DNA of 37,154 bases, from positions 1-37,154 of the forward strand of contig JAISUT010000065.1 of assembly GCA_031271905.1 (NCBI GenBank). Direction: 5' to 3'. The DNA is from Acidobacteriota bacterium. GTDB lineage: Bacteria; Acidobacteriota; UBA6911. Positions 1 to 37,154 of the stretch are shown here, piece by piece (position 1 is the first letter of the stretch; the number at the start of each line of letters is the position of its first letter). The translations under genes and the position numbers were made by a program. The notes below the pieces were generated by a model, which saw nothing but the letters and a program-made list of their open reading frames with translations, had not been told where the DNA came from and ran no database searches.

Positions 1-710
1 AAAAAATGCTTCCCACTTGGGTGGGGGGCGATTCCCACTGGGCGGAAACGGCGAAGAACGCCCCGCTTGGGAAGACGGACGGTCATGCCAAGGACGTCCC
101 TTGGCATGGCTTTGCGCGAGCGACCCTCATGGCCCCAGTGGCGGGGCGGTACAAATAGCCACTACGCCTGCTGACGCAAGCGTCGATCTTTGACAACCAG
201 GGTTGCAAGCGCGCGGTGCCGTCCACGCTTGGGAACGTAAGGCAAATGCGGGCGGTACAACAGGCTGGGTAGCGTTGGAGGGGCCGCGAGGTTCGCTAGC
301 GTGAACAGCGGGGAAAGAAAACCTCCGGAATCGGCCGGAGGGGGTTTGCTCGACAGCGGATGTCTTGGAAGGCGGGGAGAACGACCGCCGACGTTCCGAT
401 CGCTTTCAGACATCAAGGGCGCGGGCAGACGAATTCCTGGCGGGTGTGACAGTCGCCCCGAAGCAAGACTGTCTTTGGCTGGAAGGGCGGAAACGCCCGT
501 GCCGGCGACATGGTTGAATGTTTGAGTTGGAAGCACTCACCACAGAATTGGAATCATCCGCCGGGAGACGCCGTCGCGGTCTCCCGGCGACGCGCCCACC
601 TCCGTTCGCGCCAGCCCGCCATGTCACGGCGGCTGGCACGAACGCGAACATCGAGCATCGACACCGAAACGAAGTTTTTCATCCACTAACTTTTCCAGCG
701 AGGTAGATGA
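1..710. other. Gene-free leader with many hairpins; possible structured RNA
   Basis: I see no convincing protein gene here; the short frames on both strands have no family signature. The stretch is rich in perfect hairpins: CATGCCAAGG/CCTTGGCATG at 84-108; CCTCCGG/CCGGAGG at 322-341; GATGTCT/AGACATC at 359-365/408-414, enclosing GGCGG/CCGCC; GACAGTC/GACTGTC at 448-454/467-473; and GGGCG-GAAA-CGCCC, a GNRA-capped stem, at 485-498. The 322-341 hairpin read on the minus strand is followed by TTTTCTTTCC and could be a terminator for a minus-strand transcript. The first 75 bases also repeat the words TTCCCACTTGGG and TTCCCACTGGG. The cluster of helices suggests a noncoding RNA or a mobile-element end, but I do not recognise a known class. 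Confidence 0.4.
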
Positions 711-2636
711 ATGAACATAATAACCATCGAAGAATTGGCGAAGGAGATCGGTTGCGAATGGAGGGCTGTCTGCGATGCAGCGTGGGCGCTTGGGAGGAGG
801 GTGAGATTCGAGCCAACGGATGCTGTTACTGATGGCGATGTCCCCGCCATCTGGACAAAGGTCGTAGGAAAGGGGCTGTTTGGAAAGGAACTGAGGCGAA
901 TAGATGAGCTGAAAAGACAGGAATGGGAACAGAAGTTGCAATGGGAGCAACAGCAAGAATGGCGTTTTGGGTGTCGTTTGATAATATTGGCACCATGTCC
1001 TGATATGTCAATTCAGTCAAGTGCGTTGCCGAAGTCGGATCTGATCGATACTGCGAAATACTGGAGGACAGGAGATGTTCCAAAACAAATTAGCATGATT
1101 CCTCCGTTGCCGGAAAATGAACTAGAAAATGAAGAGTCGTTTTCTGAATTTCTTGCCCGCGCCGCCCGGTGGCAACGACACCCGATCCAAGTAATTACGA
1201 CTCATGCCGGCATTGTATATTTACAAGATATTAAGATAGAAAAATGCGATGTTGGCATTCGATTGTGGTTGGAATCTGTTACTGTGTTTGGACGGAATAA
1301 GCTATGCCGTTTTATCCGTCGTTTAAACCGTGATGAACATGCCTATATTGAAAAAGATGGTTTTTGTCACTATATTCCAGCGTTTTGCGAATGGCAGGAA
1401 GAATGGAAATACGAAGATGAGTGGTATTGGGCGTGGAAGAGCATAAAAAACATATATTCGCACCCCATCGTACCCGTATTTTCATCTTGGTACACGGGAA
1501 ATCTGAAAAATGCCTTCCAAAAACGTGGTTTTCATTTTGACGCATGGAAATTATTTAATGAAACGCGACAAAAACGACAAGGAGGACACACGTTTTTCAT
1601 CTTTCTCCGATATCTATATCATATTATGAAATATCCGGCTTTTGAGATTCTTGTCAAGTCTGGATTCAACGTGGACTGGTCGATAGATAATTTTTCTCAA
1701 TTAAATTCGAATGCGGCAAATCTGCGCGACATTTTCGGACTAAACATTCGGGAAATCAGAGAAATTCGCAAACAGTTGTTTTCGGGTTCCAGTATAGCGA
1801 TATATAAAGAATTCAAAGAAAAGTGGACGCCAATTACATTGGCGATGGCAGAGTTCTTCAGTGGTGAACTCGACCCGAAGCGTGGATGGGTGGAGATGGA
1901 TCCTATTAATTCAAAGAAGATGGATCCTATTAATTCAAAGTGGAAAAACGCCTATGATTTCATGGAATTGTTTGCGGAACTCACCGGATTCGATCCCGGA
2001 AAATTCCTCGCTTGGCTGTATCGGGACAAGATGCATATCCACGACTACCTCGACTACCTCAACGAATGCCTGACATTGGGGCTGGACATCAAGAATCGCG
2101 ATGTGGTTGCGCCAAAACATCCGATGGAAGCGCACCGTCGAACTTCCATGATCGTCGCCCAACAACGGGCGCGGGAACTAGAAGCGCAACGCCGGCAACG
2201 CCTCGTCAGCCAAGACGAGCAGATAGCCAAAGCGATACGGCGAAACATCCCCGCCGTCCTCGTAAATGGCGCGTTCGAGTCGGGGGTGTACCGGGCGACC
2301 GTCGCCCGGGGCAACGCCGACTTGATCGCCGAAAGCATGGCGCTGGGGCATTGCGTCGGCACGGGCGACTATGCGGACGCAATGAGCCGGGGGAGCTCGT
2401 TCATCTTCTTCGTCAGGAGGCGCGAGTCGCCGGATGCGCCTTTCTTCACGATGGAGCTTTCGCCGGACTTCCGCATCCTCCAACTGCGAGGCAGGTTCAA
2501 CTGCGACCCGCCGCTGGATGTGTCGGCGTTCGCGAATGAGTTCACCGCTTGGCTGCGCCGCCAAGAGAAGCCCCGCCGTTGCGAACGTCGCCTGGGCCGC
2601 CCCGTTGGCGATGGCGGTATAAAAAGGGCGGTATAA
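711..2636 (+). CDS. PcfJ-like protein
   Basis: The 641-aa protein ends in the conserved PcfJ-type region: HCVG at residues 547-550, then GTGDYADAM and the hydrophobic strand FIFFVRRRE (about 564-572), then a short segment resembling the family's ME..P...ILQ..G..N pattern. PcfJ is named from an enterococcal conjugative plasmid; its biochemical role is not established. The first ~50 residues (ITIEELAKEIGCEWRAV...) look like the small IF2N-type helical domain; this is by eye only. The middle is Trp/Tyr-rich and unassigned. The start fits an SD-like GCGAGG about 8 nt upstream. Base composition is split: AT-rich to about nt 1960, then GC-rich, so the C-terminal part matches the chromosome and the N-terminal part does not. 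An in-frame 24-bp tandem duplication lies at 1895-1940. The gene stands alone, followed by hairpins. Confidence 0.75.
   Translation: MNIITIEELAKEIGCEWRAVCDAAWALGRRVRFEPTDAVTDGDVPAIWTKVVGKGLFGKELRRIDELKRQEWEQKLQWEQQQEWRFGCRLIILAPCPDMSIQSSALPKSDLIDTAKYWRTGDVPKQISMIPPLPENELENEESFSEFLARAARWQRHPIQVITTHAGIVYLQDIKIEKCDVGIRLWLESVTVFGRNKLCRFIRRLNRDEHAYIEKDGFCHYIPAFCEWQEEWKYEDEWYWAWKSIKNIYSHPIVPVFSSWYTGNLKNAFQKRGFHFDAWKLFNETRQKRQGGHTFFIFLRYLYHIMKYPAFEILVKSGFNVDWSIDNFSQLNSNAANLRDIFGLNIREIREIRKQLFSGSSIAIYKEFKEKWTPITLAMAEFFSGELDPKRGWVEMDPINSKKMDPINSKWKNAYDFMELFAELTGFDPGKFLAWLYRDKMHIHDYLDYLNECLTLGLDIKNRDVVAPKHPMEAHRRTSMIVAQQRARELEAQRRQRLVSQDEQIAKAIRRNIPAVLVNGAFESGVYRATVARGNADLIAESMALGHCVGTGDYADAMSRGSSFIFFVRRRESPDAPFFTMELSPDFRILQLRGRFNCDPPLDVSAFANEFTAWLRRQEKPRRCERRLGRPVGDGGIKRAV
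1895..1940 (+). repeat. 24-bp in-frame tandem duplication inside the PcfJ-like gene
   Basis: The 22-bp word starting GATGGATCC and ending TTCAAAG occurs at 1895-1916 and again at 1919-1940, giving a 24-bp period and two consecutive MDPINSK peptides. The near-identical copies suggest recent slippage. Confidence 0.9.
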
Positions 2637-2712
2637 GGGGGGCGAGCGCAAAGCGCCGTCCCCCCCCTTGAACGCAGGCATACAATACATTTTCAAAAAT
2701 TCAAAAAAACGA

Positions 2713-2768
2713 CTCCCCGCGTAAGCGGGGAGAACTCCCCGAACGGGTGCTTCCACCCGCTTGGGGAG
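2713..2768. terminator. Two tandem strong hairpins between convergent genes
   Basis: Hairpin 1 is CTCCCCGC-GTAA-GCGGGGAG (2713-2732), a perfect 8-bp stem with a GTAA loop. Hairpin 2 (2735-2768) has outer stem CTCCCC/GGGGAG, a 3x3 internal loop and inner stem CGGGTG-CTTC-CACCCG. They lie between the 3' ends of the PcfJ-like gene and the convergent dehydrogenase gene, where a bidirectional terminator or REP-like element is expected. No long T-run follows, so intrinsic termination is uncertain. Hairpin 1 resembles the core of a type I-E CRISPR repeat, but there is no array. Confidence 0.5.
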
Positions 2769-2869
2769 ACAGGCGAGGCATGTGTCGCAAACGAGTTTTC
2801 CACGCGCCCGCGCACCGCCCATAAGCGACGCCCCGCGCCAGCGCCAAACCCGGCGACGCCGTCGGGTCC

Positions 2870-3703
2870 CTACACGCCGGAGAACGCGGAGAAGCCGCCG
2901 TCGATGGGCAGGACGACGCCCGTGACGAACGCGGACATGGGGGAGAGCAGCCACAGCGAGCCGCCCACGAGGTCTTCCGGCGCGCCGAAGCGCCCCATCG
3001 GCGTGTGCGCGAGGATCTGCCGCCCCCGCACAGTCAGCTCGCCCGTCTCCTTCTCGGTCAGGAGGAAGCGGTTCTGGTCGGTCAGGAAGAAGCCCGGCGC
3101 GATGGCGTTGACGCGGATGGCCGGGGAGTATTCCTGCGCCAGATGGACCGCGAGCCACTGGGTGAAGTTAGAGACCGCCGCCTTGGCCGCGGAATAGGCG
3201 GGAATGCGCGTCAGCGGGCGGAAGGCGTTCATGGAAGACACGTTGAGGATGACGCCTTCTTTCTGCTGCGCCATGATTTTGCCGCACACCTGGCAGGGGA
3301 CGACCGTCCCCAGCAGGTTGAGGTCGGAGACGTGCCGCAACGCGCCTTCCGGCAGGTCGAAGAAGGGCTTGCCCGCGCCCGCGGTGGCGTCGGGATGGTT
3401 GCCGCCGGCGGCGTTCACCAGCCCGTCGAGCCGCCCCCACCTGTCCACGACCTGCCGGGCGGCGCGCTCCACGGACGCCTTGTCGAGCACGTCCCCCTCC
3501 AAGAGCAGGAAGCGGTCGGAGGCGACGCCCGTCTGCGCGGGAAAACTCCCGGCGGGCGCGGGGTCGCGGTCGATGACGGCGACGTTCGCGCCGCAGCCCG
3601 CGAGCGCGCGGGCGATCTCCCCGCCGAGGACGCCCGCGCCCCCGGTGACGGCGAACGTCCGTCCGCCGAAGCCGTACTGTTTCGCAAGTTCGTCAAGGTT
3701 CAT
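2870..3703 (-). CDS. SDR oxidoreductase, mannonate/fructuronate (UxuB-like) type
   Basis: This 277-aa classical short-chain dehydrogenase has the NAD(P)-binding TGGAGVLG (20-27), an acidic residue after the second strand (VIDRD), NAAGGNHP (97-104), the catalytic Ser near 156-157, and Tyr170/Lys174 in PAYSAAK. The opening GGRTFAVTGGAGVLGGEIA and the NAAGGNHP motif are typical of the SDR family annotated as D-mannonate oxidoreductase (fructuronate reductase) in hexuronate use; the substrate is inferred. Full length for the family. The start is supported by GGAAAGGA about 8 nt upstream. No other uronate gene is nearby, so the sugar role rests on sequence pattern only. Confidence 0.85.
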   Translation of the reverse strand: MNLDELAKQYGFGGRTFAVTGGAGVLGGEIARALAGCGANVAVIDRDPAPAGSFPAQTGVASDRFLLLEGDVLDKASVERAARQVVDRWGRLDGLVNAAGGNHPDATAGAGKPFFDLPEGALRHVSDLNLLGTVVPCQVCGKIMAQQKEGVILNVSSMNAFRPLTRIPAYSAAKAAVSNFTQWLAVHLAQEYSPAIRVNAIAPGFFLTDQNRFLLTEKETGELTVRGRQILAHTPMGRFGAPEDLVGGSLWLLSPMSAFVTGVVLPIDGGFSAFSGV

Positions 3704-4154
3704 GCCGTTGTCCTTTCCTGATTGGAACCCGTCGTTGCCGGACTTCCGGGGACCTCAGAGAACCCCGGACGCCGCGCCACGCACCCGTCAATGATACCCC
3801 GATTTGTTGTTGCAAGGCACCGCTTGAATTCGGTGCGTCGCGGCAACCCACGGATTCCTTGGCTGCGGGAGATGGAAACATCGGGATGGCAAACGGCGGT
3901 TTGTGTCGCACGGGCGCAGGGCGGCGCGTCTGCCGCGTTGCCGCTTGGGCGGGCTTCCTCGACGCGCGTGGATGCGCCAGGAGGAGATGCGGCGGCTCGC
4001 TCACGCGGCGGTGGGCGACCTGCTGTCGCCGGGGGCGTCCGGCTGCCACTCAAGCCAAGCGTGCGGTGGAGAAGGCGGCGCTGCACGCCAAGGTGGACTA
4101 CACGCTGGAGGAGTTCAAATAAACTTGAATGGTTTCGCGATGGGAGGATGTCAA
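3704..4154. other. 450-bp intergenic stretch with repeat fragments and a possible gene remnant
   Basis: It contains the upstream region of the dehydrogenase, a degenerate half copy of repeat family 1 (about 3754-3792, reverse orientation), the left inverted repeat of the small cassette (3891-3927), and at 3972-4122 a degenerate coding-like tract. One frame reads MRQEEMRRLAHAAVGDLLSPG and the next frame ends AVEKAALHAKVDYTLEEFK before TAA at 4122. This could be one small gene broken by a frameshift; I cannot name a family. Confidence 0.4.
3754..3792 (-). repeat. Degenerate half copy of repeat family 1
   Basis: The plus strand reads GGGGACCTCAGAGAACCCCG followed by a GC-rich tract that parallels the reverse complement of the right half of the copy at 16034-16096. 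The other half is not recognisable, so this is an old or truncated copy. Confidence 0.45.
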
Positions 4155-4566
4155 ATGGACAGGAAAGCAGCGAAAGCCGATCATGTGAGGGGCGAGTGCC
4201 TGCGCAGGAGGTGGCCGAAGTGGCTGCCCTACGTGGGGCCGCAGTGGAAGTTCGTCAGGGACTGCGAGAGCGAGTTCTGGGCAGGATACGACGAGGAGGA
4301 GCTGGGGCAGTACGACTACGAGTGGGCGAGGAAGTTCTACGTGTTCGACTGGTTCGGGGCCGGGTGGTGCTTCTGGCAGTCCGAGGCGACGGTCTACGTG
4401 GGCAGCCGCAGCGCCGACGAGGTGTACGCAGAACTTCTTGCGCGATGGGAGAATCAGCGATGAGGATGATAGGGCTTCCTCGACGCGCGTGGGCGCGCCT
4501 GCTCCCCGCCCGGCGCGCGCCTTGCATCCACACCACCCTGCACCCGTGCGACACAACCGCCCGTTT
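3891..4566. mobile_element. Small cassette bounded by imperfect inverted repeats
   Basis: The left end (3891-3927) contains TGTGTCGCACGGGCGCAGGG. The reverse complement of the right end (4531-4566) contains TGTGTCGCACGGGTGCAGGG; by eye about 33 of 36 positions agree. Just inside, an identical 21-bp word beginning GGGCTTCCTCGACGCG occurs in direct orientation at 3952-3972 and 4472-4492; its centre ACGCGCGT is palindromic. The unit holds a small Trp-rich protein gene and a possible gene remnant but no transposase, which fits a non-autonomous (MITE-like) cassette. Target-site duplications were not identified. Confidence 0.55.
4155..4463 (+). CDS. Small Trp-rich acidic protein of unknown function
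   Basis: This 102-aa protein is not from a family I recognise. The start at 4155 is chosen because GGAGG lies 8 nt upstream (4143-4147); the same frame is open further upstream but reads as non-coding. The protein has a basic N-terminus, a central aromatic/acidic part (EFWAGYDEEELGQYDYEWARKF) and FDWFGAGWCFWQ, then a more regular end (SADEVYAELLARWENQR). No signal peptide or membrane helix is seen; the pattern suggests a small soluble single-domain protein. It is the only intact gene in the inverted-repeat cassette, so it may be passenger cargo. Confidence 0.6.
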   Translation: MDRKAAKADHVRGECLRRRWPKWLPYVGPQWKFVRDCESEFWAGYDEEELGQYDYEWARKFYVFDWFGAGWCFWQSEATVYVGSRSADEVYAELLARWENQR

Positions 4567-4619
4567 GTGGCGGAGCCGTTACGTGTCCCGGCGCGCGCGC
4601 CGCGAGCGCCGGAATACGC

Positions 4620-6299
4620 CTACTGGTCTAAGGCCAAGCGGAAGCCAAGGTCTCCGATGCGATGGTCGGGGGTGTCGCCGGCGCGATACGCCACCCGCAC
4701 GTACTCTGCGAGGTGGATCCAGCTCCCGCCCCGGATCACGCGGATCGCGCCCGTCGCAGATCCCGTGGGGTCGGCCGCCGGCGAGACGGAGTAGTAGGAA
4801 GAGTCGTGCCAGTCGGACACCCACTCCCACACGTTCCCGCTCATGTCGTAAAGGCCGAGTTCGTTCGCCGCCAATTTGCCGACTTCGTGTGTCGTCAGGC
4901 TGCTGTTATCACGGTACCACGCCACGTCGTCGATGGTGTCGCTCCCGCTGTACTTGTAGTCGTGGGCTGGGCCGTCCGCGCCTCCGCGCGCCGCGTACTC
5001 CCACTCCGCCTCCGTCGGCAGACGGTAGTTTCTCCCCGTCGCCGCGTTCAGCTTGGCCAAGAAGCCACCTTCTTCCGTTATGTCCTCCCAGCTCACGCAG
5101 TACATCGGGTGGTCGTCGCCGCGCCCATAGGCGCCGCAAACGTCCAGTCGCGCCGCGAGGTCTTCGGCGCTCCAGTCCATCACCTCCCGCCACTGCGCCT
5201 GCGTCACCTCCGTCTCCCCGACGTAGAAGTCCTTCGTCAGCGCCACCTCGTGCTCCGGGGATTCGGCGCTCTCGCAATCGCCCGCTTGCTTGGCCGTGCA
5301 GCCCATCTGGAACGCCCCGCCAGCCACCGGCTTCAACGTTATGTCGAACACCTTGCCGTAGGCGATGGCGATGCCCTTGCTCGCCTGCGGGGTCGCGTCG
5401 TCCTTTACCGTGATTGTCGCGTCACCCGCCGCCGCCGCCGACAATGGCGTCCCGGAGATCACCCCCGCCGCGCTGACGGTCATCCCCGCAGGGAGCCCCG
5501 TCGCCTCGAACGTGTACGGCGGCTTGCCGCCGCCCACCCCGCCCGACACGTCGATGTCTCTGATCTTCACCCCCACCGTCGCCGCCGGGATGTCGTAGCC
5601 TTCGCTGCCGACGAACACCAGCTCTGGCCACGACGACGCCCCGTAGCCCATCTCGATGCTCGCCGTGTCGCCAAGGGCGTCTGTCACCGTCACCGTCGCG
5701 TTGCCCGCAGGCGCATCTGCCGCCGGAGTCCCGGAGATCACCCCGCCGGGGTCGAGCCTCAGCCCGTCAGGGAGCCCCGTCGCCTCGAACGTGTACGGTG
5801 CCTGGCCGCCCCGCACCGCGCCGTACAGGTCGATGGGGTCTATCGCCTGCCCGACCGTCATCGCCGGGATGTCGTAGCCGTCGCCGAAGGTGATGGGCGC
5901 AAGCCCCACCGCCCCGTAGTCGATCATGATGCTCGCCTTGGCGCCCTTGCCGTCGGTCACCGCGACCGTCGCCCGCCCGGCGTCCTGCTTCATCACCGGA
6001 GTCCCGGAGATCACCCCCGCCGCGCTGATGGTTATCCCCGCAGGGAGCCCCGTCGCGCTGAACGTGTACGGCTGCGTCCCGCCGCTCGCCGCGCCCGACA
6101 CGTCGATGGGTGTGATCGCCTCGCCCGCCGTCGTCGCCGGGATGTCGTAGCTCGCGCCGTCGGAGAGCTTCAACGCTTCGCCCGTGTCCTTGGCGCCCCC
6201 ACCCGCGCCCAAAGAACCGCCGCCGCAACCGGCGGCCAGCAGCGGCGACACCGCCAGCAGCGCCACCCAAACGGGGAACATACTCTTTTTGCACCTCAT
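4620..6299 (-). CDS. Lipoprotein with three Ig-like repeats and an FGE/SUMF1-like domain
   Basis: The start at 6299 gives a 559-aa protein with lipoprotein signal MRCKKSMFPVWVALLAVSPL and lipid-attachment Cys25 (LAAGC), preceded by AAGGAG; the open frame extends upstream but the signal peptide fixes the start. Residues about 50-128, 141-219 and 234-314 are three similar modules of the putative Ig (He_PIG) type, each with YDIPA, PYTF.ATGLP.G and GGVISGTP-like motifs. Residues about 320-556 are a formylglycine-generating-enzyme-like domain: GGAFQMGC, ETEVTQAQWREVM, RLPTEAEWEYAARGG, GLYDMSGNVWEWVSDW, VIRGGSWI and GFRLAL. The copper-binding cysteines of true FGE near the end are not apparent (RGGSWIHLAEY), so it is probably not a sulfatase activator but an FGE-fold binding or modifying protein on the cell surface. 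Confidence 0.88.
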   Translation of the reverse strand: MRCKKSMFPVWVALLAVSPLLAAGCGGGSLGAGGGAKDTGEALKLSDGASYDIPATTAGEAITPIDVSGAASGGTQPYTFSATGLPAGITISAAGVISGTPVMKQDAGRATVAVTDGKGAKASIMIDYGAVGLAPITFGDGYDIPAMTVGQAIDPIDLYGAVRGGQAPYTFEATGLPDGLRLDPGGVISGTPAADAPAGNATVTVTDALGDTASIEMGYGASSWPELVFVGSEGYDIPAATVGVKIRDIDVSGGVGGGKPPYTFEATGLPAGMTVSAAGVISGTPLSAAAAGDATITVKDDATPQASKGIAIAYGKVFDITLKPVAGGAFQMGCTAKQAGDCESAESPEHEVALTKDFYVGETEVTQAQWREVMDWSAEDLAARLDVCGAYGRGDDHPMYCVSWEDITEEGGFLAKLNAATGRNYRLPTEAEWEYAARGGADGPAHDYKYSGSDTIDDVAWYRDNSSLTTHEVGKLAANELGLYDMSGNVWEWVSDWHDSSYYSVSPAADPTGSATGAIRVIRGGSWIHLAEYVRVAYRAGDTPDHRIGDLGFRLALDQ

Positions 6300-6362
6300 G
6301 ATGCCTTCTCCTTGGTCGGATTTGTTTGTTTCTCGCGGTCGAACGGTCGAGTTGCCGACTAT

Positions 6363-6378
6363 CAAAAGTGTACTTTTG
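6363..6378. promoter_or_regulatory. Near-palindrome upstream of the lipoprotein gene
   Basis: CAAAAGTGTACTTTTG has 7-bp arms CAAAAGT/ACTTTTG around a 2-bp centre and lies 64-79 bp upstream of the lipoprotein start, a usual place for an operator. No regulator is identified. Confidence 0.35.
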
Positions 6379-6645
6379 GATGGCGCCGGATTCGCCGGGC
6401 CGGACACCCCTGAAAAACCGCCGAAAACATCTGGAAGCGTCCAAATGCTCAAATTCTGCTTCGATATATCGGTCGAATCCCGACAAAACTTCATCAGATC
6501 CTCAAATTTTGCAAAAAGCGCCCACCGTTCGGAACCTTGGCTTGATTCGCCGTTTTCACCTCTGACGCCCCTGACGTTCTGGGCGTTGACTTCGGCAAGG
6601 GGATCGGCAATAACCGTCATCGACGAAACGGTTGGCGGTTCGGAT

Positions 6646-6830
6646 CATCCCCTTCGCGAAATCCGATGGGCTTACCGCAGGGATTTGCGACGAAGAAAAT
6701 CCATTTTTGTCGCGGGAGATGATTTTCGCCGCACCGACGCGAAGGGCGCACAATGATAGTGCGGCGTCTTCCAGATCGGGGAAGTCAGAAGCGAACGCTT
6801 CCCTGATGCGGAATCTTGTGATAAGATCAA
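6646..6830 (-). pseudogene. Remnant of a PIN-domain toxin (C-terminal part)
   Basis: The minus-strand frame reads RIREAFASDFPDLEDAALSL, CALRVGAAKIISRDKNGF and SSSQIPAVSPSDFAKGM. This matches the C-terminal third of PIN-domain (VapC-like) ribonucleases: the D.EDA..... A...GA..I.TRD..DF motif followed by IPV.SP.E. The N-terminal half with the first catalytic Asp is absent; homology stops near 6830, just before the family 2 repeat. There is no normal stop near the expected end and no antitoxin gene beside it. I read it as a decayed toxin-antitoxin locus. Confidence 0.6.
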
Positions 6831-6869
6831 AATTTCCATGGGCGCAGATGGCTTCTCGTGACGGGGAAA

Positions 6870-6946
6870 GTCGGCAGGAAACCCCGTTGGTCGAAAGCCG
6901 GGACGGGACGGGGCGGAAAATGCAACTTATTATCCCTATCCGTTGT
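6870..6946 (+). repeat. Repeat family 2, copy A (partial)
   Basis: GGGACGGGACGGGGCGGAAA then ATGCAACTTATTATCCCTAT and CCGTTGT match, with few changes, the family 2 tail at 35944-36000 (reverse) and 33165-33210. The GTCCCTGCGGCGG head is missing here. Confidence 0.6.
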
Positions 6947-6971
6947 AGATGAAATCTCTGGAATTTCATCT
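6947..6971. promoter_or_regulatory. Perfect 9-7-9 inverted repeat before the Hsp70-like gene
   Basis: AGATGAAAT (6947-6955), a 7-nt spacer and ATTTCATCT (6963-6971) form a perfect 9-bp inverted repeat ending 27 bp before the chosen start of the Hsp70-like gene. The geometry is like a repressor operator (CIRCE is 9-9-9, with a different sequence). It could alternatively act as an mRNA hairpin near the ribosome site. Confidence 0.5.
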
Positions 6972-6998
6972 GATGCAGATTGGAGCCTGATTTATATT

Positions 6999-9428
6999 AT
7001 GGGAAATGATCTCGATATCTTTAGTGCAACAGGAACCCAGTTGCAAAAAGCATCTGCACCGTTACGGGTTATCGGCATTGATCTAGGCACAACAAATTCC
7101 ACTGTCGCCGAAATCGTATTGAATGACATTGAAAAAAATATGCCTCCTGCACCGAAATGTATTGAAGTGGAGCAGGAAACCTATTCGGGGTTATATACGC
7201 ACATCCTCACACCCTCTGCAGTTGCCCTGTATGATGCAAAAGAATGGATTGGAGAGGGGGCGAAGCGGCTTTTGGGACGAGTCCCCGAATTAGGCCTCAG
7301 ACTGACGCAGAACTTATTTCTCGAATGCAAAAATGATATTGGCACTCGCCGCACATATCCTAATGCGCCGGAAGGCTATCGTTCTCCTGTGGACATCAGT
7401 TCGAGGATATTGGAGTTTTTAAAAAATGCAGCCATGGCACACGAGTCGATGCCGGTCTCGCGAACCGTGGTCACAGTTCCTGCTTCATTCCAGACGGCAC
7501 AACGCAACGACACTGTCGTAGCGGCGAAAAAGGCGGGGATTGAAATATCGACAGGTGATTTACTTGACGAACCGGTCGCGGCATTCATTGATTATTTTTG
7601 TTCCTATTCCCAGCAATTCAAAGGCGTCTTCGCGTCGCCCAAAAAACTCTTAGTGTTTGATTTCGGAGGCGGCACGTGCGACATCGCTATTTTTCAGTTG
7701 GGTAAATCCAGACGAGGCAACTTCCTAGACATTAGCCCGCTCGCCGTCTCGCGGTATCATCGCCTCGGTGGTGGCGACATAGACCGTGCGATCCTCTACG
7801 ACATCCTGCTGCCCCAGATCATTGAACAAAACGGTCTGGATCCGGCCGATCTCACATTCGAAGATAAAAAGAATTTTATCGAACCTGCATTTATCACTTT
7901 GGCCGAAGCACTGAAAAAAGGATTGTCCAACGAGATCACTCGGCTCCATGGGTTGGGCAGGTATGCCGCGACGGATAAAAACTCGATAGTCAAAAAACAG
8001 CCTGGGGTATATTCCTGCCAATTGGCGACACGGCGCTTGGAATTGAATTCGCCGACGCTTTCTGCCGCGCAGTTTGAAAAAGTCCTAGGCCCCTTTCTAG
8101 ACGAAGACCTGCTCTATGCCAGAGAGAGTGAATATCGCCTGACCTGCTCGATTTTCGCACCGATCCGCGACGCTTTAGATCGAAGCAACCTGACGCCTGG
8201 AGATATCGGTCTTTGCCTTTTGGTCGGTGGAAGCAGCCTGATCCCATCGATAGTTTCAGCGGTTCAGAGTTTCCTTCCGAAATCGAAACAACTGATGTTC
8301 CCTGACCAGGATGCCATTCAGGTCGCGGTGGCGCGCGGGGCAGCCACGCATGCATTGTCGCTCGCACTCTACGGGAAGGGCATCGTTCAACCTGTCACCC
8401 CTGACCGCATATCGATCCGCACAACGGATAGTTCCTACGAACTTATCCCCAAAGGGACGCCGCTCCCATTCCCAGGGAACGGCCGATGGCATAGATCGCA
8501 AGATCTGAGTGTTCCAGAAACTTCCCTGACCATGCCTGTTCCGTTAAGAATCGAAATTCTAGCCGGCGAACGAGAGCAGGAGCGTAGGCTCATGACGAAT
8601 ATTTGGTCTATTGCGCCTCCAGTGAACCGAGGGAGTGCATTGTCGCTGGAATACCATATGGATGAAAACCAGCTTTTGGAATTCAGATTGACATTGGAAG
8701 GAGAGGACGATGCGGATCCATTTGAATTTAAAATCGAAAACCCCCTTTCCAATGTAGTCAACCCCAACGACACCCTTTTGAAGATACAAGAAGCAGAAGA
8801 AGAACTTCGTCGCGGAAAAATTCCACAAGCGCTCCAGAAGGACAAAATCATTGAAATAGCCCAGGACTATTTTAAGCTGGGACAGATCGACAAAGCGATC
8901 TTCTATCTTAGCCAGGCGCTCCGCATGGTCAATCGGCCTGATGCGCACATACTGAATCTTTTGGGCATATACCACGGAGAAAAACGCGACTATCAACGTC
9001 AGGAGAAATTCTATCGGGAAGCTCATCGGGTCGGTGGCATGGGACGCGCGCCTTTGTTTAATTTGGCGCTGTCGCAATATCGGCAATGCCAGTACAAAGC
9101 CGCGCAAGCGACCGTGGCAGAACTTAGGGCCTTCGACCACAGCGGGCCGACGCTAACGTTGGCGGCGCAAATAGAGGAATCCTTGGGGCATCACGACAAA
9201 GTGAAAAAAATTATAGGGCAAGCGCTGGCAGAATACCCACCTCTTCCCGCTATGGAACAATGGGAGCTCGGTTGGTATATGGCCGCCGCAAGATTGGCTG
9301 GAGACAATCAACGTCTTGCCGCCGCGCAGGCCGAACAACAGAAACGCAAAAAGGCAAAACCAAGACACGACCATGGCGAGGACGGCGTGCTTCCCGAAAT
9401 CGCCGGCGCAGTTGTTCGCAGATCATGA
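6999..9428 (+). CDS. Hsp70/DnaK-like ATPase with C-terminal TPR repeats
   Basis: From the ATG at 6999 the protein is 809 aa. The Hsp70 ATPase signatures are complete: phosphate-1 GIDLGTTNSTVAEI (about 26-39), phosphate-2 LLVFDFGGGTCDIAIF (about 217-232) and adenosine motif LLVGGSSLIPSI (about 407-418). Residues about 463-568 resemble a reduced substrate-binding beta domain (LPFPGNG, ILAGERE, a beta-rich stretch). Where DnaK has its helical lid, this protein has TPR-like helix pairs (about 615-775), then a basic Lys/Arg tail. It is therefore a specialised Hsp70, not housekeeping DnaK, and no DnaJ/GrpE gene is near. The frame is open further upstream; 6999 is chosen for position after GGAG (6982-6985) and the inverted repeat, and is uncertain. 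The helicase gene follows after 27 bp. Base composition is more AT-rich than flanking core genes, suggesting transfer. Confidence 0.88.
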   Translation: MGNDLDIFSATGTQLQKASAPLRVIGIDLGTTNSTVAEIVLNDIEKNMPPAPKCIEVEQETYSGLYTHILTPSAVALYDAKEWIGEGAKRLLGRVPELGLRLTQNLFLECKNDIGTRRTYPNAPEGYRSPVDISSRILEFLKNAAMAHESMPVSRTVVTVPASFQTAQRNDTVVAAKKAGIEISTGDLLDEPVAAFIDYFCSYSQQFKGVFASPKKLLVFDFGGGTCDIAIFQLGKSRRGNFLDISPLAVSRYHRLGGGDIDRAILYDILLPQIIEQNGLDPADLTFEDKKNFIEPAFITLAEALKKGLSNEITRLHGLGRYAATDKNSIVKKQPGVYSCQLATRRLELNSPTLSAAQFEKVLGPFLDEDLLYARESEYRLTCSIFAPIRDALDRSNLTPGDIGLCLLVGGSSLIPSIVSAVQSFLPKSKQLMFPDQDAIQVAVARGAATHALSLALYGKGIVQPVTPDRISIRTTDSSYELIPKGTPLPFPGNGRWHRSQDLSVPETSLTMPVPLRIEILAGEREQERRLMTNIWSIAPPVNRGSALSLEYHMDENQLLEFRLTLEGEDDADPFEFKIENPLSNVVNPNDTLLKIQEAEEELRRGKIPQALQKDKIIEIAQDYFKLGQIDKAIFYLSQALRMVNRPDAHILNLLGIYHGEKRDYQRQEKFYREAHRVGGMGRAPLFNLALSQYRQCQYKAAQATVAELRAFDHSGPTLTLAAQIEESLGHHDKVKKIIGQALAEYPPLPAMEQWELGWYMAAARLAGDNQRLAAAQAEQQKRKKAKPRHDHGEDGVLPEIAGAVVRRS

Positions 9429-9455
9429 TTATTCGATGGAAGCGATAGGTTAGAT

Positions 9456-10700
9456 ATGAGCTGGCTGATTCCGTATTCCGATCTCACTCCAGACCAACAA
9501 CGTGCCGTACAATTAAGACCTGACGAAAACCGCGCCATCATCGGAGGGCCGGGTTCCGGGAAAACGCAGATACTGCTGCATCGTGCGCGCCACCTGTGCG
9601 ATTTGTTGAAAACTCCATCCCCGCGATTCCGCATCTTCGTCTATACCAATGCATTAAAGGATTACATCAAAACCGCACTGAAAGAATTGGATTTGCCGGA
9701 AGACAACGTAATCACTTTTGACCATTGGTGTCGTCTTTATTATCAAAAAAACATCAATTCCAAGCTCCCTTGGGACGCTCACGCCAAAAAGCCTGATTTC
9801 GCCGCCATACGTCAGGCGGTGACGAAGCATGCGGGAAGTGGCCAGAAGGCATTCGATTTTGTGCTTGTGGACGAAGGGCAGGATTTGCCCGAGTATGTCT
9901 TTTCCCTTCTCACGAAAATCAGTCGGCATATCACTGTCTGCCTGGACAACAAACAGCAGATTTATGACACTGGGGCTACAGAAGCTTGCATATTTCGCGT
10001 ATTGGGTATTCGGCGGCAAAATGTCAATTTGATTGACGCATTTCGCGTTTGTCCATACCTTGTCGAAGTGGCATCCCAATTCATCGCCAATCCTAGTGAG
10101 CGAACTGCTTTCCGCAAACAGACTCGACAACCGCAAATCGAAAGAGAAACACCACTCATATACCTTGCCCATGATTTTGATGATGAAAAAGCAATGTTGC
10201 AGCAAATAGTGCGCGAGCGATTGCTGAAGAATGAGCGTATCGCCATTCTCTTTCCGGAGAAAAGACAAGTCTTCGGTTTCGCCAAAGGCTTGCATGAAGT
10301 TGGCATTGAAGTCGAGATCCCGCCGCAACAAACCGGAACGCCTCCTTTCGCGACATATGATTTCACATCGCATCGGCCAAAGTTGATGACTTTGCACAGC
10401 GCAAAGGGGCTGACTTTCGACACAATATTCCTACCCCGGCTCATTGCCAATGCGTTTCCGCGTCGCCGTCCGGATGAGGTCGAGCATTTGCTGTTTGTCG
10501 CTATAACCCGTGCGACAAGATGGTGCTACTTCAGTGCCACTGGCGATAATCCATTGGCGGAGTTGCAGGAAAAGTTGCTGCCGCTCGAATCATCGCGCCA
10601 GATCGCCGTGCGTCGCTATGGAGCTCCGGAAAAAACGAGAATTGTTGCGCCACCGCCGGTTGCCCCAGAACCAAATACGAACATACCGACATGGTTGTGA
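9456..10700 (+). CDS. Short UvrD-like superfamily 1 helicase
   Basis: The 414-aa protein has the key SF1A motifs: Q-motif-like LTPDQQRAV (10-18), Walker A GGPGSGKT (30-37), motif Ia FVYTNALKDYI, Walker B VDEGQDLP (138-145), motif III-like CLDNKQQIYD (162-171), motif IV/V region KLMTLHSAKGLTFDTIFLPR (309-328) and motif VI LLFVAITRATRWCYF (345-359). It is much shorter than UvrD/Rep/PcrA (about 670-720 aa), lacking most of the 1B and 2B subdomains, and so resembles the small stand-alone UvrD-like helicases of mobile and defence loci. It starts 27 bp after the Hsp70-like gene with AGG about 8 nt upstream, so the two form an operon. The protein ends in a Pro-rich tail. It shares the AT-richer composition of its partner. 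Confidence 0.88.
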   Translation: MSWLIPYSDLTPDQQRAVQLRPDENRAIIGGPGSGKTQILLHRARHLCDLLKTPSPRFRIFVYTNALKDYIKTALKELDLPEDNVITFDHWCRLYYQKNINSKLPWDAHAKKPDFAAIRQAVTKHAGSGQKAFDFVLVDEGQDLPEYVFSLLTKISRHITVCLDNKQQIYDTGATEACIFRVLGIRRQNVNLIDAFRVCPYLVEVASQFIANPSERTAFRKQTRQPQIERETPLIYLAHDFDDEKAMLQQIVRERLLKNERIAILFPEKRQVFGFAKGLHEVGIEVEIPPQQTGTPPFATYDFTSHRPKLMTLHSAKGLTFDTIFLPRLIANAFPRRRPDEVEHLLFVAITRATRWCYFSATGDNPLAELQEKLLPLESSRQIAVRRYGAPEKTRIVAPPPVAPEPNTNIPTWL

Positions 10701-11144
10701 TGCAATCCATTCAATAGAGTCTGTCAATAAAATATAGCGACGCAATAATAATTATAGAAAATTGCATAATACAATTAACATACTATAAATCATATTTAAC
10801 AAGTTAATGCAGGCAGAGCCACGTCAAGGATCAATTTGCGAACGACTTCCACGAAACAAGCGGGGCGTTCTTCAGTGGTTAAAAAAACAGATTTGAAGGG
10901 ACTGGGGGAAGTTTTCACATTTTCCCGACAAAATCCTGACTTTAAAGACAGACTCTAATTGATTCATTTGCGACCCCACCCTGGCGCTGGCGTTGCGCGA
11001 CTGTCAACGATATTTTGCACTTCGGGACTTCGGGCTTTCGGGGGGCTGGCTTTGGGGAGGGGCCGGATGCGTCGCATCAGCCCCTGCACAGGGCGGCCGG
11101 GTTCTGTTAGAATCCTATCCTTTTGGGCGGGGCGAAACACGGGC
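10701..11144. other. AT-rich junction then topo IV leader; no gene seen
   Basis: Bases 10720-10810 are extremely AT-rich. GC rises sharply after about 10960, marking the boundary between the Hsp70-helicase segment and core chromosome. A hairpin GGGGC-cg-GATGC-gtc-GCATC-a-GCCCC (11059-11084) sits about 60 bp before the parE start. Confidence 0.5.
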
Positions 11145-13018
11145 ATGGCTACGGCAGGGACGACGACAGGCGGGGCGACGGGCGGGGGGCGCGCCCTTGG
11201 TCACAACTACGACGAGGACAAGATCAAGTCGCTCTCCTCGCTGGAGCACATCCGCAAGCGCTCCGGCATGTACATCGGGCGCGTCGGCGACGGCTCGGAC
11301 TACGACGACGGCATCTACGTCCTCCTGAAGGAAGTCGTCGATAACGCCATCGACGAGTTCATCATGGGCTTCGGCGACCGCGTCTTCGTGCGCCTGGAGG
11401 GGCCGCACGTCACCGTGCGCGACTATGGGCGCGGCATCCCGCTCGGCAAGGTCGTCGAGTGCGTCTCGCGCATCAACACCGGCGCCAAGTACAGCGACGA
11501 GGTGTTCCAGTTCAGCGTCGGCCTGAACGGCATCGGCACCAAGGCCGTCAACGCCCTCTCCTCGCATTTCGAGGTGCGCAGCCACCGCGGCGGGGAGTTC
11601 GTCAGCGCCACCTTCCGGCGCGGGAGGCTGGTCGAGGAGCGCAAGGGGCTGGCGACCGAGCCGGACGGTACCTTCGTCTGCTTCGAGCCCGACCCGGAGA
11701 TCTTCGCCCCCGGCGATACAGGCGGCGGCGGCGCGGTCACTTTCGTCGAAGAACACGTCGAGCGGCGGCTGAAGCTCTACTCCTTCCTGAACGCCGGGCT
11801 GAAGATCGACTACAACGGGCGGCTCTTCCTGTCGCGCAACGGGCTGACGGACCTGCTGAAGGAGGAGGCGTCGGACGAGATGGTCTACCCGCCGCTGCAT
11901 TTCCAGTCCAAGACCCTGGAGTTCGCATTCAGCCACACGCAGCGCTTCGCCGAGACGTTCTTCTCGTTCGTCAACGGGCAGTACACCTCCGACGGCGGCA
12001 CGCACCTGAGCGCGTTCCGCGAGGGGCTGGTCAAGGGCTTTAACGAGTTCGCCAAGGGGAAGTTCGACGGCGACGACATCCGCGAGGGGATGGCCGGGGC
12101 GGTCTCCGTGCGGCTGAAGGAGCCGGTCTTCGAGTCGCAGACCAAGAACAAGCTGGGCAACACCGAGCTGCGGAGCGAGCTGGTGGGCAGGGTGAAGGAG
12201 CTGGTCGCCGACCTCCTGCACCGCAACCCCAAGGCGGCGGAGACGGCGCTGGCGAAGATCCAGGAGACGGTCAAGCTGCGCAAGGAGCTGCAGTCGGTCA
12301 AGAAGATGGCGCGCGAGCGGGCGCGTGCCACCTCCATCCGCGTGCCGCAGCTCAAGGACTGCAAGGTCCACTTCAACAAGCGCAACGGCACGGGCTCGGA
12401 GTCGATGGTCTTCATCACCGAGGGGCTGTCCGCCGCAGGCTCCATCGTCAGTTGCCGCGACGTGGCGACGCAGGCGGTCTTCACCATGCGCGGCAAGCCC
12501 CTGAACGTCTGCGACCTCGGGCGCGAGGTCATGTACAAGAACGAGGAGCTGTACAACCTGATGCGGAGCCTCGACATCGAGGACTCGACCGAGCGCCTGC
12601 GCTACGGCAAGGTGATCTTGGCGACCGACGCCGACGTGGACGGCCTGCACATACGGAATCTGCTCCTGACCTTCTTCCTCCGCTTCTTCGAGCCGATCGT
12701 GGACGGTGGCTTCGTGCACATCCTCGAGACGCCGCTCTTCCGGGTGCGCAACGCGAAAAAGACGACCTACTGCTACTCCGAGGCGGAGCGCGACGAGGCT
12801 GTGAGGGAGACGCGCGGCGCGGAGATCACGCGCTTCAAGGGCTTGGGCGAGATATCCCCCTCGGAGTTCAAGCATTTCATCGGGGCCCGGATGCGCCTTG
12901 CGCCGGTGCGCCTGGGCGAGGCGCGCGCCGTGCCGTCGATCCTGGGTTTTTACATGGGGCGCAACACCCCGGAGCGGAAACAGTACATCATGGACCATCT
13001 CGTGGTGGACGCGGAATC

Positions 13019-13022
<4 letters not shown>
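11145..13022 (+). CDS. parE: DNA topoisomerase IV subunit B
   Basis: The ATG at 11145 gives 625 aa; the frame is open upstream, but homology begins at HNYDEDKIKSLSSLEHIRKR. GHKL ATPase motifs are visible: EVVDNAIDE (Asn67), VRDYGRGIP and the GLNGIGTKAVNALS lid. The TOPRIM domain has VFITEGLSAAGS (canonical form EGDSAGGS) and the metal-binding DADVDGLHIRN. The C-terminus MGRNTPERKQYI is the Bacteroidetes/Chlamydiae-type ending. The N-terminus carries a short Gly/Thr-rich tail. With the next gene it forms the A2B2 enzyme that decatenates sister chromosomes. The stop overlaps the parC start (ATGA), so the subunits are translationally coupled. GyrB is an alternative name, but the short length and pairing favour ParE. 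Confidence 0.9.
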
Positions 13023-15106
<2,084 letters not shown>

Positions 15107-15304
15107 CGGCGTTGGCGGGGAAGGTGCCGGCGACGCCGGAAAGGAGGTGGGGCAAGGGGGGCGGTTCACGGGGGCGATGTGAGACGGGCCGGTTTTTTGC
15201 GATTTTTTGAGATGGCCTGAAATATTTCGCCTGCTCGCGAAACTATACGGTTGCGACAAATTTCACGTTTTCGATTTCTTGGATTTTCAGGGAGAGGACG
15301 TCCT

Positions 15305-15910
15305 ATGTTGACAACCGTTGTGAACCGGGCGGGCGCCGCCGCCCGCAGGCCTTGCGGCCAGCCGTTTTCCAATCCGCAGGATTCCTGCGCCTCGCATCGC
15401 CATCCACCCGCCAGGCGCGCGCCGCACACGCTCCATCCGCCGCGTCATTCGCCGGTCGCGCCGCAACAGGACGCCGCCGCCGCGAGAACCGTCGCCCGCA
15501 TAGAGCGGCGGTTGGAGCGTGGCGGCGTCGGACGTGTGTTCCGCGCCCCCTGCGACATCCTGTTCGACAAGGGTGTCGTCGTGCGCCCGGACGTGTTCTT
15601 CGTCCACGGCCGCCGCCGGGGCGCCGTCGGGAGTTGGCGGGGGAGGGAACGCCTCTATGGGGTGCCCGACCTGGTGATCGACCTCCGCCCCGGTGCCGCG
15701 CCGCTTGCCGACGGCGACCTCCGGCGAAGGGTGTACGCGCGGTTCGGCGTGCCGGAGCTGTGGTGGGTGGATCCCGGCAGGCGGTCGGTGGAGACATTCC
15801 TCTGGAGCGAGTGGGGCTACGTCGCGACCGGCGTCCGCCATGAGACGGAGCGGGTGGGGTTGGCGCGCTGCCCGGAGTTGCGCCTCTCGCTCGACGGCGT
15901 CTTCCGCTGA
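15305..15910 (+). CDS. Divergent Uma2 (DUF820)-family nuclease-like protein
   Basis: The 201-aa frame starts after GGGAGAGGA. Residues about 75-190 match the Uma2 restriction-endonuclease-like fold: APCDILFDKGVVVRPDVFFV, GVPDLVIDLRPG, then RVYARFGVPELWWVDP. In most members PDLVIE carries the catalytic Glu and a Lys follows; here it is PDLVID and the segment is DLRRRVYARFGV, so the usual active site is changed. The first ~60 residues are Arg/His/Pro-rich low complexity in place of the usual VELI-GE start, which hints at decay or a wrong start. Uma2 proteins are abundant and scattered in many bacteria; their role is unsettled. Confidence 0.65.
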   Translation: MLTTVVNRAGAAARRPCGQPFSNPQDSCASHRHPPARRAPHTLHPPRHSPVAPQQDAAAARTVARIERRLERGGVGRVFRAPCDILFDKGVVVRPDVFFVHGRRRGAVGSWRGRERLYGVPDLVIDLRPGAAPLADGDLRRRVYARFGVPELWWVDPGRRSVETFLWSEWGYVATGVRHETERVGLARCPELRLSLDGVFR

Positions 15911-16033
15911 CCGCGCCACGCCCTGCCTGGAGCGGCGTCGGGGCGGAGGCCGTGTCGCGCGCCCTTGAAGATGGAGATGGACGGCGGGATGGGCGGATGG
16001 GTTGCCGTCCGGCGCGTGATCGTTCGTATATGG

Positions 16034-16096
16034 GGGAACCTCTAAAAAGCTCGCAGACAAGGCGCAACGCAGCGCCCGGGGTTTTCAGAGGTTCCC
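16034..16096. repeat. Repeat family 1, copy 1 (63 bp hairpin)
   Basis: Ends GGGAACCTCTAAAAA and GTTTTCAGAGGTTCCC are near-perfect terminal inverted repeats. The interior is CTCGCAGACAAGGCGCAACG followed by CAGC. It lies upstream of the tRNA-Val promoter. Confidence 0.9.
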
Positions 16097-16123
16097 ATGG
16101 GCGCGTATCGGGAAAACTAAGGT

Positions 16124-16151
16124 TTGAACTGCTGCGCAAGGGTGCGATAAT
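16124..16151 (+). promoter_or_regulatory. Sigma-70-type promoter of tRNA-Val
   Basis: TTGAAC (16124-16129), a 16-bp spacer and GATAAT (16146-16151) precede the mature tRNA by 10 bp, which places the transcription start a few bases before the tRNA. Confidence 0.7.
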
Positions 16152-16161
16152 GCTACGCACC

Positions 16162-16236
16162 GGGCGGTTAGCTCAGCGGCAGAGCATCGGTCTTACACAC
16201 CGAGGGCCACAGGTTCGAACCCTGTACCGCCCACCA
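16162..16236 (+). tRNA. tRNA-Val (anticodon UAC)
   Basis: The 75-nt cloverleaf folds with acceptor GGGCGGT/ACCGCCC, D-arm AGCTCAGCGGCAGAGCA, anticodon stem CGGT/ACCG around loop CTTACAC (anticodon TAC), TPsiC arm AGGTTCGAACCCT, and an encoded ACCA end. The anticodon reads GUN valine codons, chiefly GUA. Confidence 0.95.
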
Positions 16237-16322
16237 ACACGCCGTCCAAAGCAATCCAAGGACACCGGCCGGACGCGCTGCCCGGGCGCATGCCGGTGGA
16301 AAGATCCTGGTCTTTCCCGAGC

Positions 16323-17456
16323 CTACCTGTTTTCCACAGGGAAATATATCTTGAATTCCGAACCTTTGCCGGGCTTGCTCTGGACTTCGACGAAACCGCC
16401 GCTCTGCTTCACTATGCCGTAGACGCTGCTCAAGCCCAGGCCGGTCCCCCTCCCTTTCCCCTTGGTCGTGAAAAAGGGCTCGAACAACCGGTTCTGCGTG
16501 TCGGCGTCCATGCCGACGCCGTCGTCTTTGACAGACAGGCAGACGAAGCTCCCCGCCTTGGCCCAAGGGTGTTTTCTCGCCTGCGCTTCGTCCACCTCGC
16601 AGTTGGACGTGGCGACGGTCAGCGTCCCCCCTTCCGGCATGGCGTCTTTGGCGTTGGTGGCGAGATCCATGAGCATCTGGCTCAACTCCCCCGGGGCGGA
16701 GGATATGACCCCGAGCGCGGGCTCCAGCTCCTTGACGAGCCGCACGTCGTCTCCGACCAGTTGCGCCAGCACCTGCGCGTTGTCGGCGACGATGTCGTTC
16801 AGATTCAGCAGCTCTTTCTGCGAGCCCTGCTTCGGCTTCTGCCCCACGATCTGCAGTTGCGCCGTCAACGTCACCGCCGACTGCCCCGCCTCGCGTATCT
16901 TCTCCAGATCCTCCCGGATGGGGCTGTCGTCCTCCAAGTCCTCCATGATCATGTCGCAGTAGCCGTTGATCACGTTCAGCAGGTTGTTGAAGTCGTGCGC
17001 GATCTTGCCCGCCAAGATGCCCAGCGATTCCATCTTCTGCGTCTTCAGCAACTGGTCGCGCATCTGCCGGTATTCCGTGATGTCCCGCGCCAGCACGATC
17101 ATGAGCTTGTCGCCCTTGGCATCCGTGATCACGGTCTTTTTCACGAGGTTGACGTGGGTGCGGCCGTCGGCGTCGTTGCACTCCTCCTCGTCGAGGCCCT
17201 CCTTCCCGCTTTGGAATATCCGCTCCTCCTGCTCCCGGAGCGCCCGCGTGCGCTCATCCGGGAAAAGCTCCTCGACGGTCTTGCCCAGGATGTCTTCCTT
17301 GCGCGAAAGCCCGGTGGAGCGGACGAAGGCGGCGTTGGCGTACACGACCCGGTGCTCGCGGTCTTTGACTGAGACGCAGTCCCCGAGGTTGTCGATGATC
17401 AGGTTCAACCCCTCCAGGGTTTCGCACAAGTTGGTTTCGTCGCCGAGGTTCGTCAT
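16323..17456 (-). CDS. Soluble PAS-domain sensor histidine kinase
   Basis: From the ATG at 17456 (GGAAGGAG upstream) the protein has 377 aa. An N-terminal PAS domain (about 15-128, with VSVKDREHRVVYANAAF, SRKEDILGKT, and ARDITEYRQMRDQL) is followed by the H-box GKIAHDFNNLLNVINGY (phospho-acceptor His154), N-box DLATNAKDAM, G1 DDGVGM, F-box FEPFFTTKGKG and G2 GRGTGLGLSSVYGIV. This is the HisKA-type kinase with the AHDFNNLL signature. No membrane segment is seen, so the signal is probably cytoplasmic. No response regulator lies in the window, so it is an orphan here. It is convergent with tRNA-Val. Confidence 0.9.
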   Translation of the reverse strand: MTNLGDETNLCETLEGLNLIIDNLGDCVSVKDREHRVVYANAAFVRSTGLSRKEDILGKTVEELFPDERTRALREQEERIFQSGKEGLDEEECNDADGRTHVNLVKKTVITDAKGDKLMIVLARDITEYRQMRDQLLKTQKMESLGILAGKIAHDFNNLLNVINGYCDMIMEDLEDDSPIREDLEKIREAGQSAVTLTAQLQIVGQKPKQGSQKELLNLNDIVADNAQVLAQLVGDDVRLVKELEPALGVISSAPGELSQMLMDLATNAKDAMPEGGTLTVATSNCEVDEAQARKHPWAKAGSFVCLSVKDDGVGMDADTQNRLFEPFFTTKGKGRGTGLGLSSVYGIVKQSGGFVEVQSKPGKGSEFKIYFPVENR

Positions 17457-17800
17457 CGCAGGAACAACTCCTTCCCAGGTCGGGGCCAGGTCAAGCCAGT
17501 CCAAAGGCGGCCCAGGCCGGTGCAAAGCCCCCCCGCCCCGCCAATCCGTCTTGCACATCTCTTGCACGTCAGGGGGGCGGACTGCGGCGCCCCGACGCCT
17601 GCCTTATCGTCTCTTCCCATCCCCTTGTGCATAAATAAAACCCCCTCCGCGCCGCCCCGCGATTTCCGAACCACGGCTCGACGCGGGATGGGCGGGGATG
17701 GAAACCGGGGTGACGGACCGTCATGCGCGCCTCCGCGCCATCCGCGCCCGTCGTTTCCCGAAGCCTTTCCCGATCCTTCGCGATGCCGCCTCCGGCGCCG
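17457..17800. other. 344-bp intergenic stretch; no gene seen
   Basis: It holds the kinase upstream region and the 3' flank of metG. Around 17680-17760 there is low-complexity GGGATGGGCGGGGATGG and TGACGGACCGTCA, of a kind also seen near 15960 and 29300. No gene or clear terminator is apparent. Confidence 0.5.
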
Positions 17801-19843
17801 CTAGAACTGGCTGGGGTGCCTCTTGAAGAAATCGGTGCGGGGCGGCAGCTCCTTCATGCGGTGACAGCCGCGCTCCGCCTCGGGGACGAAAACCTCGTTG
17901 CCTTCGAAGACGTGCTCCCACGAAAAATAATCCCGCGCGTCCACGCCGAGCGCCAAGTGCTCGAAGATCATCTGCGTGCCCGTGGGGGCGATGGGGTGCA
18001 TGAGCACAGTCGCGACCCGCAGCATGTGAAAAGTGTTGGCGAGCACTTGGACGCGCACATCCGCAGGGGCGTCCTCGGCGGCCTTGCTGGCGTCCGACCA
18101 GTATTTGTTCGCGCCGCGGATGAAGTCTCCCACCTGTTGCATGAGCGTGTGCAGCTCCTGCCGGTGCATGAGGCGTTCGTATTCGAGGATGGCGGCGTGC
18201 GAGTCGGCGACGATCTTCCCATCGACCGCGCCGAGCGGCAGGAGGCCGCCGTTGTCCTTCTGCGCCCCGTAGAAGCAGGAGCGCGCCAGGCGGTTGAAGA
18301 CATTGGTCAGGAGCTGGCCTTCTTTGAGGACCGGATCCGACTCCTTCTCGCCCGCGTCGGGGTTGAGCGGCTTGGGTTGGAAGCTCACCGGCCGGAGGCC
18401 GAGCCCGAGCGCGAGGAAGTGCGCCCGCAGTTGCTCGACCGTGTAATGCTCCAACAGGTCGTCCGCCATCGGCGGCTTGACCGCGCCCGAGGAGGACGCC
18501 TTCTTGCCGAGGAACTGCAAGTGGTAGTTGGCGACAAGGTGCGACTGCTGCAACTCCCCCGCCGCCGCCCGCGCCTGCGGCTCATGCCCGGCGGGGAGGG
18601 CGCTCCACATGGCGGTCTGCGCCACGCCGTAGAAGTAGATGTTGTCCTGGCCGATGAACTGGTAGACCGTCGCCTCCGGGTCGCACCAGAAGTCCTCCCA
18701 CGAAAGCCCCGGGCACTTGCGCCGTGCGGGGTTCAGCGACTCGACGCCTTCGCCCTGGTTCTCCAGCCAGGCGCGGGTGAAGCTGATCGGCGCCCAGAGC
18801 GATTCGGGCCAGCACCAGACCGTCAGCCCCGACGTCCCCTCCAGCTCCGGCGCGGGGACGCCCCATCGGATGTTGCCGGTGATGCGGAACGGCACCAGCG
18901 CCTTGCCCGTGCGCAGGCGCGCCCCCTGACCCTCCAGCAACGCACGCGCCGCGTCGCGCTCGTCCAAGGTCTTGAACTCCAGCTCGAAGCTCTGCTTGCC
19001 CTTCTCGGCGGCGCGGTACTCGTGCGCGGGGAGGCTGTCGGCGACGGCGCGGTACTGCCCCTCGTTCTCGTTCTTCACGTAGATGATGGGGGCGACGAGG
19101 AACTCGTCGATGGTGTTGCTGACCACCGGGCGCGCATGGCCTTCGCCTTGCAGGAGCGCGACGAACTCCTTGAGCAGCCCTTTGAAGGCGGGCAGGTCGA
19201 AGTACCAGTTCGCCACGTCGCGCATGACGGGGCGCTTGCCGGACAGTGCGCTCACCGGTGCGATCAGGTCGGAGGGGAGGTACTGATGGCCGAGGTCGCA
19301 CTCGTCGGCGTAGGCGTGCTCGGACTTGCACCCCGGCACGGGACAGCGCCCCACGACCTGCCGCCCGTTGAGGAAGCTGCCCGCGTCCTCGTCGTAGAAC
19401 TGCGCGGTCACGAGCTTATGCAGGTGGCCGTTCGCATGGAGCGTCCTGATTATCCACCCGGTCATGTCCTCGTGCGCCGCCTTGGCCTTGCCGATGCCGG
19501 AGCCTTCGAAGATGTCCAGCGAGATGCAGTAATTCTTGAGCGTCGCGACCTGCCGGTCGTGGTTCGCCTTCACATAGTCGGAGATCCCGCCGTCGAACAG
19601 CCCCGCCTCCACGAGCTTGCGGTAGCCTTCGTCGATGGGGGAGCCGTAACAGTCCGTGCCGCTGATGAAAAGCACGTTCTCCTCGCCGATGCGGTCGCGC
19701 AGGAAGCGCGCAAAGGCGTCGGCGGGCACGAACACGCCGCCGATGTGACCGAAGTGCAACCCCTTGTTGCCGTAAGGCATTCCGGCGGTGACGATGGCTC
19801 TCTTAGGGAAACGGGGACGGGACGAAAAATCGGTAACGCTCAA
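17801..19843 (-). CDS. metG: Methionyl-tRNA synthetase with variant KMSKS motif
   Basis: I place the start at a TTG (19843) because GAGGAG lies 5 nt upstream and the upstream residues are not conserved; this gives 680 aa. The class I HIGH-like motif is HFGHI (30-34) in TAGMPYGNKGLHFGHIGG, followed by FISGTDCYGSP. A Cys/His knuckle (CPVPGC...CDLGH, about 167-186) fits the zinc-binding connective domain. An extra ~70-residue piece (about 250-318) precedes FRITGNIRWGVPAPE. WPESLWAPISF is the methionine-pocket region. The KMSKS loop reads KKASSS (about 447-452), keeping the first Lys but not the canonical sequence. The C-terminal anticodon-binding helices follow; no EMAP/Trbp111-like domain is seen. 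It charges tRNA-Met. Confidence 0.88.
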   Translation of the reverse strand: MSVTDFSSRPRFPKRAIVTAGMPYGNKGLHFGHIGGVFVPADAFARFLRDRIGEENVLFISGTDCYGSPIDEGYRKLVEAGLFDGGISDYVKANHDRQVATLKNYCISLDIFEGSGIGKAKAAHEDMTGWIIRTLHANGHLHKLVTAQFYDEDAGSFLNGRQVVGRCPVPGCKSEHAYADECDLGHQYLPSDLIAPVSALSGKRPVMRDVANWYFDLPAFKGLLKEFVALLQGEGHARPVVSNTIDEFLVAPIIYVKNENEGQYRAVADSLPAHEYRAAEKGKQSFELEFKTLDERDAARALLEGQGARLRTGKALVPFRITGNIRWGVPAPELEGTSGLTVWCWPESLWAPISFTRAWLENQGEGVESLNPARRKCPGLSWEDFWCDPEATVYQFIGQDNIYFYGVAQTAMWSALPAGHEPQARAAAGELQQSHLVANYHLQFLGKKASSSGAVKPPMADDLLEHYTVEQLRAHFLALGLGLRPVSFQPKPLNPDAGEKESDPVLKEGQLLTNVFNRLARSCFYGAQKDNGGLLPLGAVDGKIVADSHAAILEYERLMHRQELHTLMQQVGDFIRGANKYWSDASKAAEDAPADVRVQVLANTFHMLRVATVLMHPIAPTGTQMIFEHLALGVDARDYFSWEHVFEGNEVFVPEAERGCHRMKELPPRTDFFKRHPSQF

Positions 19844-19931
19844 GATGTCTCCTCTGCACACTGGGTTCAAACCGACCAGATTTTACTACGAACCCATGGG
19901 GAATGGGGATAGTCACGGCGAAAATAATTCC

Positions 19932-19962
19932 TTGACACGCACGCCCGGTTTCGTGTTGCATA
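19932..19962 (+). promoter_or_regulatory. Candidate promoter for the pseudouridine synthase operon
   Basis: A perfect -35 box TTGACA (19932-19937) lies between the divergent metG and rluA-like genes. The best -10 choices (TTGCAT at 18-bp or TGCATA at 19-bp spacing) are weak, so the exact start is uncertain. Confidence 0.45.
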
Positions 19963-20064
19963 AGCCCGTCCATCGCGGAGGAAGTGGCGATTGGCGCGGT
20001 CGCGGCAGCGTCCCCCCGTCGGCGCGGGACGCCGGGTCGCCGCCCGTTTCATGCGGAAGGTTTC

Positions 20065-21018
20065 ATGATGCCGGATAGAACCCATTCTTGGATCGTCGGC
20101 GACGACGCGGCGGGGACGCGCCTGGACCGCTTCATCGCCGCGCAACTGCCGGGGGAGAGCCGGTCGCAGATACAAAATTGGATCCGGGGCGGCGGCGTCG
20201 GCGTCGGCGGGGACGCCGTCAAGACCGGCCGCCGCCTCAAGGCGGGGGATGTCGTCACGCTCGACGCCCCCGTCGCGCCGCCGCCCGAGCCCTTCCCCGA
20301 GGCGATCCCCCTGGAGGTGCTGTACGAGGACGGGGACGTCGCCGTGATCGACAAGCCTGCGGGGATGGCGTGCCACGCCGGCGCGGGCTTGCGCGCCGGG
20401 ACGCTGGTCAACGCCCTGCTCCACCGCATGGGGCCGCTGGAGGCGGGAGATCCGTCGCGCCCCGGCATCGTGCACCGCCTCGACAAGTTCACCAGCGGCG
20501 TGATCCTGACCGCGAAGAGCAACTTCGCGCACCGGCTGCTCTCCGCGCAGTTCAAGGGGCGCGAGGTCAAGAAGGAGTATGTCGCGCTGGTGCATGGCGC
20601 GCCATCGCCCCCCTCGGGGACGATCGACCTGGGCATCGGGCGCGACCCGGCGAACCGGAAGAAGATGTCCGTCCGCGCCCGACGCAAGCGCGACGCCGTC
20701 ACCCATTACTCGGTGCGCCTGGACTTCGGATTCGCCGCGTTGCTGGACATCGGCATCGACACCGGCAGGACGCACCAGATACGGGTCCACTTGGCGGCGA
20801 AGGGGCATCCGGTCGTCGGCGACCCGCTCTACGGCGGCAGGGGCGCCAAGAACCTCCCCGCCGGCGTCGCGCCGCTCGCCGAGGCGTTGCACCGCCCCTT
20901 CCTCCACGCGAGCCGCATCGAGTTCACGCATCCCCGCTCGGGGGAGCGGCTCGCCTTCTCCGCGCCGCTCCCGGAGGAGTTGCGGCGGTTCCTCGACAGG
21001 TTGGCGCAAAAGGGTTAG
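20065..21018 (+). CDS. RluA-family pseudouridine synthase
   Basis: The 317-aa protein begins with tandem ATGs (20065, 20068) after GGAAGG. An N-terminal S4-like RNA-binding domain (about 10-70, GTRLDRFIAAQLPGESRSQI) is followed by the catalytic domain: VIDKPAGMACHAG, the invariant motif HRLDKFTSGVIL with catalytic Asp140, and GRTHQIRVHLAAKGHPVVGD near the end. These are diagnostic of RluA/RluC/RluD enzymes that isomerise uridines in 23S rRNA or tRNA. The S4 domain favours RluC/RluD type; I cannot fix the target uridine from sequence. The C-S lyase gene follows in the same direction after 128 bp. Confidence 0.9.
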   Translation: MMPDRTHSWIVGDDAAGTRLDRFIAAQLPGESRSQIQNWIRGGGVGVGGDAVKTGRRLKAGDVVTLDAPVAPPPEPFPEAIPLEVLYEDGDVAVIDKPAGMACHAGAGLRAGTLVNALLHRMGPLEAGDPSRPGIVHRLDKFTSGVILTAKSNFAHRLLSAQFKGREVKKEYVALVHGAPSPPSGTIDLGIGRDPANRKKMSVRARRKRDAVTHYSVRLDFGFAALLDIGIDTGRTHQIRVHLAAKGHPVVGDPLYGGRGAKNLPAGVAPLAEALHRPFLHASRIEFTHPRSGERLAFSAPLPEELRRFLDRLAQKG

Positions 21019-21052
21019 GAAATCCGGCGGGCGGCGTTATCTTTAAAAGTTG

Positions 21053-21068
21053 TCTTTAGAGGTGCCCC
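21053..21068 (+). repeat. Possible end fragment of repeat family 1
   Basis: CTTTAGAGGTGCCCC resembles the right terminus of family 1 (TTTTTAGAGGTTCCC). No left end or interior is found nearby, so this may be a decayed end or chance. Confidence 0.25.
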
Positions 21069-21146
21069 GGTCGGCGGCGGCCGCCTTCGCAGCCTTTGCC
21101 GGCCGGGGCGGGGGCGGGACGGGTTCGGAAACGGAGGGACGGGGCG

Positions 21147-22367
21147 GTGGGGCGGTACGACTTTGACGCGGTGCCCGACAGGCGCGGCACCAATTCCTTG
21201 AAATACGATTTCGCCGCGGAGCGGGGGATGCCGGAGGGGTTGCTGCCCCTCTGGGTGGCGGACATGGATTTCCGGATCCCCCCGGAGGTCTCCCGCGCCC
21301 TCGTCCGTTCGGCGGAGCACGCGATCTTCGGCTACTCCGACTCCAAGCCGGGATACTTCGCCGCAGTGCGCGACTGGTTCTCCCGCGACTTCGGCTATGA
21401 GCCGGAGGCGGAGTGGCTGGTCAAGACGCCGGGGGTGGTGTTCGCGCTGGCGATGGCGGTGCGGGCGTTCACCGACCCCGGGGACGCCGTCCTCGTCCAG
21501 CGCCCCGTCTACTACCCCTTTTCCGGCGTGGTGGACGCCAACGGACGCCGCCTCGTCAACAACCCCCTGGTCTACGAGAAGGACGGGGCGCGGGCGGGCG
21601 CGGGCGGGCGATACCGCATAGACTTCGACGACTTCGAGCGAAAGGTCGCGGGGGAGGGGGTGCGGCTCTTCCTCCTGTGCAGCCCGCACAACCCGGTGGG
21701 GCGGGTCTGGACGCGGGAGGAGCTTGCGCGCATGGGCGAGATCTGCCTGGCGCATGGTTGCGTCGTGGTCGCGGACGAGATCCACTGCGACTTCGTCTTC
21801 CCGGGGCGCAGGCACCAGGTGTTCGCCGCGATCTCGCCCGAGTTCGCCTGCAACACCATCCTCTGCACCGCGCCCAGCAAGACCTTCAACCTGGCGGGGC
21901 TCCAGGTCGCCAACATCTTCATCGCCGACGGGGGGCGGCGGCGGCGTTTCCTGCGGGAGATCGACGCCTCCGGCTACAGCCAGCTCAACGCGATGGGGCT
22001 CGTCGCCTGCCAGAGCGCCTATGAGCACGGCGCGGAATGGCTCGCGCAGTTGCGGGAATACCTCGCGGGGAATTTGGACCTCCTGCGCGACTTCGTGCGG
22101 CGCCGGCTCCCGGGGGTGCGCCTGGTGGAGCCGGAGGGGACCTACCTGGCGTGGCTGGATTTCAACGAGGCGCTGCCCGACCCCGTGGAGCTGGACCGCT
22201 TCATCGTCCGCGAAGCCGGGCTCTGGCTGGACGCGGGGACGATCTTCGGCCCGGAGGGGGGCGGTTTCGAGCGCGTCAACTTCGCCTGCCCCCGGGCGAC
22301 GCTGGAACAGGCGCTTGACCGGTTGGGCGCGGCGTGGGCGCGGCGCGGCGCGCAGGGGCCGCGATGA
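21147..22367 (+). CDS. MalY/PatB-type PLP-dependent C-S lyase (aminotransferase fold)
   Basis: A GTG start at 21147 with GGAGG about 10 nt upstream gives 406 aa beginning GRYDFDAVPDRRGTNSLKYD, the standard N-terminus of the family. Further marks are LPLWVADMDF, FGYSD, SPHNPVGRVW, VADEIHCDF, and the PLP-binding Lys in APSKTFNLAGLQ. This fold-type I subgroup includes cystathionine beta-lyases (PatB, MalY) and C-S lyases, which release thiols or homocysteine, pyruvate and ammonia from cysteine conjugates. That role would fit a genome region rich in sulfur metabolism, although the sulfur operon is 3.6 kb away. The next gene overlaps by ATGA. Confidence 0.88.
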   Translation: MGRYDFDAVPDRRGTNSLKYDFAAERGMPEGLLPLWVADMDFRIPPEVSRALVRSAEHAIFGYSDSKPGYFAAVRDWFSRDFGYEPEAEWLVKTPGVVFALAMAVRAFTDPGDAVLVQRPVYYPFSGVVDANGRRLVNNPLVYEKDGARAGAGGRYRIDFDDFERKVAGEGVRLFLLCSPHNPVGRVWTREELARMGEICLAHGCVVVADEIHCDFVFPGRRHQVFAAISPEFACNTILCTAPSKTFNLAGLQVANIFIADGGRRRRFLREIDASGYSQLNAMGLVACQSAYEHGAEWLAQLREYLAGNLDLLRDFVRRRLPGVRLVEPEGTYLAWLDFNEALPDPVELDRFIVREAGLWLDAGTIFGPEGGGFERVNFACPRATLEQALDRLGAAWARRGAQGPR

Positions 22368-23398
22368 GGCGTCCGCCGCCGCCCCTCCTCCTCGCCTGCC
22401 TCCTCTGCGCCCAGGCCGTCCTGAACGCCGCTTGCGGCGGGGCGGGGCGGTGGGGCGCGCATCCGAAGAGCTTCTACCACTGGAAGGCCAAGGTCTCCAT
22501 CGGCGAGACGGAGCGGCGGTACTTCGCCGGTCTCGGTTGCGAGAGGCTGTACATGCGCTTTTTCGACGTGGACGCCGCGCCGTCGGGCGGCTCGGCGCCG
22601 GCGGCGCCGATGGCCAAGGTCGAGCCGTTTGACGGCGCGGCGCTCGCCGCCGAGTACGTCCCGACGGTCTTCATCACCAACCGCACCTTCGTCAAGATGC
22701 CGCCGGAGGGGCGCGTCCGCCTCGCCCGCAACGTCTCCAGCCTGGTCGAGTCCGTCCGCTCGCAGAACAAGCTGGCGGCGTCGGGGGAGATCCACGTCGA
22801 TTGCGACTGGACGGCGGGCACCCGCGACGCCTACTTCGCATTCTTGGAGGAGCTGCGCGCCGCCTCGGGCAAGGATGTCTCCTGCACCTTGCGCCTGCAC
22901 CAGATAAAGTTCAGGGGCAGGGCCGGCGTCCCGCCCGTAGCCAAGGCGGTGTTGATGTGCTACGCTACCTCCGACCCGGGGGACGGCCCCGGCAGGAACT
23001 CGATCTTGGACATGGCGCTGCTCAAGGACTACATGGAGGACGCCGCCTCCTACCCGCTGGACTTCGACGTCGCCCTCCCCCTGTATTCATGGGCGGTGGT
23101 GACCAACCACCTGGGCGAGGTCAAGCTGGTCAACGACGTCGCGGCGCGCGACCTCGGCGCGGACGCGGCGCATTTCCAATACGCGGGCGGCGGCGAATAC
23201 CGCGTGAAAGAGGACTTCTTCTTTCGCGGGCTCTACCTCAACAAGGGGTTCTCCGTGAGGGTTGAGGGCGTCTCCCCGGAACTGCTGCGGGAGGCGAAGG
23301 GCTATCTCGACGGGAAGCTGCGGCGGGGCTACGGCATCGTCTACTACCACCTCGACCGGCCGTTCCTGGAGGCGTTCTCGATAAGGGACTTGGAGTGA
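22364..23398 (+). CDS. Exported protein of unknown function, first of a conserved-looking pair
   Basis: The start overlaps the C-S lyase stop (ATGA), giving 344 aa. The N-terminus MRRPPPPLLLACLLCAQAVL then NAACGG is a signal peptide, possibly lipoprotein (Cys about 26), though the lipobox is imperfect. The rest has alternating strands and helices (RLYMRFFDVD, YVPTVFITN, IHVDCDWTAGTRDAYFAFLE, LRLHQIKF, AVLMCYATSDP, FDVALPLYSWAVV), a pattern that could be a TIM barrel such as glycoside-hydrolase-like folds. I do not recognise catalytic residues. It is likely co-transcribed with the next gene, 22 bp downstream, and the pair probably acts together outside the cytoplasm. Confidence 0.7.
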   Translation: MRRPPPPLLLACLLCAQAVLNAACGGAGRWGAHPKSFYHWKAKVSIGETERRYFAGLGCERLYMRFFDVDAAPSGGSAPAAPMAKVEPFDGAALAAEYVPTVFITNRTFVKMPPEGRVRLARNVSSLVESVRSQNKLAASGEIHVDCDWTAGTRDAYFAFLEELRAASGKDVSCTLRLHQIKFRGRAGVPPVAKAVLMCYATSDPGDGPGRNSILDMALLKDYMEDAASYPLDFDVALPLYSWAVVTNHLGEVKLVNDVAARDLGADAAHFQYAGGGEYRVKEDFFFRGLYLNKGFSVRVEGVSPELLREAKGYLDGKLRRGYGIVYYHLDRPFLEAFSIRDLE

Positions 23399-23420
23399 AC
23401 ATGGGTGACGGGGGTGACGT

Positions 23421-25919
23421 GTGAGGAAGAGGCTGCTCCAAACCATCCTGCTCGCGGCGGCGCTGCTCGGTTGCGCGCTCCAGACGGGCGTCCTCGCCTG
23501 CGGCGGCGGCGACTACACCCCCGACACCGGCTTCTACAACCTGTTCATGCAGGAGATCATCGACGATGCGCGCTACTACCCCTTCCTGCTCACCGAGGGC
23601 GGCTTCTACCGCTCCGCAGACCGGGGAGGGGGCAAGAACGAGAACATCGAGGAATGGGCGGCCTACCTGGGGATCGCCTACGACGACGCCCGCCGCCTGG
23701 TGTTCGACTCCGCCTCCGCGGCGTTGGAGAAGTTGCTCGGGGGGGCGCCCGCGCCGGAGGCGGGGCTCGGCTTCCTGACGCCCGAGTTCGCGGCGAAGCA
23801 CAAGGCGGCGCTGCACTACCTGGTCGTCGCCAAGGGGCTGGAGCCCTACATGTCCGTCGGCGGGGCGTACGAACAGGCTTGGGACTACGGGGACGGGGTG
23901 CCGGATCTCCGGCCCGCGTCCGACCTCGACTATGACGAGACCCGGGCGATGTTGCAAAAGGAGTGGCGGGAGGCGCCGGACAAGGAGTTGAAGCTCCGTT
24001 ACGGCTACCAGCTCGTGCGTTTCGCGCATTATTCCGGCATGTACGACGACGCCGTCGCCTTCTTCGAGGACTGCGTGGCGCCGCTGGGGCACACCCCGCC
24101 CATGTACTACCACGCCCTGTCGCAGAAGGCGGGCGCGCTGCGTGGGCGCGGGGACGTCGCCGAGGCGAACGCCGACTTCTTCCGCGTGTTCGCCCACTCC
24201 AACAACCTGAAGGAGGCCGCCCTGGTCAGCATCCGCTTCACCGACGACGTCTCCTTCCAGGAGTTCTTGGAAAAAGCCGAGGGGGACCAGGAGCGCAACG
24301 ACGCCTACCTGCTGCTGGGCTTCACGGCGTTCAGCAACCCGTTGAACGCGGTCGAGAAGATCGTGGCCGCCACGCCCGACGCCATCCAGGCGAAGGTCTT
24401 GATGGCGCGCGCGGTCAACACGCTGGAGCGGCTGTTGCTGCCGACCTCCCCGTATGCCTCGCCCTACTGGCTCGGCGGGATCGACGACTACCGCGACGCC
24501 GGGGAGGCTGCCGGCAAGGCGGGGCGGCGGCGCTACCCCGAGCCGCCCAACGACAAGACGCGGGCGTTTTTGGGCGACGCCATGAGGCTGTCCGCCCGGC
24601 TCGCCGAGTCGGGGGATGTGAAGGGCAAGGATTTTTGGCTCATCACCTCCGCCTACCTGCATTTCCTGGACGGGGATTACGCCACGGCGCGCAAGCACCT
24701 GGGGAAGGTCGCCGACCAGGGCGGCAAATACCGGGTGCAGGGTCGGAACCTCGGCATGTACATCGACGTCAGCGAGCCCGCCGCCATCACGCCCGAGGTC
24801 GAGGGGGCGCTGTTTGCGAAATACCGCGACCTGCTTGGACGGGAGCGCCCCCCTCGCCAGGCTTCGTCGCCGGACGGGACGCCGGAGGACTGGTTCTCCT
24901 ATAGCACGCGCAGCTTCGTCAGGGACGTGTTCGCCAACCGCTACTACCTCCAGAAGGAGTACGCGAAATCCTTCCTGCTGCACCACGACATCGACGGCTT
25001 GCGCCTGCACCCCGACCTGGGGCTGCTGGATCAGTTGGAGGCTTTCTTCGACAAGCCGGGCAAGACCGGCTTCGAGAAGGTCATCGTCGAGGGGATATAC
25101 CCTTATCGCGACGACGACCCCGGCCGGGTGCGGGAGAAGGTGGACGTCCACGGCCGCATCGACTACATCCGGGGCGTCGTCCACCTCGCCGACGCCGATT
25201 TCGACAAGGCGCTGACGGCGTTCTCGCGGATGAAAAAGCGCGAGATGGAGATCCCCCGCGACATCTTCGGCTACAACCGCATCGAGTGCTTCGACTGCGC
25301 CGGCGCCGACGTGATGGCGACCGACTACCTGGAGGACTTCCCCTACATCGCGGAGACGATGGACGAAAAGGGGCTTGCGGACGCCTTGGTCCGCCTGCGC
25401 GAGGCCGGGAAGAAGGCGGGGGGCGGGGACGGCGAGCTTGCCGCCAAGGCGAACTACCTGGTCGGCAACTTCGTCTACAACACCACGCGCACCGGCTATT
25501 ACCGGGGGGTGACGCGCTTCTCCCCATCGAGTTCCCACGAAAACGGCGCATACTACGGGGCGGACCGCGCCGACATCCTCGACGGGACTTACTTCATGTC
25601 CTTCCACCAGTATCACAAGAACAACGTCGCGGCGGCGCGGAGCTACTTGGAGAAGGCGCTCGGGCAGGCGAAAGACCGGGAGTTGCGCGCCCGCATCGTC
25701 TTCGCCCTGTCCAAATGCGAGCTGGAGGAGTATTACGACGGCACCGACGCGGCGGCGTTCGCGGGGCGCCGCCGCGGCGCATACGGTGACGACGACGGCA
25801 TCCTGATAACGGATCGGAGACGTTTCGAGGAGCTGGCGGGGTACGACGACACCGAGTTTTACGGCGAGGTGGCGAGCCGGTGCAAGTATTTCGAATACTT
25901 CATCAACAACCGCCTCTAA
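23421..25919 (+). CDS. Large exported helical-repeat protein of unknown function
   Basis: A GTG start gives 832 aa. The N-terminus MRKRLLQTILLAAALLGCAL is a signal sequence with two possible lipoprotein cysteines (LLGC, VLAC). The mature start CGGGDYTPDTGFYNLFMQEI is distinctive. Most of the length is predicted helical with TPR-like segments (for example AYLHFLDGDYATARKHLGKV and the region around 24000-24200). I cannot assign a family name. It follows the previous exported protein by 22 bp and closes the rluA-patB-exported-exported run. The promoter of the sulfur operon lies directly downstream. Confidence 0.7.
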   Translation: MRKRLLQTILLAAALLGCALQTGVLACGGGDYTPDTGFYNLFMQEIIDDARYYPFLLTEGGFYRSADRGGGKNENIEEWAAYLGIAYDDARRLVFDSASAALEKLLGGAPAPEAGLGFLTPEFAAKHKAALHYLVVAKGLEPYMSVGGAYEQAWDYGDGVPDLRPASDLDYDETRAMLQKEWREAPDKELKLRYGYQLVRFAHYSGMYDDAVAFFEDCVAPLGHTPPMYYHALSQKAGALRGRGDVAEANADFFRVFAHSNNLKEAALVSIRFTDDVSFQEFLEKAEGDQERNDAYLLLGFTAFSNPLNAVEKIVAATPDAIQAKVLMARAVNTLERLLLPTSPYASPYWLGGIDDYRDAGEAAGKAGRRRYPEPPNDKTRAFLGDAMRLSARLAESGDVKGKDFWLITSAYLHFLDGDYATARKHLGKVADQGGKYRVQGRNLGMYIDVSEPAAITPEVEGALFAKYRDLLGRERPPRQASSPDGTPEDWFSYSTRSFVRDVFANRYYLQKEYAKSFLLHHDIDGLRLHPDLGLLDQLEAFFDKPGKTGFEKVIVEGIYPYRDDDPGRVREKVDVHGRIDYIRGVVHLADADFDKALTAFSRMKKREMEIPRDIFGYNRIECFDCAGADVMATDYLEDFPYIAETMDEKGLADALVRLREAGKKAGGGDGELAAKANYLVGNFVYNTTRTGYYRGVTRFSPSSSHENGAYYGADRADILDGTYFMSFHQYHKNNVAAARSYLEKALGQAKDRELRARIVFALSKCELEEYYDGTDAAAFAGRRRGAYGDDDGILITDRRRFEELAGYDDTEFYGEVASRCKYFEYFINNRL

Positions 25920-25955
25920 ACACATAAATTCAGATATGGATTTAGAAGATTTTGC

Positions 25956-25984
25956 TTGACCGTCGATGGATGCCCACGTAAAGT
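25956..25984 (+). promoter_or_regulatory. Promoter of the sulfur operon
   Basis: TTGACC (25956-25961), a 17-bp spacer and TAAAGT (25979-25984) lie 31 bp before the sulfhydrylase start, in a short AT-rich gap. This is a good sigma-70-type match for the seven-gene unit downstream. Confidence 0.6.
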
Positions 25985-26014
25985 ATCTCTTTCGCGCCAT
26001 TTCGCAGGGAAGGG

Positions 26015-27067
26015 ATGATGCACGCATTGGAAAACCTTGAAGGGGCTGCCGGGGGGACTCTCGAACCGGACGGGGCTGCGGGCGTCTTGACCGGCGGGGC
26101 CCCCGTCGAGCCTGTCGCGCCCCGCCGGGGCGCGCGCATCTTGGATCTTGTGGGCGAGACCCCCCTTTTGGAGCTGGTGACGCTGTCGCAACCCTACCGG
26201 CACAAGGACGTCGCGATCCTCGCCAAGGCGGAGTTCCTGAACCCGAGCGGCTCGGTCAAGGATCGCGCCGCCAAGGCGATGTTGCTGGATGGCGTCGGGC
26301 GGGGGTTGCTCGACATCGGCAAGGCCGTCATCGACGCCACGAGCGGCAACACCGGCATCTCGTACGCCATGATGGGGGCGGCGCTCGGCTACCGGGTGCT
26401 GCTCTACATGCCCGCCAACACCAGCCCGGAGCGCAAGCGGATGATCCGGCGCTTCGGCGCGGAGGTCGTCGAGACCGACCCGCTGCTCGGCTCGGACGGC
26501 GCGTTCCTGGCGGTGCGGGAGGCGGTCAAGGCGTCCCCCTCGCGCTACTTCTACCCCGACCAGTACAACAACCCGGCGAACGCGCAGGCGCATTTCGACG
26601 GCACGGGACGCGAGGTCTGGGAGCAGACGGCGGGCAGGGTCACGCATTTCGTCGCCGGCATGGGCACGTCGGGGACTTTCACCGGCACGGCGCGGCGGCT
26701 CAAGCGGGAGAACCCCGCCGTCAGGACGCTCGCGGTGCAGCCCTCCTCGCCCTTCCACGGCATCGAGGGGACCAAGCACATGGCATCGACCATCAGGCCG
26801 GGGATCATGGACGAGAGCCTGCAAGACGGCGTCATCGAGATCGAGACCGAGCTGGCGTACGAGATCACGCGCCGCCTCGCCTTGCAGGAGGGGATCTTCG
26901 CGGGCGTCTCCTCGGGGGCGAACGTGGCGGCGGCGATGAAGGCGGCGGAGGACGCCCCGCCCGGCTCGGTGATCGTCACCGTGCTGTGCGACAGCGGCTC
27001 GCGCTACACCTCCGACAGGTTCTGGGAGGTCGGGGAGCCGGAGTACGGCTTCGACTGGAAGATATAG
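26015..27067 (+). CDS. Cysteine synthase / O-acetylserine sulfhydrylase (CysK/CysM family)
   Basis: The 350-aa protein (start 26015, or the adjacent ATG 26018, which is better spaced from AGGGA) has a 40-residue N-terminal extension before the PLP fold. Motifs: NPSGSVKDRAAK with PLP Lys82, substrate loop DATSGNTGISYAM, phosphate loop GMGTSGTFTG, and GIFAGVSSGAN. It makes cysteine from O-acetylserine and a sulfide donor. Because the next genes encode a CysO-like carrier and a Mec-like peptidase, the sulfur donor may be the carrier thiocarboxylate, as for M. tuberculosis CysM; this is inference from context. The serine acetyltransferase that makes its substrate is the last gene of the same unit. 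Confidence 0.9.
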   Translation: MMHALENLEGAAGGTLEPDGAAGVLTGGAPVEPVAPRRGARILDLVGETPLLELVTLSQPYRHKDVAILAKAEFLNPSGSVKDRAAKAMLLDGVGRGLLDIGKAVIDATSGNTGISYAMMGAALGYRVLLYMPANTSPERKRMIRRFGAEVVETDPLLGSDGAFLAVREAVKASPSRYFYPDQYNNPANAQAHFDGTGREVWEQTAGRVTHFVAGMGTSGTFTGTARRLKRENPAVRTLAVQPSSPFHGIEGTKHMASTIRPGIMDESLQDGVIEIETELAYEITRRLALQEGIFAGVSSGANVAAAMKAAEDAPPGSVIVTVLCDSGSRYTSDRFWEVGEPEYGFDWKI

Positions 27068-27187
27068 GGGAGCCTCTAAAAAGCTCGCAGACAAGGCGTC
27101 GCCGCAGGTCGAAAAGCGGAGTCCGCTGAGGCAAATGAGCATTTTCGACCGAGACGCAACGCAGTATCCGGGTTTTTAGAGGTTTCC
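27068..27187. repeat. Repeat family 1, copy 2 (120 bp long form)
   Basis: Ends GGGAGCCTCTAAAAA and GGTTTTTAGAGGTTTCC pair as terminal inverted repeats. The interior has CTCGCAGACAAGGCG and ACGCAACGCAGTATCC as in short copies, but a ~58-bp insert splits it. The insert is itself bounded by GGTCGAAAA (27107-27115) and TTTTCGACC (27142-27150). It starts at the sulfhydrylase stop and ends just before the next ribosome site. Confidence 0.9.
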
Positions 27188-27200
27188 ATAGGAAATTGCG

Positions 27201-27671
27201 ATGTTGAAGTTGACGAACGAGGTCCGGCGGGCGATTTGCGAAGCGGGGGAGAGGGACTACCCCGACGAGACCTGCGGGTTCATCCTGGGGCGCTTGCAGG
27301 ACGACGACGGAGGGCGGGTCGGCGACGGCGTCCGGGCGGTCGCCAACGCGCGCGAGCCGGAGGAGGCGCACCACCGCTTCAAGATCGAGCCGGAGGATTT
27401 CCTCCGCGCGGAGCGCGAGGCGGCGCGGGCGGGCAAGGACATCGTCGGCATCTACCACTCGCACCCCGACCATCCCGCCGCGCCGTCGGACTACGACCTC
27501 GACCACGCCTGGCCGGTCTACTCCTACGTCATCGTGGCGGTCGAGCGGGGTCGGGCGCGGGAGCTGGCAAGTTGGCGCCTGGAGGACGACAGGAGCCGCT
27601 TTGCCAACGAGCCGGTGGGCACGGCGGGGCAAGCCGGCGAACAAGCCGGTGAACAAGCCGGTGAAACATAA
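27201..27671 (+). CDS. JAMM/MPN metalloprotease, Mec (CysO-cysteine peptidase) type
   Basis: The 156-aa protein carries the zinc-protease JAMM signature: upstream Glu in DETCGFILG, then YHSHPDHPAAPSDYD giving the H-x-H...S...D set. Small stand-alone bacterial JAMM proteins next to ThiS/CysO-like genes cleave cysteine from CysO-Cys (Mec) or trim C-terminal residues from carrier proteins (QbsD, HcyD). Both jobs are possible here because the next gene's product has residues after its Gly-Gly. The start follows AGGA by 7 nt, right at the end of a family 1 repeat. The C-terminus is a repeated tail (AGEQAGEQAGET) coded by a 12-bp tandem repeat. Confidence 0.88.
   Translation: MLKLTNEVRRAICEAGERDYPDETCGFILGRLQDDDGGRVGDGVRAVANAREPEEAHHRFKIEPEDFLRAEREAARAGKDIVGIYHSHPDHPAAPSDYDLDHAWPVYSYVIVAVERGRARELASWRLEDDRSRFANEPVGTAGQAGEQAGEQAGET
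27631..27666 (+). repeat. 12-bp tandem repeat, three units, at the 3' end of the JAMM gene
   Basis: AAGCCGGCGAAC, AAGCCGGTGAAC and AAGCCGGTGAAA follow one another in frame, coding the GEQAGEQAGET tail. Copy number may vary between strains. Confidence 0.85.
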
Positions 27672-27699
27672 AAGAAGGTTCCCGGAAGGAGAAAACTCC

Positions 27700-28047
27700 A
27701 TGGCAAAGGTATTCATCCCCACGGCGTTGCGGGCGTTCGCCGACGGGAAGGCGCAGGTCGAGGTCGGCGGCGCGACGGCGGGCGAAGTCGTCGCGGCGTT
27801 GGCGGAACTCTATCCCGACATCAGGCGGCACATCTATGACGCGGAGGGCAAGCTGCGCTCCTACGTCAACGTGTTCGTGGGCGAGGAGGACATCCGGAAT
27901 TTCGGCGGCCTTGGCGCGCCCGTGCCGCCGGATGGCGAGGTTACGCTGGTCCCCGCCATCGCGGGCGGCGTCGCGGGGGCGCTCCGCGCCGCACCCCGCC
28001 AGACGGACGGGATCGTGCGATCGAAAGCCGCGGGGCGGAAGCGATGA
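27700..28047 (+). CDS. CysO/ThiS/MoaD-like sulfur carrier with a C-terminal extension
   Basis: The 115-aa protein is a ubiquitin-fold sulfur carrier: VFIPTALRAFADGKAQVEV, a central EVVAALAELYPDIRRHI helix, VNVFVGEEDIR, then VTLVPAIAGG. In active carriers the Gly-Gly is the C-terminus and becomes a thiocarboxylate. Here Gly89-Gly90 is followed by 25 more residues, rich in Ala and basic residues, so the protein must be trimmed before an E1 enzyme can adenylate it. The JAMM protease encoded just upstream is the obvious candidate. The start has GGAAGGAG 8 nt upstream; the stop overlaps the next start (ATGA). Confidence 0.88.
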   Translation: MAKVFIPTALRAFADGKAQVEVGGATAGEVVAALAELYPDIRRHIYDAEGKLRSYVNVFVGEEDIRNFGGLGAPVPPDGEVTLVPAIAGGVAGALRAAPRQTDGIVRSKAAGRKR

Positions 28048-29243
28048 ACGTCGCATCCATCATACCGGACGACCGGCTGGAGCGGCTCTCGAACGCCGAG
28101 ATCACGCGCTACAGCCGCCACCTCCTGCTGCCGCAGGTCGGCGTCGACGGCCAGCGCCGCCTGAAGGCCGCCAAGGTCTTGGTCGTCGGCACGGGGGGGC
28201 TGGGCGCGCCGCTCGCGCTCTACCTCGCCGCCGCCGGCGTGGGGACGCTGGGGCTGGTCGATTTCGACTTCGTGGAGGCGTCGAACCTGCAACGACAGAT
28301 CATCCACGGCACGCGCGACATCGACCGCCCCAAGGTCGCCTCGGCCGCCGACCGCGTGAAATCGATAAACCCGGACATCCGCGTCGTCACTTACAACACG
28401 GCGCTCAAGTCCGACAACGCCCTCTCCATCATCGAGGACTACGACGTCGTCGCCGACGGGACGGACAACTACCCCACGCGCTACCTGGTCAACGACGCCT
28501 GCGTGCTGCTCGGCAAACCGAACGTCTACGGCTCCATCTTCCAGTTCGAGGGGCAGGCGAGCGTCTTTTACGCCAAGGAGGGGCCGTGCTACCGTTGCCT
28601 GTACCCTTCGCCGCCGCCGCCGGGGCTGGTCCCGTCCTGCGCCGAAGGCGGGGTGCTGGGCGTCCTGCCCGGCATCGTCGGGACGATCCAGGCGAGCGAG
28701 GTCATCAAGCTCGTCGTCGGCGCCGGGGGCGCAGGCGGCGCGGTCGCGGGCGACAGCCTGATCGGGCGGCTGTTGCTGTTCGACGCCTGGGCGATGAAGT
28801 TCCGCGAGTTGAAGCTGCGCCGCGACGAGGGCTGTCCGGTCTGCGGCAAGGCGCCGAGCATCCGCGAACTCGTCGACTACGAGCAGTTTTGCGGGCTCAA
28901 GCCCGCGCCGGGCGAAGAGCCGGTGGAGTCGATCACCGCCAAGGAGCTGAAGGCGCGCCTCGACGCGGGCGACCCGCTCCAGGTCATCGACATCCGCGAG
29001 CCGCACGAGCAGGCCATCGCCCCCTTCCCCGGGGCGAGGTACATCCCGCTCGGGCAGATGGCGCGCCGCGCCGGGGAGATCGACGCGGCGGTGGACGCCG
29101 TGTTCCTGTGCAAGGTGGGGCAGCGCAGCAAGTTCGCCATCCGCGCCTTGCGTGAGGCGGGGCACCGGGGCAGGCTGTTGAATTTGCAGGACGGCGTCGG
29201 CGCGTGGGCGCGCGACGTCGATAGCACCCTCCCGCAGTATTGA
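28044..29243 (+). CDS. MoeZ/MoeB-like E1 adenylyl- and sulfurtransferase with rhodanese domain
   Basis: The 399-aa protein has an N-terminal ThiF/MoeB domain: ITRYSRHLLLPQVG, ATP loop VVGTGGLGAPLALYL, LVDFDFVEASNLQRQ, ADGTDNYPTRYLVND, and zinc cysteines CYRC and CPVC. The region around PSCAEGGVLGVLPGIVG includes the conserved Cys. A C-terminal rhodanese domain (about 290-395) has the active-site Cys in FLCKVGQRS. Such fusions adenylate the Gly-Gly end of carriers like CysO and then transfer persulfide sulfur to make the thiocarboxylate. Coupled by overlap to the carrier gene. The likely sulfur source is a persulfide from the desulfurase encoded two genes on. Confidence 0.92.
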   Translation: MNVASIIPDDRLERLSNAEITRYSRHLLLPQVGVDGQRRLKAAKVLVVGTGGLGAPLALYLAAAGVGTLGLVDFDFVEASNLQRQIIHGTRDIDRPKVASAADRVKSINPDIRVVTYNTALKSDNALSIIEDYDVVADGTDNYPTRYLVNDACVLLGKPNVYGSIFQFEGQASVFYAKEGPCYRCLYPSPPPPGLVPSCAEGGVLGVLPGIVGTIQASEVIKLVVGAGGAGGAVAGDSLIGRLLLFDAWAMKFRELKLRRDEGCPVCGKAPSIRELVDYEQFCGLKPAPGEEPVESITAKELKARLDAGDPLQVIDIREPHEQAIAPFPGARYIPLGQMARRAGEIDAAVDAVFLCKVGQRSKFAIRALREAGHRGRLLNLQDGVGAWARDVDSTLPQY

Positions 29244-29298
29244 CGCGGTTGCGCCGCGCAATGGGGGATGGGGGATGGCGGCCTTGAAACAGGGGGGC

Positions 29299-29360
29299 GC
29301 GGACGGACAGGGGCGGGCATCGGGTTTTCACCGCCATCCACGCCATCCATGTCCGTCCGC
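29299..29360 (+). terminator. 11-bp inverted repeat after the E1-rhodanese gene
   Basis: GCGGACGGACA (29299-29309) and TGTCCGTCCGC (29350-29360) are perfect complements with a 40-nt loop that contains GGCGG/CCGCC. It sits in the 255-bp gap before the encapsulin gene and could attenuate or stabilise the mRNA. No T-run follows, so calling it a terminator is tentative. Confidence 0.35.
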
Positions 29361-29406
29361 AGTCGAAGTTTTCAAGCGGCGGCGGGCCGCAGGGCGTTTT
29401 TCTGAT

Positions 29407-29468
29407 GGGAGCCTCTGAAAACCGCGCAGACAAGGCGTAACGCAGCATCTGGGTTTTTAGAGGCTCCC
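29407..29468. repeat. Repeat family 1, copy 3 (62 bp hairpin)
   Basis: Ends GGGAGCCTCTGAAAA and GTTTTTAGAGGCTCCC with interior CGCAGACAAGGCGTAACGCA. It ends 30 bp before the encapsulin start. Confidence 0.9.
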
Positions 29469-29498
29469 TGATTTCCAATCACCGGAGGACTCATAGCC

Positions 29499-30443
29499 AT
29501 GGCAGATAAAAACATTCTCAACGCATTGACGTTCGATCAGGCGTCGCCCTTGGCGACCGTCACCAAGACCAAGCCGCAGTACGGCGCGCTCACCCCCAGA
29601 TGGCTCGCCCGGCTCATCGAGTTCAAGGGGCTGGACGCGGGCATATACCGCGTCAACCGCGTGGTGGAGGGGGAGGCGCCGCTGGACGTGCTCTGCAACC
29701 AGGATCCGAAAAAGGCGGACATCCCGCAAGGATACGTCCCCTACGAGACCCGGCCGCGCGAGTACGCGCTGAACGCCATCTCGACCATCCTCAACGTCGA
29801 TACGCGGGTGCAGGACGTCTACAGCTCCCCCTACGACCAGACGGCGGAGCAGATCGCCCTGGCGGTGGAGAGCCTCAAGGAGCGGCAGGAGAGCCAGATC
29901 GTCAACAGCGACGACTACGGCCTTTTGAAGAACGCCGCCCCCGGCCAGCGCGTCAAGACGCTCAAGGGCGCGCCGACGCCGGACGACTTGGACGAGCTCA
30001 TCACCAAGGTCTGGAAGGAGCCGTCGTACTTCTTCGCCCATCCCCGCGCCATCGCCGCCTTCGAGCGCGAATGCACGCTGCGCGGGGTGCCGCCGGTGAC
30101 CGTCAACATCGCGGGCGGGACGTTTGTCACCTGGCGGGGCATCCCGCTCGTGCCGACCGACAAGCTGCTGGTGGACGGGTTGCGCAACCCGAAGGGGAAG
30201 TCGGGCAAGACCAACATCCTGCTGGTGCGCACGGGCGAGGCCAAGCGCGGCGTCATCGGGCTGTTCCAGCAGAACGTGCCGGGCGAGCAGGGGCGCGGCC
30301 TCTCCGTCCGCTTCCGGGGCGTGAACGACCAAGGCGTCGCCTCCTACCTCCTCTCGGTCTATTGCTCGGCGGCGATCCTCGCGGACGACGCGCTGGCGGT
30401 GCTGGAAGACGTGGAAGTGGGTGAGTACCATGACTACCAGTAA
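29499..30443 (+). CDS. srpI: Family 2A encapsulin shell protein (SrpI-like)
   Basis: The 314-aa protein matches Family 2A encapsulins, HK97-fold shell proteins first seen as sulfur-regulated SrpI in cyanobacteria. Recognisable stretches are ASPLATVTKTKPQYGALTPR, the long helix with QTAEQIALAVESLKERQE, DDYGLL, and the late ILADDALAVLEDVEVGEYHD. Length is typical, with no inserted cyclic-nucleotide-binding domain, so it is 2A and not 2B. Known 2A shells are small icosahedra that enclose a cysteine desulfurase and, in at least one studied case, accumulate elemental sulfur. The next gene overlaps its 3' end and encodes that cargo. The start has GGAGG upstream. Confidence 0.93.
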   Translation: MADKNILNALTFDQASPLATVTKTKPQYGALTPRWLARLIEFKGLDAGIYRVNRVVEGEAPLDVLCNQDPKKADIPQGYVPYETRPREYALNAISTILNVDTRVQDVYSSPYDQTAEQIALAVESLKERQESQIVNSDDYGLLKNAAPGQRVKTLKGAPTPDDLDELITKVWKEPSYFFAHPRAIAAFERECTLRGVPPVTVNIAGGTFVTWRGIPLVPTDKLLVDGLRNPKGKSGKTNILLVRTGEAKRGVIGLFQQNVPGEQGRGLSVRFRGVNDQGVASYLLSVYCSAAILADDALAVLEDVEVGEYHDYQ

Positions 30444-32037
30444 AGACGTTTTCCCCGCACAGGCGCCGTTCGACCCGGCGCTTTACCGGCTGCCTTCGGC
30501 GGAAGACATCGCGCGCCTCGCCGGGGCGTATTTCCCGGAGTTCGGCGCGGCGTCGCCGCCAGACGCGCCCGATGCGTCAAAGGCGCCAGAGGCGTCCGTC
30601 GGCGCGCTCCCGCCCGTCGCGCCAGTCCCGGCATCGCTGCCCGTGGTCGGCGCGCCCGCCGCGCCTGCGGCAAGCTACGCGCCGACGCTGCTTTCCGAGG
30701 CCGAGGCGCGGGCGGAGCAAGCGAAGGAGAAGGACGCCCTGGAGGCGGAGGCGTCCGCAGGGGGAGGGCGCGCCGTCCGCGCGGAGGCGTCCCCTGAAAG
30801 CGGGCGGGACGCGGGCCGCTACGTCGGCGAGCGTTCGCTCGGGCAGATCCGCGCCGATTTCCCCATCCTGTCGGAGAAGGTGGACGGCGGCCATCAGCTC
30901 GTCTGGTTCGACAACGCGGCGACCACGCAACGCCCGCGCCAGGTCATCGACCGCATCTCCTATTACTACGAGCACGAGAATTCCAACGTCCACCGCGGGG
31001 CGCACACGCTGGCGGCGCGCTCGACCGACGCCTACGAGGACGCGCGCAAGAAGGTGGCGGTGTTCCTCGGCGCGCCCGCGCCGGGAAATATCGTCTTCGT
31101 GCGCGGCACGACCGAGGGCATCAACCTCGTGGCGCAGGCTTTCGCCAAGCCCCGGCTCGGGGCGGGCGACGAGATCGTGCTGACGGTCTTGGAACACCAC
31201 GCCAACATCGTCCCCTGGCAGATGGTCGCTGAGGAGACGGGCGCGGTCTTGAAGGTGGCGCCGGTGGACGACGCGGGGCAGATCCTTTTGGGCGAGTACG
31301 CGCGCCTGTTCACGCGCCGGACGAAGTTCGCCGCCGTGACGCACGTCTCGAACGCCTTGGGGACGGTCACGCCGGTCGCGGAGATGGTTCAGGCGGCGCA
31401 CGCCTTCGGCGTGCCGGTGCTGGTGGACGGGGCGCAGTCGGTCTCGCACGTCCCGCTCGACGTCACGGCGCTGGACGCGGACTTCTTCGTCTTCTCCGGC
31501 CACAAGATCTACGGCCCGACCGGCATCGGCGCCCTCTACGGCAAGGAGGAATGGCTGGAGGCCGCCAAGCCCTACCAAGGGGGGGGCAACATGATCGCCG
31601 ACGTGACCTTCGAGCGGACGGTCTACCACCGCGCGCCGCAGAAGTTCGAGGCGGGGACGGGCAACATCGCCGACGCTGTGGGACTGGGGGCGGCGCTCGA
31701 CTACGTCGCAGGCATCGGCATCCACAACATCGCGGCGTGGGAGCACGAGTTGCTGGAGTACGCGACGGCGGAGCTGAAGAAGATACCGGGGCTGCGCCTA
31801 GTCGGGACTGCCCCCGCCAAGGCGAGCGTGCTGTCGTTCGTCATGGACGGCCGTTCGGTGGAGGAGGTGGGGCGCCATCTCTCCCGCGCGGGCATCGCGG
31901 TGCGCGCGGGGCACCATTGCGCCCAGCCGATCTTGCGGCGCTTCGGACTGGAGGGGACGGTGCGCCCCTCGCTCGCCTTCTACAACACGCCGCAGGAGGT
32001 GGAGTCGATGGCGGCGACGCTCCGGCGGTTGCAATGA
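30430..32037 (+). CDS. Cysteine desulfurase, encapsulin cargo (SufS-like with disordered N-terminal targeting region)
   Basis: I prefer the ATG at 30430 (GGTGAG upstream; GTG 30421 is possible), overlapping the encapsulin gene by 14 nt; 535 aa. Residues 1-140 are an Ala/Pro/Glu-rich disordered region typical of encapsulated desulfurases. It contains a hydrophobic segment (PALYRLPSAEDIARLAGAYF) likely to bind the shell. The catalytic domain then follows SufS/CsdA: RADFPIL, WFDNAATTQRP, HRGAHTLAARST, EHHANIVPWQ, PLP Lys in FSGHKIYGPTGIGALYG, and persulfide-forming Cys in RAGHHCAQPIL. It converts cysteine to alanine, leaving enzyme-bound persulfide that can be released as sulfur in the shell or passed to the rhodanese domain. 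Confidence 0.93.
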   Translation: MTTSKDVFPAQAPFDPALYRLPSAEDIARLAGAYFPEFGAASPPDAPDASKAPEASVGALPPVAPVPASLPVVGAPAAPAASYAPTLLSEAEARAEQAKEKDALEAEASAGGGRAVRAEASPESGRDAGRYVGERSLGQIRADFPILSEKVDGGHQLVWFDNAATTQRPRQVIDRISYYYEHENSNVHRGAHTLAARSTDAYEDARKKVAVFLGAPAPGNIVFVRGTTEGINLVAQAFAKPRLGAGDEIVLTVLEHHANIVPWQMVAEETGAVLKVAPVDDAGQILLGEYARLFTRRTKFAAVTHVSNALGTVTPVAEMVQAAHAFGVPVLVDGAQSVSHVPLDVTALDADFFVFSGHKIYGPTGIGALYGKEEWLEAAKPYQGGGNMIADVTFERTVYHRAPQKFEAGTGNIADAVGLGAALDYVAGIGIHNIAAWEHELLEYATAELKKIPGLRLVGTAPAKASVLSFVMDGRSVEEVGRHLSRAGIAVRAGHHCAQPILRRFGLEGTVRPSLAFYNTPQEVESMAATLRRLQ

Positions 32038-32085
32038 GCCGCCTTGGCGCCGACGGCGGTTCCATGGCTTGTTCCATGGCTTGAC

Positions 32086-32148
32086 GGAAACCTCTAAAAA
32101 CCTCGCGGACACGGCGCTGGCGCTGTTGTCCGGTTTTTTGAGGTTCCC
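32086..32148. repeat. Repeat family 1, copy 4 (63 bp hairpin)
   Basis: Ends GGAAACCTCTAAAAA and GGTTTTTTGAGGTTCCC enclose a more diverged interior (CCTCGCGGACACGGCGCTGG). It lies between the desulfurase stop and the acetyltransferase start. Confidence 0.85.
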
Positions 32149-32166
32149 AGAAGGGGGGCGGACATC

Positions 32167-33105
32167 ATGGCGGAATACGGTGAATTGCCCTTGCGGGGGC
32201 TGGTCGCGGACATCCTGCGGAGCTACGAGGCCGAGCCGGACATCATCAAGCTCGACGACGGCGTGCGCATCGACCCGGACGCCATCCGCCGCCTGATCGA
32301 CGGCCTGCGCAACCTCGTGTTCGCGGGCTTCTACGAGAAGCGCCAGCCGAGCGCGGTCGAGTACTACATCGGGGAGTTGCTGGAAAAACTCTCGCGCCTG
32401 CTGCAAGAGCAGGTCGCGCGGGCGTTGCGGCAGGCGGGCAGGCACGCCGCAGGCGAGGTCGCGGAGGCGGCGCGGCAGAAGGCGATGGCGTTCCTCGCCC
32501 GCATCCCCTGGCTCCGCTCCGTGGTCGCGACCGACGTCGAGGCGGCGCTGGACGGCGACCCGGCGGCGGCGAGCAAGGACGAGATCATCCTCTCCTACCC
32601 GGGGCTGTACGCCGTCACGGTCAGCCGCCTGGCGCACGAGCTTTACCTGCTCGAAGTCCCGCTCATCCCGCGCATGATGACCGAGCACGCGCACGGCATC
32701 ACCGGCATCGACATCCACCCTGGGGCGTCGCTCGGCCACCACTTCTTCATCGACCACGGCACGGGCGTCGTCATCGGCGAGACGACCGAGATCGGCGACT
32801 TCGTGAAGATCTACCAGGGGGTCACGCTCGGCGCGCTCTCCACGCGGGGCGGGCGGTTGCTGGCGGGGGTCAAGCGGCATCCGACCATCCGCGACCATGT
32901 GACGATCTACTCGGGCGCGTCGATCTTCGGCGGCTCGACGGTGATCGGCGAGGGGGTGGTCATCGGCTCGAACGCCTTCATCACCAAGAGCGTCCCGGAA
33001 AAGACGCGGGTCAGCGTGCGCAACCCCGAGTTGCAGTTCAAGTCCGACGACAAGCTCAAGAGCGTCGAGTTGGAGCAGGACGAGTTCTGGAGCTACGAGA
33101 TCTGA
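32167..33105 (+). CDS. cysE: Serine O-acetyltransferase (CysE/SrpH type)
   Basis: The 312-aa protein has an N-terminal helical domain (about 1-165) and a left-handed beta-helix made of hexapeptide repeats. Key stretches are [63 protein letters not shown] and [20 protein letters not shown]. The catalytic His is in DIHPGA. It makes O-acetylserine from serine and acetyl-CoA, the substrate of the sulfhydrylase at the operon start. SrpH-type acetyltransferases commonly neighbour Family 2A encapsulins, which supports the assignment. The long N-terminal domain is of the EpsC-like kind. Confidence 0.93.
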
Positions 33106-33112
33106 GGTCGGC

Positions 33113-33222
33113 GGGACGGGCGGCGTCCCTGCGGCGGAAAAATTGACATAAAGGGCGTTGTCGGAAGCGGAGACAGGACAGACAAAATCAGCTTATTCGC
33201 CCTATCCATCTTATCCATAAAT
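33113..33222 (+). repeat. Repeat family 2, copy C
   Basis: GTCCCTGCGGCGG, AATTGACATAA, TCGGAA and AGCTTATTCGCCCTATCC occur in this order; the same words in the same order are found on the minus strand at 35944-36049. The left edge also forms GGGACG-ggcgg-CGTCCC (33113-33129) just after the acetyltransferase stop, which may help termination. The tail TATTCGCCC TATCCATCT TATCCATAA looks like degenerate 9-mers. Confidence 0.8.
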
Positions 33223-33239
33223 CGGCGCATTGAACCGCG

Positions 33240-33629
33240 CTACCATACGCATGGAACGTCGTATTCGCGAATAGACTTGTCGGTCGTGACAATCGGTATT
33301 CCCTCGGACTTCGCCGTCGCCACGAGCAGTCTGTCAAAAGGGTCGCGGTGTACAGGCGGCAGACCGGGCAGATTCTCTAAATGTGATTGAGCGATGGGAA
33401 GCACGATCCAGCCATTCGCGTCAATCATGGCGCGGAAGCTCGTCACGCCGCCCTCGAAACGGAGTTTTCCGAGGTCGTGTTTTATCGTGAACTCCCAAAG
33501 GGACGCGACGCTTATCACTATGCGGTTATCGGAATCTCTGTTCTCTATCACGGCCGCCGCCTTTTCGGACAACTGTTCCGAATCCTCAAGAAACCAGAGA
33601 ACCGTATGGGTGTCGAGCAGGTATCTCAT
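33240..33629 (-). CDS. PIN-domain toxin (VapC-like ribonuclease)
   Basis: The 129-aa protein has the PIN acidic set: Asp6 in YLLDTHTVLWFL, Glu46 in ASLWEF, and Asp96/Asp99 in HRDPFDRLLVATA, followed by IVTTDKSI (Asp117). These residues bind Mg2+ or Mn2+ and cut RNA. The LLDTHTVLW start and HRDPFDR motif are those of a common VapC subgroup. The gene overlaps the antitoxin stop (ATGA), so the toxin is translationally coupled to its antidote. It lies between the two inverted family 2 repeats. Confidence 0.92.
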   Translation of the reverse strand: MRYLLDTHTVLWFLEDSEQLSEKAAAVIENRDSDNRIVISVASLWEFTIKHDLGKLRFEGGVTSFRAMIDANGWIVLPIAQSHLENLPGLPPVHRDPFDRLLVATAKSEGIPIVTTDKSIREYDVPCVW

Positions 33630-33904
33630 TCCATGTGCTCTTTAAAGTCGTCAAGTGGCGCGTCGAAGTCGTCGGAAATCCACATCCTGCCCTTCATGCT
33701 TCCCCGGCCATAAGCGAGCGGTCGGCTTTTTTTCGCAGACGCGGGCTTCGCCGACAAGACAAAGGGCAGGTCGCGCTCGCGCACAGTCTGGCGCAGGAAC
33801 AGATTGATTGCCGTAGTCATATCCAGCCCGAGCGTCTCGAAAATCTGCTGGGCTTGCGCCTTGATGTCGCTTTCCGTGCGTATGTTGATACTTACAGTAC
33901 TCAT
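33626..33904 (-). CDS. RelB/DinJ-like antitoxin
   Basis: The start at 33904 has AGGAGG 8 nt upstream and gives 92 aa. MSTVSINIRTESDIKAQAQQ and ETLGLDMTTAINLFLRQTV form the ribbon-helix-helix DNA-binding domain of the RelB/DinJ family. The C-terminal part (RMWISDDFDAPLDDFKEHME) is the acidic toxin-binding tail. RelB/DinJ antitoxins are usually paired with RelE/YafQ toxins; here the partner is a PIN toxin. The protein probably represses its own operon; I do not identify the operator. Confidence 0.9.
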   Translation of the reverse strand: MSTVSINIRTESDIKAQAQQIFETLGLDMTTAINLFLRQTVRERDLPFVLSAKPASAKKSRPLAYGRGSMKGRMWISDDFDAPLDDFKEHME

Positions 33905-34272
33905 AACCGCCACCTCCTGTAGTTCCAATGATATTACAGTATGCACGTAATCGCAACATCGTAAAAGAACAATCACACGAGGAGTCGAAACGAATCTCAC
34001 AAAACAGCCCGAGCCAATTGCAAAACCTTTGAATGTTAAAGCGAATCGCGAAGGGCAACATGCATGAAACGTCTTCGGCGAGTCAAGCTTCCTCCGTTCA
34101 TTATTCCTTCTTCGGCTGGGGTTTTGCAATCGGCTCTATAGGAAACCCGATTCCCTGTCAAATCAGGGAACGGCGAGACGGCGAGGTTCCTGCGAAACAG
34201 GTGTACGGGGATGGCGAAGCCCCCGTGGTTGGTGGAAGCCGGACGGATCCCCGGACGGATCGTTAATTGCCC

Positions 34273-34305
34273 TTGACTGCGGCGAGAGATCAATAGTAAC
34301 GTTAC
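34273..34305 (+). promoter_or_regulatory. Promoter with overlapping palindrome for the DUF4258-S1 gene
   Basis: TTGACT (34273-34278), an 18-bp spacer and TAACGT (34297-34302) form a moderate sigma-70 promoter. The perfect 10-bp palindrome GTAACGTTAC (34296-34305) covers the -10 box and could be an operator. Confidence 0.4.
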
Positions 34306-34332
34306 AAACATTGTTAAAAACGACGGAGAGAA

Positions 34333-34373
34333 GACGTCGTAAAGGGACTGATGCAGTTTATAGACGTCGTAAA
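34333..34373 (+). repeat. Direct repeat GACGTCGTAAA, two copies, 30-bp period
   Basis: GACGTCGTAAA occurs at 34333-34343 and 34363-34373, ending 47 bp before the start of the DUF4258-S1 gene. Each has a GACGTC palindrome. This could be a paired protein-binding site or a feature of the 5' leader. Confidence 0.45.
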
Positions 34374-34420
34374 CGCGACGCGATCGCATCGTCTCCCGCA
34401 GGAAACAGACGGAGCGCGAC

Positions 34421-35848
34421 ATGGGTACGAGCGACTACATCAGATACCGGCTCACCCGCCATGCGATAAGCCGCGTGGAGGAGCGTGGATTCACGGTGGA
34501 CGCCGTCCGCCACGTGTTGCTCCACCCCGAATTGGACTACCCCGTCTCGCGACACACTCGCAAAAACCAGCGTCGCTTGTGCGGACGCGACCTCGTCGTC
34601 ATAGTGGACGGCGACTCGCAGTGCATCCCCACGGTCATCCCCCGCACCCCTGCGCCAGACGGCGGCACTCCGGCGGAGATCGACGCCGCCGCTGGAAACG
34701 CATCCGACGACATCGTCTCCGCCGACATCGCCCCCGACGAGCCAGCCAAGCCCGCGCCCGCCCCTGCGTCAAAACCTGCCGCCGAATCCGTCAGATCCGG
34801 AGCCGTGCCTCCAACCGGCTGCGACACGGGGGACGTCGGCGGAATCGGCGAAATCGGCGAAAGCGAAATCGGCGAAGGAATCGTCGGGGACGGGGACGCG
34901 GTCGACCAGGTGGCGGAATGCGGTTCGCCCGAATCGTCCGCGCCGGTTGAAAAGCACGCCGGGAACGTGCCGACGATAGAACCGCTGACGGTGCTGGAAG
35001 CCCCTGTCTCCGAAGTGACGGCAGACCAATTGACCGTCGATCTCGGAGAATTCGGCGACGGTCTCGTGGGCGTCATCTCCCGAAACAACGTCGCGCTGAA
35101 CGCCGGAGACAGGAACACCGCCAAGTTCAAGGTGGGCGACATGGTCTGGGCGATGGCGATATCCGAAAAGGACGGCGTCGTGAAGCTATCCATCAGGAAA
35201 CTGCAACAGCAACAGCGCGACATGGAAGCCGCGTCCGCCCAAAAAGCCGAAATGGCGATGATGACGGCTCTCCAGTTGCAGGAGGAGAAACGCAGGCGGA
35301 ACGAAAAAAGGCAGCGCGACATTGAGGCTGCGTCTGCGGCGGCGCAGCGCCGCCAAGAGGAGACGGAGCGGCGGCGGGCGAAGAAAACGGCTTGCCTGAA
35401 AAGATATGGCGCGGTCGCCGCGATTGGGATCGCCGCGACGTTCGCGGGGGCGTTGCTGATTGCGAAATGGAACAGACCCGCCGATACGGACATGCTAAAC
35501 CCGAAGGATGCGCTTGTCTCCTACAATGACAGCGACAGTGACGACAAGGAGAACAAAGACGGGGAGAACGCTCAGGGCGAGAACATGACGCAGGAAGACA
35601 CGGCGGACAGTTTGATCAAATATTTGAAAGCCCACGGCGTAAACGTCCAAGAATCCCGCATCGGCGTCGGCGTCATAGGGCAAAGCCGGATTCCGCCCAA
35701 CACGATTCGCGTGTACAAACTGCCCAAGGGCGACTCCAGCCGCGCTCCCGTTCTCGACCAAGCCGCCACGCCCGACTCTTCGGCGGCGGCGGACGAGCGG
35801 CGGAGCGGCGACAAACCGCCGGCGATTTCGCCTCCCCCCCAGCCCTGA
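34421..35848 (+). CDS. DUF4258 - S1-like - coiled coil - transmembrane protein
   Basis: The 475-aa protein joins unusual parts. Residues about 8-76 (RLTRHAISRVEERGF ... KNQRRLCGRDLVVIVDGDSQ ... TVIP) match the small DUF4258 domain, often seen in toxin-like proteins. Residues 77-200 are Pro/Ala- and Gly/Glu-rich linker with a short GIGEIGESEIGEGI repeat. Residues about 200-262 (FGDGLVGVISRNNVAL, AKFKVGDMVWAMAISEK, DGVVKLSIRKL) read as an S1/OB-type RNA-binding module. Residues about 262-325 form a charged, Gln/Lys/Arg-rich coiled coil. One membrane helix follows (about 330-348), then an acidic region and a conserved-looking segment (TADSLIKYLKAHGVNV). The membrane helix near the C-terminus would put the toxin-like and RNA-binding parts in the cytoplasm. 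I know no protein with this order of domains. Confidence 0.7.
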   Translation: MGTSDYIRYRLTRHAISRVEERGFTVDAVRHVLLHPELDYPVSRHTRKNQRRLCGRDLVVIVDGDSQCIPTVIPRTPAPDGGTPAEIDAAAGNASDDIVSADIAPDEPAKPAPAPASKPAAESVRSGAVPPTGCDTGDVGGIGEIGESEIGEGIVGDGDAVDQVAECGSPESSAPVEKHAGNVPTIEPLTVLEAPVSEVTADQLTVDLGEFGDGLVGVISRNNVALNAGDRNTAKFKVGDMVWAMAISEKDGVVKLSIRKLQQQQRDMEAASAQKAEMAMMTALQLQEEKRRRNEKRQRDIEAASAAAQRRQEETERRRAKKTACLKRYGAVAAIGIAATFAGALLIAKWNRPADTDMLNPKDALVSYNDSDSDDKENKDGENAQGENMTQEDTADSLIKYLKAHGVNVQESRIGVGVIGQSRIPPNTIRVYKLPKGDSSRAPVLDQAATPDSSAAADERRSGDKPPAISPPPQP

Positions 35849-35943
35849 GCTTCACCGATGCGTCAGCAAACTCCGCTTTTCGATCTGCGGCGAGCCTTGT
35901 CTGCGCCCCTTTTTAGAACATGCCCGCGACGCGGAACTCACGC

Positions 35944-36049
35944 GGACGACGGATAGGGCGAATAAGCTGTATTTTCTGGTTCGACCCGTCCCATCCCGGT
36001 TTCCGATAAAGGTCATTATGTCAATTCTCCCGCCGCAGGGACGCCCCCG
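35944..36049 (-). repeat. Repeat family 2, copy B (inverted relative to copy C)
   Basis: Read on the minus strand it gives GTCCCTGCGGCGG, AATTGACATAA, TCGGAA and AGCTTATTCGCCCTATCC in the order and spacing of copy C. With copy C it brackets 33.12-36.05 kb as inverted repeats. Its head forms the last codons and stop of the truncated flagellin frame. Confidence 0.8.
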
Positions 36050-36176
36050 CACCGGAGTTGATGCGCTTCCCCGAAGAGAGGCGGTTCAGGGTGCGGGACA
36101 GGTTGACGTTGTTGATGTTGAGTTGGTTTTGCCCGTTGATGGCGGCGATGTTGTTGAGAATGCTGAAAGATCCCAC
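36021..36176 (-). pseudogene. Truncated flagellin gene (N-terminal fragment)
   Basis: From GTG at 36176, with AAGGAGG about 8 nt upstream, the frame reads GSFSILNNIAAINGQNQLN, INNVNLSRTLNRLSSGKRIN and SGA, then unrelated GASLRREN and TGA at 36021. The first ~43 residues are unmistakably the conserved N-terminal D0 helix of bacterial flagellin (…LNNIAAIN..NQLN....NL..TL.RLSSG.RINSGADDAAG). Homology ends exactly where the family 2 repeat head starts, so the gene was cut there; the rest of flagellin is not in the window. The fragment keeps its own ribosome site. Confidence 0.88.
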
Positions 36177-36226
36177 GGTGAATTCCTCCTTGAATTCCTG
36201 GCAGGTTTGTTGCTGTTCATTCGCGG

Positions 36227-36300
36227 GGGAAATCCGTTCCCCTCCACTTCCTTACAATCCGTGGAGGATTGTCGGTCGGGGAGGGGGGCTGGATTAAAAA
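36227..36300 (-). promoter_or_regulatory. Flagellin leader: possible sigma-28 promoter and hairpin
   Basis: Upstream of the flagellin start on the minus strand, TTTAAT and, about 16-17 bp on, ACCGACAA resemble the flagellar sigma-28 boxes (TAAA and GCCGATAA). A hairpin ACAATCC-tccac-GGATTGT (36254-36272) lies beside it. Both boxes are imperfect. Confidence 0.35.
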
Positions 36301-36319
36301 TTTTCACAAGGGAAACCGG

Positions 36320-37024
36320 CTAGAAATCCGGCTCCGGGGCTTTGCCCACCCACGTCTGCCCGTCCCAGACCTGCTCGGACGCCGGGAGTTGTGGCAGGTA
36401 TTTCAGCCACGGGTGCGAAGCCAGATGCGCCGCGCTCTGCTGCAGCTTGCGCGAATGCTTGCGGACGGGCGGCACGACGTTTTTGACATCCCCCGCCAGC
36501 GCCTTGCCGATGCCGCCGCCAGTCGCCTGCATAGCCGCGTCCACGGCGGCATTGCTGGCTTCGACCGACAGCAGCAGCGTATCCAGCGCCTTGGCGGGGT
36601 TGTGGAACCCCACGCTGTTTTCGGCGGAGACGAAGTCCCAGTAGAATTGCCCTTTGCGGACGTTCTCCCGCGCCTTGAGCATGAGCGCGTCGTAATCCGC
36701 GGCGCGCACGCCGCGGAATTCGTCGGCCAGGCGCACCGCCTCGTGTGCGCGCACGCTGCTTTCCTGCGCCTTGAGCAGTTGCCCGAAGGTCTTCTTCTGC
36801 GTGTACTCCACGCGCGACTTCAGGTAGTCGGCGTCCTTGTCCGCATGGCACTGCCGACAGGCGGTCTCGATGTCCTTCAATGGCGAATGCCAGTGGTGGC
36901 TGGAGACCTTCTTCTTGCCGTCCATGCGGGTGTAGGGCATGTGGCAGTCGGCGCAGGAGACGCCCGCCGAGCCGTGCGGTCCGTCGTACCAAGTCTCGAA
37001 CTCGGGGTGCTGCATCTTGATCAT
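36320..37024 (-). pseudogene. nrfA: 5'-truncated cytochrome c nitrite reductase
   Basis: The frame of 234 aa from the internal ATG matches the C-terminal half of NrfA: KMQHPEFETWYDGPHGSAGV, haem motif CADCHMPY, SSHHWHSPL with the distal His, and haem motif CRQCHADK, then the long C-terminal helices (SVRAHEAVRLADEFRGV, FYWDFVSAENSVGFHNP). Homology continues upstream of the ATG (KTP), but an in-frame TAG lies at 37067-37069 and no signal peptide or CXXCK active-site haem motif is in the remaining 85 bp. Intact NrfA is about 480 aa with five haems, so this piece lacks its signal peptide and catalytic haem. The stop codon is 144 bp from the flagellin start. Confidence 0.8.
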
Positions 37025-37154
37025 CGGCGTCTTGGAGGGGAGTTCAACCTTTTTATAGACAATTTGCTAAGCAACAACCTGCCTCCGTTTTGTTCATGCG
37101 GCGTTTCGACCGATGTCGGGCGGGGCACCGACGCTTTGGCGAAATCCGCCGCGC

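Follow-up and report, generated by a model that had tools for sequence, protein, structure and literature searches.

A horizontally mobile gene pair encoding an Hsp70-TPR protein and a compact UvrD-type helicase is probably an undescribed bacterial defence module

In CoCoNuT systems of types II and III, the Hsp70-like CnuD/CnuCD occurs together with the SF1 helicase CnuH, and these systems are predicted to target RNA (PMC11090510). In type II ARMADA, the GajB-like UvrD helicase ArmD is essential in a defence operon that also includes an SNF2-type helicase and a PglX-like methyltransferase (PMC12458937). Here, we analysed a 37,154-nucleotide stretch of DNA from an Acidobacteriota bacterium (the window), in which the gene of an Hsp70-TPR protein is followed after 27 bp by the gene of a compact UvrD-type helicase. 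The likeness to CoCoNuTs lies in an Hsp70-like NBD and SBD with helical repeats beside an SF1 helicase, in HEPN RNases and in restriction neighbours. However, CoCoNuTs have an McrB/McrC base, HEAT repeats, a UPF1-like helicase and Hsp70s thought to be poor ATP hydrolysers, whereas the window pair has TPR repeats, a UvrD-like helicase and intact Hsp70 phosphate motifs, with no McrBC adjacent. Neither McrB GTPase nor McrC homologues are among the genes flanking the pair (an FGE lipoprotein gene and parE), and the helicase cannot be classed as UPF1-like in the manner of CnuH, since UvrD is its best structural match (Z 36, against about 21 for Upf1).

The helicase also resembles GajB, the compact UvrD-type helicase of Gabija: the GajB models of PADLOC match it with E 4e-20. 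However, there is no GajA OLD nuclease gene beside it, and an Hsp70 is foreign to Gabija. A NERD+UvrD candidate (C3a187) matches slightly better than GajB, with E 1.9e-22 over nearly the full length. Genes like those of the ARMADA SNF2-type helicase and PglX-like methyltransferase flank many Hsp70-helicase pairs, but ArmD contains a RelE-like domain and acts together with a YprA helicase, and the window has neither. In DISARM-like loci of Deinococcus P4 and Streptomyces p1, members of the same small helicase family stand directly after DrmB; their upstream partner is DrmA-DrmB, not Hsp70, and they are only about 22–23% identical to the window helicase. DrmA-DrmB, a YprA helicase and a methyltransferase are absent beside the window pair, DrmB being found only beside sister helicases. 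No PADLOC model covers the Hsp70, so that no library vouches for its function. The pair recurs in many phyla beside restriction systems, yet no Hsp70-TPR and UvrD pair, and no Hsp70-switched helicase system of such build, was found in the literature and the defence library searched. The name Hypnos, which we presumed to be a possible name of this pair, found no support in the literature.

Table 1. Positions of the gene pair, its domains and motifs, and one neighbouring remnant in the window.
Feature	Position	Strand	Basis
Hsp70-TPR protein, 809 aa (NBD + SBD-beta + TPR replacing helical lid)	6999..9428	+	
Hsp70 nucleotide-binding domain; phosphate, adenosine and catalytic motifs intact	7059..8378	+	AF2 model, VIA-align to DnaK, invariant columns
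Hsp70 SBD-beta (beta substrate-binding domain)	8382..8741	+	model strands 462-578; DnaK alignments extend to residue 580
TPR superhelix in place of SBD-alpha lid	8769..9353	+	helices 590-784; engineered-TPR profile matches; TPR Pfam in relatives
Compact UvrD-type SF1 helicase, 414 aa, without 2B	9456..10700	+	
Helicase Walker A GGPGSGKT	9543..9566	+	G and K invariant in alignment
Helicase Walker B / motif II DEGQD	9870..9884	+	motif check and alignment
Helicase motifs V (HSAKGLTFD) to VI (VAITRA)	10395..10514	+	motif check and alignment
Helicase disordered linker and C-terminal tail (ends NIPTWL)	10617..10697	+	low pLDDT; tail statistics
Weak PIN-domain toxin gene remnant (C-terminal 40 residues), neighbour outside the system	6709..6828	-	PIN_3 E 0.016

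The initial annotation had described the first gene as a DnaK-type ATPase core whose helical lid is replaced by TPR repeats, and Pfam, motifs, an AlphaFold2 model and profiles agree on this. The longest open reading frame spans 6858-9428 from a GTG. We prefer the ATG listed in Table 1, which has GGAG about 13 nt upstream; the start given before, 6947, was slightly off. The protein matches Pfam HSP70 with E 2.8e-30 and carries phosphate-1 (DLGTTNS), phosphate-2 (DFGGGTCD), DEPVAAF, a lysine like K70 of DnaK and the adenosine motif LVGGSS; in an alignment of 39 sequences, the phosphate, DEPVAAF, lysine and adenosine motifs are near-invariant. In the AlphaFold2 model (pLDDT 87.6), the NBD is followed by a beta-sandwich and 11 confidently predicted helices. 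The NBD aligns with DnaK at VIA-align Z 33–35, and SBD-beta was recovered by the model, the profile and the DnaK structure alignments. The model and the profile revealed no SBD-alpha helical lid, with TPR helices in its place: the family profile aligns with DnaK until the lid begins and matches engineered TPR proteins at 604-711, and relatives have TPR Pfam matches. The protein shares the fold and motifs of the NBD and SBD-beta with DnaK and differs in its lid, in the lack of DnaJ/GrpE alongside and in an identity of only 26–30% over the aligned structure. Visual inspection of the TPR for a carboxylate clamp like that of Hop gave a fit at two Asn positions and none for the clamp Lys/Arg, and we do not claim one.

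The second gene had been read as a UvrD-like helicase that keeps all key motifs and lacks accessory parts, which our analysis bears out. It has the SF1A core of UvrD/PcrA/Rep with motifs I, II, III, V and VI all present, and its structure matches UvrD with the above Z over 377 residues (UvrD has about 650). Unlike those enzymes, it has no 2B domain (residues 378-551 of 3lfu are skipped in the profile alignment), a reduced 1B and a disordered tail, the C-terminal peptide of which is conserved in the family. Helicases that are paired with Hsp70 carry a terminal acidic-hydrophobic tail, the last residue being F or L in 55 of 62, against 12% in the background. The family consensus is acidic with F/L-COOH, and the tail end of the window copy is not acidic. 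We regard this tail as a candidate docking peptide.

The pairing of the two genes is far beyond chance. When genomes were scanned with only the Hsp70 as seed, the helicase lay directly downstream in 58 of 67 testable relatives (61 of 70 with the window and two plasmid matches added). At 18 of 64 measured junctions, the two genes overlap by 4 bp. The Hsp70 and helicase distances co-vary, with a Mantel r of 0.97 overall and 0.88 in the window clade (0 of 5000 permutations). Searching Acidobacteriota from the helicase side, we found six further genomes whose member scores highly (E below 1e-90), and each of them has Hsp70 directly upstream; weaker-scoring members are preceded by a kinase or DrmA-DrmB. 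Among sister helicases, a Ser/Thr kinase or DrmA-DrmB takes the place of Hsp70 as partner. The helicase is missing from one Hsp70 sub-clade (L040, L041, L043, L045, L066) and from a distant clade; therefore, the Hsp70 is able to function without this partner.

The family is patchy, occurs in at least 14 phyla and has a tree that is mixed with respect to phylum; transfers of the two-gene unit span no fewer than a dozen bacterial phyla. Some relatives are carried by plasmids, and a prophage-like contig with a phage-type repressor also has one. In a phage collection, only partial matches of ordinary DnaK-like type were seen among the matches listed. The neighbours of relatives include PLD-SNF2 helicases (10 loci), Eco57I-type methyltransferases (9) and ISP-type methyltransferases (4), as well as YhcG, Bro-N, DUF3800 and the HamB helicase gene of Hachiman. 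Eco57I genes number 9 per 0.41 Mb of flank, compared with about 90 in 149 Acidobacteriota genomes, an approximately 100-fold enrichment; the baseline comes from Acidobacteriota only. It turned out that the family meets the expectation of a mobile, patchy group clustered with defence genes, and the window copy itself has no other defence gene among its adjoining genes.

At the window locus, both genes are AT-richer than their surroundings, as had been claimed (GC 0.51 for Hsp70 and 0.50 for the helicase, against 0.67 for the host stretch), and no DnaJ or GrpE gene is adjacent. The pair is absent beside parE in congeners where the site is readable. Rare adjacency or a fixed core locus would have refuted the initial annotation; the pairing, the patchiness, this absence and the enrichment beside restriction and defence genes speak otherwise. 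The mobile context proposed there holds for the family and is weak for the window's own marks. The decayed PIN toxin beside the pair has only the slight support listed in Table 1. Repeats as insertion junctions were rejected: the sole inverted repeat at the edge, one 28-nt pair after the helicase, is imperfect (75%) and single-copy in the genome. Promoter and terminator scans stayed at chance level.

From gene context, without any experiment, the Hsp70-helicase pair is likely to be a bacterial defence module that has not been described before. We consider it fairly likely that it is a horizontally mobile two-gene unit directed against phages or mobile elements, with the Hsp70-TPR protein as sensor or holder and the helicase as effector; the function is inferred. 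Phage defence, one of two roles first suggested, is well supported by context, and DNA-damage control less so. The division into sensor and effector is also an inference, strengthened by the kinase and DrmA-DrmB partners elsewhere and by the Hsp70-linked tail motif. The Hsp70-TPR protein may act as an ATP-switched sensor, its TPR and/or SBD-beta docking the helicase tail and thereby restraining the 2B-less enzyme, which would act on nucleic acid. Hsp70 would bind a phage cue, either a hydrophobic or SSB-like tail that has become exposed or a protein-nucleic acid complex of abnormal form. This binding would drive ATP hydrolysis and release the helicase, which would be loaded onto phage replication intermediates and block them. 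In sister systems, the slot of Hsp70 would be taken by the Ser/Thr kinase or DrmA-DrmB. The pairing, the co-inheritance, the intact motifs, the predicted domain layout, the conserved tail, the mobility and the defence-gene context rest on the data; the direct contact, the identity of the trigger, the substrate and the polarity are inferred. We suggest only tentatively, as an idea that is unlikely to hold, that the Hsp70 ATPase cycle is an infection switch in which the helicase, held by its SSB-like tail, is displaced by the SSB tails or other proteins of a phage, so that client release equals helicase activation, and that the small helicase is a general effector for Hsp70, kinase and DrmA-DrmB switches. 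If the pair does defend, evolution has turned the ATP cycle of a chaperone into an immune sensor, and one small helicase family is an interchangeable effector behind all three kinds of module. The conserved tail offers a docking site that can be tested. Several points speak against our reading. The pair encodes no nuclease, which leaves no evident way to stop a phage. The window copy has no other defence gene beside it and its tail is not acidic, about half of the loci with larger flanks carry neither a methyltransferase nor a PLD-SNF2 gene, some Hsp70s lack the helicase, and no library supports the function.

It remains possible, though we think it somewhat unlikely, that the pair is not autonomous and serves as an accessory of larger restriction-type systems of PLD-SNF2 and PglX/DrmMI/type IIG-like methyltransferases, the window copy being an orphan remnant or satellite. 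Relatives do lie in operons with such genes and with YhcG, and the pair is co-directional in one run with PLD-SNF2 and/or methyltransferase genes at L022, L029, L039, L054, L055, L060, L124 and other loci. However, in 14 of 27 loci with larger flanks, and in the window, the pair stands without either gene; both window genes are intact with conserved motifs, and clade B carries the pair with an unrelated third gene. The defence reading may also apply to RNA, with the helicase as an RNA translocase in a CoCoNuT-like attack on phage or aberrant RNA or on ribosomes. HEPN_Swt1 domains with RNxxxH motifs are fused N-terminally to the Hsp70s of some relatives, Hsp70 and an SF1 helicase co-occur in the CoCoNuTs, and the helicase resembles Schlafen helicase domains structurally (Z 25.7). 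We nevertheless hold an RNA target to be quite improbable, because in sequence and fold the helicase is closest to the DNA helicases UvrD/PcrA (Z 27–36), most neighbours act on DNA, and the window clade has no HEPN. That the pair is a transferred housekeeping or stress device, a specialised chaperone remodelling or loading a repair helicase for DNA-damage control, is very unlikely despite the housekeeping relatives of both domains (DnaK; UvrD/PcrA), given the patchy helicase family (15 of 396 genomes of the phylum Acidobacteriota, kinase- and DrmB-type members included), the readable congeners without the pair, the enrichment beside restriction genes, the HEPN RNase fusions and the two ordinary DnaKs encoded elsewhere in the host genome.

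By hhalign, the third genes of clade B (c3, c11 and the one in L020) are related to each other and have no relation to c5 or to the genes that follow the kinase-type or DrmB-type helicases.

The initial annotation described a Hsp70-type ATPase and a compact SF1 helicase encoded 27 bp apart, and we confirmed that both genes are real and intact. The 809-aa protein matches the Pfam family HSP70 (E 2.8e-30), and the 414-aa protein matches UvrD_C (E 1.5e-17) and UvrD-helicase (E 2.4e-13). The window proteins keep the nucleotide motifs of Hsp70 and the motifs of SF1 helicases, the latter as had been stated, and alignment of relatives showed both sets to be near-invariant. The noted AT-richness also holds: GC is 0.51 in the Hsp70 gene and 0.50 in the helicase gene, compared to 0.67 in the flanking chromosome. 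Both proteins were modelled using AlphaFold2 with family alignments (pLDDT 87.6 for Hsp70 and 89.3 for the helicase). The Hsp70 model consists of a nucleotide-binding domain (NBD, 20-459), strands of the beta substrate-binding domain (SBD-beta, 462-578) and a helical superhelix (590-784). Since DnaK aligns with the NBD and SBD (Z 35 over 466 residues) and engineered TPR proteins match the family profile across the superhelix, the DnaK lid is, according to the model and the profile, replaced by TPR, as had been proposed. The helicase model matches UvrD (Z 36, 377 residues, 2.9 A). It lacks the UvrD accessory subdomain 2B, which agrees with the earlier claim of missing accessory subdomains, and its residues from about 388 to 414, modelled at low confidence, are probably disordered.

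Features of the window and of related loci
Feature	Locus	Coordinates	Strand	Remark
Hsp70-TPR gene	window	6999-9428	+	ATG start, 809 aa, intact
SF1 helicase gene	window	9456-10700	+	ATG start, 414 aa, intact
PcfJ-like protein gene	window	711-2636	+	PF14284, E 1.1e-23; low-GC stretch (39-55%)
Perfect 23-bp tandem duplication	window	1894-1940		within PcfJ-like gene
Lipoprotein-like protein gene	window	4620-6620	-	three He_PIG Ig repeats, C-terminal FGE-sulfatase domain
PIN-domain gene	window	33240-33629	-	intact; E 2.4e-16; second lower-GC patch (33.0-34.2 kb)
HD-domain gene after Hsp70-TPR, in place of helicase	L040	10391-10957
HD-domain gene after Hsp70-TPR, in place of helicase	L041	4599-5135
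Ser/Thr kinase, small UvrD helicase, 500-aa unknown gene	L130 (G013:C382)	1208-5246		same genus as window genome
DrmA-DrmB, then directly small UvrD helicase	L018	2859-10830
DrmA-DrmB, then directly small UvrD helicase	L021	1023-7080
DrmA-DrmB, then directly small UvrD helicase	L131	7536-15758
Swt1-type HEPN RNase domain (RNxxxH) fused to Hsp70-TPR	L098	4921-7956
Swt1-type HEPN RNase domain (RNxxxH) fused to Hsp70-TPR	L085	663-3581
Swt1-type HEPN RNase domain (RNxxxH) fused to Hsp70-TPR	L020	3118-5997

We assessed how often the homologues are adjacent, a check that the initial annotation had proposed. We scanned 84,980 species, each represented by a single genome, with a query built from an Hsp70 alignment alone, and obtained 80 loci. 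The same small helicase lies immediately downstream on the same strand in 58 of the 67 loci with at least 1 kb available downstream, and in 61/70 when the window and two plasmid loci from other searches are included. The junctions are tight, with a 4-bp overlap in 18/64. Identities between Hsp70s and between their paired helicases rise and fall together (Mantel r 0.97 overall and 0.88 within the window clade). The exceptions without a helicase belong mostly to one derived sub-clade (L040, L041, L043, L045, L066), where an HD-domain gene takes its place in two members, and to a distant clade (L070, L071, L080). As a new detail, we found that Hsp70-paired helicases have a short C-terminal peptide that is both acidic and hydrophobic (DDLLDLL, DDLDFL, DDDFDF, DDIF and similar). 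The last residue is F or L in 55/62 of them versus 12% of 418 neighbour genes; F/L with a net acidic end occurs in 45/62 versus 11/418 (Fisher p ~1e-38, with significance inflated by relatedness). The motif spans clades sharing ~25% identity, the linker preceding it is not conserved, and it is found in 1/8 helicases paired with a kinase or DrmB. In the window helicase (NIPTWL) the hydrophobic end is kept, but the acids are not. The motif resembles the SSB C-terminal tip.

Both proteins also occur in other combinations. The same helicase family (20-25% identity) follows a Ser/Thr kinase in Cupriavidus, Rhizobium and three Acidobacteriota, including a window congener, whose L130 locus represents the module in its kinase form, and follows DrmA-DrmB in Deinococcus, Streptomyces and the Acidobacteriota genome G391. 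The latter loci resemble DISARM, but with an extra helicase. In some Hsp70-TPRs a HEPN domain of the Swt1 type, with an RNxxxH motif, is fused at the N-terminus (E 1.1e-14 and 5e-12), and at locus L028 a NERD-fused helicase version lies downstream of the pair. Clade B, one group of Hsp70-TPR relatives, has a third gene without a Pfam match; a gene of ~590-610 aa follows the helicase at L082, L090, L093, L095, L096, L100 and L016. The third-gene families are conserved (c5 in Bacteroidota-type systems, c3 and c11 in others) and gave no Pfam or PADLOC match where tested.

The distribution is patchy. Many phyla are intermixed in the Hsp70 tree (34 label changes versus a minimum of 16), and the helicase family is found at E below 1e-30 in 15/396 Acidobacteriota genomes. 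In six congeners compared at the parE locus, homology to the window ends at the parE start (11201), and the pair and the FGE gene are both missing upstream; as some of these contigs end shortly beyond, the absence holds for this site only. When the family was searched at the protein level, no close relative of the helicase turned up elsewhere in these genomes. Plasmid-borne relatives exist. A 6.9-kb IMG/VR contig encodes a 47% identical Hsp70-TPR, next to genes for a phage-type repressor and a thermonuclease-like protein (read by eye), and ends before any helicase could show. Nearness to defence genes, likewise proposed as a check, was tallied within ~8 kb of loci of clade A, another group. 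We found PLD+SNF2 helicases (PADLOC C3a139/DrmD/BrxHII-like) at 10 loci, Eco57I-type methyltransferases (type IIG/DrmMI/PglX-like; 9), ISP-type methyltransferases (4), YhcG (3), Bro-N (3) and DUF3800 (3), and HamB (Hachiman) at L058 (E-value 0). Among 27 loci whose flanks reach 8 kb or more, 13 have a methyltransferase or PLD-SNF2. About 90 Eco57I methylases in 149 Acidobacteriota genomes of ~4 Mb give ~0.15 per Mb, or ~0.06 expected in 0.41 Mb of flank; the 9 observed are, in what is only an approximate comparison, an excess of about 100-fold over this single-phylum baseline.

This comparative evidence supports the earlier interpretation of a chaperone-type sensor with a helicase effector in phage defence, although function is inferred. 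Hsp70-TPR would be an ATP-switched holder or sensor, and the helicase may act on phage replication intermediates. The loss of 2B suggests that the helicase depends on a partner, and its tail could be a peptide that docks onto the TPR or the SBD-beta. Contact between the proteins, the sensed cue and a DNA or RNA substrate are untested. What we infer is a defence system centred on a helicase, in which the switch is of an unusual kind, an Hsp70. CoCoNuTs also combine Hsp70-like and SF1 proteins, but differ in their McrBC base, HEAT repeats and UPF1-like helicase (PMC11090510). In ARMADA type II, a GajB-like UvrD helicase is essential for defence (PMC12458937). A survey of conflict systems (Kaur 2020) mentions HSP70 with GTPase systems and does not mention the pair (PMC7159879). 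PADLOC 2.0 has no model for this Hsp70, and no description of the pair was found in the literature searched, which left out most subscription journals and preprints.

Elsewhere in the window, the PcfJ-like segment is probably another acquired segment, and the PIN-domain gene likely encodes a VapC-type toxin. The He_PIG repeats of the lipoprotein-like gene are 248-nt DNA repeats, 68-75% alike.
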